DNA of 64,000 nucleotides. Origin: Bradyrhizobium arachidis (GTDB lineage Bacteria; Pseudomonadota; Alphaproteobacteria; Rhizobiales; Xanthobacteraceae). The translations under genes were made by a program, and so were the position numbers. Where the stretch lies: NCBI RefSeq assembly GCF_024758505.1, contig NZ_CP077970.1, forward strand, positions 7,874,001 through 7,938,000, in the 5' to 3' direction. The notes under the pieces were generated by a model. That model ran no database searches and was not told the origin of the DNA. It worked only from the letters and a program-made list of their open reading frames with translations. Positions within the stretch are counted from its first letter, which is position 1. Each line of letters begins with the position of its first letter. Below are positions 1 to 64,000 of the stretch, in pieces.

Positions 1-786
<786 letters not shown>

Positions 787-1437
787 ATGTACAAGCTCTA
801 TTCGATGCAACGCTCCGGCAACAGCTACAAGGTCCGCCTTGCGCTGGCGCTGCTGAACGTTCCCTATCAGGCGATCGAGATCGACATTCTGCGCGGCGAG
901 AGTCGCACGCCGGACTTTCTGGCGAAGAATCCGTCCGGCCAGGTGCCGCTGCTCGAGGTCGGCGACGGTCGCTACCTTGCCGAGTCCAACGCCATCCTCT
1001 GGTACGTTGCCGGCGGCACGCCGCTCGCGCCCGAGCAACGCATCGACCGCGCCGAGGCGCTGCAATGGATGTTCTTCGAGCAGCACGCGCTCGAGCCGAA
1101 CATCGGCGCCGCCTATTTCTGGCTGTCGCTGGTCAAGGGCGGCCGCGACCTTCAGACCCACGCGCTGGAAGACTGGATGGAGCGCGGCTACGGCGCGCTC
1201 CAGGTGATGGAAAACCACCTCAAGACCTGCGAGTACTTTGCGGCGCGCCAGCTCACGGTCGCCGACATCGCGCTCTACGGTTACACCCATCTCGCCGACC
1301 GCTGCGACTTCGACCTCTCGACCTTCCCGGCGATCCGGGCCTGGCTGAGACGGGTCGAGCAGACCCCCGGCTTCGTTGCGATGGATTGGCGGCCGGTCGA
1401 CATCGACAACCCTGCCAGTATCGCGGCGGGCGCCTAA
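787..1437 (+). CDS. Glutathione S-transferase family protein
   Basis: 216 residues starting at MYKLYSMQRSGNSYKVRL. The N-terminal thioredoxin-like domain (about 1-78) has the SGNSYKV active-site region, the cis-proline segment SGQVPLLEV and the glutathione-binding SNAILWYVA. The C-terminal helical domain follows, with LTVADIALYGYTH, the conserved N-capping/hydrophobic-staple region of GSTs. The family conjugates or reduces electrophiles with glutathione in the cytoplasm; the substrate here is unknown. The open frame extends upstream to a TTG, but homology begins at the ATG at 787. It stands alone, divergent from aatA. Confidence 0.9.
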   Translation: MYKLYSMQRSGNSYKVRLALALLNVPYQAIEIDILRGESRTPDFLAKNPSGQVPLLEVGDGRYLAESNAILWYVAGGTPLAPEQRIDRAEALQWMFFEQHALEPNIGAAYFWLSLVKGGRDLQTHALEDWMERGYGALQVMENHLKTCEYFAARQLTVADIALYGYTHLADRCDFDLSTFPAIRAWLRRVEQTPGFVAMDWRPVDIDNPASIAAGA

Positions 1438-1571
1438 ATAGCGGGCACAACGGTAATCTTTGCCGCGATCTCGCCATATTCGGCGAGGCGGCCGCCCCAA
1501 TATTGCCGGTTGAAATTGTGACAGTTGTTGGCGTCGCGGGTGATTCGCTCGCGTGCTGAAGGATTTACGCC

Positions 1572-1745
1572 ATGATTCGGGAGTCCGGCACGACGGGCTT
1601 TCAGAGCCGAATGGTACCCGCCGCCTCGTCCCGGCTGACCAACGCCGTCGCGGCCTCGCTGGCAATCGCCGCACTGTCGCTGTGCCTGAGCGTCAGCCTC
1701 ACCGTGCTGTCGACCAAGGCGACCATGGCGATGGTGCTGCACTGA
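1572..1745 (+). CDS. Small membrane protein (57 aa)
   Basis: A short open frame beginning MIRESGTTGFQSRMVP with a single hydrophobic helix at about residues 25-48 (VAASLAIAALSLCLSVSLTVLS) and a short hydrophilic end. It has normal high-GC codon use with strong G/C at third positions, which supports coding. I do not recognise a family. It precedes another tiny membrane frame on the same strand, so the two may be co-transcribed. Function unknown; a single-pass inner-membrane peptide is the only thing the sequence supports. Confidence 0.55.
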   Translation: MIRESGTTGFQSRMVPAASSRLTNAVAASLAIAALSLCLSVSLTVLSTKATMAMVLH

Positions 1746-1820
1746 CGCAGCCTCATTCCCGATCACACTCTTGAGCGCCCCATGAGGATACGCGCTGACC
1801 GATATCGCGACAGGACGTCG

Positions 1821-1961
1821 ATGAGAACACCGGTCATCCTCGTTGCACTGACGCTGACCGCAGCCATCCTGGTCGCGGTGCTGATGCTCGCCGGCACCCG
1901 CAAGAGCGTGGGCACCTCGACGTTGCACTTCCCCGTCGTGCACATGCAGGTGATCGCCTGA
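1821..1961 (+). CDS. Small membrane protein (46 aa)
   Basis: Begins MRTPVILVALTLTAAILVAVLM: a hydrophobic helix almost from the start, then a short polar tail (GTRKSVGTSTLHFPVVHMQVIA). An AGGA lies about 5 nt before the ATG. An in-frame ATG at 1782 would add 13 arginine-rich residues, but its upstream sequence is poorer, so I chose 1821. It follows the 57-residue membrane peptide by 75 bp and may share its transcript. It could be a membrane anchor or an uncleaved signal-type peptide; no family is recognised. Confidence 0.5.
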   Translation: MRTPVILVALTLTAAILVAVLMLAGTRKSVGTSTLHFPVVHMQVIA

Positions 1962-2124
1962 GCCTACCGGCCGCGCTCGGTCAAACGCGCGATGACTTGA
2001 GCTAAAATCATCGGAAAGCTTTTCGCGCCACCTCAGCCGCGCCTTAAGCATTGGCTGCGAAACTCCATCCCAACTTCGCAAACGTCAGTCACTCTTTCGC
2101 CCCCACCTCGTCCAGGGAGTGACC

Positions 2125-2937
2125 ATGCAGCTCGGATGGCGAGCGATCTGTGGTCCGGCGCTGACGGCAGCGACCGCGCTGCTGGCGATCCTGCTCGACC
2201 GCTTTCTTCCCGTCCCCTCACCGGCTCCGCTGTTCGTCTGCATCGTCGCCTTTGCCGGCTCACTCTCCGGGTTCGCATCCGGCATGGTCAGCGCGGCCAT
2301 CGCAGTGATCGGCTCGGCGCTGTTCTTCCTCGGTCATCGCGGCATTCCCGGCTACGCCGCGGGCGATTTGGTGCGGCTCGGATTGCTGGCAATGACCGCG
2401 GCCGGCACCGCGGGGATCACCGGGCTGATGCGCAAGCGCCTGCTCGATGCGTTTGCCTGGGAACGCAGGCATCATGCCACGGCCGCGCGACTGTCGGCCG
2501 CGCTCGACCAGGTCGACATCGGCATCGTGCTGCTCGATAGCGAGACGCGCGCGGAGTTCATCAACCGCGCGTTCCGCGACTATTTCTCGCTGCCCGACGA
2601 GAAGGCCGACAGCCGGCCGCCTTTCATCGCGCTGATGTATCACGGCCGCGACACCGGCGCCTTCGAGCTGCCCGAGGACGAATTGAGCGCCTTCATCGCC
2701 CAGCGCATGGAGATGGTGAGAAGCGGCGACGCCACGCCGATCAACATCAACCTCGCGGACGGCCAGGTGCTGCGCTTCAGTTGCACGGCCTTGCCCGACG
2801 GCGGACGCATGCTGAGCTACACGCCGGTGACCGACCTCGTGCGCCACACCGACGAAGCCACGCGCGCGGAGTATTATCGCTCGCTGCGCGATCCCGCCGA
2901 GCGCAAGCTGATCCGGTATCTGCGCGTCGCGGAATAG
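2125..2937 (+). CDS. Membrane-anchored PAS-domain protein without output domain
   Basis: 270 residues. The first 100 form about four hydrophobic segments (ALTAATALLAILLDRFL, LFVCIVAFAGSLSGF, AIAVIGSALFFLG, LGLLAMTAAGTAGITGL), resembling the DUF4118-like membrane modules of sensor kinases. After a short linker comes one PAS domain (about 118-235): LDQVDIGIVLLDSETRAEFINRAF is the typical PAS beginning. No kinase, GGDEF or DNA-binding domain follows. The ATG at 2125 has GGGAG 5 nt upstream and is better than the GTG at 2119. Presumably it senses a signal at the membrane and acts through a partner not encoded next to it. Confidence 0.75.
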   Translation: MQLGWRAICGPALTAATALLAILLDRFLPVPSPAPLFVCIVAFAGSLSGFASGMVSAAIAVIGSALFFLGHRGIPGYAAGDLVRLGLLAMTAAGTAGITGLMRKRLLDAFAWERRHHATAARLSAALDQVDIGIVLLDSETRAEFINRAFRDYFSLPDEKADSRPPFIALMYHGRDTGAFELPEDELSAFIAQRMEMVRSGDATPININLADGQVLRFSCTALPDGGRMLSYTPVTDLVRHTDEATRAEYYRSLRDPAERKLIRYLRVAE

Positions 2938-3027
2938 CGCATAGTTGATCGGCACAGCCATCGTCCCGTATGAAGGTATCCCGCTTGGACTCGCGCCTCG
3001 CCTCCTCTGGGATCGTGGAATCTCGAT

Positions 3028-3483
3028 ATGTCGCTCACCATTCGCGCCGTCACCCGGCAGGACTACGACCAATGGTATCAGCTGTTCGACGGCTACAACG
3101 CCTTCTACGGCCGCTCGGGCCCGACCGCGCTTGCGCCCGAGATCACGCGCATGACCTGGCAGCGCTTCTTCGACGCCTATGAACCCGTGCATGCGCTGGT
3201 CGCCGACAGCGACGGCAAGCTGCTCGGGCTGACGCACTACCTCTACCATCGCAGCACGACGGCGATCGAACCGTCCTGCTATCTCCAGGACCTGTTCACG
3301 GCGGAAGGCGCGCGCGGCAAGGGCGTCGCTTCCGCGCTGATCTACGGCGTCTATGAGCGCGCCAAGGCGGCCGGCGCCTCGCGCGTCTACTGGCAGACCC
3401 ATGAGACCAACCGCACCGCACAGAGCCTGTACGACAAGGTGGCGGAGCGCTCCGGCTTCATCGTCTACCGCAAGCTGTTCTGA
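3028..3483 (+). CDS. GNAT family N-acetyltransferase
   Basis: 151 residues with the GNAT fold: SLTIRAVTRQDYDQWYQLF (beta1-alpha1), LLGLTHYLYH (beta4), LQDLFTAEGARGKGVASALI, which holds the acetyl-CoA pyrophosphate loop (R-G-K-G-V-A motif A), and YWQTHETNRTAQSLYDKVAERSGF (motif B, with N near the cofactor). The family transfers acetyl from acetyl-CoA to a primary amine; the substrate cannot be told from sequence. It stands alone between the PAS protein and the aldo/keto reductase, with no obvious operon. Confidence 0.9.
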   Translation: MSLTIRAVTRQDYDQWYQLFDGYNAFYGRSGPTALAPEITRMTWQRFFDAYEPVHALVADSDGKLLGLTHYLYHRSTTAIEPSCYLQDLFTAEGARGKGVASALIYGVYERAKAAGASRVYWQTHETNRTAQSLYDKVAERSGFIVYRKLF

Positions 3484-3729
3484 TCGCCGGGCCTGTGGAT
3501 AAGTTGTGCTGTCACCGCGGCGTAACATAGCGGGACTAGGCTCCCGCTTGCGTCTGATCAGGCCCCCCGTCACCGATCAAGCGCCCCAAGGCGGTCCCCG
3601 TCAGTCGCCGCGTCTGGCCGGGACCGCATTTTTTTGCGCGCATGGCAGAGGCGCAGGCAGCGCCTTGCTGGTGCAGCGCGCCGCCGTCACAATGGGCTCC
3701 TGCACTCGCTCCTTCCGTCAGGATCTCCC

Positions 3730-4671
3730 ATGGAAACTCGCAATCTCGGCGCCTCCGGGCTGTGCGTCTCGGCCGTCGGCCTTGGCTGCAACAATTTTGG
3801 CCAGCGCACCGATCTCGAGACCTCGCGCAAGGTGATCCACCGCGCCATCGATCTCGGCATTACGCTGTTCGACACCGCCGACATCTATGCGGGCATGGGC
3901 GGCTCGGAGACGGTGCTCGGCACCGTGCTGGGCGACCGGCGCAAGGACATCGTGCTCGCCACCAAATATTCAAAGCCGATGGCGACCGACGGTACCAAGC
4001 AGGGTGCGTCGCGGCGCTACATCATGAACGCGGTGGAAGCGAGCCTGAAGCGGCTGAAGACCGACTGGATCGATCTCTACCAGCAGCACGACTACGACCC
4101 GCTGACGCCGATGGAGGAGACGCTGCGCGCACTCGACGACCTCGTCACCCAGGGCAAGGTCCGTTACATCGGCAACTCGAATTTCCCGGCCTGGCGGATC
4201 GCGGAAGCCGAATATCTGGCACGCGGGATGAACGTCAGCCGCTTCGTCTCCTGTCAGGACGAATACAGTCTCGTGGTGCGCGACATCGAGAAGGACCTGT
4301 TGCCCGCGGCGCAGGAATACAAGCTCGGCCTGCTGCCGTTCTTCCCGCTGGCGAGCGGCCTTCTGACCGGCAAGTACCAGCGCGGCGCGGCGGCGCCCTC
4401 GGATACGCGTTTTGCCAAGGCGCCGGCGCTGCGCGACCGCTACGTCACCGCGCGCAATGAGGACATGGTCGAGAAGCTCGGGGCCTTTGCGCAGGCGCGC
4501 GGGCACTCGATGCTCGAACTCGCCTTCTCCTGGCTCGCCGCGCGCCCGCAAGTGTCGAGCGTGATCGCGGGAGCCACCCGTCCCGAGCAGATCGAGCAGA
4601 ACGTGGGTGCAATCGCGTGGAAACTGACGGCCGAGGACATGGCCGAGATCGACAAGATCACCAAAGGCTGA
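3730..4671 (+). CDS. Aldo/keto reductase
   Basis: 313 residues, a complete (beta/alpha)8 aldo/keto reductase. Visible catalytic parts: LFDTADIYAG (Asp and Tyr of the tetrad), LATKYSK (Lys) and YQQHDYDP (His). The C-terminal NADPH-binding segment SVIAGATRPEQIEQNV is typical of the AKR11-14/YghZ-like groups. It reduces carbonyl compounds with NADPH in the cytoplasm; the substrate is unknown. The frame is open from 3634, but similarity begins at METRNLGASGLCVSAVG, so 3730 is taken as the start. Confidence 0.93.
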   Translation: METRNLGASGLCVSAVGLGCNNFGQRTDLETSRKVIHRAIDLGITLFDTADIYAGMGGSETVLGTVLGDRRKDIVLATKYSKPMATDGTKQGASRRYIMNAVEASLKRLKTDWIDLYQQHDYDPLTPMEETLRALDDLVTQGKVRYIGNSNFPAWRIAEAEYLARGMNVSRFVSCQDEYSLVVRDIEKDLLPAAQEYKLGLLPFFPLASGLLTGKYQRGAAAPSDTRFAKAPALRDRYVTARNEDMVEKLGAFAQARGHSMLELAFSWLAARPQVSSVIAGATRPEQIEQNVGAIAWKLTAEDMAEIDKITKG

Positions 4672-4677
4672 TGCGCG

Positions 4678-5001
4678 CTATTTCGCGCCGCGCCCGACCG
4701 TCTGCTTGACCTCAAACCCCTCGAACTGCGGATGGCCGAGATAAAGCGGCTTGTTGTCGCCGGCGCGGGCATGCGCCGCGCGGAACGCCTCGGACTTGGT
4801 CCAGGCCTCGAACGCGGCGTGGTTTGCCCACACGGTGTGCGAGGCGTAGAGCGTGTGGTCCTCGAGCTCCGGTCCTTTGAGCAGATGAAACTCGACGAAG
4901 CCCGGCACCTTGTCCAGATGGGTGTCGCGCGACATCCAGACCTGCTCGAAGGCAGCCTCCGACCCCTTGGCGACGCGGAAGCGGTTCATGGCGATGTACA
5001 T
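4678..5001 (-). CDS. Antibiotic-biosynthesis-monooxygenase fold protein, probable IsdG/HmuD-type heme-degrading monooxygenase
   Basis: 107 residues, one ferredoxin-like ABM domain. Asn6, Trp67 and His77 match the position and spacing of the catalytic Asn-Trp-His triad of staphylococcal IsdG/IsdI (Asn6/7, Trp66/67, His76/77). HmuQ and HmuD of Bradyrhizobium japonicum are known heme-degrading members of this family, so the likely reaction is oxidative opening of heme to a biliverdin-type product, releasing iron. No heme-uptake gene is adjacent: the gene converges on the aldo/keto reductase with a 6-bp gap. The specific assignment to HmuD or HmuQ is not made. Confidence 0.8.
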   Translation of the reverse strand: MYIAMNRFRVAKGSEAAFEQVWMSRDTHLDKVPGFVEFHLLKGPELEDHTLYASHTVWANHAAFEAWTKSEAFRAAHARAGDNKPLYLGHPQFEGFEVKQTVGRGAK

Positions 5002-5035
5002 GAAGATGGTCTCCTGATGCTCTCGCCAGATACTT

Positions 5036-5141
5036 CGTCATTCCGGGATGCGCCGCAAGGCGCAGGCCCGGAATCCATTTTGCCACAGAGTCGGCGGAGG
5101 GATGGATTCCGGGCTCGCGCTAACGCGCGCCCCGGAATGAG
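5036..5141. repeat. Imperfect palindromic intergenic repeat (TCATTCCGGG family)
   Basis: Left arm starts CGTCATTCCGGGATGCGCC and the right arm ends GCGCGCCCCGGAATGAGGCG. Between them GGCCCGGAATCCAT is answered by ATGGATTCCGGGCTC, so two nested hairpins form. The same family recurs at 16977-17030 and, more divergent, at 22983-23063. It lies between the ABM gene and the DUF1501 gene, both on the minus strand, and would be transcribed as a hairpin. Such elements are abundant in Bradyrhizobium genomes; their role is unknown. Confidence 0.8.
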
Positions 5142-5152
5142 GCGCTCGTGAG

Positions 5153-6367
5153 TTAGATAACCAGCCCCTTCATCGGGCGCGCGGCGGCGCTGTCCGGAAA
5201 CACGGTCTCCGCCAGCACGCGATCCGAGAGCCCGAACTGGTCCTGCAGCACGCCCTTGATCACGGCGCGCAAGTCCGTGGTCGGCTTGAGGTCACGGCCT
5301 TCGTAGAGATTGGCCGGCTTCAGGCCCGGCCAGTCCGAGATCACCCGGCCGCCCTTCACCGCGCCGCCGGCGAGCAGCGCGATGGTGCCGGTGCCGTGAT
5401 CGGTGCCGTCGGTGCCGTTGATGCGCGCGGTGCGGCCGAACTCGGTTGCGACCACGACCACGGTGTTGCGCCAGCGATCCCCAAGGCCGCTTTCGAATTC
5501 GGCGAGCGCACCGTCGAGGCCGCCGAGCAGGAAGGCCAGCCGCCCGACCGGGCCGCCTTCATTGGCATGCGTATCCCACCCGTCGAAGGCGAGCGCGGCG
5601 ATGCGCGGGCCGTCGTCGGCTGCCATCAGCTTTGCAGCGCCGCGCGCCACCAGCCGCATCTGCGCGACCGCATTGCCCGGCTTCGGCTTCATGTCGTCGC
5701 CGCTGGCCGCCTTCTCGAGCTGCAGGCCCTGCGTGAGCGCGGAGGCCAGCGCGGGATCGCGGTGGCGGTAGAGATCGACGAGCCGCATCGCGGTGTCGTC
5801 GTCGGCCTGCGGCAATGCGACCGGCGCCCAGCCGACGGTGGGTGCGGCGCCACGCAGCACCAGCGGCGTGGTCGGACCGACCGCGAGCCCGCTCGACACG
5901 CGCTCGCCGCGCGGCAGGGCTTCCAGCGCGCGGTTGAGCCAGCCGGATTGCACCCGGCCCGGCCCGGCGTAGCCGCTCTCCAGCACGTCCTGGCCATCGA
6001 AATGCGAGCGGTCGCGATACGGCGTCGACACGGCATGAACGATTGCGGCATGCTTGTCGCGATACATGCGCGCAAATTCCGGCATCGCCGGATGCAGCGC
6101 GAAGAACTGATCGAGCATCAAGGCGGCGCGCGGCCCGTCCGCGCTCAGCGCGATCGAGCCGTGCAAGCCGGCATAGTCGGGGTCTCCGATCGGCGCGACG
6201 GTTGCAAGACCGTCGAGCGCACCGCGCAGGATCACGACGACGAGCCGCGGATCGCGCCCGTCGGCAGCACGCGCGAATTTCGGCAAATAGGCCCAGGCCG
6301 CGAAGGAGGCGCCGCCGAGCAGCAGCGCGCGACGCGAGGTGAGGAGCCGGTTCTCGACGCAATCCAT
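5153..6367 (-). CDS. DUF1501 family protein, Tat-exported
   Basis: 404 residues. The N-terminus has a twin-arginine signal: LLTSRRALLLGGASFAAWAYL, cleaved after about ARAADG. The mature part has the DUF1501 pattern of the alkaline-phosphatase-like fold: LVVVILRGALDGL, AIVHAVSTPYRDRSHFDGQD, ALAFDGWDTHANEGG and VVVATEFGRTARINGTDGTDHG, whose Asp/His residues would bind metal. The stop of the upstream DUF1800 gene overlaps the ATG at 6373; the ATG at 6367, 6 nt after GAGGAG, is taken as the start. DUF1800 and DUF1501 genes are commonly paired. The biochemical function is not established. Confidence 0.9.
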   Translation of the reverse strand: MDCVENRLLTSRRALLLGGASFAAWAYLPKFARAADGRDPRLVVVILRGALDGLATVAPIGDPDYAGLHGSIALSADGPRAALMLDQFFALHPAMPEFARMYRDKHAAIVHAVSTPYRDRSHFDGQDVLESGYAGPGRVQSGWLNRALEALPRGERVSSGLAVGPTTPLVLRGAAPTVGWAPVALPQADDDTAMRLVDLYRHRDPALASALTQGLQLEKAASGDDMKPKPGNAVAQMRLVARGAAKLMAADDGPRIAALAFDGWDTHANEGGPVGRLAFLLGGLDGALAEFESGLGDRWRNTVVVVATEFGRTARINGTDGTDHGTGTIALLAGGAVKGGRVISDWPGLKPANLYEGRDLKPTTDLRAVIKGVLQDQFGLSDRVLAETVFPDSAAARPMKGLVI

Positions 6368-6369
6368 CG

Positions 6370-7941
6370 TCATCTCCTCTGTAGTTCCGGCGACATCAGC
6401 AAGAGCGCCAGCGCCTGCTGGCGCGATTCCGCGCGCTCGATGGTTCTGCGCGTCTCGACCGAGGCCGCGTCCGACGCCGCGAATTCCAAGAGATCGAGCG
6501 GATCGATGTTGTTGCCAAGACGCGCGCCCATTTGCGCGGCAACGTCGAGCCTCAGCTTCATGCCTTCGGGCGCGGTCCAGGCCGCGTTGGTGTCGGGGAA
6601 TCCGTTCGGGCCCGGCGGCGCCCATAGCGGCTGTCCCAGCAGATTGAGATTGTTGAGATAGCCGCCCGGATCCTCTGGCACGCGCGCAAGCAGCCGTCCG
6701 CTCGCGACCAGGAATTCGTAAGGTGAGCGCATCTTGGTCAGCGGCGCCTTCCAGGCCTCGTCGGCATCGACGAGCGCGGTCGCAAACGCCTTGAGGTCGC
6801 CGTCGGTCTTGACGAAGACGTCGCGCAGCCGCGCCACCAACCCAAGTGGCGGATCGTCGGCCACGAAGTGGCGCACGAATTTCGTGGCGATGAAGCTGGC
6901 TGTCGATGGATGGCGCGCGATATCGGCGAGCGCCGCCTCGCCCTGCGCAACGCCGGTCGCCTCATAGGTCTTGCCGAGCAGCACCTGCGGACCGGGCTGA
7001 TGCGCGTTGCTGTTGAACACGAAGGAGCCGGGCACCCCGAGCTGGCCCTGCCGGCCCGCAAAGGTCCATCCCGTGATGATGCGCGCGAGCGAGGTGACAT
7101 CTTCCTGCGTATAGCCGCCGCCGACCCCGAGCGTATGCAGCTCCATGATCTCGCGCGCGAGGTTTTCGTTCAGCCCGCGCTTGCGGTTTTGGCCGGCGCG
7201 CGAATCCGGCCCGAGCGATTGCTGGTTGTCGAGGAAGAACAGCATCGCCGGATGCTGCTCGACCGCCTTCAGCATGTCGGCGAAGCGCCCGAGCACGTGC
7301 GGCCTGATCGCCTCACGCTCGAACGACCCCGCCCACATCCGCGCCAGCTCGCCCTTGGCGGCCGAGATGCAGAAATGGTTGGACCAGAACACGACCAGCC
7401 GCTCGGTGAAGCCGCAATCGGCGAGCGTGGCACGCTGCAATCGCGCCAATGCCTCGGCGCGAAACGTCTTCTGGATGACGTTGAGCGGCTGCGGCGCCGG
7501 CTTCGCAACCGGCGGCGCTGCCGCATTTGGTTGCATGCTCTCGGCGGCCTTGGCCGCGTTGTCGGCCGCCTTCATCTCCGGCGGCTGGCCCGCGATGTCC
7601 ATGGCGGCCATGTTGAGCGACAAATTGCGGCGCGCCTTGGCGTCGGGCTTCTGGTCGGCGGGCACTTGCTGGGGCTGCGCTTCCGCGGGCCCGCCCGCTT
7701 TCGCTGCGGCCTCGCGGGCCTGCTTGACCTGCGCCTGGTATTCGAACACGGCCTGGCCGAGCTGCGGCGTCGATTGCAGGGCCGGCGCCTCCAGCAGCAC
7801 GCCACTGGGCCGGCTCAGTTCCGCCTTGACGAAACCGCGGGGATCGGTGGCCGCGTTGATGAAATCGCCGGACGCTCCGCCGCGCGCGCCAAAGCCGAAC
7901 CGATTGAGCGCAACGAGCGCGGCTTGCGAATCCCGGGCCAT
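6370..7941 (-). CDS. DUF1800 family protein
   Basis: 523 residues with the full DUF1800 layout: ALVALNRFGFGARGG near the N-terminus, an Ala/Pro/Gln-rich variable insert at about 75-150, then LADCGFTERLVVFWSNHFCIS, NLAREIMELHTLGVGGGYTQEDV, FATKFVRHFVADDPP and YLNNLNLLGQPLWAPPGPNGFPD. The longer frame to 7989 adds 16 residues without a good ribosome site; AAGGA lies before the ATG at 7941. No clear signal peptide is seen, although the partner DUF1501 protein is Tat-exported. The gene is translationally coupled to it by stop/start overlap. Function unknown. Confidence 0.9.
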   Translation of the reverse strand: MARDSQAALVALNRFGFGARGGASGDFINAATDPRGFVKAELSRPSGVLLEAPALQSTPQLGQAVFEYQAQVKQAREAAAKAGGPAEAQPQQVPADQKPDAKARRNLSLNMAAMDIAGQPPEMKAADNAAKAAESMQPNAAAPPVAKPAPQPLNVIQKTFRAEALARLQRATLADCGFTERLVVFWSNHFCISAAKGELARMWAGSFEREAIRPHVLGRFADMLKAVEQHPAMLFFLDNQQSLGPDSRAGQNRKRGLNENLAREIMELHTLGVGGGYTQEDVTSLARIITGWTFAGRQGQLGVPGSFVFNSNAHQPGPQVLLGKTYEATGVAQGEAALADIARHPSTASFIATKFVRHFVADDPPLGLVARLRDVFVKTDGDLKAFATALVDADEAWKAPLTKMRSPYEFLVASGRLLARVPEDPGGYLNNLNLLGQPLWAPPGPNGFPDTNAAWTAPEGMKLRLDVAAQMGARLGNNIDPLDLLEFAASDAASVETRRTIERAESRQQALALLLMSPELQRR

Positions 7942-8050
7942 CAATGTGTCCTTGAGCGCTGGCGCTTCCGCGCCGTCGGTGCGGCGCATAATATACCGAC
8001 CAAAGAGATGAACCTGATATGAAGATCACGGCGAAGCTTCGGCGCAAATC

Positions 8051-8251
8051 ATGACAAAACCGAAAGAATTTCCGTTGCCCGGGGCGACCGCGCGGCGCGT
8101 CGTCTGTTCCCGCTGCGGCACCGAATTCGGCTGCGGGCTGTCCAAAAACTGCTGGTGCGCGGAGGAAACGGCAAAGCTGCCGATGCCAACCGGTGCTGAG
8201 GATTGCCTGTGCCGGGAATGCCTAAGGAAGGCGGCCGGGGCGGCTTCCTAA
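8051..8251 (+). CDS. Cysteine-rich CWC family mini-protein
   Basis: 66 residues with seven cysteines in the order CSRCGTEFGCG, NCWCAEE and DCLCRECL, the pattern of the cysteine-rich CWC family. The spacing suggests a small zinc- or iron-binding knuckle. The family is widespread in Proteobacteria and has no assigned function. It is divergent from the DUF1800 gene and its stop overlaps, tail to tail, the stop of the GST gene on the other strand. Confidence 0.8.
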   Translation: MTKPKEFPLPGATARRVVCSRCGTEFGCGLSKNCWCAEETAKLPMPTGAEDCLCRECLRKAAGAAS

Positions 8252-8943
8252 ACCGCAAACCCCGGGGAAGTCCTTGCCATGCCGTCGAACGCATCGAGCA
8301 ATCGCTCGCGCCAGGCGTAGACGGGGTCGTCCGTCTCCAGCAGCCTGAACGGGCTGACCACGCGCGCCCACTGAAAACCGCCGAACACGATGTAGTCGGC
8401 ATAGTTCGGCTGCGCCCCGCCGAGCCAGGGCTGCGCCTTCAGGGTGAAGCGCAGCACGTCGAGCGATTTGCGGAAGGCGACGACGCCGGTGTCGCGGCTC
8501 GCCATGATCTCCTCGAGCGGCTTGCCAAAGCGCGCCTCGCGCGTCCTGCGAAAATACTTGGCGTCGACGGCGGCGAGGTTCTTCGGGATGTCCGCGATGA
8601 TCAGCGGAAAGATGCCGCCGACGATGGCGAGATCGCCCCACCAGTTCAGCATCCGCGCCATGGCGCGGCCGCCCTCGCCGCCGAACAGCGACGGACGATC
8701 CGGATAGGTGTCCTCGAGATAGTTTGCGATGGCCCAGGAATCGACCACCGGCTTGTCGCGGTCGAGCAGCACCGGGACTTTTTCCGAGCCATGCGGCGCG
8801 ATTGCCTGCTTCTCGGTGAAGCGCCACGGGATCGACTCGGCCGACAGGCCCTTATGCGCCAGCGCCATCCGCGTGCGCCAGCAGAACGGGCTGAAGGGAC
8901 GCGCGGGATCGGTGCCGACGAGTTCGAACAGTTTGAGCGACAT
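8248..8943 (-). CDS. Glutathione S-transferase family protein (Ser/Cys active-site type)
   Basis: 231 residues. N-terminal thioredoxin fold: KLFELVGTDPARPFSPFCWRTRMAL holds a Ser-x-x-Cys arrangement at the active-site helix, then KVPVLLDRDKPVVDSWAIANYLED is the glutathione-binding segment. The C-terminal domain is all-helical (LRFTLKAQPWLGGAQPNYADYIVFGGF). The active-site arrangement resembles beta-etherase/omega-like GSTs, so glutathione-dependent reduction or ether cleavage is possible; this is inference. The 3' end overlaps the CWC gene by 4 bp tail to tail. Confidence 0.88.
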   Translation of the reverse strand: MSLKLFELVGTDPARPFSPFCWRTRMALAHKGLSAESIPWRFTEKQAIAPHGSEKVPVLLDRDKPVVDSWAIANYLEDTYPDRPSLFGGEGGRAMARMLNWWGDLAIVGGIFPLIIADIPKNLAAVDAKYFRRTREARFGKPLEEIMASRDTGVVAFRKSLDVLRFTLKAQPWLGGAQPNYADYIVFGGFQWARVVSPFRLLETDDPVYAWRERLLDAFDGMARTSPGFAV

Positions 8944-8960
8944 GGCTTCTCCAATGCTCC

Positions 8961-9023
8961 ATCATCGCGAGGAGCGCCTGCGGCGGCATTGTGGATTGCT
9001 TCCCTTGCGCTCGCAATGACGAC
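8961..9023. repeat. Degenerate intergenic repeat (TCATTGCGAGCGAAGC family)
   Basis: The sequence runs ATCATCGCGAGGAGCG ... GTGGATTGCTTCCC ... GCTCGCAATGACGAC. It is a worn copy of the palindromic element found intact at 37643-37729 inside the cox operon, whose arms read CGTCATTGCGAGCGAAGC and CTTCGCTCCTCGCAATGACG. Here the outer arms still pair, but the inner stem is weak. It lies between the GST gene and the next minus-strand gene. Confidence 0.6.
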
Positions 9024-9065
9024 GTGGTGGCGGATCCGCGCCGGGCTCGACCGGCTCCGCCGATC

Positions 9066-10052
9066 TCACGGCGCCGCGGTCACGACGATCGTCCTGTTTT
9101 CCGTCTTCTGCATGCTGCGGCCGCGCGCGCTTGCCTTGGTGACGGTCGTGTCCGCGATCCTGCGTGTCATGCCATCCTCGACCGAAAACTCGGCGCGCGC
9201 GTCGAGCGAGAGCACCATCTGCTTGACGATGCCGTCGATCTCCTGCGGCGTGACGCTGTTGCCGGCAGCCACCATGAGCTTCCTGGTGAGCGACTGCATC
9301 AGCTCCTTCAGCGACGCGGGATCGTAGGCCGTGGTGTTGACGTAGGTGCGCTTGCCGGATGCGCTATCTGCCGCAGTGAGCTCGAAGCTGGAGTTGGATT
9401 TCATCGCGCCGCCGCCGAGCGGATTGTCGACAGCATCGCTCGTGCGCCTGACCTCGTGCAGCTTCATCCCGGTGGATTGCGCCTTGGCGAGTTGCGGCAG
9501 CTCCTCCAGATAGTTGGCCGCGGCCTTCACGGCGTCGGCCTCGATCAGGCCTGCCATGATCTGGTTGAGCGCGGTGACGAGCTGCGGCTTGTCCTTGAAT
9601 TGCTCCGTGATGCGGCCGGCCATGGCGCGCAGGGCGGCCCTGGCTTCGTCGAGATTGTCGACGCGCACCGGCTTGCCTTGCCGGTCCGTGGTGGCCTTGA
9701 TCGGGACGTCGTCCAGCGCCTTCGCGGCAGATCGCACCATAGGCAGCGTCGGGTCGTTACCCTCGGCCGTGGTGCCGCGGCGGACATAGGTGATGCGAAA
9801 GCCGTCGGCGACCTTCTCGTCGATCGAGAGCTCGGCGCGCGTCCTGATCAGGGAATTCCTCGCCCCGCCCTCCGCGCGCATCTCGTCGGTGCGGGTTTCG
9901 GTCTCGATGACCCAGCGGCTGCCGACCGGTGGATTGAAGGGACGCTCGGTGGTGTCGGCGGCGAGCGCGCAGGCGGCCTGGAGCGAGAGCGTCGCGGCGG
10001 CCCCGATAAAGATCGCGGCGAGGCGAAGCCTGACGGCTTTCGGATGTGTCAT
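9066..10052 (-). CDS. Periplasmic protein of unknown function
   Basis: 328 residues. The N-terminus RLRLAAIFIGAAATLSLQAACALAAD is a clear Sec signal peptide with an Ala-x-Ala cleavage site near residue 32. The mature part is rich in beta-prone stretches (SRWVIETETRTDEMR, GFRITYVRRGTTAEG, RTIVVTAAP at the end) with a helical middle (AARALRAMAGRITEQFKD-like). No family is recognised with confidence. The start codon lies just after a strong hairpin that contains its GGAGGG ribosome binding site (10058-10088). The two genes upstream on the same strand are the 76-aa protein and a TauE exporter. Confidence 0.7.
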   Translation of the reverse strand: MTHPKAVRLRLAAIFIGAAATLSLQAACALAADTTERPFNPPVGSRWVIETETRTDEMRAEGGARNSLIRTRAELSIDEKVADGFRITYVRRGTTAEGNDPTLPMVRSAAKALDDVPIKATTDRQGKPVRVDNLDEARAALRAMAGRITEQFKDKPQLVTALNQIMAGLIEADAVKAAANYLEELPQLAKAQSTGMKLHEVRRTSDAVDNPLGGGAMKSNSSFELTAADSASGKRTYVNTTAYDPASLKELMQSLTRKLMVAAGNSVTPQEIDGIVKQMVLSLDARAEFSVEDGMTRRIADTTVTKASARGRSMQKTENRTIVVTAAP

Positions 10053-10057
10053 TGCAG

Positions 10058-10088
10058 CCCTCCAGGCCCTTGGTGGCGGCCTGGAGGG
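10058..10088 (-). promoter_or_regulatory. Perfect 11-bp hairpin sequestering the ribosome binding site of the downstream gene
   Basis: CCCTCCAGGCC at 10058-10068 pairs perfectly with GGCCTGGAGGG at 10078-10088, leaving a 9-nt loop. Read on the minus strand, the 3' arm GGCCTGGAGGG contains the Shine-Dalgarno sequence GGAGGG, followed by CTGCA and the ATG at 10052. The hairpin would therefore hide the ribosome binding site. It could instead be a terminator for the upstream 10125-11131 genes, but no U-run follows it. Confidence 0.6.
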
Positions 10089-10124
10089 GTTGGGTTCAAA
10101 TGCGAGGTCTGGTGTTGGCGAAGA

Positions 10125-10355
10125 TCAGCGCCCGTGCGTGCGCAAAAACTTCTCGCCATCCGTGGTCACGGCGATGGTGAGGCCGAGGCCTGCGCGCGTC
10201 TCGCGGGCGACGTAGCCGCGGTCGGCGGCGTCTTCCCAGATGGTGAGGCGCGGGCACGACGTCTTCCAAGTCGCGATCACCTCGGCATAGGCGCGCGGCT
10301 CGCGCGCGACCCATTCGACGAAATCGAGCACCAGGGGATCGGCCTCATCGGTCAT
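10125..10355 (-). CDS. Small conserved hypothetical protein (76 aa)
   Basis: The sequence MTDEADPLVLDFVEWVAREPRAYAEVIATWKTSCPRLTIWEDAADRGYV... followed by ITVTTDGEKFLRTHGR-like ending (IAVTTDGEKFLRTHGR) looks like a small winged-helix-like domain: three helices, then LTIWEDAADRGYVAR and a hairpin GLTIAVTTDGEKFL, which in MarR-like folds is the wing. Its ATG overlaps the stop of the TauE gene (ATGA), so the pair is translationally coupled. Function unknown; a regulatory or small accessory role is only a guess. Confidence 0.7.
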   Translation of the reverse strand: MTDEADPLVLDFVEWVAREPRAYAEVIATWKTSCPRLTIWEDAADRGYVARETRAGLGLTIAVTTDGEKFLRTHGR

Positions 10356-11131
10356 TGCAAACCTCCCTTGTCGAACGCCGCCAGCACGGGCGTGCGCACC
10401 AGAAGCCAGCTTCCATAGGCGATGTAGTAGCAGGCGATGGTGGTGATCAGCCGTGTCGCCCAGACGCGGTATTGCTGGTCGCTCATCGCTTCCAGGATGC
10501 GCCGCGCCAGCGTGGTGCCGAGCATGGAGGCGGCGATCGCGACGCCGGCAAGCACCGGATCGAGCGTCGCCGCCTGGTCGATGATGCCGCCAAAATAGAT
10601 CAGCTTGGTGAAGTGGCTGGCGACCTGGCAGGTCGCCTTCGTCGCCACGATCTCACGGCGACCGAACTTGCCGCCAAGGAAGAAGGTGTCCATCAGCGGA
10701 CCGGACACGCCGGTCATCAGCATCAACCCCATGCAGATCGAGCCGTAGAATGTGCCCTGCCAGATGCTGTCGGGATTCGGCTTGATGCCCGCGGGCATCA
10801 GCCGCGCCATGAACGGGGTGACGCCGAGCAGCAGCAGCGCGACCGGCTTGTCCGGCACGTAGCGCGTGATCGACCAGGCGCCGAGCGCAAGCGCGCAACC
10901 GATCAAATAGACCCCGACCGGCCGCCAGCGGATATGCGCGCGCCACAGCACCGCACGCCAGCCGTTCGAGGCCATCTGCGTGATCGCGTGCAGCACCATC
11001 GCGGTCGGCAGCGGCATCAGCGCCAGCAGCACGCCGATCAGGATCAGCCCGCCCGCCATGCCGAACAGCCCCGACAGGAATGCCGTCGCGACCATCAGCA
11101 ATCCGAGTGCAGCGATCATGATGGGCGTCAC
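10352..11131 (-). CDS. Sulfite exporter TauE/SafE family membrane protein
   Basis: 259 residues with about seven to eight membrane segments, including IMIAALGLLMVATAFLSGLFGMAGGLILIGVLL (the conserved family N-terminus with G-x-x-G-M-A-G-G), LPTAMVLHAITQMASNGWRAVLW and SICMGLMLMTGVSGPLMDTFFL, the second-half repeat. The family exports small anions such as sulfite or sulfoacetate, or acts on related organic acids. A GTG at 11131 follows AGGAG by 8 nt and is preferred over the longer frame to 11155. It is divergent from the LysR gene, which is the natural candidate for its control. Confidence 0.88.
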   Translation of the reverse strand: MTPIMIAALGLLMVATAFLSGLFGMAGGLILIGVLLALMPLPTAMVLHAITQMASNGWRAVLWRAHIRWRPVGVYLIGCALALGAWSITRYVPDKPVALLLLGVTPFMARLMPAGIKPNPDSIWQGTFYGSICMGLMLMTGVSGPLMDTFFLGGKFGRREIVATKATCQVASHFTKLIYFGGIIDQAATLDPVLAGVAIAASMLGTTLARRILEAMSDQQYRVWATRLITTIACYYIAYGSWLLVRTPVLAAFDKGGLQ

Positions 11132-11335
11132 GAAGGATTCTCCTGTGATCGGCACGGCTCAACGTCAGGGACGCGAAGCTGCTTCACTCCCTCGCCCCGC
11201 TTGCGGGGAGAGGCGAACAACGGCAGGCATCTCGAAAGCAACTTGGAATTATACTCATTCTTGTGCCGCGCTTGTCCTGCCTGCGCAAACTGAGTTATCT
11301 TGCCCTGGCATCAGTTTTCCTGAGGGTCCACGGCC

Positions 11336-12253
11336 GTGCGGCGGCTGCTCTTTCTCAACGGCATCAAGGCGTTCGAGGCGGCGGCGCGCACCGGCAGCTT
11401 TGCCTCGGCCGGCATCGAGCTGAACGTGTCGGCGGCCGCCGTCAGCCGCATGGTGCATCTGTTGGAAGAGCGGCTCGGCGTGGCGCTGTTCGAGCGCAAA
11501 GCCAACCGTCTGGTGCTGACGCAGGCCGGCCGCGCCTATCAGAGTGGGCTGACGCCGATCTTCGATGCGCTGGCAAGCCTCACCGCACAGGTGACGGCGG
11601 CGTCCAGCCTGCGCGTGCTGACCATCGGCGTCGGCCACACCTTTGCGATGCGCTGGCTGATCCCGCGGCTGTCGGAGTTTCGCAGCGAGGAGCCCGACAT
11701 CGAGGTGCGCTTCACCACCGGCGGCGCGGCGGTGCCGTTCGGCGAGGACTGGAGTTGCGGCATCAAGCTCGGCACCGGCGACTGGCCGGGCCTCGTCGCC
11801 GAGCCGCTATTCGCCGGCGATCTCACGCCGGTCTGCGTGCCCCGGCTCGGCACGTCGCTGAAGAGGCCGTCCGACCTGAAGGCGCCGAGCCTGATCCGCG
11901 TCGCGCATTCGCCGGATGACTGGCCGATCTGGCTCAAGGCCGCCGGCCTTCCGCGCCTCACCGCGCGCGGGCCGGAGTTCGAGTTCTACGGCCAGGCGCT
12001 GCAGGCAGCCAGCGACGGGCTCGGCATCGCCATGGGCATCCGCCCCTATATCGATGACGACCTCGCCGCCGGCCGGCTCGTCGCGCCGTTCGATCTCTCC
12101 GTGCCCAAGGGCATGCGCTGGTATTTGGTCTATCGCAGCTTTCAGACCGAGCAGCGCGATTTTGCGGCGTTCCGGCGCTGGATCATGCGCGCCGCCGCGG
12201 AACCCGCCGCGCGGCCTGTCCGGCGGCCCGCGCGCGGCGCAGCGCGGACCTAA
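11336..12253 (+). CDS. LysR-family transcriptional regulator (GcvA-like)
   Basis: 305 residues. The N-terminal winged helix (about 3-62) reads RLLFLNGIKAFEAAARTGSFASAGIELNVSAAAVSRMVHLLEERLGVALFERKANRLVLTQAGR, the standard LysR HTH. The effector domain contains LTIGVGHTFAMRWLIPRLSEF and SDGLGIAMGIRPYIDDDLAAGRL, typical of the GcvA/AmpR-like subgroup. It starts with GTG after GAGGGT. A LysR gene divergent from a transporter gene usually controls it from the shared intergenic region (11132-11335), so tauE is the likely target; the inducer is unknown. Confidence 0.92.
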   Translation: MRRLLFLNGIKAFEAAARTGSFASAGIELNVSAAAVSRMVHLLEERLGVALFERKANRLVLTQAGRAYQSGLTPIFDALASLTAQVTAASSLRVLTIGVGHTFAMRWLIPRLSEFRSEEPDIEVRFTTGGAAVPFGEDWSCGIKLGTGDWPGLVAEPLFAGDLTPVCVPRLGTSLKRPSDLKAPSLIRVAHSPDDWPIWLKAAGLPRLTARGPEFEFYGQALQAASDGLGIAMGIRPYIDDDLAAGRLVAPFDLSVPKGMRWYLVYRSFQTEQRDFAAFRRWIMRAAAEPAARPVRRPARGAART

Positions 12254-12354
12254 GCACGGAACCGGGCAAAAAAGCCGCCGCGTGTGAACGGCTTCACAGT
12301 CGCTAACGCCGAAACGTGGTCCTCTGACTCTCCAATGAGAAACGGGGACTACGA

Positions 12355-12576
12355 ATGACGACCATGTATGACGGCTTTGACATTGAATCGTTCGAAGCTG
12401 GCAAAGGCCTTTGGCATGCCCGCATCCGCCGCGCCGATCTGAGCCCGCTCGCCATCGACGGCGTGCTGTTTCCGGCGATGGAGATGGGCTTTGCCTGGCC
12501 CGACGCCCAGGCCGCGATCGCCGATGCAAAACACCACATCGACCGCTTTCGCCGTCGCATCACCAGCGACGAATGA
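12355..12576 (+). CDS. Small conserved hypothetical protein (73 aa)
   Basis: A compact frame: MTTMYDGFDIESFEAGKGLWHARIRRAD, then LDGVLFPAMEMGFAWPDAQAAIADAKHHIDRF-like ending in a basic helix (IDRFRRRITSDE). The beta-beta-alpha look and the phrase GLWHARIRRAD suggest the same general layout as small HicB-like or DUF6566-like domains, but I do not assign a family. It begins a run of three short plus-strand genes. An internal ATG at 12364 is an alternative start. Confidence 0.65.
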   Translation: MTTMYDGFDIESFEAGKGLWHARIRRADLSPLAIDGVLFPAMEMGFAWPDAQAAIADAKHHIDRFRRRITSDE

Positions 12577-12614
12577 GATTCGACGCACGGCCGGGACAAT
12601 CAGGGGAAACAGTC

Positions 12615-12848
12615 ATGGCGTACATCGAATTCGAAGAGGCTCAACCGGTGGCCCGACCGCTGGCCCGGTCGGTGCTGGCGGGATGTCCGGACTGCACGGG
12701 CGAGCTCACCGTGCTGCGCGTGATCGGCGGCCGCGCCGGCTGCGAGTACTGGACCATGCGCTGCACCGCATGCGGCGGGATCCATCTCGACATCCTCGAG
12801 CCCGCCGAAGCACGCGCGCCGGACGACGGACCGCAGCCGGCGGCGTAA
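12615..12848 (+). CDS. Small zinc-ribbon-like protein (77 aa)
   Basis: Begins MAYIEFEEAQPVARPLARSVLAG and carries two CxxC knuckles 31 residues apart: CPDC and CTAC, with GGIHLDILEPAE after the second. This is a treble-clef or rubredoxin-like zinc-binding pattern. AGGGGAAAC precedes the ATG at 12615; the frame is open upstream, but the sequence there is only shadow. It lies between the 73-aa gene and the HAD gene on the same strand. Function unknown. Confidence 0.7.
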   Translation: MAYIEFEEAQPVARPLARSVLAGCPDCTGELTVLRVIGGRAGCEYWTMRCTACGGIHLDILEPAEARAPDDGPQPAA

Positions 12849-12885
12849 CGCGGAAGCGCACATGGGGCGCAGGCGAGGCACGACG

Positions 12886-13395
12886 ATGATCAAGGCTCTG
12901 CTGCTTGACCTCGGAGACACGCTGATCGACACCCACAAGACGCCTCCAGCGCCGTTTCCCGGGGTCGAGGACGCCCTTGGTGTCCTCAAAACCCTGGAGA
13001 CGGCGGACCACAAGCCGCTGGTCATGTGTCTGGTCTCTGATTTCACGATGCCGGAACCGCGGACTCCGGAGGCCATTGCAGCGGCATTCGCCGACTATCT
13101 CCGGGAGCTGGACAAGACCCACCTGCGGCGCTTCTTCGAGCCGGTCGACGAACGCGTGACGCTGTCGACCCATGCCGGACAGCGCAAGCCCGCCGCCATC
13201 GTGTTCAAGATGGCACTCGAGCGCGCCAAGGTCCACGGCACCCTCCGCAATACGCTCTTGATCACGGAGAACGCCGAGCATATCAGGGTGTGCCGCGACG
13301 AGCTTCACATGAAGACCCTGCAATTCGGCGTCGACTTCACCGCCTGGTCGGAAGCGCCGAAGCTGATCTCGCAGACGATCGGCGCGGACGCATAG
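12886..13395 (+). CDS. HAD-superfamily hydrolase-like protein
   Basis: 169 residues. Motif I is LLLDLGDTLID (nucleophile Asp and second Asp, D-L-G-D-T), motif II is probably VMCLVSDF (Ser), and the motif III lysine lies in QRKPAAIVF. The cap region is small. The place of motif IV reads LLITENAEH, with no acidic pair of the usual GDxxxD kind, so metal-dependent phosphatase activity is not certain. The start is set at the ATG at 12886 after GAGG; the frame is open from 12862. Substrate unknown. Confidence 0.78.
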   Translation: MIKALLLDLGDTLIDTHKTPPAPFPGVEDALGVLKTLETADHKPLVMCLVSDFTMPEPRTPEAIAAAFADYLRELDKTHLRRFFEPVDERVTLSTHAGQRKPAAIVFKMALERAKVHGTLRNTLLITENAEHIRVCRDELHMKTLQFGVDFTAWSEAPKLISQTIGADA

Positions 13396-13437
13396 GTGAT
13401 GCGTGATGAGATTAGGTTGAGCTGGTGCGACAAGCGC

Positions 13438-13464
13438 CCACCCTCCCCTGGAGGGGGAGGGTGT
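13438..13464. repeat. Short palindromic repeat (CCTCCCCTGGAGGGGGAGG)
   Basis: CACCCTCCCCT pairs with GGGGGAGGGTG around CTGGAG, giving a compact hairpin upstream of uvrB. The same sequence forms both ends of the long repeat at 41700-41880. It lies between the HAD gene and uvrB, on the same strand, and could act as a weak terminator of the HAD transcript, though there is no U-run. Confidence 0.6.
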
Positions 13465-13587
13465 CAGCCCGTGTGATGACCACCTCAACCAACCCCGCGC
13501 TTGCTGCTGCCAACCTGCTGTCAGCAGCCTCGCTGTGACAGGGCATTCGCCCTTTCCTGCGGGCCGGACTCGTCCCATATTCCGGCC

Positions 13588-16485
13588 ATGGCGAAGAAAC
13601 CTGCTCCCCCCGCAAAATCCGGAAAATCCCCCAGATCCAAGGCACATCGACCCGATGTGCAGCCGATCGCGCCGGCACTGGCCGAGCTCCTCAATCCCGC
13701 GATCAATCGCGGCGAGAGCGGCATCGGCTCGTCCACGGGGTTGCAGCCGCCGCCCGACAATTCGCGCGACCGCCGCGCGGGCGGCGAGGCCGCGGCGCAT
13801 CGCGCGCGGGCCTCGACGCCGAAGGAATTTCCTTCCGACCGTCCCGCGGGCCTCGACGAGGCGCCGCAGGCGAATTACGGCACGTCGGCCACGATCCCGT
13901 TCCTCGACCCGGAACTGGCAAAGCAACTGGGCCTGCCGACCGAGGAGGACGATGCGGACGCGCTTGCCCGCCCCCCGCGCAGCAAGATGGAAGCGCTCGG
14001 CGTCAGGGCGACTGCGGACGCGCTGGAGGCGCTGATCCGCGAAGGCCGCCCCGAGTTCCGCAAGGATGACGGTTCGATGCGGGTGTGGACGCCGCACCGG
14101 CCGCCGCGCCCGGAAAAGTCCGAAGGCGGCGTGCGCTTCGAGATCAAGTCGGCCTATGAGCCCAAGGGCGACCAGCCCACCGCGATCGCCGAGCTCGTCG
14201 AAGGCATCGAGCGTAACGACCGTTCGCAGGTGCTGTTAGGGGTCACCGGCTCCGGCAAAACCTACACCATGGCAAAAGTGATCGAGGCGACGCAGCGCCC
14301 TGCCCTGATCCTGGCGCCAAACAAGACCCTCGCCGCCCAGCTCTACGGCGAGTTCAAGAGTTTTTTCCCCGACAACGCGGTCGAGTATTTCGTCTCGTAT
14401 TACGATTACTACCAGCCGGAAGCCTACGTTCCGCGCACCGACACCTATATCGAGAAGGACTCTTCCATCAACGAGCAGATCGACCGCATGCGCCATTCGG
14501 CGACGCGCGCGCTGCTCGAGCGCGACGACGTCATCATCGTCGCCTCGGTGTCCTGCATCTACGGTATCGGCTCGGTCGAGACCTACACCGCGATGACCTT
14601 TGCGCTGAAGAAGGGCGAGCGCATCGACCAGCGCCAGCTCATCGCCGACCTCGTCGCCCTCCAGTACAAGCGCACCCAGGCCGATTTTACCCGCGGCACC
14701 TTCCGTGTCAGGGGCGACGTCATCGACATCTTCCCGGCGCACTATGAGGACCGCGCCTGGCGCGTGAACCTGTTTGGCGACACCGTCGAGAATATCGAGG
14801 AGTTCGATCCGCTCACCGGCCACAAGCAGGACGAGCTCGAATTCATCAAGATCTACGCCAACTCGCACTATGTGACGCCGCGCCCGACGCTGGTGCAGGC
14901 GATCAAGTCGATCAAATCAGAGTTGAAGCAGCGGCTCGACCAGCTCCACGACCAGGGGCGCCTGCTGGAGGCGCAGCGGCTGGAGCAGCGCACCACCTTC
15001 GACCTCGAGATGATGGAGGCGACCGGAAGCTGCGCCGGCATCGAGAACTATTCGCGCTACCTGACGGGCCGCCGCCCCGGCGAGCCCCCGCCGACGCTGT
15101 TCGAATACGTGCCCGACAACGCGCTGATCTTCGCCGACGAAAGCCACGTCACCATTCCGCAGATCGGCGCCATGTTCCGCGGCGACTTCCGCCGCAAGGC
15201 GACGCTGGCCGAATATGGTTTCCGCCTGCCGTCCTGCATGGACAACCGTCCCTTGCGTTTCGAGGAGTGGGACATGATGCGGCCGCAGACGGTCGCGGTG
15301 TCGGCGACGCCGAGCGGCTGGGAGCTGAACGAGAGCGGCGGCGTGTTCGTCGAGCAGGTCATCCGCCCGACCGGCTTGATCGATCCGCCCGTCGACATCC
15401 GCCCGGCCCGCACCCAGGTCGACGATCTCGTCGGCGAAGTCCGCGCCACCGCGAACGCCGGCTATCGTTCGCTGATCACCGTGCTGACCAAGCGCATGGC
15501 CGAGGACCTCACCGAATATCTGCACGAGCAGGGCATTCGCGTGCGCTACATGCACAGCGATATCGACACCATCGAGCGCATCGAGATTATCCGCGACTTG
15601 CGCCTCGGCGCCTTCGATGCGCTGGTCGGCATCAACCTCTTGCGCGAAGGCCTCGACATTCCCGAATGCGCGCTGGTCGCTATCCTCGACGCCGACAAGG
15701 AAGGTTTTTTGCGCAGCGAGACCTCGCTGATCCAGACCATCGGCCGCGCCGCGCGCAACGTCGACGGCAAGGTGATCCTTTATGCCGACCAGGTCACGGG
15801 ATCGATGGAGCGCGCCATCGCCGAAACCAACCGCCGCCGCGAGAAGCAGGTCGAGTACAACACCGCCAACGGCATCACGCCGGAGAGCGTGAAGAAGCAG
15901 ATCGGCGACATCCTCAACTCCGTCTACGAGCGCGACCACGTGCTGGTCGAGGTCGGCGGTCACGACATGACCGACGACGTCATCTCGATCGGCCACAATT
16001 TTGAAGCCGTGCTCGCCGATCTCGAAACAAGGATGCGCGAAGCCGCCGCCGACCTCAATTTCGAGGAAGCCGCACGTCTGCGCGACGAAGTCAAGCGCCT
16101 GCGCGCCACCGAACTCGCCGTGGTCGACGACCCCACCGCAAAGCAGCGCACCGTGCAGGGCAAGGCCGGCGCCTACGCCGGCACGAAGAAATACGGCGAC
16201 GCCGCGAATCTTCCCGTCAGCGCGATGAAGAAGAAGACCGTCGGCTCAGCACTGAAAGCGAGCGGCGGCAGCGGCTCAAAAGTGCACAAGCCGCATCTCG
16301 ACGAAATGCACGGCCCGGAGTCGCTGCCCTATCGTGCGGAGCGTGCGCTGCCGGCAAAACCGTTCGGCAGCACCAGCCGGATCATCCAGCCGACGGACTC
16401 AAGGCAATCGGGGCCGGAGTTCGGGCCGGCGCCGAAGTCGACGGGTGGCGCGCCGGGACGACGGGGTGGGTGGAAGAAGAGGTAA
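13588..16485 (+). CDS. uvrB: Excinuclease ABC subunit B with N- and C-terminal extensions
   Basis: 965 residues against about 670 for Escherichia coli UvrB. The conserved body starts near residue 180 ([20 protein letters not shown]). Walker A is GVTGSGKT at 218-225, the beta-hairpin region is [12 protein letters not shown], the helicase motifs include FADESHVTI and IGRAARN, and the UVR domain that contacts UvrC is at about 806-841. UvrB is loaded on damaged DNA by UvrA and then recruits UvrC. The 180-residue head is Pro/Ala/Arg-rich and the 125-residue tail is basic and low in complexity. The start is the ATG at 13588. Confidence 0.97.
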
Positions 16486-16503
16486 GGAGCGCAGCGCCCG
16501 CTT

Positions 16504-16887
16504 TCACCCCATGCTCGCGAACACCACCGCGAGCACCGACATCATCATCACGATGGTCACAAGCTGCAGCGAGGCGACCGGCTGGGTACGCCATTCCGTG
16601 ATCTTGTCTGACAGCGACAGGCGGCCGTCGAAGAAGATCGGCTCGTAGACGGTCTTGCAGAGCGACGGAAATTTTGCGCCGAGCGTCGAGGCGAGAGCTG
16701 CGTGGCAGAGCGAGGCTGAGATGACGAAGATGGCGACGCCGGGGTCGCCGACGAGGTCGTGATTGCCGGCGAGCTTGAGCAGCAGGGAGGCAGCGGCAAA
16801 ACTCGGAAAGCTCTGGAAGATCGCGGTCAGCGCAAAACCTTCGACGAGGTTTTGCAGGCGGGACTTCCTGATGACGGCGGCGGTCAT
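16504..16887 (-). CDS. Small integral membrane protein of unknown function
   Basis: 127 residues with three probable membrane helices: LVEGFALTAIFQSFPSFAAASLLLKLA, GVAIFVISASLCHAALASTL and SLQLVTIVMMMSVLAVVFASM at the C-terminus. Between the second and third is a soluble loop with EPIFFDGRLSLSDKITEWRT. I recognise no family. It converges on uvrB with a 17-bp gap and is preceded by a palindromic repeat. Codon use agrees with the surroundings. Confidence 0.7.
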   Translation of the reverse strand: MTAAVIRKSRLQNLVEGFALTAIFQSFPSFAAASLLLKLAGNHDLVGDPGVAIFVISASLCHAALASTLGAKFPSLCKTVYEPIFFDGRLSLSDKITEWRTQPVASLQLVTIVMMMSVLAVVFASMG

Positions 16888-16976
16888 GGCACGGCTCCCT
16901 GATGACGTGCGTATGAAGGTAGCCGTGGCCTGCGAGGGGCGATGTGAGGTGTGTCACGCCCCTGCTTCCGCCTTGG

Positions 16977-17030
16977 GAATGAGGGGCGCGATGGATTCCG
17001 GGCTCGCGCTATCGCGCGCCCCGGAATGAC
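16977..17030. repeat. Partial palindromic repeat (TCATTCCGGG family)
   Basis: The stretch GGATTCCGGGCTCGCGCTA ... GCGCGCCCCGGAATGAC nearly matches the right half of the element at 5036-5141, there reading GGATTCCGGGCTCGCGCTAA. The left half is reduced to GGAATGAGGGGCGCGAT. It sits in the gap between a membrane-protein gene and a SEC-C pseudogene. Confidence 0.7.
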
Positions 17031-17045
17031 GGTTTTGGAGGGAAA

Positions 17046-17323
17046 TCACCCCCTGCCGGCGGCTACTCCCTGAAAGTAGTAATTCCGGTTGGTGCCGTCA
17101 TAGGCGCCTGACGTCATGCAGCAGGCTTTGAAACCTGCGCGCCGAGCCGCAGGGGCAGAGGTCGTTGCGGCCGAGTTTTTCGAACAGCTCGACGTCGCCA
17201 TGGACGACGCGCACGCCGCGTTTGCCCGCGCGCTTCACATGGGTTTCCGAGGGGAAAGAATTCCGCCGCTTACGCGTGACGCTGAAAGCTGGGGAGGTTT
17301 TCGAGATCGCGAACTCTGCGCAT
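17046..17323 (-). pseudogene. SEC-C motif protein, broken by two frameshifts
   Basis: Reading from the ATG at 17323, [14 protein letters not shown] runs into a stop. The next frame continues with [44 protein letters not shown] third frame then completes the motif as [20 protein letters not shown]. Together they give one small protein with the C-x-C ... C-C zinc-binding SEC-C motif found at the SecA C-terminus and in many stand-alone proteins. The span of 278 nt fits two single-base insertions, one near TTTCAAAG. It is either a recent pseudogene or carries sequencing errors. Confidence 0.65.
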
Positions 17324-17610
17324 GACGCCCTCCATCGGTTGGGACTACGCGGCCGATCGCCGCAGCGTCTCGCTAGCACGGGCATCATGATCGCGGAAGC
17401 CGGCCGCTTCGATCCCGCGCATCGCGCCAGCCGGTGTGTGCTTTTCACGCCACCTGGCTGCCGCGCGGCCCGCGAACCCGGGCAGGCATTCGTCGCCATC
17501 GTGCGCCATGAACCTGGCATTGCCGGCCCGCGTCAAACCGTCTGCAATCCCTCTGTGGTTTTGCGGATTGCAACGCGTTGATGCGGACAGCCGATGAGGG
17601 TGGGCACGGA

Positions 17611-18063
17611 ATGACGGTCGACAGCTTGAATCGCCAGCGCGTGCTGGCCCTGCTCGAGGCGTTCAGCGCCGGGGATATCGAACGCACCCTGTCGTTCTGC
17701 ACGGACGATGTCGACTTCCTCACCCATGCGCCGGTCGACGTGCTGCCGCATCTGGGACCGCGTCACGGCAAGGAGGAGATGCGTCAGTTGTGGACGCTGG
17801 TGCAGTCGCGCTATTCCGAGATCCGCTACGAGGTGCCGCAGATCGTCGCCGAGGGCGACACGGTCGCGACGAATTTGCGCACCTTCTTCCGCAAGCGTCG
17901 CAACGGCCGCATCGTCGCCGTCGACATGGCGGTGTTCTACACTTTTCGCGACGGCCAGGTCGCGCAGATCCGCGAGATCATCGATTCCTACGATCTGGTG
18001 CAGCAGGTGCTAGAGCGCGAGATCGGCCCGCTGATCCTCGGCGAAAGCGTCGAGGGGGCGTAG
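17611..18063 (+). CDS. SnoaL-like (NTF2-fold) protein, copy 1
   Basis: 150 residues forming one cone-shaped NTF2-like domain: NRQRVLALLEAFSAGDIERTLSFCTDDVDFLTHAP, GPRHGKEEMRQLWTLV, TVATNLRTFFRKRRNGRIVAVDMAVFYTFRDGQVAQIREIIDSYDLVQQVL. This is the SnoaL/ketosteroid-isomerase-like layout, ending in the typical D-x-x-x-x-x-Q segment. The family binds small hydrophobic ligands or catalyses isomerisation or hydrolysis; nothing shows which. A similar gene follows at 18594. The start is put at the ATG at 17611; an upstream in-frame ATG at 17581 is possible. Confidence 0.82.
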   Translation: MTVDSLNRQRVLALLEAFSAGDIERTLSFCTDDVDFLTHAPVDVLPHLGPRHGKEEMRQLWTLVQSRYSEIRYEVPQIVAEGDTVATNLRTFFRKRRNGRIVAVDMAVFYTFRDGQVAQIREIIDSYDLVQQVLEREIGPLILGESVEGA

Positions 18064-18141
18064 GGGGCGTTGAACCTTCCTACTCCCTTCCAAGACCCAT
18101 CACCGGGCGTGTTGTGCGCCCAAAGGGGCGAAGTCGGGTCG

Positions 18142-18408
18142 ATGAAGGTCGCGTTGCTAGCCGTTTTGGGCTTGTTCCTGGGAACCCTGGCCGGTGCGGC
18201 CCTGGGCGTCGGCTTCGGGCTCGCCTGGGTCGAATTCTTCAAAACCACGAATTTTGAAGGCTATAGCGGCATGCTGGTGTTCTTCACCTTCATGCCGCTC
18301 GGCGCTGCGATCGGCGGGATCAGCGGCGCGCTGCTGTTCGGCTACCTTGCGGTCCGCGACCAGGCGATCCCGATCGAACGGGGCCCTGCCGGTCTCGCCG
18401 ACAGGTAG
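18142..18408 (+). CDS. Small two-helix membrane protein (88 aa)
   Basis: Residues 1-30 (MKVALLAVLGLFLGTLAGAALGVGFGLAWV) and about 44-68 (MLVFFTFMPLGAAIGGISGALLFGYLAV) form two glycine-rich membrane helices, joined by a short EFFKTTNFEGYSG loop, with a polar tail (RDQAIPIERG). Small-xxx-small packing motifs are evident in both. No family is recognised. It lies between the two SnoaL-like genes on the same strand, 78 bp after the first. Confidence 0.65.
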   Translation: MKVALLAVLGLFLGTLAGAALGVGFGLAWVEFFKTTNFEGYSGMLVFFTFMPLGAAIGGISGALLFGYLAVRDQAIPIERGPAGLADR

Positions 18409-18534
18409 AATCACGGGACTTTGTTGGCGATTTCACAAGTTCCGCATCAATTGTGCATTGCAAAATTGTGAATTGCACTTTGCCGAAATCGGCCTATTTG
18501 TTTGCGTACAAATGAATTGAACGACCCCGCGGCG

Positions 18535-18555
18535 CCTACTGTGCATGGGGTTGTT
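18535..18555 (+). repeat. 21-bp repeat shared with 54364-54384
   Basis: The 21 bases starting CCTACTGTGCATGGGG and ending TTGTT occur identically at 18535-18555 and 54364-54384, 36 kb apart. Here they lie about 40 bp before the ATG of the second SnoaL-like gene; at the other site they lie just beyond a poorly conserved palindrome, between two convergent genes. The exact conservation against a degenerate surrounding marks a dispersed element, not chance. Confidence 0.7.
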
Positions 18556-18593
18556 CTCGTTTTTTGAGCCAGCCAGTTCCAGGGACGACCCAA

Positions 18594-19034
18594 ATGACAG
18601 AGCACAGCCTCTGGCGTTTCTCGCGCGCTTTGCACCACGCGATCAACGACCGGCAGTTCGAGGATATCGAGAGCCTGATCGACGAGGACGTCGACTGGGC
18701 GCTCTACGGTCCGATCGACATGTTTCCCTTCCTCGGGGCACGCGCGGGCAAGAGCGCGGTGCTGGAGGTGATCCGCCAGATCGCCGACAATTTCCAGGTC
18801 CGCCGCTTCGACCGCGAGAGCATCATGCTCGGGGTGGATTCGGCGGCCTCGATGCTGCGCTATTCGCTCACCGCGCTGGATTCCGACAAGCCGATCTCGC
18901 TGCGCGTGGCGCAGTTCGCCCAGTTCAGGGCGGGCCGCCTGACCAACATGCGCGTGCTGATCGACACCTTCGACCTGGTCGAGCAGGCGCTCGGCCGCTC
19001 CATTCATCTGCCGAAGATGACCGCGGCGGGGTGA
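18594..19034 (+). CDS. SnoaL-like (NTF2-fold) protein, copy 2
   Basis: 146 residues, same fold and layout as the gene at 17611: ALHHAINDRQFEDIESLIDEDVDWALYGPIDMFPFLGARAGKSAVLEV, then LRVAQFAQFRAGRLTNMRVLIDTFDLVEQALGRSI. Both share the pattern D-x-D-W/F ... P-x-L-G-x-R-x-G-K, R-x-G-x-x at the last strand, and IDTFDLVEQ/IDSYDLVQQ. They are paralogues that have diverged considerably. Ligand or reaction unknown. The dispersed 21-bp repeat lies just upstream. Confidence 0.82.
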   Translation: MTEHSLWRFSRALHHAINDRQFEDIESLIDEDVDWALYGPIDMFPFLGARAGKSAVLEVIRQIADNFQVRRFDRESIMLGVDSAASMLRYSLTALDSDKPISLRVAQFAQFRAGRLTNMRVLIDTFDLVEQALGRSIHLPKMTAAG

Positions 19035-19264
19035 GGGACGCCAACGGGTCCCGCCCTTCGGGACCGACGGCCGCGCCCCCGCGAAGCATCCTGGCCTCCA
19101 GCCCCGCCGGATCGCTCTTCGGGAGGACGAAGCCGTCGGGCGCGCGCGCCATCCGCGCGGCCCGCTGGTTCGCATTTTGACGTGACGTCGCGGTGATGCG
19201 CGCCGCCACAATTTCGCAACGATGGCTCCGCATCTTCACCACGGAATTGGCTGCGGGCAGGACG

Positions 19265-20185
19265 ATGCATCTCACGACAGGATTTGGCTGGGCCAGGCTG
19301 CCGATGCTGGCGGCTGCGTTCATCTTTGGCTCGGTGCTAACGGTATCAGCGCAGACCGTGCCGACCATGCCGAATGCATCAGCGGAAGAGGCTGACGAGG
19401 CCGAGGAAGCGCCCGCGGCCAACATCAACGATCCCGACGTGCTCAAGGACATCGACGTCGACAAGCTCGACTGGGCCCAGCTCGGTACCGACGCCTCTAC
19501 GCTCCGTGACGAGATCGCCGCGAAGAAGCGTGCCGCCAGGCAGGCCGCCGGCAATGACGGGCTGAACTGGTCGTCGAATGCCAATGCCAACGGCTCCTCC
19601 GCCGTCAACGTCAAGCAGTCGATTACCCCGTTCTGGGACGCGCGGATCGGCGCCGACATGACGGTCGCGCGCGAGCCGACCACGATGTCCGAGCTCCTGG
19701 CCCAGAAGGCCGCCAATGGCGGCAGCGTGCCGACCTCCTCCGGCAGCGCCTGGGCGGCCGCCACCGCGCCGGGCGCTGGCGCGATCTGGGACAAGACCGC
19801 GGTCGAGGCGCGCGTCGATCCCGGCGCGGAGAACAGCAAGCTCGGCGCCTCCCTCACAAAGGCGGTGCCGCTGTCGGGCGACTACGCGCTCACGCTGCAG
19901 AACGGCTACAGCGTGAACCAGCAGGGCACGACGCCGATCCCCGGCATCGCCGGCCACATCACGCGCAGCTACGAGACCGACCAGTCGGCCAAGGTCACGA
20001 TCACCGACACCGGCACAAGCTTCACGGCCGGCCAGACCATGTCGTCGTCGGACGACAAATGGCTGCGCAAGTTCGGCGCCGAGCAGAAGCTATATGACGG
20101 CGTCACTATCTCCGGTTCCGTCGGCGAGACCGCGCAGGGTGCGACCAGCAAGAGCCTGACCGCGGGCTTCAAGAAGAGCTGGTGA
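19265..20185 (+). CDS. Exported protein of unknown function, possible outer-membrane/surface protein
   Basis: 306 residues. The N-terminus MHLTTGFGWARLPMLAAAFIFGSVLTVSAQTVP is a signal peptide cleaved near SAQ. Next comes an acidic segment (NASAEEADEAEEAPAANINDPDVLKDIDVDKLDW), then a Ser/Thr/Gly-rich region with regular alternation (VNVKQSITPFWDARIGADMTV, LPLSGDYALTLQNGYSV-like) and a C-terminus SLTAGFKKSW ending in an aromatic residue, as beta-barrel proteins do. AGGA precedes the ATG at 19265. I recognise no family; it is long known in Rhizobiales only as hypothetical, as far as I recall. Confidence 0.65.
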   Translation: MHLTTGFGWARLPMLAAAFIFGSVLTVSAQTVPTMPNASAEEADEAEEAPAANINDPDVLKDIDVDKLDWAQLGTDASTLRDEIAAKKRAARQAAGNDGLNWSSNANANGSSAVNVKQSITPFWDARIGADMTVAREPTTMSELLAQKAANGGSVPTSSGSAWAAATAPGAGAIWDKTAVEARVDPGAENSKLGASLTKAVPLSGDYALTLQNGYSVNQQGTTPIPGIAGHITRSYETDQSAKVTITDTGTSFTAGQTMSSSDDKWLRKFGAEQKLYDGVTISGSVGETAQGATSKSLTAGFKKSW

Positions 20186-20355
20186 GCCTCTTCTGACCTG
20201 ATCGATAAAATCCGCGCAAAAACGCCACGGCAAAGCCGCCGAATGGTCGATCCTTGCCGCATCTCGGCCCCTATGCCGTCAAAATCGGACGCCCTGATGC
20301 CCCCACACACATCGTCGTGCGGGGGACACTCGCGCAAGCGAACAGGGGAACAACG

Positions 20356-20772
20356 ATGAACGCAATTCGTTCGGAAAAAGTCGAAACCACCGAGACCGAG
20401 GCGGTCGATAGCAATCTCGCCGCGGTGTCGGAAGTCGAAGCCGGCATCCGCGATTTCGTGCGCAACGACATCGCCTATCTGCGCCGGCCGGCGGCGGGCA
20501 GCGAGCCCGCGCTCGATGCGAATGCGGAAGCCACCGTCACCAACGTCAACTCGCTGATCCAGCGCGTCGCCGGCACCTCGCTCGCCGAGATCGAGAACCT
20601 GATCTCCGAGCTCGAGAGCCTGCGCGACCTGCTGCATGCCGAAGGCCAGCGCGTCCAGCGCGAAATCTCCGGCTACGCCCAGCTCAGCCAGGCCGCGATG
20701 AAGTCGACCCGCATGATCGCCGACAACGTCGCGCAGTGGAAGCGCGCCGCCGACGGCCTGCGCAATAGCTGA
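20356..20772 (+). CDS. Conserved hypothetical, helical protein (138 aa)
   Basis: MNAIRSEKVETTETEAVDSNLAAVSEVEAGIRDFVRNDIAYLRRP is followed by a long helical stretch (VNSLIQRVAGTSLAEIENLISELESLRDLLHAEGQRVQREISGYAQLSQAAMKSTRMIADNV) with heptad-like hydrophobic spacing, so a coiled coil is likely. No membrane segment or signal peptide. The leader CAGGGGAACAACG before the ATG resembles those of the small genes at 21076 and 21401. A convincing terminator follows at 20792-20825. Function unknown; it may be a cytoplasmic structural or partner protein. Confidence 0.7.
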   Translation: MNAIRSEKVETTETEAVDSNLAAVSEVEAGIRDFVRNDIAYLRRPAAGSEPALDANAEATVTNVNSLIQRVAGTSLAEIENLISELESLRDLLHAEGQRVQREISGYAQLSQAAMKSTRMIADNVAQWKRAADGLRNS

Positions 20773-20791
20773 TCGCTAACACGTCTCTTGA

Positions 20792-20825
20792 GCCGCCGCG
20801 TTCCCGAGGGGGCGCGGCGGTTTTG
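20792..20825 (+). terminator. Rho-independent terminator of the 20356-20772 gene
   Basis: CCGCCGCG at 20793-20800 pairs with CGCGGCGG at 20813-20820 around a 12-nt loop rich in G, and TTTTG follows at once. It lies 20 bp after the stop codon of the helical hypothetical protein, reading in the same direction. Confidence 0.8.
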
Positions 20826-20847
20826 CTTGGGTAGCCATGAAGAAGCT

Positions 20848-20947
20848 GTCATCGCCCGCGAAGGCGGGCGATCCAGTATCCCAGAGGCAGCGCGAGGATA
20901 CGGATAGGCGGCGGCGTACTGGATTCCCCACCTACGCGGGGAATGAC
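20848..20947. repeat. Palindromic intergenic repeat (GTCATCGCCCGCGAAGGCGGG type)
   Basis: Left arm GTCATCGCCCGCGAAGGCGGGCGATCCAGTA, right arm TACTGGATTCCCCACCTACGCGGGGAATGAC. The inner CCAGTA/TACTGG pair and the outer GTCAT/ATGAC pair close a long hairpin; each arm also folds on itself (CGCCCGCGAAGGCGGGCG). I see only this copy in the window, but the form is that of the other intergenic repeats. Confidence 0.7.
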
Positions 20948-21075
20948 AGCGGAGGGTGCGGCACGCGCTAGTGTCCTTGCGCCCCCCAGACCTTTTCAAT
21001 TTGAACTTTCCCACGTCCCGCCGCGACCAAGGACAGGCACCGGCTTTCATTGCCGCCCGCCAGGGGACAGTTTTG

Positions 21076-21213
21076 ATGAACAGCATCCGGCCCGAGAATA
21101 CGGACCCGATACCGCTGCGCGCTGCTCAGCCGCAGTTCGGCACGATCATGATCCGCTTTGTCGGATTGCTGGTGGTCGCGATTGCGGTGCTGGCGTTCGT
21201 CTACAGCCGCTGA
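21076..21213 (+). CDS. Single-pass membrane peptide (45 aa)
   Basis: MNSIRPENTDPIPLRAAQPQFGTIMIRFVGLLVVAIAVLAFVYSR: a polar N-terminal half, one hydrophobic helix at about 25-43 and a terminal Ser-Arg. The leader CCAGGGGACAGTTTTG before the ATG is like that of the 48-aa gene on the other strand (21401) and of the 20356 gene. Codon use is normal. It is too short for homology to be judged by eye; a membrane anchor or small regulatory peptide is possible. Confidence 0.6.
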   Translation: MNSIRPENTDPIPLRAAQPQFGTIMIRFVGLLVVAIAVLAFVYSR

Positions 21214-21254
21214 CGCGGCGTGTCGGCGCAATCGATCACAAAGTTAATGGAACG

Positions 21255-21401
21255 TTAGCGGCTGGCCGCAACCGTCGAGGCTTCGAGCGTGTACGCGCCA
21301 TCGGCATAGCCCTTCACCACCATGCCGGCGACCAGCATCACGGCCAGCGTCGCGGTAGCGAAGATGAATCCGACCAGCTTGAGTGCGCCGCGGTCTGCCA
21401 T
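21255..21401 (-). CDS. Single-pass membrane peptide (48 aa)
   Basis: MADRGALKLVGFIFATATLAVMLVAGMVVKGYADGAYTLEASTVAASR: a short basic start, one hydrophobic helix (9-29) and a polar C-terminal half, so the reverse order of the neighbouring 45-aa peptide. The leader AGGACAGGGGACGAGGACC holds the same CAGGGGAC core. It converges with the 45-aa gene, 41 bp apart. The upstream region (21402-21600) is AT-rich and probably holds its promoter. Function unknown. Confidence 0.6.
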   Translation of the reverse strand: MADRGALKLVGFIFATATLAVMLVAGMVVKGYADGAYTLEASTVAASR

Positions 21402-21601
21402 GGTCCTCGTCCCCTGTCCTCTACCCACTTCGTTCAAATAGACAGCGACAAGTTCATAATTGGTTAGCAAATCAAAGGTTCCGCGAAGGCTTTGAGCCGA
21501 TCCGTGAACCTTGGCGCAGCTTATGGCAGCCATGGTGAATCGCGTCCATAGCGCGCGGGCAACACCTGCGACCGATTTCGTTCGTTCATCTTGGAACGGG
21601 T

Positions 21602-22084
21602 CTAACCGCCGGCCTCGCGCATCGGAACGAAGGCGGTCGCGGTGATCGAATAGACCTCTTCGCCGCGCTGGTTGGTGCCTGTCGTGGTCGCCTGCAAAAT
21701 GCCCCAGCCCGGACGCGAGCCGGATGTGCGCTTGTCGACGATGACGCTGACGAAGCTGACGGTGTCGCCTGATAGCACCGGGCGGATCCAGCGCAGGTCG
21801 CGAAAGCCCGGTGATGGGCCCCACACCGCGAGCTTGTCGCCGCGCGCCACAGCTTCCTGCGTCAGGCGCCGGCCGTCCTCGATCAGCAACCGCATGCAGG
21901 CGGAGCCGACGTGCCAGCCGGAGGCGGCGAGCCCGCCGAACAGCGACTTGCGGCCCTCCTCCTCGTCGAGGTGGAAACGCTGCGGATCGAACTTTGCGGC
22001 AAAGGTCTTGATCGCCTCGGCCGTGAAGGTGTGCGAGCCGATCTCGCGGCGCTGGCCGATCTGAATGTCCTCGAAGAACCGCAT
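21602..22084 (-). CDS. MaoC-family dehydratase, second gene of a pair
   Basis: 160 residues of hot-dog fold: MRFFEDIQIGQRREIGSHTFTAEAIKTFAAKFDPQRFHLDEEEG holds the strand-helix with the hydratase-2-like FDPxxFHLD motif (Asp and His catalytic), then GWHVGSACMRLL and IRPVLSGDTVSF. The family hydrates enoyl-CoA thioesters to (R)-3-hydroxyacyl-CoA or the reverse. Its ATG overlaps the stop of the preceding MaoC gene (TGATG), so the two are translated together and could form one heterodimeric enzyme. The acyl substrate cannot be inferred. Confidence 0.88.
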   Translation of the reverse strand: MRFFEDIQIGQRREIGSHTFTAEAIKTFAAKFDPQRFHLDEEEGRKSLFGGLAASGWHVGSACMRLLIEDGRRLTQEAVARGDKLAVWGPSPGFRDLRWIRPVLSGDTVSFVSVIVDKRTSGSRPGWGILQATTTGTNQRGEEVYSITATAFVPMREAGG

Positions 22085-22536
22085 CAGGCCGCTCCCCCGC
22101 GCCGCTTGATGAGGATCGGCGAGGTCATCTCGCACAGGACCTGCCCCTTGGCGTTGCGCGCGGTGCATTTGAATTTGACGATACCGAGCTCGGGACGGCT
22201 CTTGGAGGTGCGCGCTTCCAGCACGTCGACATCGAGCGTGAGATCGTCGCCGGGCCTCAAGGGAGAAAGCCAGCGCACTTCGTCGACGCCGGGCGAGCCG
22301 AGCGAGGCGGCGCGGGTGATGAAGCCATCAGCCATCATCCGCATCATCAGCGAGCAGAGATGCCAGCCCGAACCGGACAGGCCCTTGAGCATGCTCCTGG
22401 ATGCCGCCTCGTCATCCAGATGCATCGGCTGCGGATCGAACTCGGCGGCGAAGGCCAGAATCTCGTCGCGGGTGACATGGCGCGGGCCGAACGTGACGAA
22501 CCGGCCGGGCGGAAAGTCTTCGAATGTCAGGGTCAT
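22084..22536 (-). CDS. MaoC-family dehydratase, first gene of a pair
   Basis: 150 residues: MTLTFEDFPPGRFVTFGPRHVTRDEILAFAAEFDPQPMHLDDEAA, then GWHLCSLMMRMMADGFI, DEVRWLSPLRPGDDLTLDVDVLE, the same hot-dog layout and motif as the next gene (FDPQPMHLD). The two are clearly paralogues in tandem, with stop/start overlap. The frame continues upstream to 22575, but the conserved start is MTLTFEDF at 22536. It is divergent from the DUF4282 gene. Confidence 0.88.
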   Translation of the reverse strand: MTLTFEDFPPGRFVTFGPRHVTRDEILAFAAEFDPQPMHLDDEAASRSMLKGLSGSGWHLCSLMMRMMADGFITRAASLGSPGVDEVRWLSPLRPGDDLTLDVDVLEARTSKSRPELGIVKFKCTARNAKGQVLCEMTSPILIKRRGGAA

Positions 22537-22683
22537 CTTGGGGAAGCCGGTGGGAATGACAGATTGTGGCCGCACTTTGCGGCAATCTCAACCCGCCCGG
22601 CCGCATGGCTCGTGCTACATTCGACGAGTCGGGCCTGCTTGACCGAGCCAGATTTGACGCGTCCCGATTGCCGGGGGAGATCA

Positions 22684-22980
22684 ATGTTTGCATTCAGCGA
22701 CCTGTTTCAGTGGGACCGCTTCATCACGCCGACGATCATCAAGACCTTCTACTGGCTGGTGATCGCGCTGATCTGCCTGTTCGGCGTCTCCGGCATCTTC
22801 TCAGGGTTAGCTGCGATGGCGATCAGCCCGTTCGCCGGCTTCCTCGTGGTGCTCTATTCGATCGCGAGCGTCGTGGTGGGAATCGTGTTCTCGCGCATCA
22901 TCGCGGAGTTCATCCTGATCGTGTTCCGCATCAACGAGCATCTCGGCGCGATCCGCGACCAGGGCGGCGGGATGCGCTAG
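22684..22980 (+). CDS. DUF4282 domain membrane protein (98 aa)
   Basis: MFAFSDLFQWDRFITPTIIKTFYWLVIALICLFGVSGIF, then AGFLVVLYSIASVVVGIVFSRIIAEFILIVFRINEHLGAIRDQ: two membrane helices and the closing R-I-x-E-x-x-x-x-I segment of the DUF4282 family. These small inner-membrane proteins are common in Alphaproteobacteria and Actinobacteria; no function is known. GGGGGAGATCA precedes the ATG. The next feature downstream is a palindromic repeat. Confidence 0.82.
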   Translation: MFAFSDLFQWDRFITPTIIKTFYWLVIALICLFGVSGIFSGLAAMAISPFAGFLVVLYSIASVVVGIVFSRIIAEFILIVFRINEHLGAIRDQGGGMR

Positions 22981-22982
22981 CT

Positions 22983-23063
22983 CGTCATTCTGGGGCGATG
23001 CGAAGCATCGAACCCGGAATCTCGAGATTCCGGGTCTGGTCCTTCGGACCATCCCGGATGACG
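22983..23063. repeat. Palindromic intergenic repeat (CATTCTGGGGCGATG type)
   Basis: CGTCATTCTGGGGCGATGCGAAGCATCGAACCC is followed by GGAATCTCGAGATTCC, GGTCTGGTCCTTCGGACC and ATCCCGGATGACG. Three small perfect hairpins (GATGCGAAGCATC, GGAATCTCGAGATTCC, GGTCCTTCGGACC) lie within one outer stem. It separates two convergent genes, the DUF4282 gene and ychF, and could act in terminating both. Confidence 0.75.
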
Positions 23064-23074
23064 ATGTGTGGCTC

Positions 23075-24172
23075 TTACGTATTAAACCGGAAATGCATCA
23101 CGTCGCCGTCGGCGACGACGTATTCCTTGCCTTCCAGCCGCAGCTTCCCGGCATCGCGCGCGCCGGCTTCGCCGCCCAGCGCGACGTAGTCGTCATAGGC
23201 GATGGTCTCGGCGCGGATAAAACCCTTTTCGAAATCGGTGTGGATCACACCGGCCGCGGCCGGGGCCTTGGTGCCGCGATGGATGGTCCAGGCGCGCGCC
23301 TCTTTTGGGCCGACCGTGAAATAGGTGATGAGATCGAGCAGCGTGTAGCCGGCGCGGATCAGGCGATCGAGGCCGGCCTCTTCCAGACCCAGCGTCTCCA
23401 GGAAGTCGGCGCGCTCTTCGCGCGACAGCGTGGCGATCTCGGATTCGATCTTGGCGGAGATGGCGACAGCAACTGCGCCTTCCTTCGCCGCCTGCTCCTC
23501 GACCGCCCTGGAGAAGGAATTGCCGGTCGCCGCCGAACCTTCCTCGACATTGCAGACGTAGAGGACGGGTTTTGACGACAGCAGGCCCAGCATCGAGAAA
23601 GCGCGCTCCTCTTCCGCCTTGCGTTCGACGAGGCGCGCGGGCTTGCCCTCGCGGAGCAGAACCAGCGTGCGATTGACGAGGTCGAGCTGCTCCTTGGCCT
23701 CCTTGTCGTTACCCTTGGCCTTCTTGGAGAGGTTGTCGACGCGCTTCTCGAGGCTGTCGAGGTCGGCGAGCATCAGCTCGGTCTCGATGGTCTCGATGTC
23801 GGCGACCGGGGCGATCTTGCCTTCGACATGGGTGATGTCGGAGTCTTCAAAGCAGCGCACGACATGCGCGATGGCATCGACCTCGCGGATGTTGGCCAAA
23901 AACTGGTTGCCGAGGCCTTCGCCCTTGGAGGCGCCGCGCACGAGACCGGCGATGTCGACGAAGGTCAGGCGCGTCGGGATGATCTGCGCGGATTTGGCGA
24001 TCGCCGAAAGCTTGTCGAGCCGCGGATCGGGCACGGCGACCTCGCCGACATTGGGCTCGATCGTGCAGAACGGATAGTTCGCCGCCTGCGCGGCCGCCGT
24101 CTCGGTCAGCGCGTTGAACAAGGTCGACTTGCCGACATTGGGCAACCCGACAATCCCGCATTTGAATCCCAT
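23075..24172 (-). CDS. ychF: Redox-regulated ATPase YchF (Obg-like)
   Basis: 365 residues, the usual YchF length. [23 protein letters not shown] is the P-loop (GLPNVGKS), then [23 protein letters not shown] (G3), the NxxE ATP-specificity segment ([12 protein letters not shown]), and the C-terminal TGS domain ending [40 protein letters not shown]. It hydrolyses ATP and acts at the ribosome and in stress responses. The frame extends upstream to 24229, but similarity starts at 24172. It is separated from pth by a palindromic repeat. Confidence 0.97.
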
Positions 24173-24196
24173 CGTGTCCTCGTAGGGCAGTGCAAT

Positions 24197-24280
24197 CGTA
24201 GGGTGGGTTAGCGAAGCGTAACCCACCAATTTCCTTGTCGTGACCCGGTGGGTTACGCCTTCGGCTAACCCACCCTACGC
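24197..24280. repeat. Palindromic repeat (CGTAGGGTGGGTTAGC family), copy 1
   Basis: CGTAGGGTGGGTTAGCGAAG and CTTCGGCTAACCCACCCTACG are the outer arms; an inner pair, GTAACCCACCA with GGTGGGTTACG, completes it. Two further copies lie at 31775-31891 and 34082-34223. It falls between pth and ychF on the same strand, so it would be transcribed in the message. Confidence 0.85.
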
Positions 24281-24298
24281 GTCGGGCAATGACGAGCC

Positions 24299-24904
24299 CT
24301 ACTCTTTGCCGTTGTCGTCCTTGGTCAAAAATCCCTTCGCCTGCATGGCGAGATGCACCTTGTTGGCGAAGGTCGCGTCCGCGCCCTTGGCGAGCAGGCC
24401 GGCGTGCTCGGCGACGGCGTCGCATAGCGTCCTCACCCACTCGTCGTCGGCCTTGGCGAAATCCGACAGCACATGCGCGTGCACGAATTCCTTGACGCCG
24501 GGATGACCGATGCCGAGCCGCACCCGGCGATACTCGTTGCCGATATGCGCCGAGATCGAGCGCAGGCCGTTATGTCCGGCGATCCCGCCGCCCATCTTCA
24601 CCCGCACCTTGCCCGGCGGCAGTTCGAGCTCGTCCTGGAACACGGTGACGTCGCCAGGCGCGATCTTGAAGAAGCTCGATGCTTCCTGAACGCTGCGGCC
24701 GGACTCGTTCATGTAGGTCGTGGGTTTGAGCAGGATGACGCGCTCAGCTCCGAGCGCGCCTTCCGAAGTCTCGCCCTGAAAGCGACGGCGCCATGGTGCG
24801 AAACCATGACGCCGCGCAATCTCCTCGACGGCCATGAAGCCGATATTGTGCCGGTTACGTGCGTATTTCGCGCCGGGATTGCCGAGCCCAACAAAGAGTC
24901 GCAT
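24299..24904 (-). CDS. pth: Peptidyl-tRNA hydrolase
   Basis: 201 residues: [34 protein letters not shown] contains the family signature with the catalytic His of NRHNIGF, then [46 protein letters not shown], and [18 protein letters not shown]. It cleaves the ester bond of peptidyl-tRNAs released prematurely from the ribosome. It follows rplY by 58 bp; rplY-pth-ychF is a common order in Alphaproteobacteria and fits a translation-linked operon. Confidence 0.97.
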
Positions 24905-24962
24905 GACGCGGCGCGCCCCTCGCTCGGCGCGCGATCAATGACCGCGCGCCAGCACTGAGAGA

Positions 24963-25694
24963 TTACTTCTTCTTGTCGCCGCCGGCGGGCGCCTTCGCAC
25001 CCGCTGCCGGAGCCGCAGCACCCGCTGCCGGCGCCGCAGCGCCAGCCGCCGGAGCAGCAGCCGCAGGCGCAGCGCCCGGAGCAGCCGCACCGGCTGCAGC
25101 CGCAGCCGCCGCCTTCTGCTCTTCGGCGTAGCCCGAGGGCGGCACGATGGTCACGAGGGTTGCGTCCTCGCGGGTCAGCGCCTTCACGCCGGCGGGGAGG
25201 TTGACGTCCGACAGATGCAGCGAGTGACCGATTTCGAGCTGGCCGACATCGACGTCGATGAACTGCGGAATGCTCTCGACCGAGCATTCGAGCTCGACCG
25301 CATGCGCCACGATGTTGACCGTGCCGCCGCGCTTCACGCCCGGCGAGGCTTCCGACTTCACGACGTGCAGGGGCACGCTGATGCGGATGGTGGCGCCTTC
25401 GCCGAGCCGCATGAAGTCGACATGGATCGGGAAGTCCTTGACCGGGTCGAGGTGGAAGTCGCGCGGAATCACGCGGTGCTTCTTGCCCTCGAGGTCGATG
25501 TCGAACAGGGTGGTCAGGAACCGGCCGGCCAGGATGCGCTGGCGCAGTTCACGATCGTCAACCGAGATCGTGAGCGGGGGCTGGTTGTTTCCATAGATCA
25601 CTCCGGGCACTCTCCCGGCGCGACGCTCTGCCCGGGCGGCCCCCTTGCCGCTCTGCGGACGTGCGGTCGCCTTCAATTCCTTGACGGTCGCCAT
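24963..25694 (-). CDS. rplY: 50S ribosomal protein L25/Ctc with an Ala-Pro-rich tail
   Basis: 243 residues. The N-terminal L25 domain (VKELKATARPQSGKGAARAERRAGRVPGVIYG) binds 5S rRNA; the Ctc-type C-terminal domain ends near VPPSGYAEEQ. Beyond that is a tail of about 50 residues of almost pure Ala/Pro/Gly with a recurring APAAGA unit, closing in GGDKKK. The start is MATVKELK at 25694 after AAGGAC. The frame extends upstream to 25718 without homology. The mRNA leader holds a hairpin at 25725-25745. Confidence 0.96.
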   Translation of the reverse strand: MATVKELKATARPQSGKGAARAERRAGRVPGVIYGNNQPPLTISVDDRELRQRILAGRFLTTLFDIDLEGKKHRVIPRDFHLDPVKDFPIHVDFMRLGEGATIRISVPLHVVKSEASPGVKRGGTVNIVAHAVELECSVESIPQFIDVDVGQLEIGHSLHLSDVNLPAGVKALTREDATLVTIVPPSGYAEEQKAAAAAAAGAAAPGAAPAAAAPAAGAAAPAAGAAAPAAGAKAPAGGDKKK

Positions 25695-25724
25695 AACGTT
25701 AAGTCCTTGTTTTTGCAAAAGTTA

Positions 25725-25745
25725 ATGGGCCGCAGCGCGGCCCAT
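25725..25745 (-). promoter_or_regulatory. Hairpin in the rplY leader
   Basis: ATGGGCCGC (25725-25733) and GCGGCCCAT (25737-25745) form a 9-bp stem with a 3-nt loop, 31 bp before the rplY start codon. On the minus strand it is followed by TAACTTTTGC. It may end transcription coming from ubiK or serve as an rplY leader structure; the sequence does not decide. Confidence 0.5.
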
Positions 25746-25861
25746 GGCTTGTCCGCAGCAAGCCTCCAGGGGTGCGGGGGCCGCGGACGTGGCGGGCTTT
25801 TAGCCGCAAAGTGCCGAAATGACAAGGAGATTGGGCCGCTTTCAGGCCGGGGTGGATCGCC

Positions 25862-26128
25862 TCAGGAACTTGGCGGCGGCGCCGCGGTCCTGGCCTCCAG
25901 CGCGGCAATGCGCACCTTCAGCGCCTCGTTCTCCTCGCGCGCAAGGCGGGCCATGTCCTTGACCGCCTCGAACTCCTCGCGCTTGACCAGGTCCATGTCG
26001 CGCAGGAATTTTTCAGCCTGGGTGCGCATGACCGTGTCGAACTCGCGCTTCACCCCCTGCGCTGCACCGGCGGCATCGTTCATGAGACGTCCGATCTCGT
26101 CGAAAAACCGGTTGCTGGTCTGGGTCAT
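25862..26128 (-). CDS. ubiK: Ubiquinone biosynthesis accessory factor UbiK (BMFP domain)
   Basis: 88 residues: NRFFDEIGRLMNDAAGAAQGVKREFDTVMRTQAEKFLRDMDLVKREEFEAVKDMARLAREENEALKVRIAALEAR, the BMFP/UbiK pattern with an amphipathic N-terminal helix and a C-terminal coiled coil (the trimerising part). The family helps aerobic ubiquinone biosynthesis in E. coli by partnering UbiJ; the older name is membrane fusogenic protein. No ubi gene is nearby. Proline/serine-rich end PPPSS. Confidence 0.88.
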   Translation of the reverse strand: MTQTSNRFFDEIGRLMNDAAGAAQGVKREFDTVMRTQAEKFLRDMDLVKREEFEAVKDMARLAREENEALKVRIAALEARTAAPPPSS

Positions 26129-26314
26129 GGCGATCTCCGGGAGCCTTTGCGCGTACTGAACCTGACCAAGACAATGGCAATCCCGCAGCCACGGTTCAAG
26201 GGCCGAGCACCCCGGCGCGCGGTATCCTTGTCATGCTCCGGTTTCCTTGCAATCGTACTCGTCAGCCCCGCATGACAAGAATCACACGACAATAATCATT
26301 GGCGAAAGACCGAC

Positions 26315-27046
26315 ATGATCGACCAACAGATCGAGATTGCGACCAAGGACGGATCGACCACCACCTTCATCACCCATCCGGAACGCGGCGGTCCCTTCCC
26401 GGTCATCATCTTCTACATGGATGCGCCGGCGATCCGCGAGGAGTTGCGCGACATGGCACGCCGACTCGGCACGTCGGGCTATTACGTGATGCTGCCGAAC
26501 CTCTATTACCGCTCCGGCGTGATGGAGCTCGGCCCGCTGCCGGCCGACCCGAATTCGCCTGAACGCAAGCGCATGTTCCAGCTCATGGCCTCGCTCAACA
26601 TTCCCATGATCATGGAGGATACCAAGGCGCTGCTCGCCTATGCCGAGGGCCAGGCGGCCGCGAACACAGGGATCGTCGGCACGGTCGGCTATTGCATGAG
26701 CGGCCGCTACGCCGTCAACGCCGCGACGCATTTCCCCGACCGGGTGAAGGCCGCGGCGTCGATCTACGGCACGCATCTGGCCACCGACGAAGACAACAGC
26801 CCGCATCTCGCCGCCAGGAAGACCAAGGCCGAGCTCTATTTCGCCTGCGCCGAGACCGACATCTACGCCCCGCCCGAGGTGATCGCGAAGGTGCAGGAGA
26901 GCATGAAGGGAGCGCATGCCGAGGTCGAGATCTATCCCGGCACCCACCACGGCTTCGCCTTCCCCAAGCGTCCCGTCTACGAGCGCGACGCAGCCGAGCG
27001 GCACTGGGAGCGCCTGCTCGAGCTCTACCGCCGCAATCTTGTTTAG
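26315..27046 (+). CDS. Dienelactone hydrolase family protein
   Basis: 243 residues with the DLH alpha/beta-hydrolase fold: VIIFYMDAPAIREELRDMARRLG, LLAYAEGQ, then the nucleophile elbow GTVGYCMSG with Cys127 and the catalytic histidine in YPGTHHGFAFPKRP near residue 211. The Asp is in CAETDIYAPPE. Cys in place of Ser is the DLH hallmark. Members cleave dienelactone or other small lactones/esters in aromatic-compound degradation; the substrate here is not shown by context. It stands alone, with a perfect 15-bp hairpin at its stop codon. Confidence 0.92.
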   Translation: MIDQQIEIATKDGSTTTFITHPERGGPFPVIIFYMDAPAIREELRDMARRLGTSGYYVMLPNLYYRSGVMELGPLPADPNSPERKRMFQLMASLNIPMIMEDTKALLAYAEGQAAANTGIVGTVGYCMSGRYAVNAATHFPDRVKAAASIYGTHLATDEDNSPHLAARKTKAELYFACAETDIYAPPEVIAKVQESMKGAHAEVEIYPGTHHGFAFPKRPVYERDAAERHWERLLELYRRNLV

Positions 27047-27077
27047 AACCTATTCCGATGGGATCGGAATAGGTTCT
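27045..27077 (+). terminator. 15-bp perfect hairpin after the dienelactone hydrolase gene
   Basis: AGAACCTATTCCGAT and ATCGGAATAGGTTCT are exact reverse complements around a 3-nt loop, beginning inside the stop codon. ATTCTTATTTTG follows, a weak U-rich stretch on the plus strand, so it can work as a terminator. The sequence GAACCTAT recurs at 27144-27149 in shortened form, close to the start of lgt. Confidence 0.7.
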
Positions 27078-27155
27078 AGATTCTTATTTTGACGCGTTTT
27101 CTTGACGCGAACCGGTATCCACTTCGCTTGAAAACGCTATAGAACCTAAGGCGCG
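27078..27155. repeat. Intergenic repeat element before lgt (GACGCGTTTTCTT type)
   Basis: TTTTGACGCGTTTTCTTGACGCGAACCGGTATCCACTTCGCTTGAAAACGCTATAGAACC. It has direct GACGCG repeats, and CGTTTTC pairs with GAAAACG. I recall very similar sequences as a dispersed element of Bradyrhizobium genomes, but cannot search to confirm. The lgt start follows after AAGGCGCG. Confidence 0.5.
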
Positions 27156-27998
27156 ATGCCGCTTCTCCTGATCAACTTCCCGTCCTTCGATCCGATCGCC
27201 CTGTCGCTCGGGCCGTTTGCGATCCGCTGGTATGCGCTCGCCTATATCGGCGGCATCGTGATCGGTTGGCTCTACGCGCGCTCGCTGGTCAAGAAGGAGC
27301 GGCTCTGGGGCGGACCGGCACCGATGTCGCTGGTCCAGCTGGACGACTTCATCCTCTGGGTCACGCTCGGCATTATTCTCGGCGGCCGCACCGGCTACGT
27401 GCTGTTCTACAATTTGCCCTTCTTCATCGAGCACCCTGCCGCGATCTTCAGATTGTGGGAAGGCGGCATGTCGTTCCACGGCGGCTTCCTCGGCTGCGTC
27501 GTTGCGGTGATGTGGTTCGCCAGCCGCAACGGCATCTCGATCCTGTCGCTCGGCGACATCACCACGGCGGTCGGGCCGATCGGCCTGTTCCTCGGCCGCC
27601 TCGCCAACTTCATCAACAGCGAATTGTGGGGCCGGGCTGCCGACCCCAGCCTGCCCTGGGCGGTGATCTTCCCCAACGGCGGGCCCGAGCCGCGCCATCC
27701 GAGCCAGCTCTATGAAGCAGGCCTCGAAGGTATCTTGCTGTTCACCGTGCTGGCGGTGATGATCCGGTTTGGCGCCTTGAAGCGGCCCGGCCTGATCCTC
27801 GGCAGCTTCATCCTGATCTATGGCCTCGCCCGTATCACCGGCGAGCATTTTCGCGAGCCAGACCCCCAGCTTGGTTTTCTCTGGGGCGGGTTAACCATGG
27901 GCGCGCTGTTGTCGATCCCGATGCTTATTGTCGGGGTCATACTTATTGTATTGGCAGTGCGGCGCGGTGCGCCTGACACCGCGGAGGCCATTCGTTAA
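27156..27998 (+). CDS. lgt: Prolipoprotein diacylglyceryl transferase
   Basis: 280 residues with about seven membrane helices. The Lgt signature is [14 protein letters not shown]; other family markers are [26 protein letters not shown] and [13 protein letters not shown]. It attaches diacylglycerol from phosphatidylglycerol to the lipobox Cys of prelipoproteins on the outer face of the inner membrane. The next two genes (midA and pgeF) follow on the same strand within 20 bp, and a lipoprotein gene lies 2 kb downstream. Confidence 0.97.
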
Positions 27999-28018
27999 TT
28001 CATTTCGAGAAGGCAGTT

Positions 28019-29140
28019 GTGAGCGAACATTCTGCGCTGTTGAACGAGATCAAGGCGCTGATCAAATCCTCCGGACCGATGCCGGTCTGGCGGTACATGG
28101 AACTGTGCCTGATGCACCCGCGCTATGGCTATTACGTCTCGCGCGATCCGCTGGGACGGGAGGGTGACTTCACGACCGCGCCCGAGGTCAGCCAGATGTT
28201 CGGCGAGCTTCTTGGGCTGTGGACGGCATCGGTGTGGAAGCAGATGGGCTCGCCGCAATTGCTGCGGCTGATCGAACTCGGCCCCGGCCGCGGCACCATG
28301 ATGGCGGATGCGCTGCGGGCGCTGCGCGTGCTGCCGCCGCTCTATCAGACGCTGAGCGTCCATATGGTCGAGGTCAACCCGGTGCTGCGCGAGCGGCAGA
28401 AGACGACGCTGTCGGGCGTGCGCAACATCGCCTGGCACGACAATATCGACGACGTGCCGGAAGGCCCCTGCATCATCCTGGCCAACGAATTTTTTGACGT
28501 GCTGCCGATCCACCAGATGGTGAAGCAGAAGAACGGCTGGCATGAGCGCGTGGTCGACGTCGAGGCAGGCGGCAAGCTGGTCTTCGCTGCGGCCGCCGAA
28601 CCGACCCCGCGCTTCGACGTGCTGCTGCCGCCACTGGTGCGTGCCGCGCCCGTCGGCGCGGTGTTCGAATGGCGCCCCGACGCCGAGATGATGAAGCTCG
28701 CGGCGCGCGTGCGCGATCAGGACGGCGCGGCACTGATCATCGATTACGGCCATTTGCGCAGCGATGCCGGCGATACCTTTCAGGCGATCGCGCGCCACAC
28801 GTTCACCGATCCGCTGAAGGCGCCCGGCCAGGCCGACGTGACGGCGCATGTCGACTTCCAGGCGCTGACGCGTGCGGCCGAAGACGTCGGCGCCCGCGTG
28901 CACGGCCCGGTGACGCAGGGCGAGTTCTTGAAGCGCCTCGGCATCGATACCCGTGCGGCGGCGCTGATGCAGAAGGCGACGCCGGAGGTCTCCACCGATA
29001 TCGCCGCCGCGCAAAAGCGCCTGACCGATCCCGGACGCGGCGGCATGGGCTCGATGTTCAAGGTGCTCTGCGTTTCCGAACCGAGGCTCACCTCGATCGC
29101 AGCCCTGAGCGACCATCTTGAGGAAGACGAAAGCACATGA
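28019..29140 (+). CDS. Class I SAM-dependent methyltransferase, MidA/NDUFAF7 family
   Basis: 373 residues. MPVWRYMELCLMHPRYGYYVSRDPLGREGDFTTAPEVSQMFGELLGLW is the family N-terminus. The SAM-binding motif I is LRLIELGPGRGTMMADALRAL, followed by CIILANEFFDVLPIHQMV and IIDYGHLRSDAGDTFQAI. The mitochondrial orthologue NDUFAF7 methylates an Arg of the complex I 49-kDa subunit; the bacterial role is probably similar but is not proved. The GTG start is 20 bp after lgt. Its stop overlaps the start of pgeF by ATGA. Confidence 0.92.
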   Translation: MSEHSALLNEIKALIKSSGPMPVWRYMELCLMHPRYGYYVSRDPLGREGDFTTAPEVSQMFGELLGLWTASVWKQMGSPQLLRLIELGPGRGTMMADALRALRVLPPLYQTLSVHMVEVNPVLRERQKTTLSGVRNIAWHDNIDDVPEGPCIILANEFFDVLPIHQMVKQKNGWHERVVDVEAGGKLVFAAAAEPTPRFDVLLPPLVRAAPVGAVFEWRPDAEMMKLAARVRDQDGAALIIDYGHLRSDAGDTFQAIARHTFTDPLKAPGQADVTAHVDFQALTRAAEDVGARVHGPVTQGEFLKRLGIDTRAAALMQKATPEVSTDIAAAQKRLTDPGRGGMGSMFKVLCVSEPRLTSIAALSDHLEEDEST

Positions 29141-29904
29141 CTATTGGCTCGTCGCTGCTTGCAGGCGTTCCCGGCCTGCGCCACGCCTTCTTCACCCGCG
29201 AAGGCGGCGTGTCCAGCGGCATCTATGCCGCGCTCAATGGCGGGCTCGGCTCCAATGACGATCCGGCCCTTGTCGCGGAGAACCGCCGCCGCATGGCCGA
29301 GCATGTCGGCGTTGCGCCCGAGCGCTTCGTCAGCCTGCATCAGATCCATTCGCCCGACGCGCTGATCGCCGAGGGCGCGTGGCCGGCCGGCCCGCGCCCG
29401 AAGGGCGATGCGCTGGTCACCAACACGCCCGGCATTGCGCTCGGCGTCTCCACCGCCGATTGTGGGCCGGTGCTGTTCGTCGATCCCCATGCGCGCGTCA
29501 TCGGCGGAGCGCATGCCGGCTGGAAAGGCGCGCTCACGGGCGTGCTGGAATCCACTATCGACGCGATGGAGAAGTTAGGGGCCGCACGCAGCGGCATCAT
29601 CGCCGCGATCGGGCCCCTGATCCGTCAGGAATCCTACGAGGTTGGCGACGAGTTCGTCGCCCGCTTCATCGAGGCGGACGCCGACAACGCCGTGTTCTTC
29701 ATCCCCTCGGTGCGCGAGGGCCATGCGATGTTCGATCTCGCCGGCTTCATCCGCCAGCGCCTGGAGCGCGCCGGCATTTTGATGATCGATGACTTAGGCC
29801 TCGACACCTATGCCGACGAGCGCTTCTTCAGCTATCGCCGCTCGGTGCATCGCAAGGAGCCGGACTACGGCCGGCACATCCACGCGATCACGCTCGAAGC
29901 GTGA
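29137..29904 (+). CDS. pgeF: Purine nucleoside phosphorylase PgeF / polyphenol oxidase family (YfiH, laccase domain)
   Basis: 255 residues: RHAFFTREGGVSSGIYAALNGGLGSNDDP, STADCGPVLFVDPHARVIGGAHAGWKGALTGV (Cys and His zinc ligands), AIGPLIRQESYEVGDEF and YADERFFSYRRSVHRKEPDYGR near the end. The family acts as a purine nucleoside phosphorylase/adenosine deaminase and, under the name PgeF, edits a mis-incorporated L-Ser in peptidoglycan. Start overlaps the midA stop by 4 bp, so the lgt-midA-pgeF group is probably one operon. Confidence 0.92.
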   Translation: MTIGSSLLAGVPGLRHAFFTREGGVSSGIYAALNGGLGSNDDPALVAENRRRMAEHVGVAPERFVSLHQIHSPDALIAEGAWPAGPRPKGDALVTNTPGIALGVSTADCGPVLFVDPHARVIGGAHAGWKGALTGVLESTIDAMEKLGAARSGIIAAIGPLIRQESYEVGDEFVARFIEADADNAVFFIPSVREGHAMFDLAGFIRQRLERAGILMIDDLGLDTYADERFFSYRRSVHRKEPDYGRHIHAITLEA

Positions 29905-30026
29905 ACATTCAGAGAATCGTGCAAACGCAAGTCACGGCAATCGCGAGCGAATTCCGCTTCGCGTAAGACATGTGGCTTCCCCGCCCTAGACGTTAATCGG
30001 TTTTAACGATATCGCTGCCCGTCATA

Positions 30027-30638
30027 ATGAGGGACGCGTCACCATTCTTGCTCCGTGCTGGCACGCGCGTGCTCGCAGTTGCGCTGCTGGCCGCCTCGTG
30101 CGCGCTCGGCGGCTGCGCCGGCGGCGGTGCTGCGAGCAATTCCTATGCGATGGCGCCAAGCGGGAGCGGTGCCACCGTGGCCTTCGAATCGATCGACGGT
30201 CCGCCGCCGGCCGTGTTCGACCGCATGGTTGGTGTGCTCGACAGCGAATCGAAGCTGCGCAGCCTGTCCGTGGTGTCCCGCGAGGGCGGGGCTGCCTATC
30301 GCGTGCGCAGCTACCTCGCCGCCCAAACCGTCCGCGGCAAGACCGTCATTTCCTGGGTCTGGGACGTCTATGACGCCAACCAGCAGCGCGCGCTTCGCCT
30401 GTCCGGCGAGGAACCTGCCGGCAAGGCCGGCCGCGATGCCTGGTCCGGCGCCGACGATCTGGTCCTGCGGAAGATCGCCCAGGCCGGATTCAGCGGACTT
30501 TCCAACATGATCAACGGGGCGCCGACGGATTCCCCTGGTACGGTTCCGGGTCTGCGGGGACCGGCGGTGGCCAGCATCCCGGCGCCCGCGCGAGAGGCCG
30601 ACATATCAGCCACGGCGCTCGGCTATACCGACCGCTAA
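30027..30638 (+). CDS. Putative lipoprotein of unknown function
   Basis: 203 residues. The N-terminus RAGTRVLAVALLAASCALGGCAGGGA is a type II signal: lipobox LGGC with Cys37 near the end of the h-region; the segment after it is Gly/Ala/Ser-rich. The body contains VAFESIDGPPPAVFDRMVGVLDSESKLRSLSVVSREGGAAYRVRSYLAAQTVRGKTVISWVWDVYDANQQRALRLSGEE. I recognise no family, but the pattern appears in many Rhizobiales lipoproteins of unknown function. It would be modified by the lgt product encoded nearby. Confidence 0.75.
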   Translation: MRDASPFLLRAGTRVLAVALLAASCALGGCAGGGAASNSYAMAPSGSGATVAFESIDGPPPAVFDRMVGVLDSESKLRSLSVVSREGGAAYRVRSYLAAQTVRGKTVISWVWDVYDANQQRALRLSGEEPAGKAGRDAWSGADDLVLRKIAQAGFSGLSNMINGAPTDSPGTVPGLRGPAVASIPAPAREADISATALGYTDR

Positions 30639-30808
30639 CCACAGCCAAAGTGTTGGCCGGACTCAGGATTTTCGACAGGAAAACGTAGCCTCCCGGGTTG
30701 CCAGCGGAGCCTTCGGCCTGATATTTCCTCGCCCGTCGTAACCGTGCTCCGTGTGGGTATTCTTTGATGTTGAACGTCGTATCCAGCAAAGCGCGGGAGG
30801 AAGCGTCC

Positions 30809-31762
<954 letters not shown>

Positions 31763-31774
31763 ACACGTCGATCT

Positions 31775-31891
31775 CATAGGGTGGGTTAGCCCTGCGGCTG
31801 CGCGCAGCGCAGTTCGCTGGCGTAACCCACCTCTTTGATTTCCGTTGAGACAGAAGTGATGGGTTACGCCTTCGGCTAACCCCACCCTACG
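31775..31891. repeat. Palindromic repeat (CGTAGGGTGGGTTAGC family), copy 2
   Basis: CATAGGGTGGGTTAGCCC and GGCTAACCCCACCCTACG form the outer arms; inside, GGCGTAACCCACCTCTTTGAT and GTGATGGGTTACGCC pair again. A GCGGCTGCGCGCAGCGCAG stem adds a third hairpin. Closely related to 34082-34223, with which it encloses the metallopeptidase/ATP-grasp pair. Confidence 0.85.
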
Positions 31892-31996
31892 ATCTAGCGC
31901 GTTGACGCGCCGCAGCACGCCTCACAGCCCCCATGGGTTGTTGCCGGCAATGGCGCATGACATCATCCAGATGCCGAGTCACCTCCTGGATGCCTG

Positions 31997-33025
31997 ATGC
32001 CACGCCGGAAATTCGCCTGGGAAAAGCTGTCGGATGAGCAGTTGCTCGAGCAACGCCTCAGCAGCCTGAGGCTTACGGTCGAAGGCACCTGGCTCGAGGA
32101 TTGTGTCGGCACTCTCCACGAAGAGCTCGAGGAACGGGGCATCCAGCTGCGGCCGCACACCTGGATATCGAGCGAATGGTTTAGTCCGGCAGACGTGCCG
32201 GGCATCGCGATTCCCTTCTATCTTGCTCATCCGCGCTTGATGAAGCTCGAGAAGAAGATGATGTTCGACGTTGAGGGCGGCACCTCGCGGGAGTGCATGG
32301 CCATTCTCCGTCACGAAGCAGGCCACGCCCTGCAGCACGGCTACCAGCTGCAACGCCGCCGGCGCTGGCAGCAGTTGTTCGGCCCGTCGTCGAAACACTA
32401 CCCGCGCTACTACCGGCCCAATCCGGCCAGCCGCCGTTACGTCCAGCATCTTCGGCTCTGGTACGCACAGAGCCATCCGGACGAAGACTTCGCCGAAACT
32501 TTTGCGGTGTGGCTGCGGCCGCGTTCGAACTGGCGGACGCGCTATGCCGGCTGGCCCGCGCTGAAGAAGCTCGAATATGTCGACGAGCTGATGGGCGAGA
32601 TTGCGGGAAAGCGACCGCTGATTACGACGCGGGAACGCGTCGATCCGCTGAGCAAGCTCAGCCAGACGCTCGAAGAGCACTACAAGAAGAAGCAGGCGTT
32701 CTACGCCTTCACGCCACCGAAGACCTACGACCGCGACCTCTCCAGGCTGTTTTCCGCCGATCCACGGCATCAACGGTCAAGGCCAGCCGCAGTCTTGATC
32801 AGGCGGCACCGCGCCCAGATCAGGCAATTGGTTGCGCGGTGGACAGGCGAGAACCAGCTCACGCTCGATGCCGTGCTTGACGACATGATCTCGCGCTGCC
32901 GCGAGCTCGATCTGCGCGCCGTCGGTCCTGAACAGAAGCTCGTCCTCGACTTCACCGTCCTCGTGACCGCCAAGACCATGCACGCGTTGTTCGGCCCATC
33001 ACGTCGCAAATGGATCGCGCTATGA
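31997..33025 (+). CDS. Putative zinc-binding metallopeptidase
   Basis: 342 residues. CMAILRHEAGHALQHGYQL contains the HExxH site (His106, Glu107, His110); 57 residues on, SHPDEDFAETFAVWL offers Glu167 as the third ligand, as in gluzincin-type enzymes. This is the layout of the putative zinc-binding metallopeptidase family (Peptidase_Mx-like), though the usual N-terminal zinc ribbon is not evident. No signal peptide, so it is cytoplasmic. Its stop overlaps the start of the ATP-grasp gene (ATGA). The coupling suggests a joint role on a peptide or peptide-like compound; this is inference. Confidence 0.82.
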   Translation: MPRRKFAWEKLSDEQLLEQRLSSLRLTVEGTWLEDCVGTLHEELEERGIQLRPHTWISSEWFSPADVPGIAIPFYLAHPRLMKLEKKMMFDVEGGTSRECMAILRHEAGHALQHGYQLQRRRRWQQLFGPSSKHYPRYYRPNPASRRYVQHLRLWYAQSHPDEDFAETFAVWLRPRSNWRTRYAGWPALKKLEYVDELMGEIAGKRPLITTRERVDPLSKLSQTLEEHYKKKQAFYAFTPPKTYDRDLSRLFSADPRHQRSRPAAVLIRRHRAQIRQLVARWTGENQLTLDAVLDDMISRCRELDLRAVGPEQKLVLDFTVLVTAKTMHALFGPSRRKWIAL

Positions 33026-34056
33026 GACGCCTCCGTATTCTCGTGCTCATGCATCCGGATTTCATGCCTCCGGAGACGACCGACGGATACACCGCGCAGG
33101 AAATCAACGCCTGGAAAACAGAATTCGACGTGGTGAGCACCTTGCGCGCGGCCGGCCATGAGGTTCGCCCGCTCGGCGCGCAGGAGGAAATCAAACCGGT
33201 CCGCGACGCGATCGAGGAGTTCAAGCCGCACGTGGTCTTCACGCTGCTGGAGGAGTTCCACTACAACGTCGCCTATGACCAGCATATCGCGAGCTATCTC
33301 GAACTGATGAAGGTCCCGTATACCGGCTGCAATCCGCGTGGCCTGATCCTGGCCCGCGGCAAGGACCTGTCCAAGACGCTGGTACATCATCGCCGGATCG
33401 CGGTGCCGGCCTTCGCCGTTTTCCCGATGCGCCGCAAGGTCAAACGTCCCAAGCATCTTGCGCTGCCGCTGATCGTCAAAAGCCTGAACATGGATGGATC
33501 CTTCGGCATCTCGCAGGCCTCCATCGTCGACACCGACGAGAAACTCGCGGAGCGCGTCGCCTTCATCCACGACCGGCTCGAATCCGCCGCCATCGCCGAG
33601 CAATTCATCGAGGGGCGAGAGCTCTATGTCGGCGTGCTCGGCAACAACCGGCTGCGCGTTCTGCCGGTCTGGGAACTGAAATTCGGCAGCATGGGCGGGC
33701 GCAGATCACGACACATCGCCACCGAAAAAGCCAAGCACGATACCGATTATCAGGAGCGCGTCGGAATTGTCGACGGGCCCGCGAAAGACCTGACGCCCGA
33801 ACTGACCGCCCGCATCCAGCGCGCTGCGAAACGCATCTACCGGGCACTTGGACTCGATGGATACGCGCGCATCGACTTTCGTCTCTCTGCCGACGGCACT
33901 CCATATTTCATCGAAGCAAACCCCAACCCCGAGATCGCGAAGAGCCAGGAGTTTGCAACCGCAGCTCAACACGACAAGCTCAAATATCCGGACCTCCTGC
34001 ATCGCATCCTGACGCTTGGAATAAGCCGCGCGAAAGCGGGCGTGTCGCTGGGGTGA
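33022..34056 (+). CDS. ATP-grasp ligase of the D-Ala-D-Ala ligase type
   Basis: 344 residues: RRLRILVLMHPDFMPPETTDGY (N-terminal Rossmann-like domain), VPYTGCNPRGLILARGKDLSKTLVHHRRIAVPAF, LPLIVKSLNMDGSFGISQ (ATP-binding Lys), AIAEQFIEGRELYVGVLG and, near the end, GYARIDFRLSADGTPYFIEANPNPEIAKS, holding the Mg-binding Glu-x-Asn of ATP-grasp enzymes. The family joins a carboxylate to an amine or thiol via an acyl phosphate. It lacks DdlA/B-specific neighbours. The true substrate is unknown. The start at 33022 overlaps the metallopeptidase stop. Confidence 0.88.
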   Translation: MRRLRILVLMHPDFMPPETTDGYTAQEINAWKTEFDVVSTLRAAGHEVRPLGAQEEIKPVRDAIEEFKPHVVFTLLEEFHYNVAYDQHIASYLELMKVPYTGCNPRGLILARGKDLSKTLVHHRRIAVPAFAVFPMRRKVKRPKHLALPLIVKSLNMDGSFGISQASIVDTDEKLAERVAFIHDRLESAAIAEQFIEGRELYVGVLGNNRLRVLPVWELKFGSMGGRRSRHIATEKAKHDTDYQERVGIVDGPAKDLTPELTARIQRAAKRIYRALGLDGYARIDFRLSADGTPYFIEANPNPEIAKSQEFATAAQHDKLKYPDLLHRILTLGISRAKAGVSLG

Positions 34057-34081
34057 GGGCGGGATCGGCTTGCGTCGCTAT

Positions 34082-34223
34082 CGTAGGGTGGGTTAGCGCA
34101 GCGGCTGCGCGAAGCGCAGTCCGCTCGGCGTAACCCACCTCTTTGATCTCCGCGGCGACAGAAGTGGTGGGTTACGCCTCGCGGGCCGCGCTTCGCGCAG
34201 CCACGGGTCTAACCCACCCTACG
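34082..34223. repeat. Palindromic repeat (CGTAGGGTGGGTTAGC family), copy 3
   Basis: Outer arms CGTAGGGTGGGTTAGCGCA and TCTAACCCACCCTACGG; inner arms CGTAACCCACCTCTTTGATC and AAGTGGTGGGTTACG; a third hairpin from GCGGCTGCGCGAAGCGCAG. Both inner and outer parts agree closely with 31775-31891. It lies between the convergent ATP-grasp and coxG genes. Confidence 0.85.
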
Positions 34224-34227
34224 GCAG

Positions 34228-34686
34228 CTAGCCTGCCTCCGCCTTCGCACCGACCACTGCGGCAAACGACTTGAAGAACTCCCCGGCAAGCTTTGTCGCC
34301 GTCGAGTTGATCAGCCTTGCGCCGAGCTGGGCGAGCTTGCCGCCGATCTGAGCGTCGACGTCGTAGTGCAGCACGGTGACGTCGGCACTCTCCGACTCCA
34401 GCCGCACCATCGCGCCGCCCTTGGCAAAGCCGGCGACACCGCCGGAACCTTCGCCGGAGATGCGATAGGAGTTGGGCGGATCGAGATCGGACAGCGTGAC
34501 CTTGCCGCCAAAGGTCGCCTTGACCGGGCCGACCTTGAACACGACGGTCGCGGTCATCTCGTTCGGACCGGTTACCTCGAGCGACTGACAGCCGGGGATG
34601 CAGGCCTTGAGCACATCCGGATCGTTCAGCGCCGCCCACACTTGTTCACGAGAGGCGGGAATGCGCTGGCTGTCGTTCATCTGCAT
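34228..34686 (-). CDS. coxG: Carbon monoxide dehydrogenase subunit G family (SRPBCC)
   Basis: 152 residues with the CoxG/START-like fold: MNDSQRIPASREQVWAALNDPDVLKACIPGCQSLEVTGPNEMTATVVFKVGPVKATFGGKVTLSDLDPPNSYRISGEGSGGVAGFAKGGA. The protein binds hydrophobic ligands and, in Oligotropha carboxidovorans, CoxG helps recruit CO dehydrogenase to the inner membrane. Here it is the last gene of the minus-strand cox operon, 9 bp after coxF. Its C-terminus lacks an obvious long hydrophobic tail. Confidence 0.93.
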   Translation of the reverse strand: MQMNDSQRIPASREQVWAALNDPDVLKACIPGCQSLEVTGPNEMTATVVFKVGPVKATFGGKVTLSDLDPPNSYRISGEGSGGVAGFAKGGAMVRLESESADVTVLHYDVDAQIGGKLAQLGARLINSTATKLAGEFFKSFAAVVGAKAEAG

Positions 34687-34695
34687 GGTCGGTCC

Positions 34696-35547
34696 TCACT
34701 CCTTGCTTGCGATTTGGCTTGCGATTTGATTGGCGGCGCGTTGGCCGCGGCGGCGCTCCTGGGTGATCTCGGCGAGGATCGACATCGCGATCTCCTCCGG
34801 CGTGATCGCGCCGAGATCGAACCCGGCGGGCGCCTTGACGCAATCGATCGCGGCGGCATCGGTGCCTTCGGCGATCAGCTTTGCGCGCAGCGAAGCCATT
34901 TTGCGGCGGCTGCCAACGAAGGCGTGATAGTCCGCCTTTGTCGCGATGGCCGCGCGCAACGCGACCTCGTCGCCCTTGCCCTGCGTCGACACCACGACGA
35001 AGCGTTTTGCCTCGTTCAGCGCACCCAACTGATAGCCCTCAATCACCGCATCGGCATCCGGTTGCGCCGTGAGATCGGCTGATGGCGCCGCGAGCGTGAC
35101 GTGATAGCCGAGCGTGCGCGCCTGCGCCGCGAGCGACAGCGCCACCGGGCTCGCGCCGAGAATGACCAGCGAGGGATGCGGCAGCACCGGCTCGACAAAG
35201 ATGTCCATGGTGCCCTTGCTCGGGCACATGTTGCTGGCAAAGCGGATGCCGTCGCGGCTCTCGCCCGCGCGCACGCCGAGCTCGGCGAGCAGATTTTCCG
35301 GCTGCACCGACACCATGCGCGGCTCGCCGTCGGCGAGCGCCTCACGCGCCGCTTTCAGCACGGCACCGCGCGCGCAGCCGCCGCCGATCCACCCCGCCAC
35401 GATGGTGCCATCGGCCGCGATGATCGCCTTCGCGCCGGCCTTGGCCGCCGTCACCGACACGGTGCGCACCACGGTCGCGAGCACGAAGGCGCGCTCGGCC
35501 GCCTTCATCTGTGCGACGATATCCAGCACTTCGAGATGTGTACTCAT
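34696..35547 (-). CDS. coxF: XdhC/CoxF family maturation protein
   Basis: 283 residues: an N-terminal XdhC-like domain (MSTHLEVLDIVAQMKAAERAFVLATVVRTVSVTAAKAGAKAIIAADGTIVAGWIGGGCARGAVL) and a Rossmann domain (SLVILGASPVALSLAAQARTLGYHVTLAA ... YHAFVGSRRK). The family handles the molybdopterin cytosine dinucleotide cofactor and its sulfuration before insertion into molybdenum hydroxylases. Start MSTHLEVL at 35547, after GGGGACACCG; 10 bp from coxE. Confidence 0.93.
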   Translation of the reverse strand: MSTHLEVLDIVAQMKAAERAFVLATVVRTVSVTAAKAGAKAIIAADGTIVAGWIGGGCARGAVLKAAREALADGEPRMVSVQPENLLAELGVRAGESRDGIRFASNMCPSKGTMDIFVEPVLPHPSLVILGASPVALSLAAQARTLGYHVTLAAPSADLTAQPDADAVIEGYQLGALNEAKRFVVVSTQGKGDEVALRAAIATKADYHAFVGSRRKMASLRAKLIAEGTDAAAIDCVKAPAGFDLGAITPEEIAMSILAEITQERRRGQRAANQIASQIASKE

Positions 35548-35557
35548 CGGTGTCCCC

Positions 35558-36766
35558 TCAGAGCTTTGCCAGATAGGGTTCAAGCGCGCGCAGGCTGTTC
35601 AGCGTATTGGCGGGCGCGTAGAGATCGACATGCGGCAGCGCGGCCTTGATGCCCTTCGCCTCCGGCGCATAGTCCTTCCACGCCATCATCGGGTTGAGCC
35701 AGACGATGCGGCGGCAGCGCCGGTGCAGTGCCGCCATTTCCCGGCCGAGCAGTTCGGCGTCGCCGGTCTCATAGCCGTCGGACACGATCATCACGCAACT
35801 GCGCGAATGGATGACGCGCGCGGCGTGCCAGCGGTTGAAGCTCTGCAGGCTCTCGCCGATCCTGGTGCCGCCGCCCGCGCCTTGCGCCATGATCGAGAGG
35901 CGGTCGAGCGCACGACCGGCATCCTTTTCCTTGAGCGCATCGGAGACGTAGGCGAGACGGGTGTGGAACAGGAACGCCTCGGCCTCAAAAAATTCGTCGA
36001 GCACGCCGTGGATGAAGCGGAGGAACACCGCGGTGTACATGCTCATCGAGCCGGACGCATCGAGCAGCACGATCAGCCGCAGTGGCTTGTCCTTGCGCTG
36101 CCGCTTCACCAGCGAAATCGGCACGCCGCCATGGCTGATGTTGCGATGGATGGTGCGCCGGAGATCGAGGCGATAGCCGCGCCGCCGCGCGAGGTCGCGC
36201 CGCGTCAGGCGCGTGCGCATGATCTTTGCCAGATGCGCCGCGGCCTCATGGGCCTGCGCAACCTGGTCGGGATCGGCGAGCTTGCGAAAGTCGACCTCGG
36301 CGAGATTTTCGGCGCGCGAGGCCCCTTCCATGCGCCCCTCGCCGCCGTGGCCGTCAGGGGCGTCGTTCGAGGTTGGCACCTGATCGAACGCGGATTGCGC
36401 CCCGCCCTGCTCCACCCGCGCCTCCTGCATGCCCTTCAGCGACGGACTGTTGGCGCCTTGCGTCGAACCCATCGTGCGGGAGCGCGAGCGCACGCGCTTT
36501 CCCAGCCAGAACGCGTCAAACAGACCGTCAAACTTGTCCCAATCGGATTTGCGCGCCGAAAACAGATGCTTGAACGCCGCGCGCAACAGGCCCGGCCGCG
36601 CCGCGTAACCCGCCGCCATCAATGCCGCTGCGTCCTGCCCTTCCGCCAGCCCGACGCGGAAGCCAGCGTCGCGGAGCGTGCGCAGGAAGGCCGCGAGACG
36701 CGCAGAGACGAGGCGCGAGACCTCGTTGAGGTCGTCGAATTCGGGACTTGAGCCGCAGCAGCTCAT
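35558..36766 (-). CDS. coxE: VWA-domain maturation protein CoxE
   Basis: 402 residues. The first 150 are helical (LVSARLAAFLRTLRDAGFRVGLAEGQDAAALM), with a charged, Gly/Ser-rich linker; then a von Willebrand A domain holds the MIDAS motif LIVLLDASGSMSMYTAVFLRFIHG (DxSxS) and IVSDGYETGDAELLGREM. With the CoxD AAA ATPase it forms the CoxDE pair that assembles the [CuSMoO2] site of CO dehydrogenase. Overlaps coxD by ATGA, so the two are coupled. Confidence 0.95.
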   Translation of the reverse strand: MSCCGSSPEFDDLNEVSRLVSARLAAFLRTLRDAGFRVGLAEGQDAAALMAAGYAARPGLLRAAFKHLFSARKSDWDKFDGLFDAFWLGKRVRSRSRTMGSTQGANSPSLKGMQEARVEQGGAQSAFDQVPTSNDAPDGHGGEGRMEGASRAENLAEVDFRKLADPDQVAQAHEAAAHLAKIMRTRLTRRDLARRRGYRLDLRRTIHRNISHGGVPISLVKRQRKDKPLRLIVLLDASGSMSMYTAVFLRFIHGVLDEFFEAEAFLFHTRLAYVSDALKEKDAGRALDRLSIMAQGAGGGTRIGESLQSFNRWHAARVIHSRSCVMIVSDGYETGDAELLGREMAALHRRCRRIVWLNPMMAWKDYAPEAKGIKAALPHVDLYAPANTLNSLRALEPYLAKL

Positions 36767-37629
36767 GCCACCCTCCCGAGCAGGCGCTGCGTCACCTCCG
36801 GTGTTACGCGCGAACGGTCCTCGTGGGTCTTGAGCAGACAGATCAGCGTCTCATGCACGGTCTCGGGCGCGTCGTGGAGATCCCTGATGTCGAGACCGAC
36901 CAGCGCGGCGGCCCAATCCAGCGTCTCCGCGACGCCCGGGACCTTGCGCAGCTCCTCCTTGCGGACGCCCTCGACCATCCGCGCGATCTGCAGCGACAGC
37001 GACGGGCTGGCGCCGGCGATCCGCGCCAAAATGATGCGCGCCTCGCGATCGACGTCAGGATAGTCGACATAGTGATAGAGGCAGCGCCGGCGCAGTGCGT
37101 CGGAGAGTTCGCGCGTGCCGTTCGAGGTCAGCACCACATGCGGAATGGTGATCGCGGGGATGGTGCCAAGCTCAGGGATCGAGACCTGGAAGTCGGACAA
37201 CAATTCCAGCAGAAACGCCTCGAACTCGTCGTCGGCGCGATCGATCTCGTCGATCAGCAGCACCGGCGCCTGCGCGCGGCGGATCGCGGCGAGCAAGGGG
37301 CGCTCGAGCAGGTACTTCTCCGAAAAAATCTGGTCTTCGATGCTGTCGGTGCCGCGATGCGCCTGGATCGCCAGCAATTGCCGCTGGTAGTTCCATTCGT
37401 ACAGCGCCGACGACTGGTCGAGGCCTTCATAGCATTGCAGGCGGATCAGTTTTGTCGCGTGCACGTTGGCAAGCGCCTTCGCGACCTCGGTCTTGCCGAC
37501 GCCCGCCTCGCCTTCCAGCAGCAGCGGACGCCGCAAGAGTTGCATCAGCGAGATCGCCGTCGCCAGATCCGCGTCCGCGATATAACCCGATGCGGCCAGT
37601 GCTTGCGCGATCTCGTTACGGCCTTTCAT
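36763..37629 (-). CDS. coxD: MoxR-type AAA+ ATPase CoxD
   Basis: 288 residues: LLRRPLLLEGEAGVGKTEVAKALANV (Walker A GEAGVGKT), QAPVLLIDEIDRADDEFEAFLLELLSDFQVSIPE (Walker B) and VVLTSNGTRELSDALRRRCLYHYVDYPD (sensor and Arg finger region), typical of the MoxR branch. CoxD is required in O. carboxidovorans to insert sulfur and copper into the CoxL bimetallic site. It is separated from coxL by 103 bp containing a long palindromic repeat, the only large gap in the operon after coxC. Confidence 0.95.
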   Translation of the reverse strand: MKGRNEIAQALAASGYIADADLATAISLMQLLRRPLLLEGEAGVGKTEVAKALANVHATKLIRLQCYEGLDQSSALYEWNYQRQLLAIQAHRGTDSIEDQIFSEKYLLERPLLAAIRRAQAPVLLIDEIDRADDEFEAFLLELLSDFQVSIPELGTIPAITIPHVVLTSNGTRELSDALRRRCLYHYVDYPDVDREARIILARIAGASPSLSLQIARMVEGVRKEELRKVPGVAETLDWAAALVGLDIRDLHDAPETVHETLICLLKTHEDRSRVTPEVTQRLLGRVA

Positions 37630-37642
37630 CTCCGTACTCCTC

Positions 37643-37729
37643 CGTCATTGCGAGCGAAGCGAAGCAATCCAGAAATGCTCCCGCGGAGACAGTCTGGATT
37701 GCTTCGTCGCTTCGCTCCTCGCAATGACG
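37643..37729. repeat. Palindromic repeat between coxL and coxD (TCATTGCGAGCGAAGC family)
   Basis: CGTCATTGCGAGCGAAGCGAAGCAATCCAGA on the left answers TCTGGATTGCTTCGTCGCTTCGCTCCTCGCAATGACG on the right, with two small bulges. Loop about 19 nt. Transcribed from the minus strand it gives a stem of about 30 bp just beyond the coxL stop codon and 14 bp before coxD. Degenerate relative at 8961-9023. Confidence 0.85.
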
Positions 37730-37732
37730 ACA

Positions 37733-40153
37733 CTACGCGACCGCTCCAAGCTGCTTCGCTGCCTTCCAGTTGCGCCAATAGTCATGCGGCATCTGGATGT
37801 GCGTCGACCCCAGGAACGAGAACGCGTCGTTGACGGCGTTTGAGAACGCCGGCACGCCGCCGACATTCGGGCTTTCGCCGACGCCCTTGGCGCCGATCGG
37901 GTGATGCGGCGACGGGGTGACGGTGAAGTCGGTCTCCCAATGCGGCGTCTCGACCGCGGTCGGCATGAAGAAGTCCATGAACGAGCCGGTAACGACGTTG
38001 CCGGTGTCGTCGTAGCGGATCTCCTGGCCCATCGCGATGGCGAAGGCTTCGGTGAGGCCGCCATGCACCTGGCCCTCGATGATCATCGGGTTGATGCGGG
38101 TGCCGCAGTCGTCGAGCGCATAGAAGCGCCGGACCTTGTACACGCCGGTATCGACGTCGATATCCATCACACAGAGGTAAGCGCCGAACGGATAGGTCAT
38201 GTTGGGCGGATCGTAGTAGCTCACCGCCTCCAGCCCCGGCTCCATGCCCGGCGGCACGGAGTTGTACGCCGCCCAGCAGATGTCCTTCATCGACATGAAT
38301 TTTTCCGGCAGGCCTTTGACGCGGAAGCCGTCGATGTCCCATTCGAGATCGTCCTCATGGACCTCGAGCTTGTAAGCCGCGATCATCTGCGCCTTGGCCC
38401 TGATCTTTCGCGCCGCCATGGCGATCGCGGCGCCTGCCACCGGCGTGGAGCGCGAACCGTAAGTACCGAGCCCGTAGGGCGCGGTGTCGGTGTTGCCCTC
38501 CTCCACCATGATGTTGTCGGCGGGGATGCCGATCTCGGTGGCGATGATCTGAGCCCAGGTGGTCTCGTGACCCTGGCCCTGGCTCTTGGTGCCCATGCGC
38601 GCGATGCCAGCACCCGTCGGGTGCATGCGGATCTCGCAGGAGTCGAACATGGAAATGCCGAGGATGTCGCAGTTCTTCGACGGGCCCGCGCCGACGATCT
38701 CGGTGAAGAACGACACGCCGAGACCCATGATCTCGCGGGTCTCGCCGCGTGCGAACGCCGCGCGCTTTTCCGCCTGCTCCTTGCGGAGCGCGGCGTAGTC
38801 GGTCGTCTCCATCATCTTGCGCATGGCGGTGTGGTAATCGCCGGAGTCGTATTCCCAGCCCAGCGCCGAGTGATAGGGGAACTGCTCCGGCTTGATAAAA
38901 TTCTTCAGCCGCAGCTCCGCCGGATCCATGTTGAGTTTTTGCGCCAGAATATCCATGGCGCGTTCGATGCAATAGGCGGCCTCCGTGACGCGGAACGAGC
39001 AGCGATAGGCGACACCGCCCGGCGCCTTGTTGGTGTAGACGCCGTCGACAGCCAGATGCGCGGTCGGGAAGTCATAGGAGCCGGTGACGATGTTGAAGAA
39101 ACCGGCCGGCCATTTTGACGGGTCCGCGCAGGCGTCGAACGCGCCGTGATCGGCGAGCACGTGCACACGCAGGCCCGTGACCTTGCCGTCCTTGGTCGCG
39201 GCAATTTCAGTGGTCATGTGATAGTCGCGCGCGAACGAGGTCGCGGTCAGGTTCTCGATGCGGTCCTCGACCCATTTCACCGGCTTGCCGGTGACGATGG
39301 AAGCGACCGCCGCGCAGATGTAGCCGGGATAGGCGCCGACCTTGTTGCCAAAGCCGCCACCGATGTCGGGCGCGATCACATGGATCTTCTGCTCCGGCAG
39401 CTTTGCGATCAGCGATACCACGGTGCGGATCACATGCGGGGCCTGGAAGGTGCCGTAAATCGTCAACTCGCCCTTGATCTTGTCGAAGGAGCAGACGCAC
39501 TGGCAGGTCTCCAGCGGCGACGGGTGGGTGCGGTGATAGGAGATCATCTCCTTGATCGACACCTCCGCCTTCTTGAAGGCGGCGTCGGTCAGCTCCTTGT
39601 CACCGACCGTCCACTCAAAGATGTGGTTGTGGTGTTTTCGCGGACCGTGCGCGCCCGTGGTCTTGCCGGCGAGGTCTTCGCGCAGCACCGGCGCGTCCGC
39701 GTCCATCGACTTAAAGGGATCGACCAGCGGCGGCAACGGCTCGTACTCGACCACCACCTTGTTGATGCCGTCATCGGCCGCATAGCGGTCGGTCGCGACC
39801 ACAAAGGCGACTTCCTGGTTCTGGAACAGAACCTTGCCGTCGGCCAAGACCATCTGCACGTCGCCGGCCAAGGTCGGCATCCAGGCGAGGTTGACGGTCT
39901 TCAGCGTCTCCGCGGTGATGACCGCGAGCACGCCCGGCACTTTCAGCGCCTCGCTGTCGTCGATCTTCTTGACGCGCGCATGCGGATGCGGCGAGCGGAC
40001 GAAGTCGCCATGCAGCATGCCCGGCAGCTTGACGTCGTCGACGTAATTGCCCTTGCCTTGCGTGAAGCGGATGTCTTCGACGCGCTTGCGCTTGCAGCCC
40101 ATGCCTTCGAGAGCGGCGGTGCGTTGTTCCCGCGTGGGAGTCATGTCGTTCAT
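37733..40153 (-). CDS. coxL: Aerobic carbon monoxide dehydrogenase large subunit, form I
   Basis: 806 residues (O. carboxidovorans CoxL has 809). The active-site loop reads AYRCSFR with Cys385, the form I signature AYxCSFR; form II enzymes have AYRGAGR. Cys bridges Mo and Cu in the known enzyme. Other markers: GIPGG-preceded start [50 protein letters not shown] and, near the end, [16 protein letters not shown] with the catalytic Glu. With CoxM and CoxS it oxidises CO to CO2. Start overlaps the coxS stop (ATGA). Confidence 0.97.
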
Positions 40154-40653
40154 TCTGCGGCCTCCCGGAATTCCACGCCGTTGATTTTTGCGGCGGCGTA
40201 CTGGATTGCTTTGACGATGTTCTGGTAGCCGGTGCAGCGGCAGATGTTGCCGGAGATGCCCATCCGGATTTCTTCTTCGCTCGGCGAGGCATTTTCCTTC
40301 AATAGCCGGTGCGCCCGCATGATCATGCCGGGCGTGCAGAAGCCGCATTGCAGGCCATGCATCATCCGGAAGCCTTCCTGCAATGCCGACAGCGTGCCGT
40401 CGGCATTGGCCATGCCTTCGACCGTGATGATATCGCTGCCCTGCGCCTGCACCGCGAACATGGTGCAGGACTTTACCGACATGCCGTCGATATCGACGGT
40501 GCAGGCACCGCAATGGGTGGTCTCGCAGCCGATATGGGTACCGGTCATCCCGAGATTCTCGCGGATGAAATGCACCAGAAGCGTGCGCGGCTCGACGAGG
40601 CCTTCGACCTCGGCACCGTTCACCTTCATCGTCACGTGTGTTTTTGCCATCAA
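40150..40653 (-). CDS. coxS: Aerobic carbon monoxide dehydrogenase small (iron-sulfur) subunit
   Basis: 167 residues. The plant-type [2Fe-2S] ligands are in [16 protein letters not shown] plus upstream Cys ([10 protein letters not shown]), and the second cluster in the helical domain is [18 protein letters not shown] with [14 protein letters not shown]. It passes electrons from the Mo/Cu site of CoxL to the FAD of CoxM. Second gene of the MSL core: 8 bp after coxM, 4-bp overlap with coxL. Confidence 0.97.
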
Positions 40654-40661
40654 CCCCTCCC

Positions 40662-41525
40662 TTATTTCGCGTTCGCGGCTGCGCGCTGCAGCGCGCGCGT
40701 CACCATGATGCCGCCGACATGCTTTCTGTATTCGACGGGCCCGCGGGCGTCGGCCGCCGGCGCCATGATCGCTTCGGCCGCCGCGGCCGCCTTCGCCAGC
40801 GTGGCCGCGTCGAGGCTGGTGCCGATCACGGCTTTCGCGGCGTCGGTGGCGAGCAGCGGCGTTTCGTGGACGTTGGTGAGCCCGATCGCGCAGGTCGCGA
40901 CCTTGCCGCCCGACATCGTCAGCACGACGGCGGCAGCCGCGGTCGCGTAGTCGCCGACCTTGCGCTTGAGCTTTTCATAGGCGTAGCCGTGGCCGGCGGC
41001 CGGCACGGGCACCGCGACAGAGGTCAGGATCTCGCCGGGCTCGAGCGCGGTGAAATAGGCGCCCTGATAGAAATCGGCCGCGGCGACGTCGCGGGTGCCA
41101 CCGGAACCTTCGAGGCGGTAGCTCGCACCGAGCGTCATCATCAGCGCCGGCATGTCGTTGCCGGGATCGCCATTGGCGACATTGCCGCCGATCGTGCCGC
41201 GGTAGCGCACCTGGGGGTCGGCGATCAGCAGCGCCGCCTCGTGCAGGATGGGAACGGATTTGGCAACCTCCTCGGAGGCCAGCAGATCGTGCTGGGTGGT
41301 CATCGCGCCGATGACCAATTTGTTGCCGTCACGGCGGATGCCCTTCAGCCCGGCGATGCCGTGTAGGTCGATCAGATGAGCCGGGCTTGCAAGCCGCAGC
41401 TTCATCATCGGCACCAGGCTGTGGCCGCCGGCCAATGGCCGGGCATCCTCGCCAAGGTCGGACAACAGTTTGACGGCGTCGGCAACACTCGCCGGCCGGT
41501 GATAGCTGAATGATCCCGGGATCAT
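40662..41525 (-). CDS. coxM: Aerobic carbon monoxide dehydrogenase medium (FAD) subunit
   Basis: 287 residues: [57 protein letters not shown] with the AGGHS FAD loop, and [30 protein letters not shown] with TIGG, both flavin-binding motifs of the family. It delivers electrons to the quinone pool. The start at 41525 follows GGAGGAGACG; the frame continues upstream to 41657 but only as noise. A 376-bp region holding a direct repeat lies between it and coxC. Confidence 0.97.
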
Positions 41526-41699
41526 CGTCTCCTCCCACAATTCGTCCTTGGCGCGTGAAGCGCGGACGTTAACGGGACGGTCTCTCCAGGCGGGGCGGGC
41601 CGCAATCGCTGGGGCACGGAACAGCGGATTTCGCACGAAATGCGGCGATGGGCGCACGAATTGCGTCAGAGGAGACGACCTATGGAGGCGGACTCCGAA
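41526..41699 (-). promoter_or_regulatory. Upstream region of coxM with a 21-bp-period direct repeat (candidate CoxC operator)
   Basis: Read towards coxM, CGCAATTCGTGCG (41665-41653) and CGCATTTCGTGCG (41644-41632) are direct repeats identical in 12 of 13 bases, 21 bp apart from start to start, that is two turns of the helix. LytTR-family regulators bind pairs of direct repeats with this period; CoxC, encoded next door, is a LytTR protein. The repeat lies about 107-140 bp before the coxM ATG, suited to an activator site. A -10/-35 could not be placed with confidence. Confidence 0.55.
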
Positions 41700-41880
41700 G
41701 CTTACCCTCCCCTGGAGGGGGAGGGTCGCTTTGCATGAAGCGAAGCGCAGTGCGAAGCGGGGTGGGGTGATCTCTCCACACGGGCAGCGTTCGTCGCGGA
41801 GAGACCGTCACCCCACCCCGTCTCATGTCTCGCTCCGCTCAACACGAGCCGACCCTCCCCCTCCAGGGGAGGGTAAGGGG
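41700..41880. repeat. Long composite palindrome between coxC and coxM
   Basis: The outer arms TTACCCTCCCCTGGAGGGGG (from 41702) and CCCCCTCCAGGGGAGGGTAA (to 41876) are reverse complements; the next inner arms are GGGGTGGGGTGATCTCTCC and GGAGAGACCGTCACCCCACCCC. The end sequence recurs alone at 13438-13464. Transcribed through from coxC it would give a very stable hairpin, so coxC and coxM may be separate transcripts, or coxC read-through may be limited. Confidence 0.85.
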
Positions 41881-41901
41881 GCCGTTGCTATTGTCAGAGT
41901 C

Positions 41902-43107
41902 CTAAGCGTGCCGCCGATTGGCAAGCCCCAGCCTCGCCTTGACCTCGGCGATCTTGGCGCGGCTCACGGGCACCCTATGCGGCGACGGGCCGTCGAGCTC
42001 GAGAATGGCACCGTCGCCCTCCTTGCGGACCAGGGCGACATGGGGGATCGCGACGATGTGGCTGCGATGCACCCGGATGAACAGCGAGGGGTCGAGCTGC
42101 GCCTCGGCTTCCGAGATCGACCACGGACACATCCGCTCGCGGGTGCCGTCATGCACCCTTGTGTAATGGGCGTCGGCGCGGACGCTGCGCACATCCGCCG
42201 TATCAATGAAGTGCGTGCCATCGGCGCCCTCGACCGGCAGCCGTGGAGCGGGCGCGGCGCGCGGCGGCTGGCCGATGCCGCCGAGCGGGGCCGGCACCGG
42301 CCGGGGTGACGCGACCGCCTGCGGAACCGGCTCCGCGACCAGCATGTCCGGTGGAGCGGACGCGCCGGCCATCGCCGGCACCAGCGTCTGCCGCCGCGGG
42401 TCGGGCACCAGCGAAAGCAAAAAGCCCGCCGCGATCACGAAGCAGAGCAAGGCGACGACGATGGAGAGGATTTGCTGCGACGCGGCGAGGCTGCCGCCGA
42501 GATGGTGGTGGACCTGTCCCGCCAGCGGCACGAAGTGCATGCCGTGCATCGCGGTGTAGTGCATGCCGGAGACGGCGACGCCAAAGGCGATCGAGCTCAC
42601 GATCAGGCGAACGCCTTCCTGCTGCGCGAGAAACGCACGCAAGCCGCCATAGGCGGTGACGATCGCGACCAGGACAGAGAGCAAAATCATCGATCCGTCG
42701 TGCTCGATGGCGAACGGGCCGGCCAGACCGTGGATCCCGACATAGTGCATGCTGGTGATGCCGGCGCCGAGCAGCACGGCCGACGACACCACCCGCTTCA
42801 GCGAAGGCTCTCCGATCGACACGAAGAACAGGGAGATGCCGACCACCAGCGCGCAGATCAGAAACGAGATGATGGTGGGCAGGAGCAAATAGACGGTGTC
42901 AGAAGGTAGCGGCGCGGCCAGCATGCCGACGAAATGCATGGTCCAGATACCGACAGCCAGGAACGCGGCCGCGCCCGCGAGCAGCATTCGATTGCTGACG
43001 CCGGGCGTGTTGCGGATGCGAGCCGCAAGCGCAAATCCGGTATAGCCACCCAGGCTCGCAATCGCCACCGAGAGCGCGACGAGATAGGGATCGTGTCCTT
43101 CGAACAT
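41902..43107 (-). CDS. coxC: MHYT-LytTR membrane transcription regulator CoxC
   Basis: 401 residues. The N-terminal part has seven membrane helices with three MHYT-type repeats: WTMHFVGML, ITSMHYVGIHG and SGMHYTAMHGMHF, whose Met/His are thought to bind a metal and sense O2, CO or NO. A Pro/Ala-rich linker (about 245-290) leads to a C-terminal LytTR DNA-binding domain (THFIDTADVRSVRADAHYTRVHDG ... FIRVHRSHIVAIPHVALVRKEGDGAILEL). In O. carboxidovorans CoxC has the same build and precedes coxM. It is likely a membrane-bound regulator responding to CO. Confidence 0.92.
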   Translation of the reverse strand: MFEGHDPYLVALSVAIASLGGYTGFALAARIRNTPGVSNRMLLAGAAAFLAVGIWTMHFVGMLAAPLPSDTVYLLLPTIISFLICALVVGISLFFVSIGEPSLKRVVSSAVLLGAGITSMHYVGIHGLAGPFAIEHDGSMILLSVLVAIVTAYGGLRAFLAQQEGVRLIVSSIAFGVAVSGMHYTAMHGMHFVPLAGQVHHHLGGSLAASQQILSIVVALLCFVIAAGFLLSLVPDPRRQTLVPAMAGASAPPDMLVAEPVPQAVASPRPVPAPLGGIGQPPRAAPAPRLPVEGADGTHFIDTADVRSVRADAHYTRVHDGTRERMCPWSISEAEAQLDPSLFIRVHRSHIVAIPHVALVRKEGDGAILELDGPSPHRVPVSRAKIAEVKARLGLANRRHA

Positions 43108-43145
43108 GATCTTGCCGACCGGTCCGTCTCCACGGCCCGGCCTCC

Positions 43146-43179
43146 TCCCGCCGCCGAGTTTATCAACGCGGCGGCGGGA
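43146..43179. promoter_or_regulatory. GC-rich inverted repeat between ribH and coxC
   Basis: TCCCGCCGCC at 43146-43155 pairs with GGCGGCGGGA at 43170-43179 around a 14-nt loop containing GAGTTTATCAACGC. It stands 30 bp after the ribH stop and 38 bp before the coxC start (minus strand). It could stop ribH transcription, but there is no U-run. Not further interpretable. Confidence 0.5.
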
Positions 43180-43209
43180 TTGACAATCAGCGGTGAGAGA
43201 AAGACGCCG

Positions 43210-43791
43210 CTACACAATCCCCGCTGCGACCTGGCCGCGCAGGCGCTCTAGCCCGTGCAGCGTGTTGGCGCAGGCTTCCGCGACCTCGACGCCCTTGATC
43301 GCAAAATGCTTGCGGAAGAAATCGTAGTGCACCTCGGTCTCGTGGAATTGCTGCGGCGTCAGCACCGCAGAGAACACCGGCACCTCGGTGCGCAACTGCA
43401 CGTCCATCAGCGCCTTGATGACGGTGTCGGCGACGAACTCATGACGGTAGATGCCGCCATCGACCACGAGGCCCGCCGCCACGATCGCGGTGTAGCGCCG
43501 CGTCTTGGCGAGGATCTGCGCGTGCAGCGGGATCTCGAACGAGCCCGGCACCTCGAAGACGTCGACATGAGTAAGGTGCCGCGCCTCGGCCTCCCTGAGG
43601 AAGGCAATGCGCGCCTCCCGGACGACGTCGTGGTGCCAGCAGGCCTCGACGAAGGCGACCCGCTGCGGCTTTGCAAAGCGCGGATGCTCTCGCAGCGGCG
43701 GCGGCTCAGGTGGAACCGGCGGCGGCTGGGTTTGCTGAGAAGTCTCGACTTGGGAGTTTTCGACTTGGGGGTCTTGCAACATCTGATTCAT
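43210..43791 (-). CDS. ribH: 6,7-dimethyl-8-ribityllumazine synthase, type II
   Basis: 193 residues. After a 35-residue Gln/Pro-rich head (QTQPPPVPPEPPPLREHPRF) comes the catalytic core: RVAFVEACWHHDVVREARIAFLREAEAR, EVPGSFEIPLHAQILAKT (active-site GSFEIP), AAGLVVDGGIYRHEFVADTVIKALMDVQLRTEVPVFSAVLTPQQFHE. The H-E-F-V-A ring motif and the sequence YRHEF instead of the usual GET-HFE point to the RibH2/type II (decameric) enzymes of Rhizobiales and Brucella. It forms lumazine from a pyrimidine and a butanone phosphate. An FMN riboswitch precedes it. Confidence 0.95.
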   Translation of the reverse strand: MNQMLQDPQVENSQVETSQQTQPPPVPPEPPPLREHPRFAKPQRVAFVEACWHHDVVREARIAFLREAEARHLTHVDVFEVPGSFEIPLHAQILAKTRRYTAIVAAGLVVDGGIYRHEFVADTVIKALMDVQLRTEVPVFSAVLTPQQFHETEVHYDFFRKHFAIKGVEVAEACANTLHGLERLRGQVAAGIV

Positions 43792-43840
43792 GGCTTTCCT
43801 TCATAAGGACCAGAATCAGGGCACACGGAACGACAAACAG

Positions 43841-43860
43841 CCGCATCTTCTGAGATGCGG
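43841..43860 (-). promoter_or_regulatory. Hairpin in the ribH leader after the FMN aptamer
   Basis: CCGCATCTC AG AAGATGCGG in the sense of transcription: CCGCATCTTC pairs with its complement GAGATGCGG apart from the tip. CTGTTTGTCG follows with a short U-rich stretch. It lies between the FMN aptamer (ends about 43873) and the ribH start at 43791, so it is the probable expression platform: either the terminator or a part of the RBS-masking fold. Confidence 0.6.
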
Positions 43861-43869
43861 ACGGCAAGC

Positions 43870-44026
43870 GACCGTTCTCTTTCATCCGGACTTTAACCGT
43901 CGGCTTCGGAGTTGCACCGAATCTGCTGACCCTTCCCTTCGGGAGATTCCCTCGAAGAAGGCGCTCGCGGGCTTGGATCTTGCGACCCTTACCGCCGGTG
44001 GGGACTTTCACCCCGCCCTGAGAACA
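43870..44026 (-). ncRNA. FMN riboswitch (RFN element) upstream of ribH
   Basis: In the sense of ribH the sequence opens AGGGCGGGGTGAAAGTCCC, CACCGGCGGTA, then a variable stem, GGTCAGCAGATTCGGTG, CAACTCCGAAGCCGACGG, TTAAAGTCCGGATGAAAGAG and AAC. These are the conserved blocks of the RFN element in order and with almost no deviation. On binding FMN it turns off expression of flavin genes. ribH is the only gene behind it on this strand before coxC. Confidence 0.97.
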
Positions 44027-44470
44027 TCGGCCGTTCGGAATGAACGACCTGGAAGGAAATATGACGCCGGGGAACAGCCACAGCAAGCTCCTTGCGCATG
44101 GGGAAATCGCATAGGACCATGCGGCCGAGGCGATCCAGCCTCCATGGAACCGAATTTCGGGGCGCCGTTAACGGTTGCGCCGAGCCCCTCAATCCGATTC
44201 CGGTTTGTTCTCAAATTAATAATTATGACCGAGATGAGCTGTGGACGAGCCGGCCATGGCTTGTGGACGGACTCGCGACCCAGTTGCGCTGATTCCGCAA
44301 ATCACATCACTTGATCCCCGACAGCCCGCGCTGATCCGAGGGATCGCAAGAGCGACCCTGAGGGGACCGCCGAAGCGACTCCGAGGGGACCGCGTCGCGA
44401 CGAAGGGAGCGCGCGCCGGGCCAACCGCGTGCGTATCAAGGACAACAAGAAGGCAAGAGGTCGAGACGGC
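44027..44470. other. Intergenic region between ribH riboswitch and YbjN gene, no gene seen
   Basis: The 444 bp contain no open frame with recognisable protein similarity; long overlapping frames here are shadows of one another. CTCAAATTAATAATTATGACC near 44210 is the most AT-rich spot and could hold the divergent promoters for the riboswitch-ribH unit (minus) and the YbjN gene (plus). No promoter is placed. Confidence 0.4.
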
Positions 44471-44968
44471 ATGTCCCTGCTCGAAAGCACTATCGATTCC
44501 CGGAACCACCCGCTGACGGTGGTCGAGGACATTGCCGCCAGCAACAACTGGCCGTTCGAACGTTCCGAAGACGAGCTCACGATCATCTCCCGGGGTCAGT
44601 GGACGGACTATCAGCTCTCCTTCACGTGGATGGGCGAGATCGAGGCGCTGCATCTGGCCTGCGCGTTCGACATGAAGATTCCGGTCGCGCGCCGGCCCGA
44701 GGTGCAGCGGCTGGTCGCTGCCATCAACGAGCAGTTGTGGATCGGACATTTCGATCTCTGGACCCACACCGGCATGATCATGCATCGCCAGGCGTTGGTG
44801 CTGCCGGGCGGGCTCACCGCCTCGACCGCGCAATGCGAGAGCATGCTGAACGGCGCCATCCACGCCTGCGAACGCTACTACCCCGCGCTGCAGTTCGTGG
44901 TGTGGGCGGGGAAGAGCACCGCGGAAGCCATGGACGCGGCAATGTTCGACACGATGGGGGAAGCGTAA
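44471..44968 (+). CDS. YbjN domain-containing protein
   Basis: 165 residues: NHPLTVVEDIAASNNWPFERSEDELTIISRGQWTDYQLSFTWMGEIEALHLACAFDMKIPVARRPEVQRLVAAINEQLWIGHFDLWTHTGMIMHRQALVLPGG, the pattern of the YbjN family (sensory-transduction-regulator-like, T3SS chaperone-like fold). Family members bind other proteins; the E. coli YbjN affects stress and motility genes. Divergent from ribH. Immediately upstream of the intergenic repeat before proC. Confidence 0.9.
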   Translation: MSLLESTIDSRNHPLTVVEDIAASNNWPFERSEDELTIISRGQWTDYQLSFTWMGEIEALHLACAFDMKIPVARRPEVQRLVAAINEQLWIGHFDLWTHTGMIMHRQALVLPGGLTASTAQCESMLNGAIHACERYYPALQFVVWAGKSTAEAMDAAMFDTMGEA

Positions 44969-45008
44969 GGCGCGCTTCAGGTTAGGGAAGCCGCACCTCC
45001 CTCCCCAA

Positions 45009-45179
45009 CGTCGTCCTGGACAAGCGTAGCTCCCGACAACGCTAGCGTTGTCGAGAGCGAAGCGCAGATCCAGGACCCATACCGCGAGGTGCCCGTGTGT
45101 GGCACAGCGCTTGTTGCCAACACCTCCATCCACTAGAACCACTCGGGGTAATGGGTCCTGGCTTTCGCCAGGACGACGG
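45009..45179. repeat. Palindromic repeat (CGTCGTCCTGGACAAGCG family), copy 1
   Basis: CGTCGTCCTGGACAAGCGTAG ... GCAGATCCAGGACCCAT on the left and TAATGGGTCCTGGCTTTCGCCAGGACGACG on the right: the outer CGTCGTCC/GGACGACG and the ATCCAGGACCCAT/ATGGGTCCTGG pairs close a large hairpin. An insert of about 60 bp lies in the loop. The copy at 46434-46577 is closely similar in both arms. Confidence 0.85.
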
Positions 45180-45196
45180 ATGTATTGGCGGCAACA

Positions 45197-46024
45197 ATGA
45201 CCAACGACAGCACCCTTCAAAACATCACCGGCACCATCCTCCTCGCCGGCGCGGGCAAGATGGGCGGCGCAATGCTCACGGGGTGGCTCGCGGGCGGGCT
45301 CGATCCGCGCCGCGTCGCTGTCATCGAGCCATATCTCTCGCCCGAAATCAGCGCGCTGGCCGCAAAAGGCGTCGCGCTCAATCCGGATGTGACGAGCGCT
45401 GATACGGTCGAGACGATGGTCGTCGCGGTGAAACCGCAATCCTTTCGCGAGGCCGGCGCCAAGCTGAAACCGTTCGTCTCCGCCGGCACATCGGTTGTTT
45501 CGATCATGGCCGGAACGACCATCGCCGCACTCCAGGAGGTCTGCGGTGGCGCAGTGGTGCGCGCGATGCCGAACACGCCGGCGGCGATCGGCCGCGGCAT
45601 CACCGTTGCGGTCGCCGCTGATAATGTCAGCGCCAAGCAGCGCGCGGTGGCCGATGCGCTGCTGCGCGCCACCGGCTCGGTCGAATGGGTCGACGACGAA
45701 GGCTTGATGGATGCGGTGACCGCCGTCTCCGGCTCGGGCCCGGCCTATGTGTTCCTGCTCGCCGAAGAGCTGGCGCGCGCCGGCGTTGAAGCCGGCCTTC
45801 CCGAAGCGCTGGCAACGAAGCTCGCGCGCGAGACGGTCGCCGGCTCCGGTGAGCTGCTGCACCAGTCGGACCTTCCCTCGAGCACGCTGCGGCAGAACGT
45901 GACCTCACCCGGCGGCACCACGGCCGCGGCGCTCGGCGTGCTCATGGGCGAGCCCGGCCTGCGCGACCTGATGATCCGCGCGATCGCAGCAGCGACGAAG
46001 CGGTCGAAAGAGCTCGCAAAATAG
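45197..46024 (+). CDS. proC: Pyrroline-5-carboxylate reductase
   Basis: 275 residues: GTILLAGAGKMGGAMLTGWLAGGLDPRRVAVIEP (NAD(P)-binding Rossmann), ETMVVAVKPQSFRE, VVRAMPNTPAAIGRGITVAV and, later, MDAVTAVSGSGPAYVFLLAEELARAGVEAGLP, VTSPGGTTAAALGVL, all ProC markers. It reduces 1-pyrroline-5-carboxylate to proline with NAD(P)H. The start is set at the ATG at 45197; a TTG 12 nt upstream is in frame. Stands between two repeat elements with the thioesterase gene converging on it. Confidence 0.96.
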   Translation: MTNDSTLQNITGTILLAGAGKMGGAMLTGWLAGGLDPRRVAVIEPYLSPEISALAAKGVALNPDVTSADTVETMVVAVKPQSFREAGAKLKPFVSAGTSVVSIMAGTTIAALQEVCGGAVVRAMPNTPAAIGRGITVAVAADNVSAKQRAVADALLRATGSVEWVDDEGLMDAVTAVSGSGPAYVFLLAEELARAGVEAGLPEALATKLARETVAGSGELLHQSDLPSSTLRQNVTSPGGTTAAALGVLMGEPGLRDLMIRAIAAATKRSKELAK

Positions 46025-46027
46025 CGA

Positions 46028-46420
46028 CTACGCGCCCAGCCGCTTGTTGAACATCTCGACATTGACGAGGCCGCGGGCGTGGCGGCCTTCGCCGAGCTTG
46101 CGCGTGCCCTCGAACGCTTCGACCTCGAAGCGGATGACGCGGCGCTCGACCGCGACCACCTTTGCGGTGGTCCGCACCGTGGCGCCGACGAGAGCTGCCG
46201 CAAGATGGCGAATGTCGACCTCGGTGCCGACCGTGACCCAGCCGGACTGAAGCGCGCTGCGGATCGCGTCGCCGGACGTCATCTCCATCTCCAAGATCAT
46301 CATCGGCGTCGCATAGACCATCGGCATGCCCTGCACGAAATGCCCGACCGTGCGCTCCTTCGGCACGACGAGGGTGCGCTCGGCGCTCATGCCGATCTTG
46401 ATGAAGTCGCGTGCGTCCAT
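46028..46420 (-). CDS. Acyl-CoA thioesterase of the fluoroacetyl-CoA thioesterase (FlK) type
   Basis: 130 residues, one hot-dog domain: HFVQGMPMVYATPMMILEMEMTSGDAI, VGTEVDIRHLAAALVGATVRTTAKVVAVERRVIRFEVEAFEG. Thr38, Glu46 and His72 have just the spacing of the FlK catalytic Thr42/Glu50/His76. The family hydrolyses short acyl-CoAs; fluoroacetyl-CoA activity belongs to FlK itself and should not be assumed. The gene ends 3 bp from proC, tail to tail. Confidence 0.88.
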   Translation of the reverse strand: MDARDFIKIGMSAERTLVVPKERTVGHFVQGMPMVYATPMMILEMEMTSGDAIRSALQSGWVTVGTEVDIRHLAAALVGATVRTTAKVVAVERRVIRFEVEAFEGTRKLGEGRHARGLVNVEMFNKRLGA

Positions 46421-46433
46421 GGTTCTTTACCTC

Positions 46434-46577
46434 GTCGTCCTGGACAAGCGCAGCGAAGCGGAGCGCAGATCCAGGACCCATTACCCCGACTGCATGTCAT
46501 TGGCAGGGCCTAAACCACGACCTAGCGCAACAACTACTCCCTGGGGTAATGGGTCCTGGCTTTCGCCAGGACGACAT
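46434..46577. repeat. Palindromic repeat (CGTCGTCCTGGACAAGCG family), copy 2
   Basis: CGTCGTCCTGGACAAGCGCAG, GCAGATCCAGGACCCATTACC and, on the other side, GGTAATGGGTCCTGGCTTTCGCCAGGACGAC, the same arms as 45009-45179, with a different loop. The two copies flank the proC and thioesterase genes. Confidence 0.85.
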
Positions 46578-46602
46578 CGGTGTCAGTTGCTGCGCCTGCG
46601 CG

Positions 46603-46806
46603 TCATTTCTTCGCCGCGGCCGCGCGTTCCACAAAGGTCTTGCCGCCCTTCATCTTGTGGCGAAGCGGGGCTTCGTTGATCTGGATGACGACGGCATCGG
46701 CGTCGACGCCGAGATTCTTCACCAGCGCGGTGGTGATGTCGCGCATCATGCCGGCCTTCTGTTCGTCGGTACGGCCCTCGGCCATGCTGATGGTGATCTC
46801 AGGCAT
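46603..46806 (-). CDS. 4-oxalocrotonate tautomerase family protein
   Basis: 67 residues: MPEITISMAEGRTDEQKAGMMRDITTALVKNLGVDADAVVIQINEAPLRHKMKGGKTFVERAAAAKK. After removal of Met the amino-terminal Pro1 is the catalytic base of this superfamily. The rest gives the beta-alpha-beta unit that assembles into hexamers. It moves keto-enol double bonds; the substrate is not known. AGGGAGAAGACG precedes the start. It lies between two different repeat families. Confidence 0.92.
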   Translation of the reverse strand: MPEITISMAEGRTDEQKAGMMRDITTALVKNLGVDADAVVIQINEAPLRHKMKGGKTFVERAAAAKK

Positions 46807-46826
46807 CGTCTTCTCCCTGTTCTTCC

Positions 46827-46911
46827 GTCATGGCCGGGCTTGTCCCGGCCATCCACGTTGGCGGCCATCAAACAAGACGTGGATGCCCGGGACAAGCCCG
46901 GCCATGACGAA
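46827..46911. repeat. Palindromic repeat (CGTCATGGCCGGGCTTGTCC family), copy 1
   Basis: CGTCATGGCCGGGCTTGTCCCGGCCATCCACG is followed by a short spacer and CGTGGATGCCCGGGACAAGCCCGGCCATGACG: two nested hairpins. The next copy is at 49053-49176 and a half copy is at 56738-56768. It lies between the tautomerase and hisS, both on the minus strand. Confidence 0.85.
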
Positions 46912-46923
46912 TGAGGCGAATAG

Positions 46924-48396
46924 CTAACCCCAGCCCACGTCATGGCGCGCGAGCACCTCGCGCACCTTGGCGACGAGGTCGGCTTCGCTACAGGAAAATT
47001 GCGCAGGCCGCGTCTCGCGCCATTCCTGGTTGGAGGCGATGGCGGCCGCGGCCTTGGCGCCCTCGATCAGATCCTTGATCTGCACCTCGCCGCGCGCCTT
47101 CTCGTCCGAACCCTGGATGATCACGCAGGGCGCATTGCGACGGTCGGCATATTTGAGCTGGTTGCCCATGTTCTTGGGATTGCCGAGATAGAGCTCGGCG
47201 CGAATGCCGGAGGCACGCAACGTCGCGACCATTTTTTGATAGTCGGCGACGCGGTCGCGGTCGAACACGGTGACGACGACAGGACCAAATTCGGGCCGCG
47301 TGTCGAGCTTGCCGAGCAGCGTCAGCGCGGCCTGCAACCGGGAGACACCAATCGAAAAGCCGGTCGCGGGCACCGGCTCGCCACGGAAGCGCGAGACGAG
47401 GCCGTCGTAACGGCCGCCGCCACCGACCGAGCCGAAGCGCACCGGGCGGCCCTTTTCGTCCTTGGTGTCGAGGAGCAGTTCAACCTCGTAGACGGGGCCG
47501 GTGTAGTATTCGAGGCCACGCACGACGGAGGGATCGATCTTGATGCGATCTTCGCCGTAGCCAGCGGCTGTTACGAGCTTGCTGATCTGATCGAGTTCGT
47601 CGCGCCCCTGCTGGCCGATCGCGCTTGCGCTGAGACGAGGATCAATCGGCGCGCTTTGCTCAATGGTGGACAGGACGAGCGCGATGTCGTCCTCCTTCAA
47701 TCCTGCACCCTTGGTGAAGTCGCCGGATTCGTCCTTGCGACCTTCGCCGAGCAACTGCCTTACGCCGCCGAGGCCGAGCCGATCGAGCTTGTCGATCGCG
47801 CGCATGATCGTGAGCCACTGACCGTCATCGGCAATGCCCACCGCATCGCGCACGCCATCGAGCACCTTGCGATTGTTCACCTTCACGACATACTGGCCGC
47901 GCGCGATGCCAAGCGCCTCCATCGTATCCGCCGCCATCATGCAGATCTCTGCATCCGCCGCCGGCGTCGCCGAGCCGACGGTGTCGGCATCGAACTGCAT
48001 GAACTGGCGGAAGCGGCCGGGGCCGGGCTTTTCGTTACGGAAGACGTAGCCGGCGCGGTAGCTGCGATAGGGCTTTGGCAGCGTATCGAAGTTTTCGGCG
48101 ACATAGCGCGCGAGCGGCGCGGTCAAATCGTAGCGGAGCGAAATCCACTGCTCGTCGTCGTCCTGGAACGAGAACACACCCTCGTTCGGACGGTCCTGGT
48201 CGGGCAGGAATTTGCCGAGCGCGTCGGTATATTCCATCGCCGGCGTTTCCACGGGTTCGAAGCCGTAGAGCTCGTAGACGACGCGGATTTTTTCCACCAT
48301 CTGGCGCGTCGCCCGGATCGCCATGGGATCGCGATCCTCGAGCCCGCGCGGCAGGCGCGCCTTCAATTTCTGGGGTTTTTTGGGTTTGTCGGCCAT
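46924..48396 (-). CDS. hisS: Histidyl-tRNA synthetase
   Basis: 490 residues: [46 protein letters not shown] (motif 1), [45 protein letters not shown] (motif 2), [18 protein letters not shown] with a His-specific signature of the type RGLx[19 protein letters not shown], and the anticodon-binding domain at the end. It charges tRNA-His. A Lys-rich head ([14 protein letters not shown]) precedes. Complete; not linked to hisZ. Confidence 0.97.
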
Positions 48397-48444
48397 GCGC
48401 GGCGTTTACCAGCCGACGCGCGATGCGGCAACTCTTAGGTGGCC

Positions 48445-48969
48445 CTAAGGCTGCTCCATCCGCGCGCGCAGGGCGTCGGCGTCCGCTTTCGGCATGGATT
48501 TGAGCAGCGGCTTGATGGTCTCGCCGCCGACGATCTTGTCGTTGCGCGTAAACATCCAGTCCGAGATATCGGCCTCCCTAAACTCGGCCAGGTCGCCTTC
48601 CCGCTTGCCCGGGAGATCGCGCGGCCTGTTGGCGAAGCGCGCCGAATAGGTCCCGTTCGGGAGTTTCTTCACGTCGGCCATCCAGATGTGCTCGGCGCCG
48701 TTGCGGGTCGGAAACCGAACCTTCAGCGAGTGCCCGGTCTCCGATCCCTTGGGCGCATCAAAGGAGGCCCAGAAGGTCGGCAGCGTCGCACGGGCGCGGC
48801 CGATCGCGGCGTTCATTTCCGCATCAGCGGTGCGAACGTCGATGACGGGCGAGCGGTCCTGCGCCTCGACCTCCCGCTTGGGGCCGATGGTCAAAATGCC
48901 GAAGACGGTGATGCCGGTGACGACGGCGAGAATGGCCCATTTCAGGGGCTGGGTCGGTGCGGTGGCCAT
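48445..48969 (-). CDS. DUF2314 domain-containing protein with an N-terminal membrane anchor
   Basis: 174 residues: APTQPLKWAILAVVTGITVFGILTIG is one hydrophobic anchor, after which VRTADAEMNAAIGRARATLPTFWASFDAPKGSETGHSLKVRFPTRNGAEHIWMADVKKLPNGTYSARFANRPRDLPGKREGDLAEFREADISDWMF gives the DUF2314 (YegJ-type) domain, with its typical EHIWM and DWMF strings. It is likely in the periplasm or facing it. Function unknown. The frame extends upstream to 49173 as noise; the start at 48969 fits the hydrophobic anchor. Confidence 0.85.
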   Translation of the reverse strand: MATAPTQPLKWAILAVVTGITVFGILTIGPKREVEAQDRSPVIDVRTADAEMNAAIGRARATLPTFWASFDAPKGSETGHSLKVRFPTRNGAEHIWMADVKKLPNGTYSARFANRPRDLPGKREGDLAEFREADISDWMFTRNDKIVGGETIKPLLKSMPKADADALRARMEQP

Positions 48970-49052
48970 GGTGCGATGTCCGGAAACCTTGGTGTCTCCG
49001 GCTTTGTCGCGTCGTCGCGGCGGTGCGTTCATGTCGCGCCGACCGAACCCCG

Positions 49053-49176
49053 TCATGGCCGGGCATAGCCGTCCGAAGGACGGCGTCGCTTCCGCTCGCC
49101 TATGTCCCGGCCATCCACGCGTTTCCGCGTGCGTGGTGCCAAGAACGTGGATGCCCGGGACAAGCCCGGGCATGAC
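49053..49176. repeat. Palindromic repeat (CGTCATGGCCGGG family), copy 2
   Basis: CGTCATGGCCGGGCATAGCCG and ATGTCCCGGCCATCCACG make the left half; CGTGGATGCCCGGGACAAGCCCGGGCATGACG the right. It is longer than the copy at 46827-46911 because of the insert CCGAAGGACGGCGTCGCTTC in the left arm. It lies between the ilvE gene and the DUF2314 gene. Confidence 0.85.
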
Positions 49177-49203
49177 GGAGAATGCAGCTGGAGCGAGCGC
49201 CGC

Positions 49204-50094
49204 TTACGCCGCCGCCCGCTCGCCCTTCGGCTGCACCTCGGCGGCGTAGTCCGTCATGAGGGCCTCGCAGATTGCGCCCGGCGTGAACCGCCATGTTGCG
49301 ATTTCGGCAACCGGGGTAACCTCTGCCGCGGAGCCCGTAATGAAGCACTCGGTAAAGCCGGCAAGCTCCTCCGGCATGATGCGCCGCTCGATCACCTCGA
49401 TGCCGCGGCGCTTCGCCAACTCGATCACCGTCGCCCGCGTGATGCCGGCGAGGAAACAATCGGCGATCGGCGTGTGGATCTTGCCGTCTTGCACGAAAAA
49501 GATGTTGGCGCCGGTGCATTCTGCGACGCGCCCCTCCCAGTCCAGCATCATCGCGTCCGCATGGCCTTTGCGCTCAGCCCGCTGTTTGGAGATGGTGCAG
49601 ATCATGTAAAGGCCCGAGGCTTTTGCGAGCGCGGGCGTCGTGCGCGGATCGGGCCGTCGATAGCTGGCGAGATCCATGCGGATGCCCCTGAGCTTTGCGG
49701 CCGGGTCGAAGTAGCTCGGCCAGTTCCAGGCGGCGATGGCGAGGTGAATGGTGTTGCCAGGTGCCGACACGCCCATCATTTCCGAACCGCGCCAGGCGAT
49801 CGGACGGAGATAAGCGTTCGGCAGATTGTTGCTGTCGATTACGAGCTGCTTGGCAGCATCGATCTCGGCGACTGAATAGGGAATCTCGAAGTCCAGGATA
49901 TTTGCTGACGCCTTCAGCCGCAGGGAATGCGCGGTGCTCTTGAACACCTGGCCACCATAGGCGCGCTCGCCCTCGAACACGCAGCTTGCGTAATGCAGGC
50001 CATGGGTCAGCAGATGGACGTTGGCGTCCTGCCAAGGCACGAGCTTGCCGTCGAACCAGATCACGCCGTCGATGTTGTCGAACGAAACTCCCAT
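49204..50094 (-). CDS. ilvE: Branched-chain amino acid aminotransferase, class IV
   Basis: 296 residues: IDGVIWFDGKLVPWQDANVHLLTHGLHYASCVFEGERAYGG (fold-type IV start, with the FEG motif), LRPIAWRGSEMMGVSAPGNTIHLAIAAWNWPSYFDPAAKLRGIRM, MICTISKQRAERKGHADAMMLDWEGRVAECTGANIFFVQDGKIHTPIADCFLAGITRATVIELAK. It transfers the amino group of Glu to branched 2-oxo acids, or the reverse. The second, quite different aminotransferase gene lies just upstream. It is shorter by 64 residues than that one and belongs to the IlvE/Dat-like subgroup. Confidence 0.93.
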   Translation of the reverse strand: MGVSFDNIDGVIWFDGKLVPWQDANVHLLTHGLHYASCVFEGERAYGGQVFKSTAHSLRLKASANILDFEIPYSVAEIDAAKQLVIDSNNLPNAYLRPIAWRGSEMMGVSAPGNTIHLAIAAWNWPSYFDPAAKLRGIRMDLASYRRPDPRTTPALAKASGLYMICTISKQRAERKGHADAMMLDWEGRVAECTGANIFFVQDGKIHTPIADCFLAGITRATVIELAKRRGIEVIERRIMPEELAGFTECFITGSAAEVTPVAEIATWRFTPGAICEALMTDYAAEVQPKGERAAA

Positions 50095-50194
50095 GGTCGC
50101 TTCTCCCGGGTTGGACGCCTGAAAATCGGCACGCGCCGGCCCGTGCCCGGAGCGTCAGCTCCGTGCCGATGGGACGATCGCGCGTGTGGTGGGA

Positions 50195-50217
50195 GGCGGC
50201 GGAAAAACTCCGCCGCC
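50195..50217 (-). terminator. GC-rich hairpin after the second aminotransferase gene
   Basis: GGCGGCGGA (50195-50203) and TCCGCCGCC (50209-50217) form a perfect 9-bp stem with a 5-nt loop, 2 bp after the stop codon at 50220-50222. The T run expected in a standard terminator does not follow on the minus strand (TCCCACCACAC), so it may act mainly by protecting the mRNA 3' end or be an imperfect terminator. Confidence 0.55.
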
Positions 50218-50219
50218 GG

Positions 50220-51302
50220 TTACAGGACCTTTCGGATCCAGTGATGCGGGTCGTTGGTCCGGCCGTACTGGATGTCGACCAGTGTCTTGCGCAGCCCCAT
50301 CGCAACCGGGCCGGCGGCGCCGCCATTGATGGTGAAATCGCCGCTCGCCGAGCGCACCTTGCCGATCGGCGAAATCACGGCGGCGGTACCGCAGGCAAAG
50401 GCTTCCTTCAGCTTGCCGCTGGCGGCGTCAGCGCGCCACTGCTGGATCGTGTAGGGCTCCTCGCGCACCTTGGTGCCGGAATCCTTCGCCAGCGCGATGA
50501 TGGAGTCGCGGGTGATGCCGGGCAAAATCGTGCCGAGCGGCGGCGTCAGGAGCGAGCCGTCATCGAACACGAAGAACACGTTCATGCCGCCGAGCTCCTC
50601 GATGTAGCGGCGCTCGACCGCATCGAGGAACACGACCTGGTCGCAGCCATGCTGAATGGCTTCGGCCTGCGCGCGCAGGCTCGCGGCGTAATTGCCGCCG
50701 CACTTGACCGCGCCGGTGCCGCCGACCGCGGCGCGCGTATAGTTCTCCGACACCCAGATCGACACCGGCGCCGGCCCACCCTTGAAATAGGAGCCGACCG
50801 GCGAAGCGATGACGGCGAAGATGTATTCGGCCGACGGTTTCACGCCGAGAAAGGTCTCGCTCGCGATCATGAAGGGCCGCATGTACAGGCTGCCCTCGCC
50901 GCCCGGAATCCAGGCGCGGTCGATGCGCACGACCTGCTCGACTGCTTCGATGAACACATCGTCCGGGATCGGCGCCATCGCCATGCGGTCGGCCGAATCC
51001 TTGAAGCGGCGCGCATTGGCGTCGGGGCGGAACAGGTTCACGCCGCCGTCGTCGCGCTTGTAGGCCTTGAGACCTTCGAAAATCTCCTGCGCGTAGTGCA
51101 GGACGGCACCGGCCGGATCGAGTTGGAAGTTCGCGCGCGCCTCGATGCGCGCGTCATACCAGCCGCCCTTGGCCTGGTTGTAGCGGACCACGGCCATGTG
51201 ATCGGTGAAGACCCGTCCGAAGCCGGGGTCCACGAGCTTTGCGATGCGGTCCTTCTCGGAGGTCGGGTTCGCCGCCGGTTGGATATCAAATTTCAAACTC
51301 AT
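50220..51302 (-). CDS. ilvE: Branched-chain amino acid aminotransferase, group II (BCAT-type)
   Basis: 360 residues: FGRVFTDHMAVVRYNQAKGGWYDARIEARANFQLDPAGAVLHYAQEIFEGLKAYK, LYMRPFMIASETFLGVKPSAEYIFAVIASPVGSYFKGG, VKCGGNYAASLRAQAEAIQHGCDQVVFLDAVERRYIEELGGMNVFFVFDDGSLLTPPL. This is the long type resembling eukaryotic/Gram-positive BCAT, with Lys of VKCGGNYAAS as the PLP lysine. It makes Leu, Ile and Val from the 2-oxo acids. It is divergent from marR. Having two ilvE-type genes side by side suggests different substrates or uses. Confidence 0.94.
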   Translation of the reverse strand: MSLKFDIQPAANPTSEKDRIAKLVDPGFGRVFTDHMAVVRYNQAKGGWYDARIEARANFQLDPAGAVLHYAQEIFEGLKAYKRDDGGVNLFRPDANARRFKDSADRMAMAPIPDDVFIEAVEQVVRIDRAWIPGGEGSLYMRPFMIASETFLGVKPSAEYIFAVIASPVGSYFKGGPAPVSIWVSENYTRAAVGGTGAVKCGGNYAASLRAQAEAIQHGCDQVVFLDAVERRYIEELGGMNVFFVFDDGSLLTPPLGTILPGITRDSIIALAKDSGTKVREEPYTIQQWRADAASGKLKEAFACGTAAVISPIGKVRSASGDFTINGGAAGPVAMGLRKTLVDIQYGRTNDPHHWIRKVL

Positions 51303-51636
51303 TCCCTTCCCTCCCGCTTCGGAATCGGCGCGATCTCCAGCGCCGGCCTGCCTCTTTCGGGGCTGGTGGCTTGATAGGTCTGGACCGCACCCGGCGCCAG
51401 CCTTGTTAAGGCCGGTTTCCGCAGCCAGCTTGTCCCGGAGGACATGCTTTTGCCGAAGGCGGAAGTCCAGTATGTTTTGCCGACATGCCGCTCGACAATC
51501 GCACGGTAGATCAGTCCGGCCGGCGCCGCCTCTCAGGCATATCCCGGCCGCCTTCGACGACGTCACCCGAGACGAAGCGATCTAATATTTCGTTCGGGCC
51601 GAGTGTTTTGTAACATTGAACCCAAGATACGTCAAT

Positions 51637-52176
51637 ATGCCTGACATAAATTTCGCAACCACCTCCCAAGAAGCAGCCGACGCCAGGCCGGCCGCCGCCG
51701 ATGGAGGCAATTTGCGCTGGGATATCATAGAGCTGCTGTTCTTCGCCTATCGCGACTTCGTCGGCGATCCCGACCAGGAGCTGGAGGCGTTCGGCTTCGG
51801 CCGCGCCCACCACCGGGTCATGCATTTCGTCTACCGCTATCCCGGCCTGAAGGTCGCCGACCTCTTGGACGTCCTGCGCATCACCAAGCAGTCGCTCGGC
51901 CGCGTGCTCAAGCAACTGCTGGATGAGGGCTACATCATCCAGAAGACCGGCGACAACGATCGCCGCCAGCGCCTGCTCTACGCGACGCCCAAGGGCGAGG
52001 CGCTGGTGCAAAAGCTCGCAGGCCTGCAGACCACCCGCATCACCCAGGCGCTCGCCGAGATGAGCCTGGAGGATGCCGAGACCGTGAAGCGCTTCCTCCT
52101 CGCCATGATCGACCGCGACGATCCGGACAAGGTGCTGCAGACGATCTTCGCCTCCGGCAATTCAACGAAGGAGTGA
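51637..52176 (+). CDS. MarR-family transcriptional regulator
   Basis: 179 residues: WDIIELLFFAYRDFVGDPDQELEAFGFGRAHHRVMHFVYRYPGLKVADLLDVLRITKQSLGRVLKQLLDEGYIIQKTGDNDRRQRLLYATPKGEALVQKL. It has the MarR winged helix with recognition helix ITKQSLGRVLKQL, the wing DNDRRQRLL and helices for the dimer. Its ligand is unknown. The start is the ATG at 51637; a TTG 21 nt upstream is in frame. The stop overlaps the ribosome site of the response-regulator gene, so the three regulators are one operon. Confidence 0.92.
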   Translation: MPDINFATTSQEAADARPAAADGGNLRWDIIELLFFAYRDFVGDPDQELEAFGFGRAHHRVMHFVYRYPGLKVADLLDVLRITKQSLGRVLKQLLDEGYIIQKTGDNDRRQRLLYATPKGEALVQKLAGLQTTRITQALAEMSLEDAETVKRFLLAMIDRDDPDKVLQTIFASGNSTKE

Positions 52177-52178
52177 TC

Positions 52179-52901
52179 GTGACGCTCGCCGCCACTCTCG
52201 CCCGCACGCCGCCGCGCCCGGCCGACGATGCACCGCATCTCCTGCTGGTCGACGACGACCGCCGCATCCGCGACCTGCTGTCGCGTTTCCTGTGCGCCGA
52301 AGGCTACCGCGTCACGACTGCCGCGAGCGCGAGCGATGCGCGCGCAAAGCTCATGGGCCTGCATTTCGATCTTCTCATCCTCGACGTGATGATGCCCGGC
52401 GAGACCGGTTTTGACCTCGCTCGCTTCATCCGCAAGTCATCTTCGGTCCCGATCGTGATGCTGACCGCAAGGCACGAGGCGGAAGCGCGCATCGAGGGCC
52501 TGCAGATCGGCGCCGACGATTACGTCGCAAAACCGTTCGAGCCGCGCGAGCTGGCGCTGCGCATCAACAACATCCTCAAGCGCACCGCGCCACCGCAAAC
52601 CGCAACCGTCGAGAAGATCGCCTTCGGGCCGTATGTGTTTCACCTCGATCGCGGCGAACTGCGCGACGGCGAGGAGGTCGTTCACCTCACCGACCGCGAG
52701 CGCGAGATGTTGCGCATCCTCAGCGAGGCGCCGGGCGAAACGGTGCCGCGCAGCGCGCTGACCGGCAACGGCAGCGTGAACGAGCGTGCGGTCGACGTGC
52801 AGATCAACCGCCTGCGGCGCAAGATCGAGCGCGACCCGACCAATCCGCTGTTCCTCCAGGCGGTGCGCGGCATCGGCTACCGGCTGGTGGCCTCGCCGTA
52901 A
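52179..52901 (+). CDS. OmpR-family response regulator
   Basis: 240 residues. The receiver domain has the acidic pair and site VDDDRR, LLILDVMMPG (phospho-Asp69), VMLTARHEAEARIEGLQIGADDYVAKPFEPREL, and then the C-terminal winged helix (VVHLTDREREMLRILSEAPGETVPRS ... RAVDVQINRLRRKIERDPTNPLFLQAVRGIGYRLVASP). GTG at 52179, 5 nt after AAGGAG, is preferred over the GTG at 52173. It is followed by its kinase 17 bp on. Targets unknown. Confidence 0.95.
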   Translation: MTLAATLARTPPRPADDAPHLLLVDDDRRIRDLLSRFLCAEGYRVTTAASASDARAKLMGLHFDLLILDVMMPGETGFDLARFIRKSSSVPIVMLTARHEAEARIEGLQIGADDYVAKPFEPRELALRINNILKRTAPPQTATVEKIAFGPYVFHLDRGELRDGEEVVHLTDREREMLRILSEAPGETVPRSALTGNGSVNERAVDVQINRLRRKIERDPTNPLFLQAVRGIGYRLVASP

Positions 52902-52918
52902 GCGATGAAGCGCGACCG

Positions 52919-54307
52919 ATGAGCACGATCGATACCGGCCTGACGCTTCTGAAGAGCGCGGCAGGCCGCGTCTCCGCCGCCAATGGCTGGATCGGCAACG
53001 CGTTCAAGGGCTGGATGCCGACCGGCCTCTACGCCCGCGCCCTGCTGATCATGATCGTGCCGATGGTGATCCTGCAATCGGTCGTCGCCTTCGTGTTCAT
53101 GGAGCGGCACTGGAACACGGTGACGCGGCGCCTGTCCGCCGCGGTCGTGCAGGACATCGCGGCCCTGATCGACGTCTACAAAGGCTATCCGCAGGACAAG
53201 GACCGCGACCTGATCCGCCGCATCGCCCAGCAGCGCCTGGGGCTCGTCGTCGATTTCCTGCCCGCAGGCGACATGCCGCCGCCGGGGCCAAAGCCGTTCT
53301 TCTCGCTTCTGGACCAGACGCTGTCGGTGCAGCTCGGCCGGCAGATCGGGCGTCCATTCTGGATCGACACGGTCGGCCGCTCCAACCTCGTCGAGATCCG
53401 CATCCAGCTCGACGATGCCATCATGCGGGTGTTCGCTCAGCGGGGCGCGGCCTACGCCTCGAACTCCGAGATCTTCCTGTTCTGGATGGTCGGCACGTCC
53501 TCGATCCTCCTGATCGTCGCGGTGCTGTTCCTGCGCAACCAGATCAAGCCGATCCTGCGGCTGGCGGACGCCGCGGAAAGTTTCGGCAAGGGCCGCGAGG
53601 CGCCGAATTTTCGCCCGCGCGGTGCGCGCGAGGTTCGGCGCGCAGCACAGGCCTTCCTCGAGATGAAGTCGCGCGTCGAGCGCTCGATCGAGCAGCGCAC
53701 CGCGATGCTCGCCGGCGTCAGCCACGATTTGCGCACCATCCTCACCCGCTTCAAGCTCGAGCTCGCGCTGATCGGCGACAGTCCCGAGCTCGAAGGCATG
53801 CGCAAGGACGTCGACGAGATGTCGATGATGCTCGAGGATTATCTTGCTTTCGCGCGCGGCGATTCCGGCGAGCAGGCGCAGCCGACCGACATGTCCCAGG
53901 CGCTGGAAGAGTTGCGCAGCGACGCCGAGCGGCACGGACATGCGGCAACCGTTGCCTTCCAGGGCCTGCCGGTGGTGACGGTGAAGCCGGCCTCATTCAA
54001 GCGCTGCCTGGCCAACCTCGTCTCCAACGCGGCGCGGCACGGCAAGACCATCGCGATCACCGGCCAGCGCGACCACCGCTATCTCACCGTCACCATCGAC
54101 GACGACGGCCCCGGCATTCCCGCCCAGATGCGCGAGGAAGTGTTCAAGCCGTTTTTGCGGCTGGACAATGCGCGCAACCAGGACGAAGGCGGTACGGGAC
54201 TTGGCCTTGCGATCGCCCGCGACATCGCCCGCTCGCATGGCGGCGACATCACGCTCGGCGACAGCCCGATGGGGGGCTTGCGCGCCGCGGTGCGGATACC
54301 GGTGTAA
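52919..54307 (+). CDS. Sensor histidine kinase (EnvZ-like)
   Basis: 462 residues. One membrane helix near 37-60 (LLIMIVPMVILQSVVAFVFM), a periplasmic part of about 120, the second helix at about 181-203 (IFLFWMVGTSSILLIVAVLFL), HAMP (NQIKPILRLADAAESFGKG), the H-box MLAGVSHDLRTILTRFKLELALIG, and the ATPase with DDDGPGIP and GGTGLGLAIARDIARSHGG. H-D-L-R-T is the phosphorylated His region. It makes a two-component system with the OmpR-type regulator immediately upstream. The signal is unknown; the cue is probably periplasmic or membrane-borne. Confidence 0.96.
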   Translation: MSTIDTGLTLLKSAAGRVSAANGWIGNAFKGWMPTGLYARALLIMIVPMVILQSVVAFVFMERHWNTVTRRLSAAVVQDIAALIDVYKGYPQDKDRDLIRRIAQQRLGLVVDFLPAGDMPPPGPKPFFSLLDQTLSVQLGRQIGRPFWIDTVGRSNLVEIRIQLDDAIMRVFAQRGAAYASNSEIFLFWMVGTSSILLIVAVLFLRNQIKPILRLADAAESFGKGREAPNFRPRGAREVRRAAQAFLEMKSRVERSIEQRTAMLAGVSHDLRTILTRFKLELALIGDSPELEGMRKDVDEMSMMLEDYLAFARGDSGEQAQPTDMSQALEELRSDAERHGHAATVAFQGLPVVTVKPASFKRCLANLVSNAARHGKTIAITGQRDHRYLTVTIDDDGPGIPAQMREEVFKPFLRLDNARNQDEGGTGLGLAIARDIARSHGGDITLGDSPMGGLRAAVRIPV

Positions 54308-54315
54308 TTTTACCT

Positions 54316-54384
54316 TGATCCCGCTTGCGGGCCACGTGCGGGAGAGGGAGGACCCGACCCTTTCCTACTGTGCATGGGGTTGTT
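54316..54384. repeat. Degenerate repeat with the shared 21-bp sequence
   Basis: TGATCCCGCTTGCGGGCC, ACGTGCGGGAGAGGGAG, then the 21 bases beginning CCTACTGTGCATGGGG (54364-54384), identical to 18535-18555. The first part includes the short CCCGCTTGCGGG hairpin that also occurs, as CCCCGCTTGCGGGG, at 11196-11209. It lies between the histidine-kinase gene and the convergent DUF3617 gene. Confidence 0.65.
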
Positions 54385-54417
54385 TTGCGGTTTGGTTGGC
54401 GCCCTAGCTGCGCAGCC

Positions 54418-54951
54418 CTACTTCGGCAGCAGGTTCTTCAGCTTGTCGGCGTCGCGGACGTTCATCTTGAAGCCGCCGGGCATCACGATATCGCCGGGCT
54501 TCTGGTCCGGCTTGCAGGCGCCGAGCCATTTGGCCTCGATCGTCGTGGTGGAATCGCGCCCCGTAGCGCCCGCCGGCCCGCCCTGCACATGCGCGGTGCT
54601 CTTCACCGTGTAGGCGGAGTTGAAATCGCCGGTGATGTCGGCATGCGTGGTCGTGGTCATGCCGGCGACGTTGCAGACGGAGTCGCTGACATAGCCGGTC
54701 GCGGTCTTCTGGATGTCCTGCTTGGAGCAGACCTGCTTGGTCACCGGGGAGATGTTGTTGTTCATCTCCTTGTCGACGGTCTCGTCGGTGCAGTGCTGCA
54801 TGGTCATTTCAGGCATCGGCGAGCCGGCCCTGACCATCTTCATCTCCCACAGGCCCGCCTTGCGCACGGGCATGTCGACGGCTTGCGCACCCGTGGCCAC
54901 GGCGATCGTCTGCAAAAGGGATGCACTGAAAACAAGAGGCTGTCGCGTCAT
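54418..54951 (-). CDS. DUF3617 family exported protein
   Basis: 177 residues. Signal peptide TRQPLVFSASLLQTIAVATGAQAVD; after cleavage DMPVRKAGLWEMKMVRAGSPMPEMTMQHCTDETVDKEM and VCSKQDIQKTATGYVSDSVCNVAGMTTTTHADITGDFNSAYTVKSTAHVQGG match the DUF3617 pattern: K-x-G-L-W-E-x near the start, several Cys (HCTDE, VCSKQ, SVCNV, GACKP) that may form disulfides. Periplasmic, unknown function. CCGGGAG lies 8 nt before the ATG at 54951, and another ATG 18 nt upstream is possible. Confidence 0.9.
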   Translation of the reverse strand: MTRQPLVFSASLLQTIAVATGAQAVDMPVRKAGLWEMKMVRAGSPMPEMTMQHCTDETVDKEMNNNISPVTKQVCSKQDIQKTATGYVSDSVCNVAGMTTTTHADITGDFNSAYTVKSTAHVQGGPAGATGRDSTTTIEAKWLGACKPDQKPGDIVMPGGFKMNVRDADKLKNLLPK

Positions 54952-54987
54952 GCGCCAAGCTCCCGGCATTCGAACGTCAGTTGCGGA

Positions 54988-55281
54988 TCAATACAGCGTG
55001 CGGATCGGCCGGTCGGCGGCGCCATACGGCACCCAGCGGCAGGAGAAGGAGATGTAGCCGCCGTCATAGGGCTGCACGGCGAGGAACTTCACGACCTTGC
55101 CGTAACGCGCGCAGTGGTCGACCGCGACCTGCCGCGCATCGACCTGGGTCGCCATCGAATAGGCGATGATGCCGCCGGTGTCGTTGCCCTTGAAGGGCGG
55201 CACCGGAAGGATGTCGGCGCGCGCAGCTCCGCTCGCCAGAACACCCAGGGCAACCAGGCCCGCAGCCGCAATGATTCGCAT
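54988..55281 (-). CDS. Small exported protein (97 aa)
   Basis: MRIIAAAGLVALGVLASGAARADILPVPPFKGND is a clean signal peptide cleaved after ARA. The mature portion of about 75 residues includes GNDTGGIIAYSMATQVDARQVAVDHCARYGKVVKFLAVQPYDGGYISFSCRWVP with two Cys that could form a disulfide. No family is recognised. It precedes the DUF3617 gene on the same strand by 36 bp, so they are likely co-transcribed and both periplasmic. Confidence 0.78.
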   Translation of the reverse strand: MRIIAAAGLVALGVLASGAARADILPVPPFKGNDTGGIIAYSMATQVDARQVAVDHCARYGKVVKFLAVQPYDGGYISFSCRWVPYGAADRPIRTLY

Positions 55282-55461
55282 TCCCGTCACTCCATCTCGT
55301 CAGGCCCAGTTTACGGTGCCCGGGGCACGGAGAAAAGAACGCATGCGGCCTCGATACGACATTGCGTCCAACTCGTCGCCAAGTGTTGCCGCGCTGCACT
55401 TGACCTGTCCCGGCTCTCGCGGCACGGTCCCATGCTTGCAGACCATGTCCTTGGATTGCCC

Positions 55462-55926
55462 ATGCGCGCCCTCACCTTCCCCAGATCGTTCCGCTTTGCC
55501 GCGGTGCTCGGCCTTCTGTGCGGCGCGCTGTCGCTTGGCGAGGCCAGGGCGGCCAATCCGCTGGAGCTGAATTTCTGGCTGAGCGGCCCGCGCTATGACG
55601 GCCAGGTCAGCGATTGCGACAAGGCGCTGCCGACGATCGCGACGCAGTTCTGGGAGAAGGAAAGCTCGTTCTGGAACTCCTCGCTGAAAATCACCGGTTT
55701 TGCCGCCGTTCGCGAGATCGCCTTCCGGCCCTGGCAGTCTGACAATATCCCGCGCCGCTATTGCACGGGCGAGGCCATGCTCACTGACGGCAAGGTGCGC
55801 AGGGTGCACTTCTCGATCATCGAGGATGGCGGCTTTGCCGGCTTCGGCCAGGGCGTCGAATGGTGCGTCGTCGGCCTCGACCGCAACTGGGCCTACAACC
55901 CGGCCTGCCGGGCCGCAAAGCCCTAA
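55462..55926 (+). CDS. Exported protein of unknown function (154 aa)
   Basis: MRALTFPRSFRFAAVLGLLCGALSLGEARAANPLELN: a signal peptide with A-R-A cleavage. The mature protein has LNFWLSGPRYDGQVSDCDKALPTIATQFWEKESSFWNSSLKITGFAAVREIAFRPWQSDNIPRRYCTGEAMLTDGKVRRVHFSIIEDGGFAGFGQGVEWCVVGLDRNWAYNPACR. Four Cys (SDC, YC, WC, AC) suggest two disulfides. The pattern is widespread in Rhizobiales as hypothetical. It is divergent from the 97-aa exported gene, so secreted proteins surround this point. Function unknown. Confidence 0.8.
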   Translation: MRALTFPRSFRFAAVLGLLCGALSLGEARAANPLELNFWLSGPRYDGQVSDCDKALPTIATQFWEKESSFWNSSLKITGFAAVREIAFRPWQSDNIPRRYCTGEAMLTDGKVRRVHFSIIEDGGFAGFGQGVEWCVVGLDRNWAYNPACRAAKP

Positions 55927-56029
55927 AATCGGGGAAGCCGCGTCGTTTAGCGCGCGCTTCAATTTTGTTCTTGAAATGTTCTCATCGCCTGCTAGGCTCT
56001 TGTGCACAGTCTAGTTGAGGGGCGTCGTC

Positions 56030-56734
56030 ATGTTTCATTCCCGATTGCATTCGCTCTCCTGCTTCCTGATCTCGCTGCTGCTGTCCGCAAGCCTGTTTAC
56101 AAGCCTGTCCATCCTCGCCGATCCGGCGATGGCCCAGGACAAGCGGCAGAACGCGCCCGGCGAGTTCGATTTCTATGTGCTGTCGCTGTCCTGGTCGCCC
56201 TCGTTCTGCGAAGAAGCCGCCGAGCGCGGCGGACGCTCCCAGATCCAGTGCAGCGGGCGGCCCTACGCTTTCGTGGTGCACGGGCTGTGGCCGCAATATG
56301 AGAACGGCTTTCCGGAATACTGCCAGCGGCCGGCGCCGCGGCTGAACCGCAACATCGTCTCCTCGATGCTCGATCTGATGCCGGCGCCGGGACTGATCTT
56401 CAACGAATGGGACAAGCACGGCACCTGCTCCGGCCTGTCGGAGCGGAACTACTTCGAGGCGATCCGCAAGGCGCGCGCGACGGTGAAGATTCCGGCCGAA
56501 TTTCTCGACCTGTCGCAGGCCAGGACGGTTGCGCCTGCTGACGTCGAGGAGGCCTTCATCAAGGCCAATCCAGGCCTGAGCAGCGCGGCGGTCTCCGTGA
56601 CCTGCAACCGCACGCGATTGTCCGAGGTCCGTATCTGCATGAGCAAGGACCTGCAATTCCGCGCCTGCGAGGAGCTCGACCGCCGCGCCTGCCGCCGCGA
56701 CCAGGTGACGATGCCGCCGATCCGGGGCGGGTAG
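56030..56734 (+). CDS. Ribonuclease T2 family protein, secreted
   Basis: 234 residues: a signal peptide (SLSCFLISLLLSASLFTSLSILADPAMAQ), then the RNase T2 core: DFYVLSLSWSPSFC, CAS I FVVHGLWPQ with His84 and CAS II FNEWDKHGTCSG with Glu126, Lys129 and His130, the catalytic set. Cys at 60, 74, 98 and 133 would form the conserved disulfides. It cuts single-stranded RNA to 3'-nucleotides by way of cyclic phosphates, in the periplasm or outside. GAGGGGCGTCGTC precedes the ATG. Confidence 0.94.
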   Translation: MFHSRLHSLSCFLISLLLSASLFTSLSILADPAMAQDKRQNAPGEFDFYVLSLSWSPSFCEEAAERGGRSQIQCSGRPYAFVVHGLWPQYENGFPEYCQRPAPRLNRNIVSSMLDLMPAPGLIFNEWDKHGTCSGLSERNYFEAIRKARATVKIPAEFLDLSQARTVAPADVEEAFIKANPGLSSAAVSVTCNRTRLSEVRICMSKDLQFRACEELDRRACRRDQVTMPPIRGG

Positions 56735-56737
56735 AGG

Positions 56738-56768
56738 CGTGGATGGCCGGGACAAGCCCGGCCATGAC
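56738..56768. repeat. Half copy of the CATGGCCGGG repeat
   Basis: GTGGATGGCCGGGACAAGCCCGGCCATGACGC: just the right arm of the elements at 46827-46911 and 49053-49176, itself a hairpin (GGCCGGGACAAGCCCGGCC). It follows the RNase T2 stop by 3 bp and may serve as its 3' end. Confidence 0.8.
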
Positions 56769-56814
56769 GCGTAGAAGAAGCTGCGCATCCCCGTAACGAG
56801 CCGCAGATCTTCTG

Positions 56815-57675
56815 ATGAACTACCGTCACGCCTTCCACGCCGGCAACTTTGCCGATGTCATCAAGCACATCGTGCTGGCGCGCATCCTGACCTATCTGCA
56901 GGACAAGCCGGCCGCCTTCCGCGTCATCGATACCCATGCCGGAGCCGGTCTCTACGATCTCCAGAGCGAGGAAGCAGAGCGCAGCGGCGAGTGGCTGAGC
57001 GGGATCGCGCGCATCATGCAGGCGCGGTTCTCGAACGAGACCGTCGAACTGACCAAGCCCTATCTCGACATCGTCCGCGCCTTCAATGACCGCGGTGCGC
57101 TCAAGACCTATCCGGGATCGCCGCTGATCGCGCGCGGCCTGTTGCGGCCACAGGATAGCCTCGTCGCCTGCGAGATCGAGCCCAACGCCCGCAAGGCCCT
57201 GATCGCGGCGCTACGCCGCGACACACAAGCGCGCGTCGTCGACCTCGACGGCTGGATGGCGCTGACCGCGTTCGTGCCGCCGAAGGAGCGGCGCGGCCTC
57301 GTGCTGATCGACCCGCCCTTCGAGGCGAAGGACGAATTCGAACGGCTCGGTGACGGCTTCTGCGAAGCCTTCGCCAAATGGCCGACCGGCATCTACATGA
57401 TCTGGTATCCGGTGAAGAATCGGCGCGGCGCCGAGACCCTGGCGCAGACCGTGGCGCGGGCCGCAGCCGCGGCAAAGCCGCCCGGCAAGTGCCTGCGGCT
57501 CGAGTTCAGCGTCGCGCCGCAAACGGCCGGCGCGCCGCTCACCTCTACCGGGTTGTTGATGGTCAACGCACCCTACACGTTGCAGAACGAACTGAAGACA
57601 ATCCTTCCTGAGCTCGAGAAGCCGCTCGGACAGGGCGGCGCAGCACGCTTCAGGCTCGACGTGCCGAAGCCGTAA
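56815..57675 (+). CDS. rlmJ: 23S rRNA (adenine(2030)-N6)-methyltransferase
   Basis: 286 residues: MNYRHAFHAGNFADVIKHIVLARILTYLQDKPAAFRVIDTHAGAGLYDL carries the family N-terminus and the SAM loop, and LVLIDPPFEAKDEFERL is the N6-adenine catalytic motif DPPF. IYMIWYPVKNRRGAETL follows in the family pattern. RlmJ methylates A2030 of 23S rRNA. No operon partners are obvious: RNase T2 lies upstream and csp downstream. Confidence 0.96.
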   Translation: MNYRHAFHAGNFADVIKHIVLARILTYLQDKPAAFRVIDTHAGAGLYDLQSEEAERSGEWLSGIARIMQARFSNETVELTKPYLDIVRAFNDRGALKTYPGSPLIARGLLRPQDSLVACEIEPNARKALIAALRRDTQARVVDLDGWMALTAFVPPKERRGLVLIDPPFEAKDEFERLGDGFCEAFAKWPTGIYMIWYPVKNRRGAETLAQTVARAAAAAKPPGKCLRLEFSVAPQTAGAPLTSTGLLMVNAPYTLQNELKTILPELEKPLGQGGAARFRLDVPKP

Positions 57676-57927
57676 GGCCCAGCCATATTTGGGAAAAAGA
57701 TGCAGGACCGGTAGTCAATCTGCAAAGAACCGTATTATGCTGTCCTCGTGACTGGCTTTGCGTTCCGCTTCCGCGAATGGTTGCGGCGGAGTGAAGGCCG
57801 AACAAGGATCCAGGCGGACTGACGGTCCGCCCAAGGATGGCCAGGCTCTTGGGCTCGTGAATGTCCGGTCGCGCCGCGACGCGGGACTGCGTCACGGCGG
57901 AGGAGCAATGCGGGGGAGGAGTACCCG
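57676..57927 (+). other. Upstream region of the cold-shock gene
   Basis: 252 bp between rlmJ and cspA. It holds the sequence AATCTGCAAAGAACCGTATTATGC near 57717, relatively AT-rich, which may contain the promoter, and then about 180 bp of GC-rich, stable sequence running to GGAGGAGTACCCG. A long structured 5' untranslated region is usual for temperature-responsive csp genes. I see no open frame that could be real here. Confidence 0.4.
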
Positions 57928-58143
57928 ATGGCCATGACGGGGACGGTCAAGTTCTTCAACGGCGAACGCGGCTACGGCTTTATCAAGCCGGACGACGGCG
58001 GTCGCGATGTGTTCGTTCACATCACCGCAGTCGAGCGGGCCGGACTGAAGGACCTCACCGAAGGACAGCGCATCACGTTCGAAGTCGAGCCGGACAAGAA
58101 GGGAAAGGGACCCAAGGCGGTGAACCTGGTCATCCTATCCTAG
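57928..58143 (+). CDS. cspA: Cold-shock protein
   Basis: 71 residues: AMTGTVKFFNGERGYGFIKPDDGGRDVFVHITAVERAGLKDLTEGQRITFEVEPDKKGKGPKAVNL. RNP1 is RGYGFI (usual K-G-F-G-F-I) and RNP2 is VFVHI. One oligonucleotide-binding beta-barrel binds single-stranded RNA and DNA, acting as an RNA chaperone. GGAGGAG lies 6 nt before the ATG at 57928. It converges with the outer-membrane protein gene, and their 3' region holds a terminator for the latter. The symbol marks the family only. Confidence 0.93.
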   Translation: MAMTGTVKFFNGERGYGFIKPDDGGRDVFVHITAVERAGLKDLTEGQRITFEVEPDKKGKGPKAVNLVILS

Positions 58144-58155
58144 ACGCCTGACGCG

Positions 58156-58184
58156 AAAAAAATCCCGGCCGCAAGCGACCGGGA
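58156..58184 (-). terminator. Rho-independent terminator of the outer-membrane protein gene
   Basis: On the minus strand, TCCCGG TCGCTTGCGG CCGGGA is followed by seven T. The stem is 6 bp with an inner CGC/GCG pairing extending it. It lies 30 bp after the stop codon at 58215. Confidence 0.88.
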
Positions 58185-58214
58185 GGTTAAAGGTCCGGTA
58201 TTTTCTTCTAACTA

Positions 58215-58838
58215 TCAGAAGCGATAGTTCACGCCTGCGCGCACAATGCTGGCGCTATAGCCGTTTGACACGCCTGTTATCGCGAACTGACTGGTCGACA
58301 AGTCGATGTAGAGATATTCGAGCTTGGCGCTCCAGTTTTGCGTCAGGCCAACCTCGGCACCGGCGCCGATGGTCCAGCCCGCGGTGGTGTGGGATTCCGT
58401 CAGGCCAAAAGTCTGTCCGCGCAGCTCGCCGAAGGCGAGGCCGGCGGTGCCGTAGAACAGGATGTTGTTGAGCGCATAGCCGGCGCGGCCGCGCACGGTG
58501 CCGAACCACGGATTGGAAAACTTCCACGGCGCGAACGTGTCGTCGGCGCCCGATCCCTGGATGTCGCCCTCGATGCCGAACACCCAGGGCCCGTTCTGGA
58601 AATTGTAGCCGGCCTGCACGCCGCCGACGAAGCCGGAGGGCTCGGTGGGATTGTTGCTCACCGAACCCCACGCGTAGCCGAGGTTGCCGCCGATATAGGG
58701 ACCGGCCCAGCTATAGGCGTTGAGCGGCTGGTTGACGGTGTAGGGTGCGCGCTGTCCGTAGTTGAGATCGGCGGCTTCGGCCGAAGCCGTCCAGCCGGCG
58801 GCGACGACAGCCGCGGCGCCCACAACGAACCTCTTCAT
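58215..58838 (-). CDS. Outer-membrane beta-barrel protein (Omp25/31-like)
   Basis: 207 residues: MKRFVVGAAAVVAAGWTASAEAADLNY signal peptide; then WAGPYIGGNLGYAWGSVS, GFVGGVQAGYNFQNGPWVFGIEGDIQGSG, VRGRAGYALNNILFYGTAGLAFGEL, TAGWTIGAGAEVGLTQNWSAKLEYLYIDLS and the final RAGVNYRF. This is the standard 8-strand porin-like pattern of the Brucella Omp25/Omp31 family, ending in Phe. The family makes up abundant surface proteins. The frame extends upstream to 58904, but MKRFVVG with its signal peptide is the real start. Confidence 0.93.
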   Translation of the reverse strand: MKRFVVGAAAVVAAGWTASAEAADLNYGQRAPYTVNQPLNAYSWAGPYIGGNLGYAWGSVSNNPTEPSGFVGGVQAGYNFQNGPWVFGIEGDIQGSGADDTFAPWKFSNPWFGTVRGRAGYALNNILFYGTAGLAFGELRGQTFGLTESHTTAGWTIGAGAEVGLTQNWSAKLEYLYIDLSTSQFAITGVSNGYSASIVRAGVNYRF

Positions 58839-58963
58839 CGCACTCTCCAACGCAACTGCCGCAGCTCCGTCGCGGCGCGCGCAGAAAGCGCAGCCGAAAC
58901 GCATAGTTACGGAACCCAGAACTTTTCGCGTAGGATTTATCGAGAGTTTTAAGTTAAAGGCTT

Positions 58964-58990
58964 GTTAAGCGCGGTTACCGCGCGCTTAAC
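58964..58990. promoter_or_regulatory. Perfect 10-bp inverted repeat between omp and uvrC
   Basis: GTTAAGCGCG (58964-58973) and CGCGCTTAAC (58981-58990) are perfect reverse complements with a 7-bp spacer (GTTACCG), so the two half-sites sit 17 bp apart, almost the spacing of a dimeric binding site. Around it the sequence is AT-rich (TTTTAAGTTAAAGGCTTGTTAAG), as in a promoter. It lies 126 bp before the omp start and 99 bp before uvrC. Which gene it controls cannot be told. Confidence 0.5.
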
Positions 58991-59088
58991 AGTCTTAAGG
59001 AAGCGTTACCGGGAACAGCGCGCCGCCAGATGCATGCGAGCCGCTGCCGGAACTTCAAATCGGCGCCTCCAGCGCCTAAATTCGTCCC

Positions 59089-61152
59089 ATGGATCACGAT
59101 TCCACCGACAACCCGGCCCCGGCGCGTGCGGGCAAATCCCGCCGCGGCACGGCGCTCGATGCCCCGCCCGAGGGGCTGACGCCGCCGGACGTCGATCCCG
59201 CGGCCGCAACCAGCGAGGACGACGACGAAGCGCGGCTGCCTGATATCCTGGAGGAAGCCGGCGCGGTCGGCGAAGGGCCGCTTGCGACCGGCCATGAGGC
59301 GATCGAGCGCGCGGTACGGCTCGCGCCGACCTCGGCCGGCGTCTATCGCATGCTGAATGCGAACAATGACGTGCTCTATGTCGGCAAGGCCAAGAACGTC
59401 AAAAAGCGCCTCTCCAACTACGCGCGCCAAAGCGCGCCGCAGCCGGCGCGCATCCGGCGCATGATCGCAGCCACGGTCACGGTCGAGATCGTCTCGACCA
59501 CGACCGAGACCGAAGCGCTGCTGTTAGAGGCCAATCTCATCAAGCAGCTCAAGCCGCGCTTCAACGTGCAGCTGCGCGACGACAAATCATTTCCCTACAT
59601 CCTGATCACCGGCGACCATTGGGCGCCGCAGATCCTGAAGCACCGCGGCGCGCAGTCGCGGCCCGGCCGCTATTTCGGACCGTTCGCCTCCGCCGGCGCC
59701 GTCAACCGCACCATCACGGCACTGCAGCGTGCGTTCCTGATCCGCTCCTGCACCGATTCGTTCTTCGAGAGCCGCACGCGGCCCTGCCTCCTGCACCAGA
59801 TCCGCCGCTGCGCCGGCCCCTGCACACGCGAGATCGATTTTCCGGGCTATGCGACGCTGGTGCGCGAGGCCACCGACTTCCTCTCCGGCAAAAGCCATGC
59901 GGTGAAGCAGGAGCTTGCCGCCGAGATGGAGAAGGCATCGCACGAACTCGAATTCGAGACCGCCGCGCTCTACCGCGACCGTCTCGCCGCGCTCTCGGCG
60001 ATCCAGTCGCAGCAGGGCATCAATCCGCGCACCGTGGAAGAAGCTGACGTCTTCGCCATCCATCAGGAGGGCGGCTTCTCATGCGTCGAAGTGTTCTTCT
60101 TCCGCACCGGACAGAACTGGGGCAACCGCGCCTATTTCCCGCGTGCGGAGAAGACGTTTACACCCGAAGAGGTGCTGGGCTCGTTCCTCGCGCAGTTCTA
60201 CGACGACAAGCCGCCGCCAAAGATCGTGCTGCTCTCGCATGAGATCGAGGAGTGCGAGCTGCTCGCCAACGCGCTGTCGACCAAGGCCGGGCACAAGGTC
60301 GAGGTGTCCTCGCCCAAGCGCGGCGAGAAGAAGGAGCTCGTCACCCACGCGCTGACCAATGCGCGCGAGGCGCTGGGGCGCAAGCTCGCAGACACCGCCA
60401 CGCAAGGCAAACTCCTCGACGCGATGGCGAGCACACTAGCCCTCCCCCACCCGCCGAAGCGGATCGAGGTTTACGACAACAGCCATATCCAGGGCACCAA
60501 CCCGGTCGGCGCCATGATCGTCGCCGGTCCCGACGGCTTTGTGAAAAACCAGTACCGCAAGTTCAACATCAAGTCCGAAGGGCTCACGCCCGGTGACGAC
60601 TATGCGATGATGCGCGAGGTGCTGGAGCGGCGCTTCAAGCGCCTGATCAATCCGCCCGAGGATGCCGCCGGTAAGGCCAAGGATGACGACTTCCCGCAAT
60701 GGCCCGATCTCGTCATCATCGACGGCGGCCGCGGCCAGCTCAACGCCGCCAAGGAGATCTTTGACGGCCTTGGCCTCGCCCAGGTGTCGCTGATGGGGGT
60801 CGCCAAGGGCCCGGAGCGCGACGCCGGCCGCGAGACCCTGTTCATCCCCGGCCGGGAGGCGATCAAGCTCGAGCCGCGCGACCCCGTGCTCTACTTCATC
60901 CAGCGCCTCCGGGACGAAGCTCATCGCTTCGTCATCGGTTCGCACCGTAAACTGCGCAAGAAGGACATCCGCGAGGCTGGTTTGCAGGAAATCCCGGGCA
61001 TCGGCCCGTCACGCAAACGTGCCTTGCTGCATCATTTCGGAACCCTGAAGGAGATCGAGCGCGCCTCGATTGCCGATCTCGGCAAGGTTCCGGGAGTGAG
61101 CGCCGAGAGCGCCCGCAAGATTTTCGAGTATTTCCATCCCCAGCCGGGGTGA
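59089..61152 (+). CDS. uvrC: Excinuclease ABC subunit C
   Basis: 687 residues. After a 75-residue acidic head comes the GIY-YIG nuclease: [34 protein letters not shown]; then the UVR domain ([31 protein letters not shown]), the RNase-H-like nuclease ([29 protein letters not shown] ... [20 protein letters not shown]) and two helix-hairpin-helix units ([38 protein letters not shown]). It cuts the damaged strand on both sides in nucleotide excision repair with UvrB. UvrC's usual neighbour pgsA follows 96 bp on. Confidence 0.97.
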
Positions 61153-61247
61153 ACTAAAGGGGACTAGCGGTCATATAGTCGTTGCCTGCACCCCTCATTG
61201 AGGGCCGGACGATTGACCTTCATGCCGCAGCGGTATTGGTAGAACGA

Positions 61248-61877
61248 ATGAACATCGCCACGACACGGGGGACCGCCAAGAGCTCGAACAAGAGCTCGAT
61301 GTCCCTTCCGAACATCCTGACCTATGGCCGGATCGCCGCGATCCCGGTGGTGGTCGGATGTATCTATGCCCAGTCGATCCTGGATGGTCCGCTCTGGCTG
61401 CGCTGGGTGGCGGTCGCCATTTTCATCGCGGCAGCGGTGACCGACTACCTCGACGGTTACTACGCCCGAATCTGGAATCAGCAATCGGCATTCGGCCGGA
61501 TGCTCGACCCGATCGCCGACAAGCTCCTGGTTGCCTCCTGCCTCTTGATGCTCGCCGCCGACGGCATCATCCATGGCTGGGCGCTCTGGGCCGCCATCGT
61601 CATCCTGTGCCGCGAGATCCTGGTGTCGGGCTTGCGGGAATATCTGGCGGCGCTCCGTGTCAGCGTACCGGTCACAAAGCTCGCCAAGTGGAAGACGACG
61701 GCGCAGCTCGTCGCCATCGGCTTCCTGCTCGCCGGGCCGGCCGGCGACGAGGTAGTGCCGGTGGTCACGCTGATCGGATTGCTGCTGCTGTGGGCGTCGG
61801 CGCTGCTGACGATCTACACCGGCTACGACTATTTCCGCGCCGGCATCCATCACCTCATCAAGGAGGATGAGGGATGA
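61248..61877 (+). CDS. pgsA: CDP-diacylglycerol-glycerol-3-phosphate 3-phosphatidyltransferase
   Basis: 209 residues with about five membrane helices. CDP-alcohol signature: TDYLDGYYARIWNQQSAFGRMLDPIADKLL, which matches D-G-x2-A-R-x8-G-x3-D-x3-D. A family-typical start is SLPNILTYGRIAAIPVVV. It makes phosphatidylglycerol phosphate, the first step to phosphatidylglycerol and cardiolipin. The starting Met is chosen at 61248; an inner ATG at SMSLPNI (near 61299) is possible and would drop a 17-residue polar lead. Overlaps moaD by ATGA. Confidence 0.95.
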   Translation: MNIATTRGTAKSSNKSSMSLPNILTYGRIAAIPVVVGCIYAQSILDGPLWLRWVAVAIFIAAAVTDYLDGYYARIWNQQSAFGRMLDPIADKLLVASCLLMLAADGIIHGWALWAAIVILCREILVSGLREYLAALRVSVPVTKLAKWKTTAQLVAIGFLLAGPAGDEVVPVVTLIGLLLLWASALLTIYTGYDYFRAGIHHLIKEDEG

Positions 61878-62125
61878 AGGTGAAATATTTCGCCTGGGTG
61901 CGCGAGCGCGTCGGCAAGGCGGAAGAGACGATCGAGCCGCCGGCGAGCGTTCGCACGGTGGAAGAGCTGATCGCCTGGCTGTCCGGCCGGAGCGAGGCCT
62001 ATGCCTATGCGTTCGAGAAGCCGAAGGTGATCCGCGCCGCGATCGACCATGCCCATGTGAAGCCGGACGCGGCGATTGCCGGCGCCCGCGAGATCGCGTT
62101 CTTTCCGCCGATGACCGGCGGCTGA
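61874..62125 (+). CDS. moaD: Molybdopterin synthase small subunit
   Basis: 83 residues, ubiquitin-like: MKVKYFAWVRERVGKAEETIEPPASVRTVEELIAWLSGRSEAYAYAF ... VKPDAAIAGAREIAFFPPMTGG. The C-terminal Gly-Gly is the thiocarboxylated end that donates sulfur to precursor Z/cPMP. It starts inside the pgsA stop codon and is followed 6 bp later by moaE, so the operon is translated together. The cofactor it helps to make is needed by CO dehydrogenase encoded in the same window. Confidence 0.96.
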   Translation: MKVKYFAWVRERVGKAEETIEPPASVRTVEELIAWLSGRSEAYAYAFEKPKVIRAAIDHAHVKPDAAIAGAREIAFFPPMTGG

Positions 62126-62131
62126 CGTCGC

Positions 62132-62599
62132 ATGGCCGCCCCCGTCACCATTCGCATCCAGGAAGACGATTTCGACGTCGCGCGCGAGATCGCGGCGCTG
62201 TCGCGCGGCCGCACCGATATCGGCGCGGTCGTCAGCTTCTCGGGGATCTGCCGCCGGGACGAGGACGAGGGCAAGATCGCCGCACTGACACTCGAACATT
62301 ACCCTGAAATGGCCGAGGAGGAGATCGCGCGCCATGTCGACGAGGCGCTCGCGCGCTGGCCGCTCAACGGCGTCACCGTCATTCACCGCGTCGGGCGCAT
62401 TGAGCCGGGCCAGAACATCGTGCTGGTGGTGACGGCCTCGCAGCACCGGCAGGCGGCGTTCCAGGCCGCGGAGTTCCTGATGGATTATCTCAAGACCAGC
62501 GCGCCGTTCTGGAAGAAGGAAGAGAGCGCGACCGGTACCGGCTGGGTCGAGGCGCATGCCCGCGACGATCAGGCCGCCGCACGCTGGACCAAATCCTGA
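62132..62599 (+). CDS. moaE: Molybdopterin synthase large subunit
   Basis: 155 residues: VTIRIQEDDFDVAREIAALSRGRTDIGAVVSFSGICRRDEDEGKIAALTLEHYPEMAEEEIARHVDEALARWPLNGVTVIHRVGRIEPGQNIVLVVTASQHRQAAFQAAEFLMDYLKTSAPFWKKEESATGTGWVEA. The GRIEPGQ and FWKKE segments bring the active-site residues (Lys of WKKE). It converts cPMP to molybdopterin with two MoaD thiocarboxylates. Its stop overlaps the ATG of prmB by one base. Confidence 0.97.
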   Translation: MAAPVTIRIQEDDFDVAREIAALSRGRTDIGAVVSFSGICRRDEDEGKIAALTLEHYPEMAEEEIARHVDEALARWPLNGVTVIHRVGRIEPGQNIVLVVTASQHRQAAFQAAEFLMDYLKTSAPFWKKEESATGTGWVEAHARDDQAAARWTKS

Positions 62600-63558
62600 T
62601 GGCAAAAGCATCCAAAAAGTCCGCGCAGCGCCGCGCCACACCCAAGCTCGCGAAGGTCGCCGCCGGCGATCTCGTGACGCTGTTCGACTTCGTGCGCTAT
62701 GCGGTGAGCCGCTTCAATGAGGCCGAGCTCGCCTTCGCGCACGGCACGACCGATCCGGTCGCTGAAGCCGCTTTTCTGGTCTGCGAAGCGCTGCACCTTC
62801 ATCCCGACCAGTTCGAGATGTTTGCAAATGCCCGCGTCAGCGCGGCCGAGGCGAAGACCATCATCGGGCTGATCCACCAGCGCGTCACCACGCGCAAACC
62901 GGCCGCCTATCTCGTCAACAAGATCTACATGCGCGGCCTGCCCTTCTATGTCGACGAGCGCGTGATCGTGCCGCGCTCCTTCATCGGCGAACTGCTGGAG
63001 TCGCATTTCGGCGGCGACGGCGAAGCGGGCTCGCTGATCGACGACGCCGGCGCCGTGGAGCGCGTGCTCGACCTCTGCACCGGCTCCGGCTGCCTCGCCA
63101 TCCTCGCCGCACATCATTTCCCGAACGCGCTGGTCGACGCGGTCGACATCTCCAAGGCCGCGCTCGAGGTTGCCTCACGCAACGTCGCGGAATACGGGCT
63201 TGAGGATCGCCTCACGCTCCACCGCGGCGACCTCTTTGCGTCGCTGGGCGAGGCACGCTACGACCTGATCATCTCCAACCCGCCCTATGTCGATGCCGAG
63301 GGCATGGCAGCGCTGCCGCCGGAGTGCCGGGCCGAACCAAAACTCGCTTTCGACGGCGGCGCCGACGGATTGGACGTGGTGCGCCGCATCTTGCGCGACG
63401 CGCCCGATCACCTCACGCCGGAGGGCGGGCTATTGTGCGAGATAGGCCGCGGCCGCGAGCGGATCGACGAGGCATTTCCGGAACTGCCGCTGCTCTGGCT
63501 CGACACCGAAGACAGCGAGGGCGAAGTGTTCTGGATCGCGGCAGCCGATCTCGGCTGA
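62599..63558 (+). CDS. prmB: 50S ribosomal protein L3 glutamine N5-methyltransferase (PrmB-like)
   Basis: 319 residues. The N-terminal helical part (LVTLFDFVRYAVSRFNEAELAFAHGTTDPVAEAAFLVCEALHLHPDQF) and LVNKIYMRGLPFYVDERVIVPRSFIGELLE are PrmB-like; VLDLCTGSGCLAILAAHHFPNALVDAVDISKAAL is the SAM site and DLIISNPPYVDAEGMAALP the NPPY motif of glutamine N5-methylation. The distinction from PrmC (release factors) rests on the GLPFYVDERVIVPRS form. Starts on the moaE stop codon, so it may belong to the operon. Confidence 0.9.
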   Translation: MAKASKKSAQRRATPKLAKVAAGDLVTLFDFVRYAVSRFNEAELAFAHGTTDPVAEAAFLVCEALHLHPDQFEMFANARVSAAEAKTIIGLIHQRVTTRKPAAYLVNKIYMRGLPFYVDERVIVPRSFIGELLESHFGGDGEAGSLIDDAGAVERVLDLCTGSGCLAILAAHHFPNALVDAVDISKAALEVASRNVAEYGLEDRLTLHRGDLFASLGEARYDLIISNPPYVDAEGMAALPPECRAEPKLAFDGGADGLDVVRRILRDAPDHLTPEGGLLCEIGRGRERIDEAFPELPLLWLDTEDSEGEVFWIAAADLG

Positions 63559-63653
63559 TCCGGCAAACCTCTGATCCGATAAGCCTCCCGGAACAACTCA
63601 AACCGCGCCACGTTCATCCTCGAAGAATTTTCTTTTCGTCGGAGGATGTCCGC

Positions 63654-64000
63654 ATGCTTGCGCCATCGGGCGAATTGCTGCGCGCCGGCGTGGCACTCAA
63701 GATCAATCACCTCAAGCGCGCCACGCGATCCTATCTGCGTGACCGCGCCAGCCAAGCCGGCGGCCGGGTGACGTCTTACGCGACGGCCGCGGGGCTGTTC
63801 GCGGTTGCGGGCGTGTTCGTCCTCGCCGCCTTCTTCGTCGGGCTGATGGCGCTGTTCCGCTGGGTCGAGCTTACCTACGGGATGTTCTGGGGTTTTGGCG
63901 CCGTCGGCGCGGTGCTGCTGGTACTGGCTGCGATCCTTGCTGGTGTTGCGATGGCACAAATGAAGCGCCGGCCGAAGACCATCGTTCCGCTTGCCAGCCG
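63654..64000 (+). CDS. Putative phage-holin-type membrane protein, cut by the window end
   Basis: The first 115 residues are present: MLAPSGELLRAGVALKINHLKRATRSYLRDRASQAGGRVTSYATAAGLFAVAGVFVLAAFFVGLMALFRWVELTYGMFWGFGAVGAVLLVLAAILAGVAMAQMKRR... Two long hydrophobic helices (about 43-68 and 76-100) follow a basic head, as in the Holin-X-like superfamily III group found in many Alphaproteobacteria away from phages. GGAGGATGTCCGC precedes the ATG. No phage gene is near; a housekeeping membrane protein is more probable. Confidence 0.6.
   Translation, partial: MLAPSGELLRAGVALKINHLKRATRSYLRDRASQAGGRVTSYATAAGLFAVAGVFVLAAFFVGLMALFRWVELTYGMFWGFGAVGAVLLVLAAILAGVAMAQMKRRPKTIVPLAS

Follow-up and report, generated by a model that had tools for sequence, protein, structure and literature searches.

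A conserved three-half-site array upstream of coxM as a predicted operator of the MHYT-LytTR regulator CoxC in Bradyrhizobium arachidis

An array of three direct half-sites stands before coxM in a 64,000-nt stretch of the Bradyrhizobium arachidis genome (hereafter the window), and it is most probably the operator, of a kind already described, of the neighboring regulator CoxC. This prediction is made because the array is unique in its genome, because it is confined to CoxC-carrying genomes when searched with a strict pattern, and because a matrix built from related arrays finds PcoxB, the known CoxC target of Afipia carboxidovorans OM5. By oxidizing CO aerobically, soil bacteria act as a sink for the atmospheric gas, which is why the switching of the cox genes matters. 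The conserved array provides a precise operator consensus, with the coxM promoter as its constant target in the loci examined. New here are the third half-site, the constant place of the array at coxM, its phasing with a putative promoter, an adjoining dyad and, in OM5, two additional predicted arrays.

The array and its surroundings are laid out as follows (positions in the window):

43870-44029, minus strand: FMN riboswitch upstream of a putative ribH, the gene preceding coxC
41902-43107, minus strand: coxC, encoding the MHYT-LytTR regulator (401 aa; three Pfam MHYT stretches and a LytTR domain at 297-393)
41699-41880, no strand assigned: palindromic element in the coxC-array gap, a repeated sequence whose 70-nt arms are 77% complementary
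41653-41665, minus strand in the cox sense: half-site S1, CGCAATTCGTGCG (plus strand CGCACGAATTGCG), distal to coxM
41632-41644, minus strand in the cox sense: half-site S2, CGCATTTCGTGCG (plus strand CGCACGAAATGCG), 21 bp after S1
41613-41625, minus strand: half-site S3, GCTGTTCCGTGCC, 19 bp after S2 and weaker
40662-41525, minus strand: coxM, medium subunit, the first gene after the array (FAD_binding_5 and CO_deh_flav_C)

In the window coxC is followed by coxM, coxS and coxL, so that the CoxC regulator is encoded beside the cox genes. The coxL translation contains AYRCSFR, which we take to be the form I signature, and the gene upstream of coxC is presumably ribH. A structure search with the LytTR domain returned one weak match (3d6w, E 0.0015) and no DNA complex. 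The palindromic element has 81 matches in its own genome, both strands and fragments counted.

Two of the half-sites had been reported in an initial annotation of this DNA as a pair of 13-mers, identical in 12 of 13 positions, with 21-bp spacing, 107-140 bp upstream of the coxM ATG (41525-41523), and this pair was confirmed. As a description of the operator, however, two repeats fall short: the conserved array has three half-sites, and S3 had been overlooked, as had the promoter-like element and the dyad described below. Pairs of 13 bp with at most one mismatch and a period of 20-22 bp start at 16 positions in the window, 12 of them in a single cluster near 25000, while the same count in ten Markov shuffles of the window was 0-1 each. 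Taken alone, the S1-S2 pair stands out only slightly, and the case is decided by its uniqueness and conservation. In the 9,429,272-bp genome there is a single exact match to the two-site pattern (gap 6-10) and still a single match when up to three mismatches are allowed at gap 8, with backwards controls of 0 in both searches; no further two-site array was found in this genome at up to three mismatches.

If the repeat had arisen by chance, or as a remnant of the end of the coxC coding sequence, the comparable pairs elsewhere in the window would be unsurprising, as would the 10 of 93 loci in which S1 directly follows the coxC stop. In the window, however, coxC ends 236 bp before S1 and the palindromic repeat element lies in that gap. 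Together with the single occurrence in the genome and the conservation across 93 loci, this makes either origin of the repeat extremely improbable.

Conservation was assessed across loci taken from the best 80 of 250 CoxC relatives, from five plasmid records and from genomes of the family. The first two sources gave 85 loci (L002-L086), of which L012, L047, L064 and L084 were dropped for having no coxM in the stretch. Genome searches added 11 (L103, L109, L111, L113 and L115-L121) after exclusion of duplicates, reverse-oriented loci and loci without coxM, giving n=93 with the window. Close kin dominate this set, since only the best 80 of 250 relatives were taken. S1 was defined as the position with the highest score in its locus, and S2 and S3 were picked among two and three offsets, respectively. 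Because the positions were selected in this way, the following conservation values are inflated: S1 is exactly CGCANTTCGTGC in 72/93 loci, the S2 core [TC][CG]GTG is present in 89/93, and the S3 position keeps GTG in 91/93, with the CGCA arm missing. The genome-wide and matrix checks given below are independent of that choice.

With few exceptions, the three-half-site array is found before coxM in all 93 loci, at 127-227 bp as measured from S1. The S1-S2 and S2-S3 spacings are 21/19 in 75 loci, 20/20 in 10, 21/20 in 6 and other in 2. The exceptions are L068, L072 and L080, which represent one sequence type, together with L086 and L116; the OM5-like loci L117-L119 appear by eye to have a fourth half-site. 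Comparison of coxC-coxM intergenic regions had been proposed as a check on the repeat, and both the half-sites and their spacing proved to be conserved. In the 28 loci with at least 82% CoxC identity, the distance from S1 to coxM is nearly constant (137-148 bp) while that from the coxC stop to S1 varies from 23 to 253 bp, indicating that the array goes with coxM.

Of 248 genomes of the family, 12 contain the strict pattern CGCANTTCGTGC-N9-CGCANTTCGTG with at most one mismatch (backwards control 0). Each of these belongs to the 42/248 genomes with a CoxC match (E 1e-40), and the 206 without one yielded none (Fisher p 1.3e-10, kinship ignored). Ten of the twelve strict-pattern loci were fetched, and all ten proved to carry both coxC and coxM; in the remaining genomes (G169 and G244) the site lies beside coxC by coordinates. 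A looser three-site pattern was rejected as unspecific: CoxC is present in 8 of the 14/248 genomes that it matched and missing from the other 6 (backwards control 1), and cox genes were present at 6/10 of its matches fetched as loci and absent at 4/10. A control using cox clusters without CoxC says little here, since CoxC, too, is matched in 39 of the 41 coxL-matching genomes.

A related pattern gave 7 matches in 385 genomes of the class (backwards control 0); CoxC was searched in the six with matches. The own genome and three genomes of one family (L157-L159) have the match between coxC and coxM, and in these three genomes two half-sites are kept at a CoxC identity of only 28-31%. At L154-L156 both coxC and coxM are absent nearby, and these matches are probably due to chance. 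Among the class genomes with a pattern match, G542 and G539 match CoxC in the MHYT part only and G563 has no CoxC match.

A target of CoxC has been determined experimentally in OM5, whose CoxC is ~40% identical to that of the window. As described in PMC11347149 (2024), three TTNNNGCN repeats in PcoxB serve as the binding site of the OM5 CoxC LytTR domain, based on EMSA, mutants and lacZ fusions. The initial annotation had regarded the CoxC binding site as undescribed, and this paper shows otherwise. Both S1 and S2 contain TTCGTGCG, which fits TTNNNGCN fully and fits the RcoM1 motif TTCNNGCA at 5/6 specified positions; measured against these published motifs, the idea of a new specificity fails. 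S3 (TTCCGTGC / TCCGTGCC) has no exact fit to either motif, and no TTNNNGCN match occurs on the cox strand in the 43101-43300 region directly upstream of coxC.

A matrix was trained on 72 distinct arrays, with the window excluded along with every locus whose CoxC identity falls below 60% (OM5 among them), and was used to scan both strands of the OM5 plasmid pHCG3 (265,974 positions). The top three positions lie between coxH and coxI (17.0), at PcoxB (15.2) and between coxC and coxM (11.7). No other position scores above 0: the fourth-ranked reaches -0.2, and six shuffles reach at most 2.2. Since an OM5-free matrix ranks PcoxB second on pHCG3, the consensus from the relatives of the window finds the known CoxC target. 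The coxH-coxI array of OM5 (L082, 24424) has a counterpart in a relative, G154 (L160, 5270; score 19.8), and both sit just behind a second MHYT-LytTR gene.

These results bear on what protein reads the array. S1 and S2 are each an imperfect inverted repeat (CGCA-N5-TGCG), and a dimeric factor might read each 13-mer as a small dyad; alternatively, a different LytTR regulator might bind. We consider another binder improbable, since S3 keeps its GTG without the CGCA arm, the strict pattern is tied to CoxC, and the consensus finds the CoxC-bound PcoxB. The initial annotation had assigned the site to the LytTR protein encoded next to it, and the conservation of the array, its tie to CoxC genomes and the recovery of PcoxB by the matrix support this assignment, which is very probably correct. 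CoxC is thus expected to bind the array in B. arachidis as well.

The matrix half-sites at PcoxB are CGCAGTTCATGCG, CGCCGTTGGTGGA and AGTCGTTTGGGCA, 21 and 20 bp apart, whereas the published repeats TTACCGCC, TTTGGGCA and TTGCGGCA, located from the primers given in the paper and the plasmid sequence, have starts 29 and 26 bp apart. Only the last matrix half-site coincides with one of these published repeats. This suggests that the published PcoxB operator may have another register, of 21/20 bp. Among the stretches of ten relatives and L083, coxB was found in one (G154, 91% identical). Between G154 and OM5, conservation upstream of coxB starts at the proposed S1, with TTCATGC and TTGGTGG unchanged, and published repeat 1 reads CCACCGCA in G154. 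Counter to the new register, published repeats 2 and 3 in G154 (TTTAGGCG and TTGCGGCA) still fit TTNNNGCN, the proposed third PcoxB half-site is without GTG, and the matrix scan of G154 PcoxB does not rise above 4. The published mutant data do not separate the two registers, because the repeat 1 substitution also alters one base of the proposed S2.

Downstream of S3, two putative promoter elements were recognized in the window:

41600-41605, minus strand: candidate -35-like element TTGCGG, 7 bp after S3
41577-41582, minus strand: candidate -10-like element GACCGT, separated from the -35-like element by N17

Transcription of coxM would then be expected to start near 41570. A literature search for a mapped coxM transcription start found none; older papers reportedly mapped transcription starts. 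Across the loci, TTG follows S3 at 7 bp in 54/93 and at 18-19 bp in 35/93, with both in none; the four loci outside these classes are L117-L119, which appear to have four half-sites (26-28 bp), and L086. Further TTGs occur in some loci, e.g. at 14 bp in 7 loci; when the TTG was picked by -10 quality instead, 87/93 loci had it at 7 or 18-19 bp. At N17, the consensus [CG]A[GC]C[CG]T has A-11 in 85% and T-7 in 84% of 89 loci. This A/T pair is present in 45/54 and 28/35 loci of the two classes, versus 4-5% in shifted frames, and 19/54 loci of the 7-bp class also have the pair 11 bp further on. On a CoxC tree built by a quick method and with many open forks, the two distance states need 7 changes, and well-supported branches force 4-5. 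Reading the TTGC after S3 as a sigma-54 promoter was rejected by eye, as there is no GG at the right distance. A 12-mer in the loop of the palindromic element (41798-41809) is fully complementary to 41576-41587, a segment at the -10-like element.

The arrangement suggests how CoxC could act. CoxC would combine a membrane-bound MHYT domain, as CO sensor, with a LytTR domain for DNA binding. Its LytTR domains may lie side by side on the three direct half-sites, about two helical turns apart, with cores TTCGTGC, TTCGTGC and a weaker CCGTGCC. The -35-like element of the coxM promoter would lie 7 bp beyond the end of the array, and binding of CoxC, set by CO, would decide transcription of coxM and the downstream cox genes.

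Of the two possible signs of this control, activation at coxM is slightly favored over repression, since the array precedes the -35-like element and is helically phased with it, and since the coxM -10-like element is far from TATAAT. The two array-TTG distances differ by one helical turn, which suggests that the regulator and RNA polymerase sit on one face of the DNA, as with an activator. CoxC could instead bind and repress, with coxM blocked without CO and released with CO. This is a real contender, if at somewhat less than an even chance: in the only CoxC experiment (PMC11347149), CoxC represses PcoxB in E. coli, and CO relieves this repression, with copper required. That operator is said there to overlap the -35. 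Against repression at coxM, a gap of 7 or 18-19 bp, two distances one helical turn apart, separates the array from the -35-like element, and in the window, too, the array and the putative -35 do not overlap. In OM5 PcoxB, inspection by eye shows TTGATG at 7 bp from the proposed S3, followed at N18 by TATCGT, a stronger -10 than that of coxM. The choice between repressor and activator becomes a simple reporter test.

A more speculative proposal, to which we give only tentative credence, is that CoxC works in two ways. At the coxM array, with its weak, phased promoter, it might activate as RcoM1 does, while repression of PcoxB, which lies ahead of coxB and coxC in OM5, might represent autoregulation; OM5 would then have three arrays, before coxB, coxM and coxI, and a second factor might read the dyad. 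Of these three arrays, the accessible portion of PMC11347149 treats one.

This dyad adjoins S1 on the coxC side:

41665-41679, minus strand: dyad GTCGT-CTCCT-CTGAC, one base of which also belongs to S1 (consensus GTCAG-N5-CTGAC)

GTC-N9-GAC is kept in 74/93 loci. In the 70 loci whose coxC stop lies at least 15 bp before S1, it is kept in 57, and at least 3/5 dyad pairs are present in 65, versus 14% of 8370 shifted windows. The dyad is thus conserved also where the sequence is non-coding. By eye it was not seen at PcoxB or in L086, nor whole in L157-L159. A LysR-type box has T-N11-A in an interrupted dyad, and T-N11-A is present at this position in 78/93 loci. The form would fit such a box, but no LysR gene adjoins coxC in the annotated regions examined; in one of them the single LysR gene is about 12 kb away, behind coxC.

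AgrA is a response regulator, and AgrA-type LytTR operators differ from the array in having two half-sites and another core sequence. They share with it the direct-repeat arrangement, given in PMC11347149 as 9-bp repeats 10-13 bp apart. The RcoM1 operator of the cox genes in Paraburkholderia xenovorans LB400 has three direct repeats upstream of the -35 and shares its core and its period with the array; the same source describes three 8-bp repeats TTCNNGCA with 12-13 bp between them. RcoM1, as presented there, is a soluble activator that senses CO by haem, whereas CoxC has a membrane MHYT sensor. With the PcoxB operator the array shares the regulator architecture, three direct half-sites fitting TTNNNGCN and the form I cox cluster; it differs in standing before coxM rather than coxB and in its spacing (19-21 bp versus 26 and 29 bp as published). 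The array thus has the traits of CoxC/RcoM-type operators in its motif fit (S1/S2), its three direct repeats and its spacing of about two helical turns, 21/19 bp in most loci beside the 20-21 bp of RcoM1.

Several records in the locus collection are unusual. L039, titled Frankia sp. RB7, has a Bradyrhizobium-like coxC-coxM locus with 86% CoxC identity and is probably mislabelled or from a mixed assembly. L068, L072 and L080, titled Aminobacter, Mesorhizobium and Roseovarius, have nearly identical CoxC and a common array variant, which may reflect recent transfer or mislabelled bins. L084, from a Sinorhizobium meliloti BL225C plasmid, has no coxM within 4 kb downstream, yet its array, which accompanies a relative of coxC, is a good one (score 44.5).
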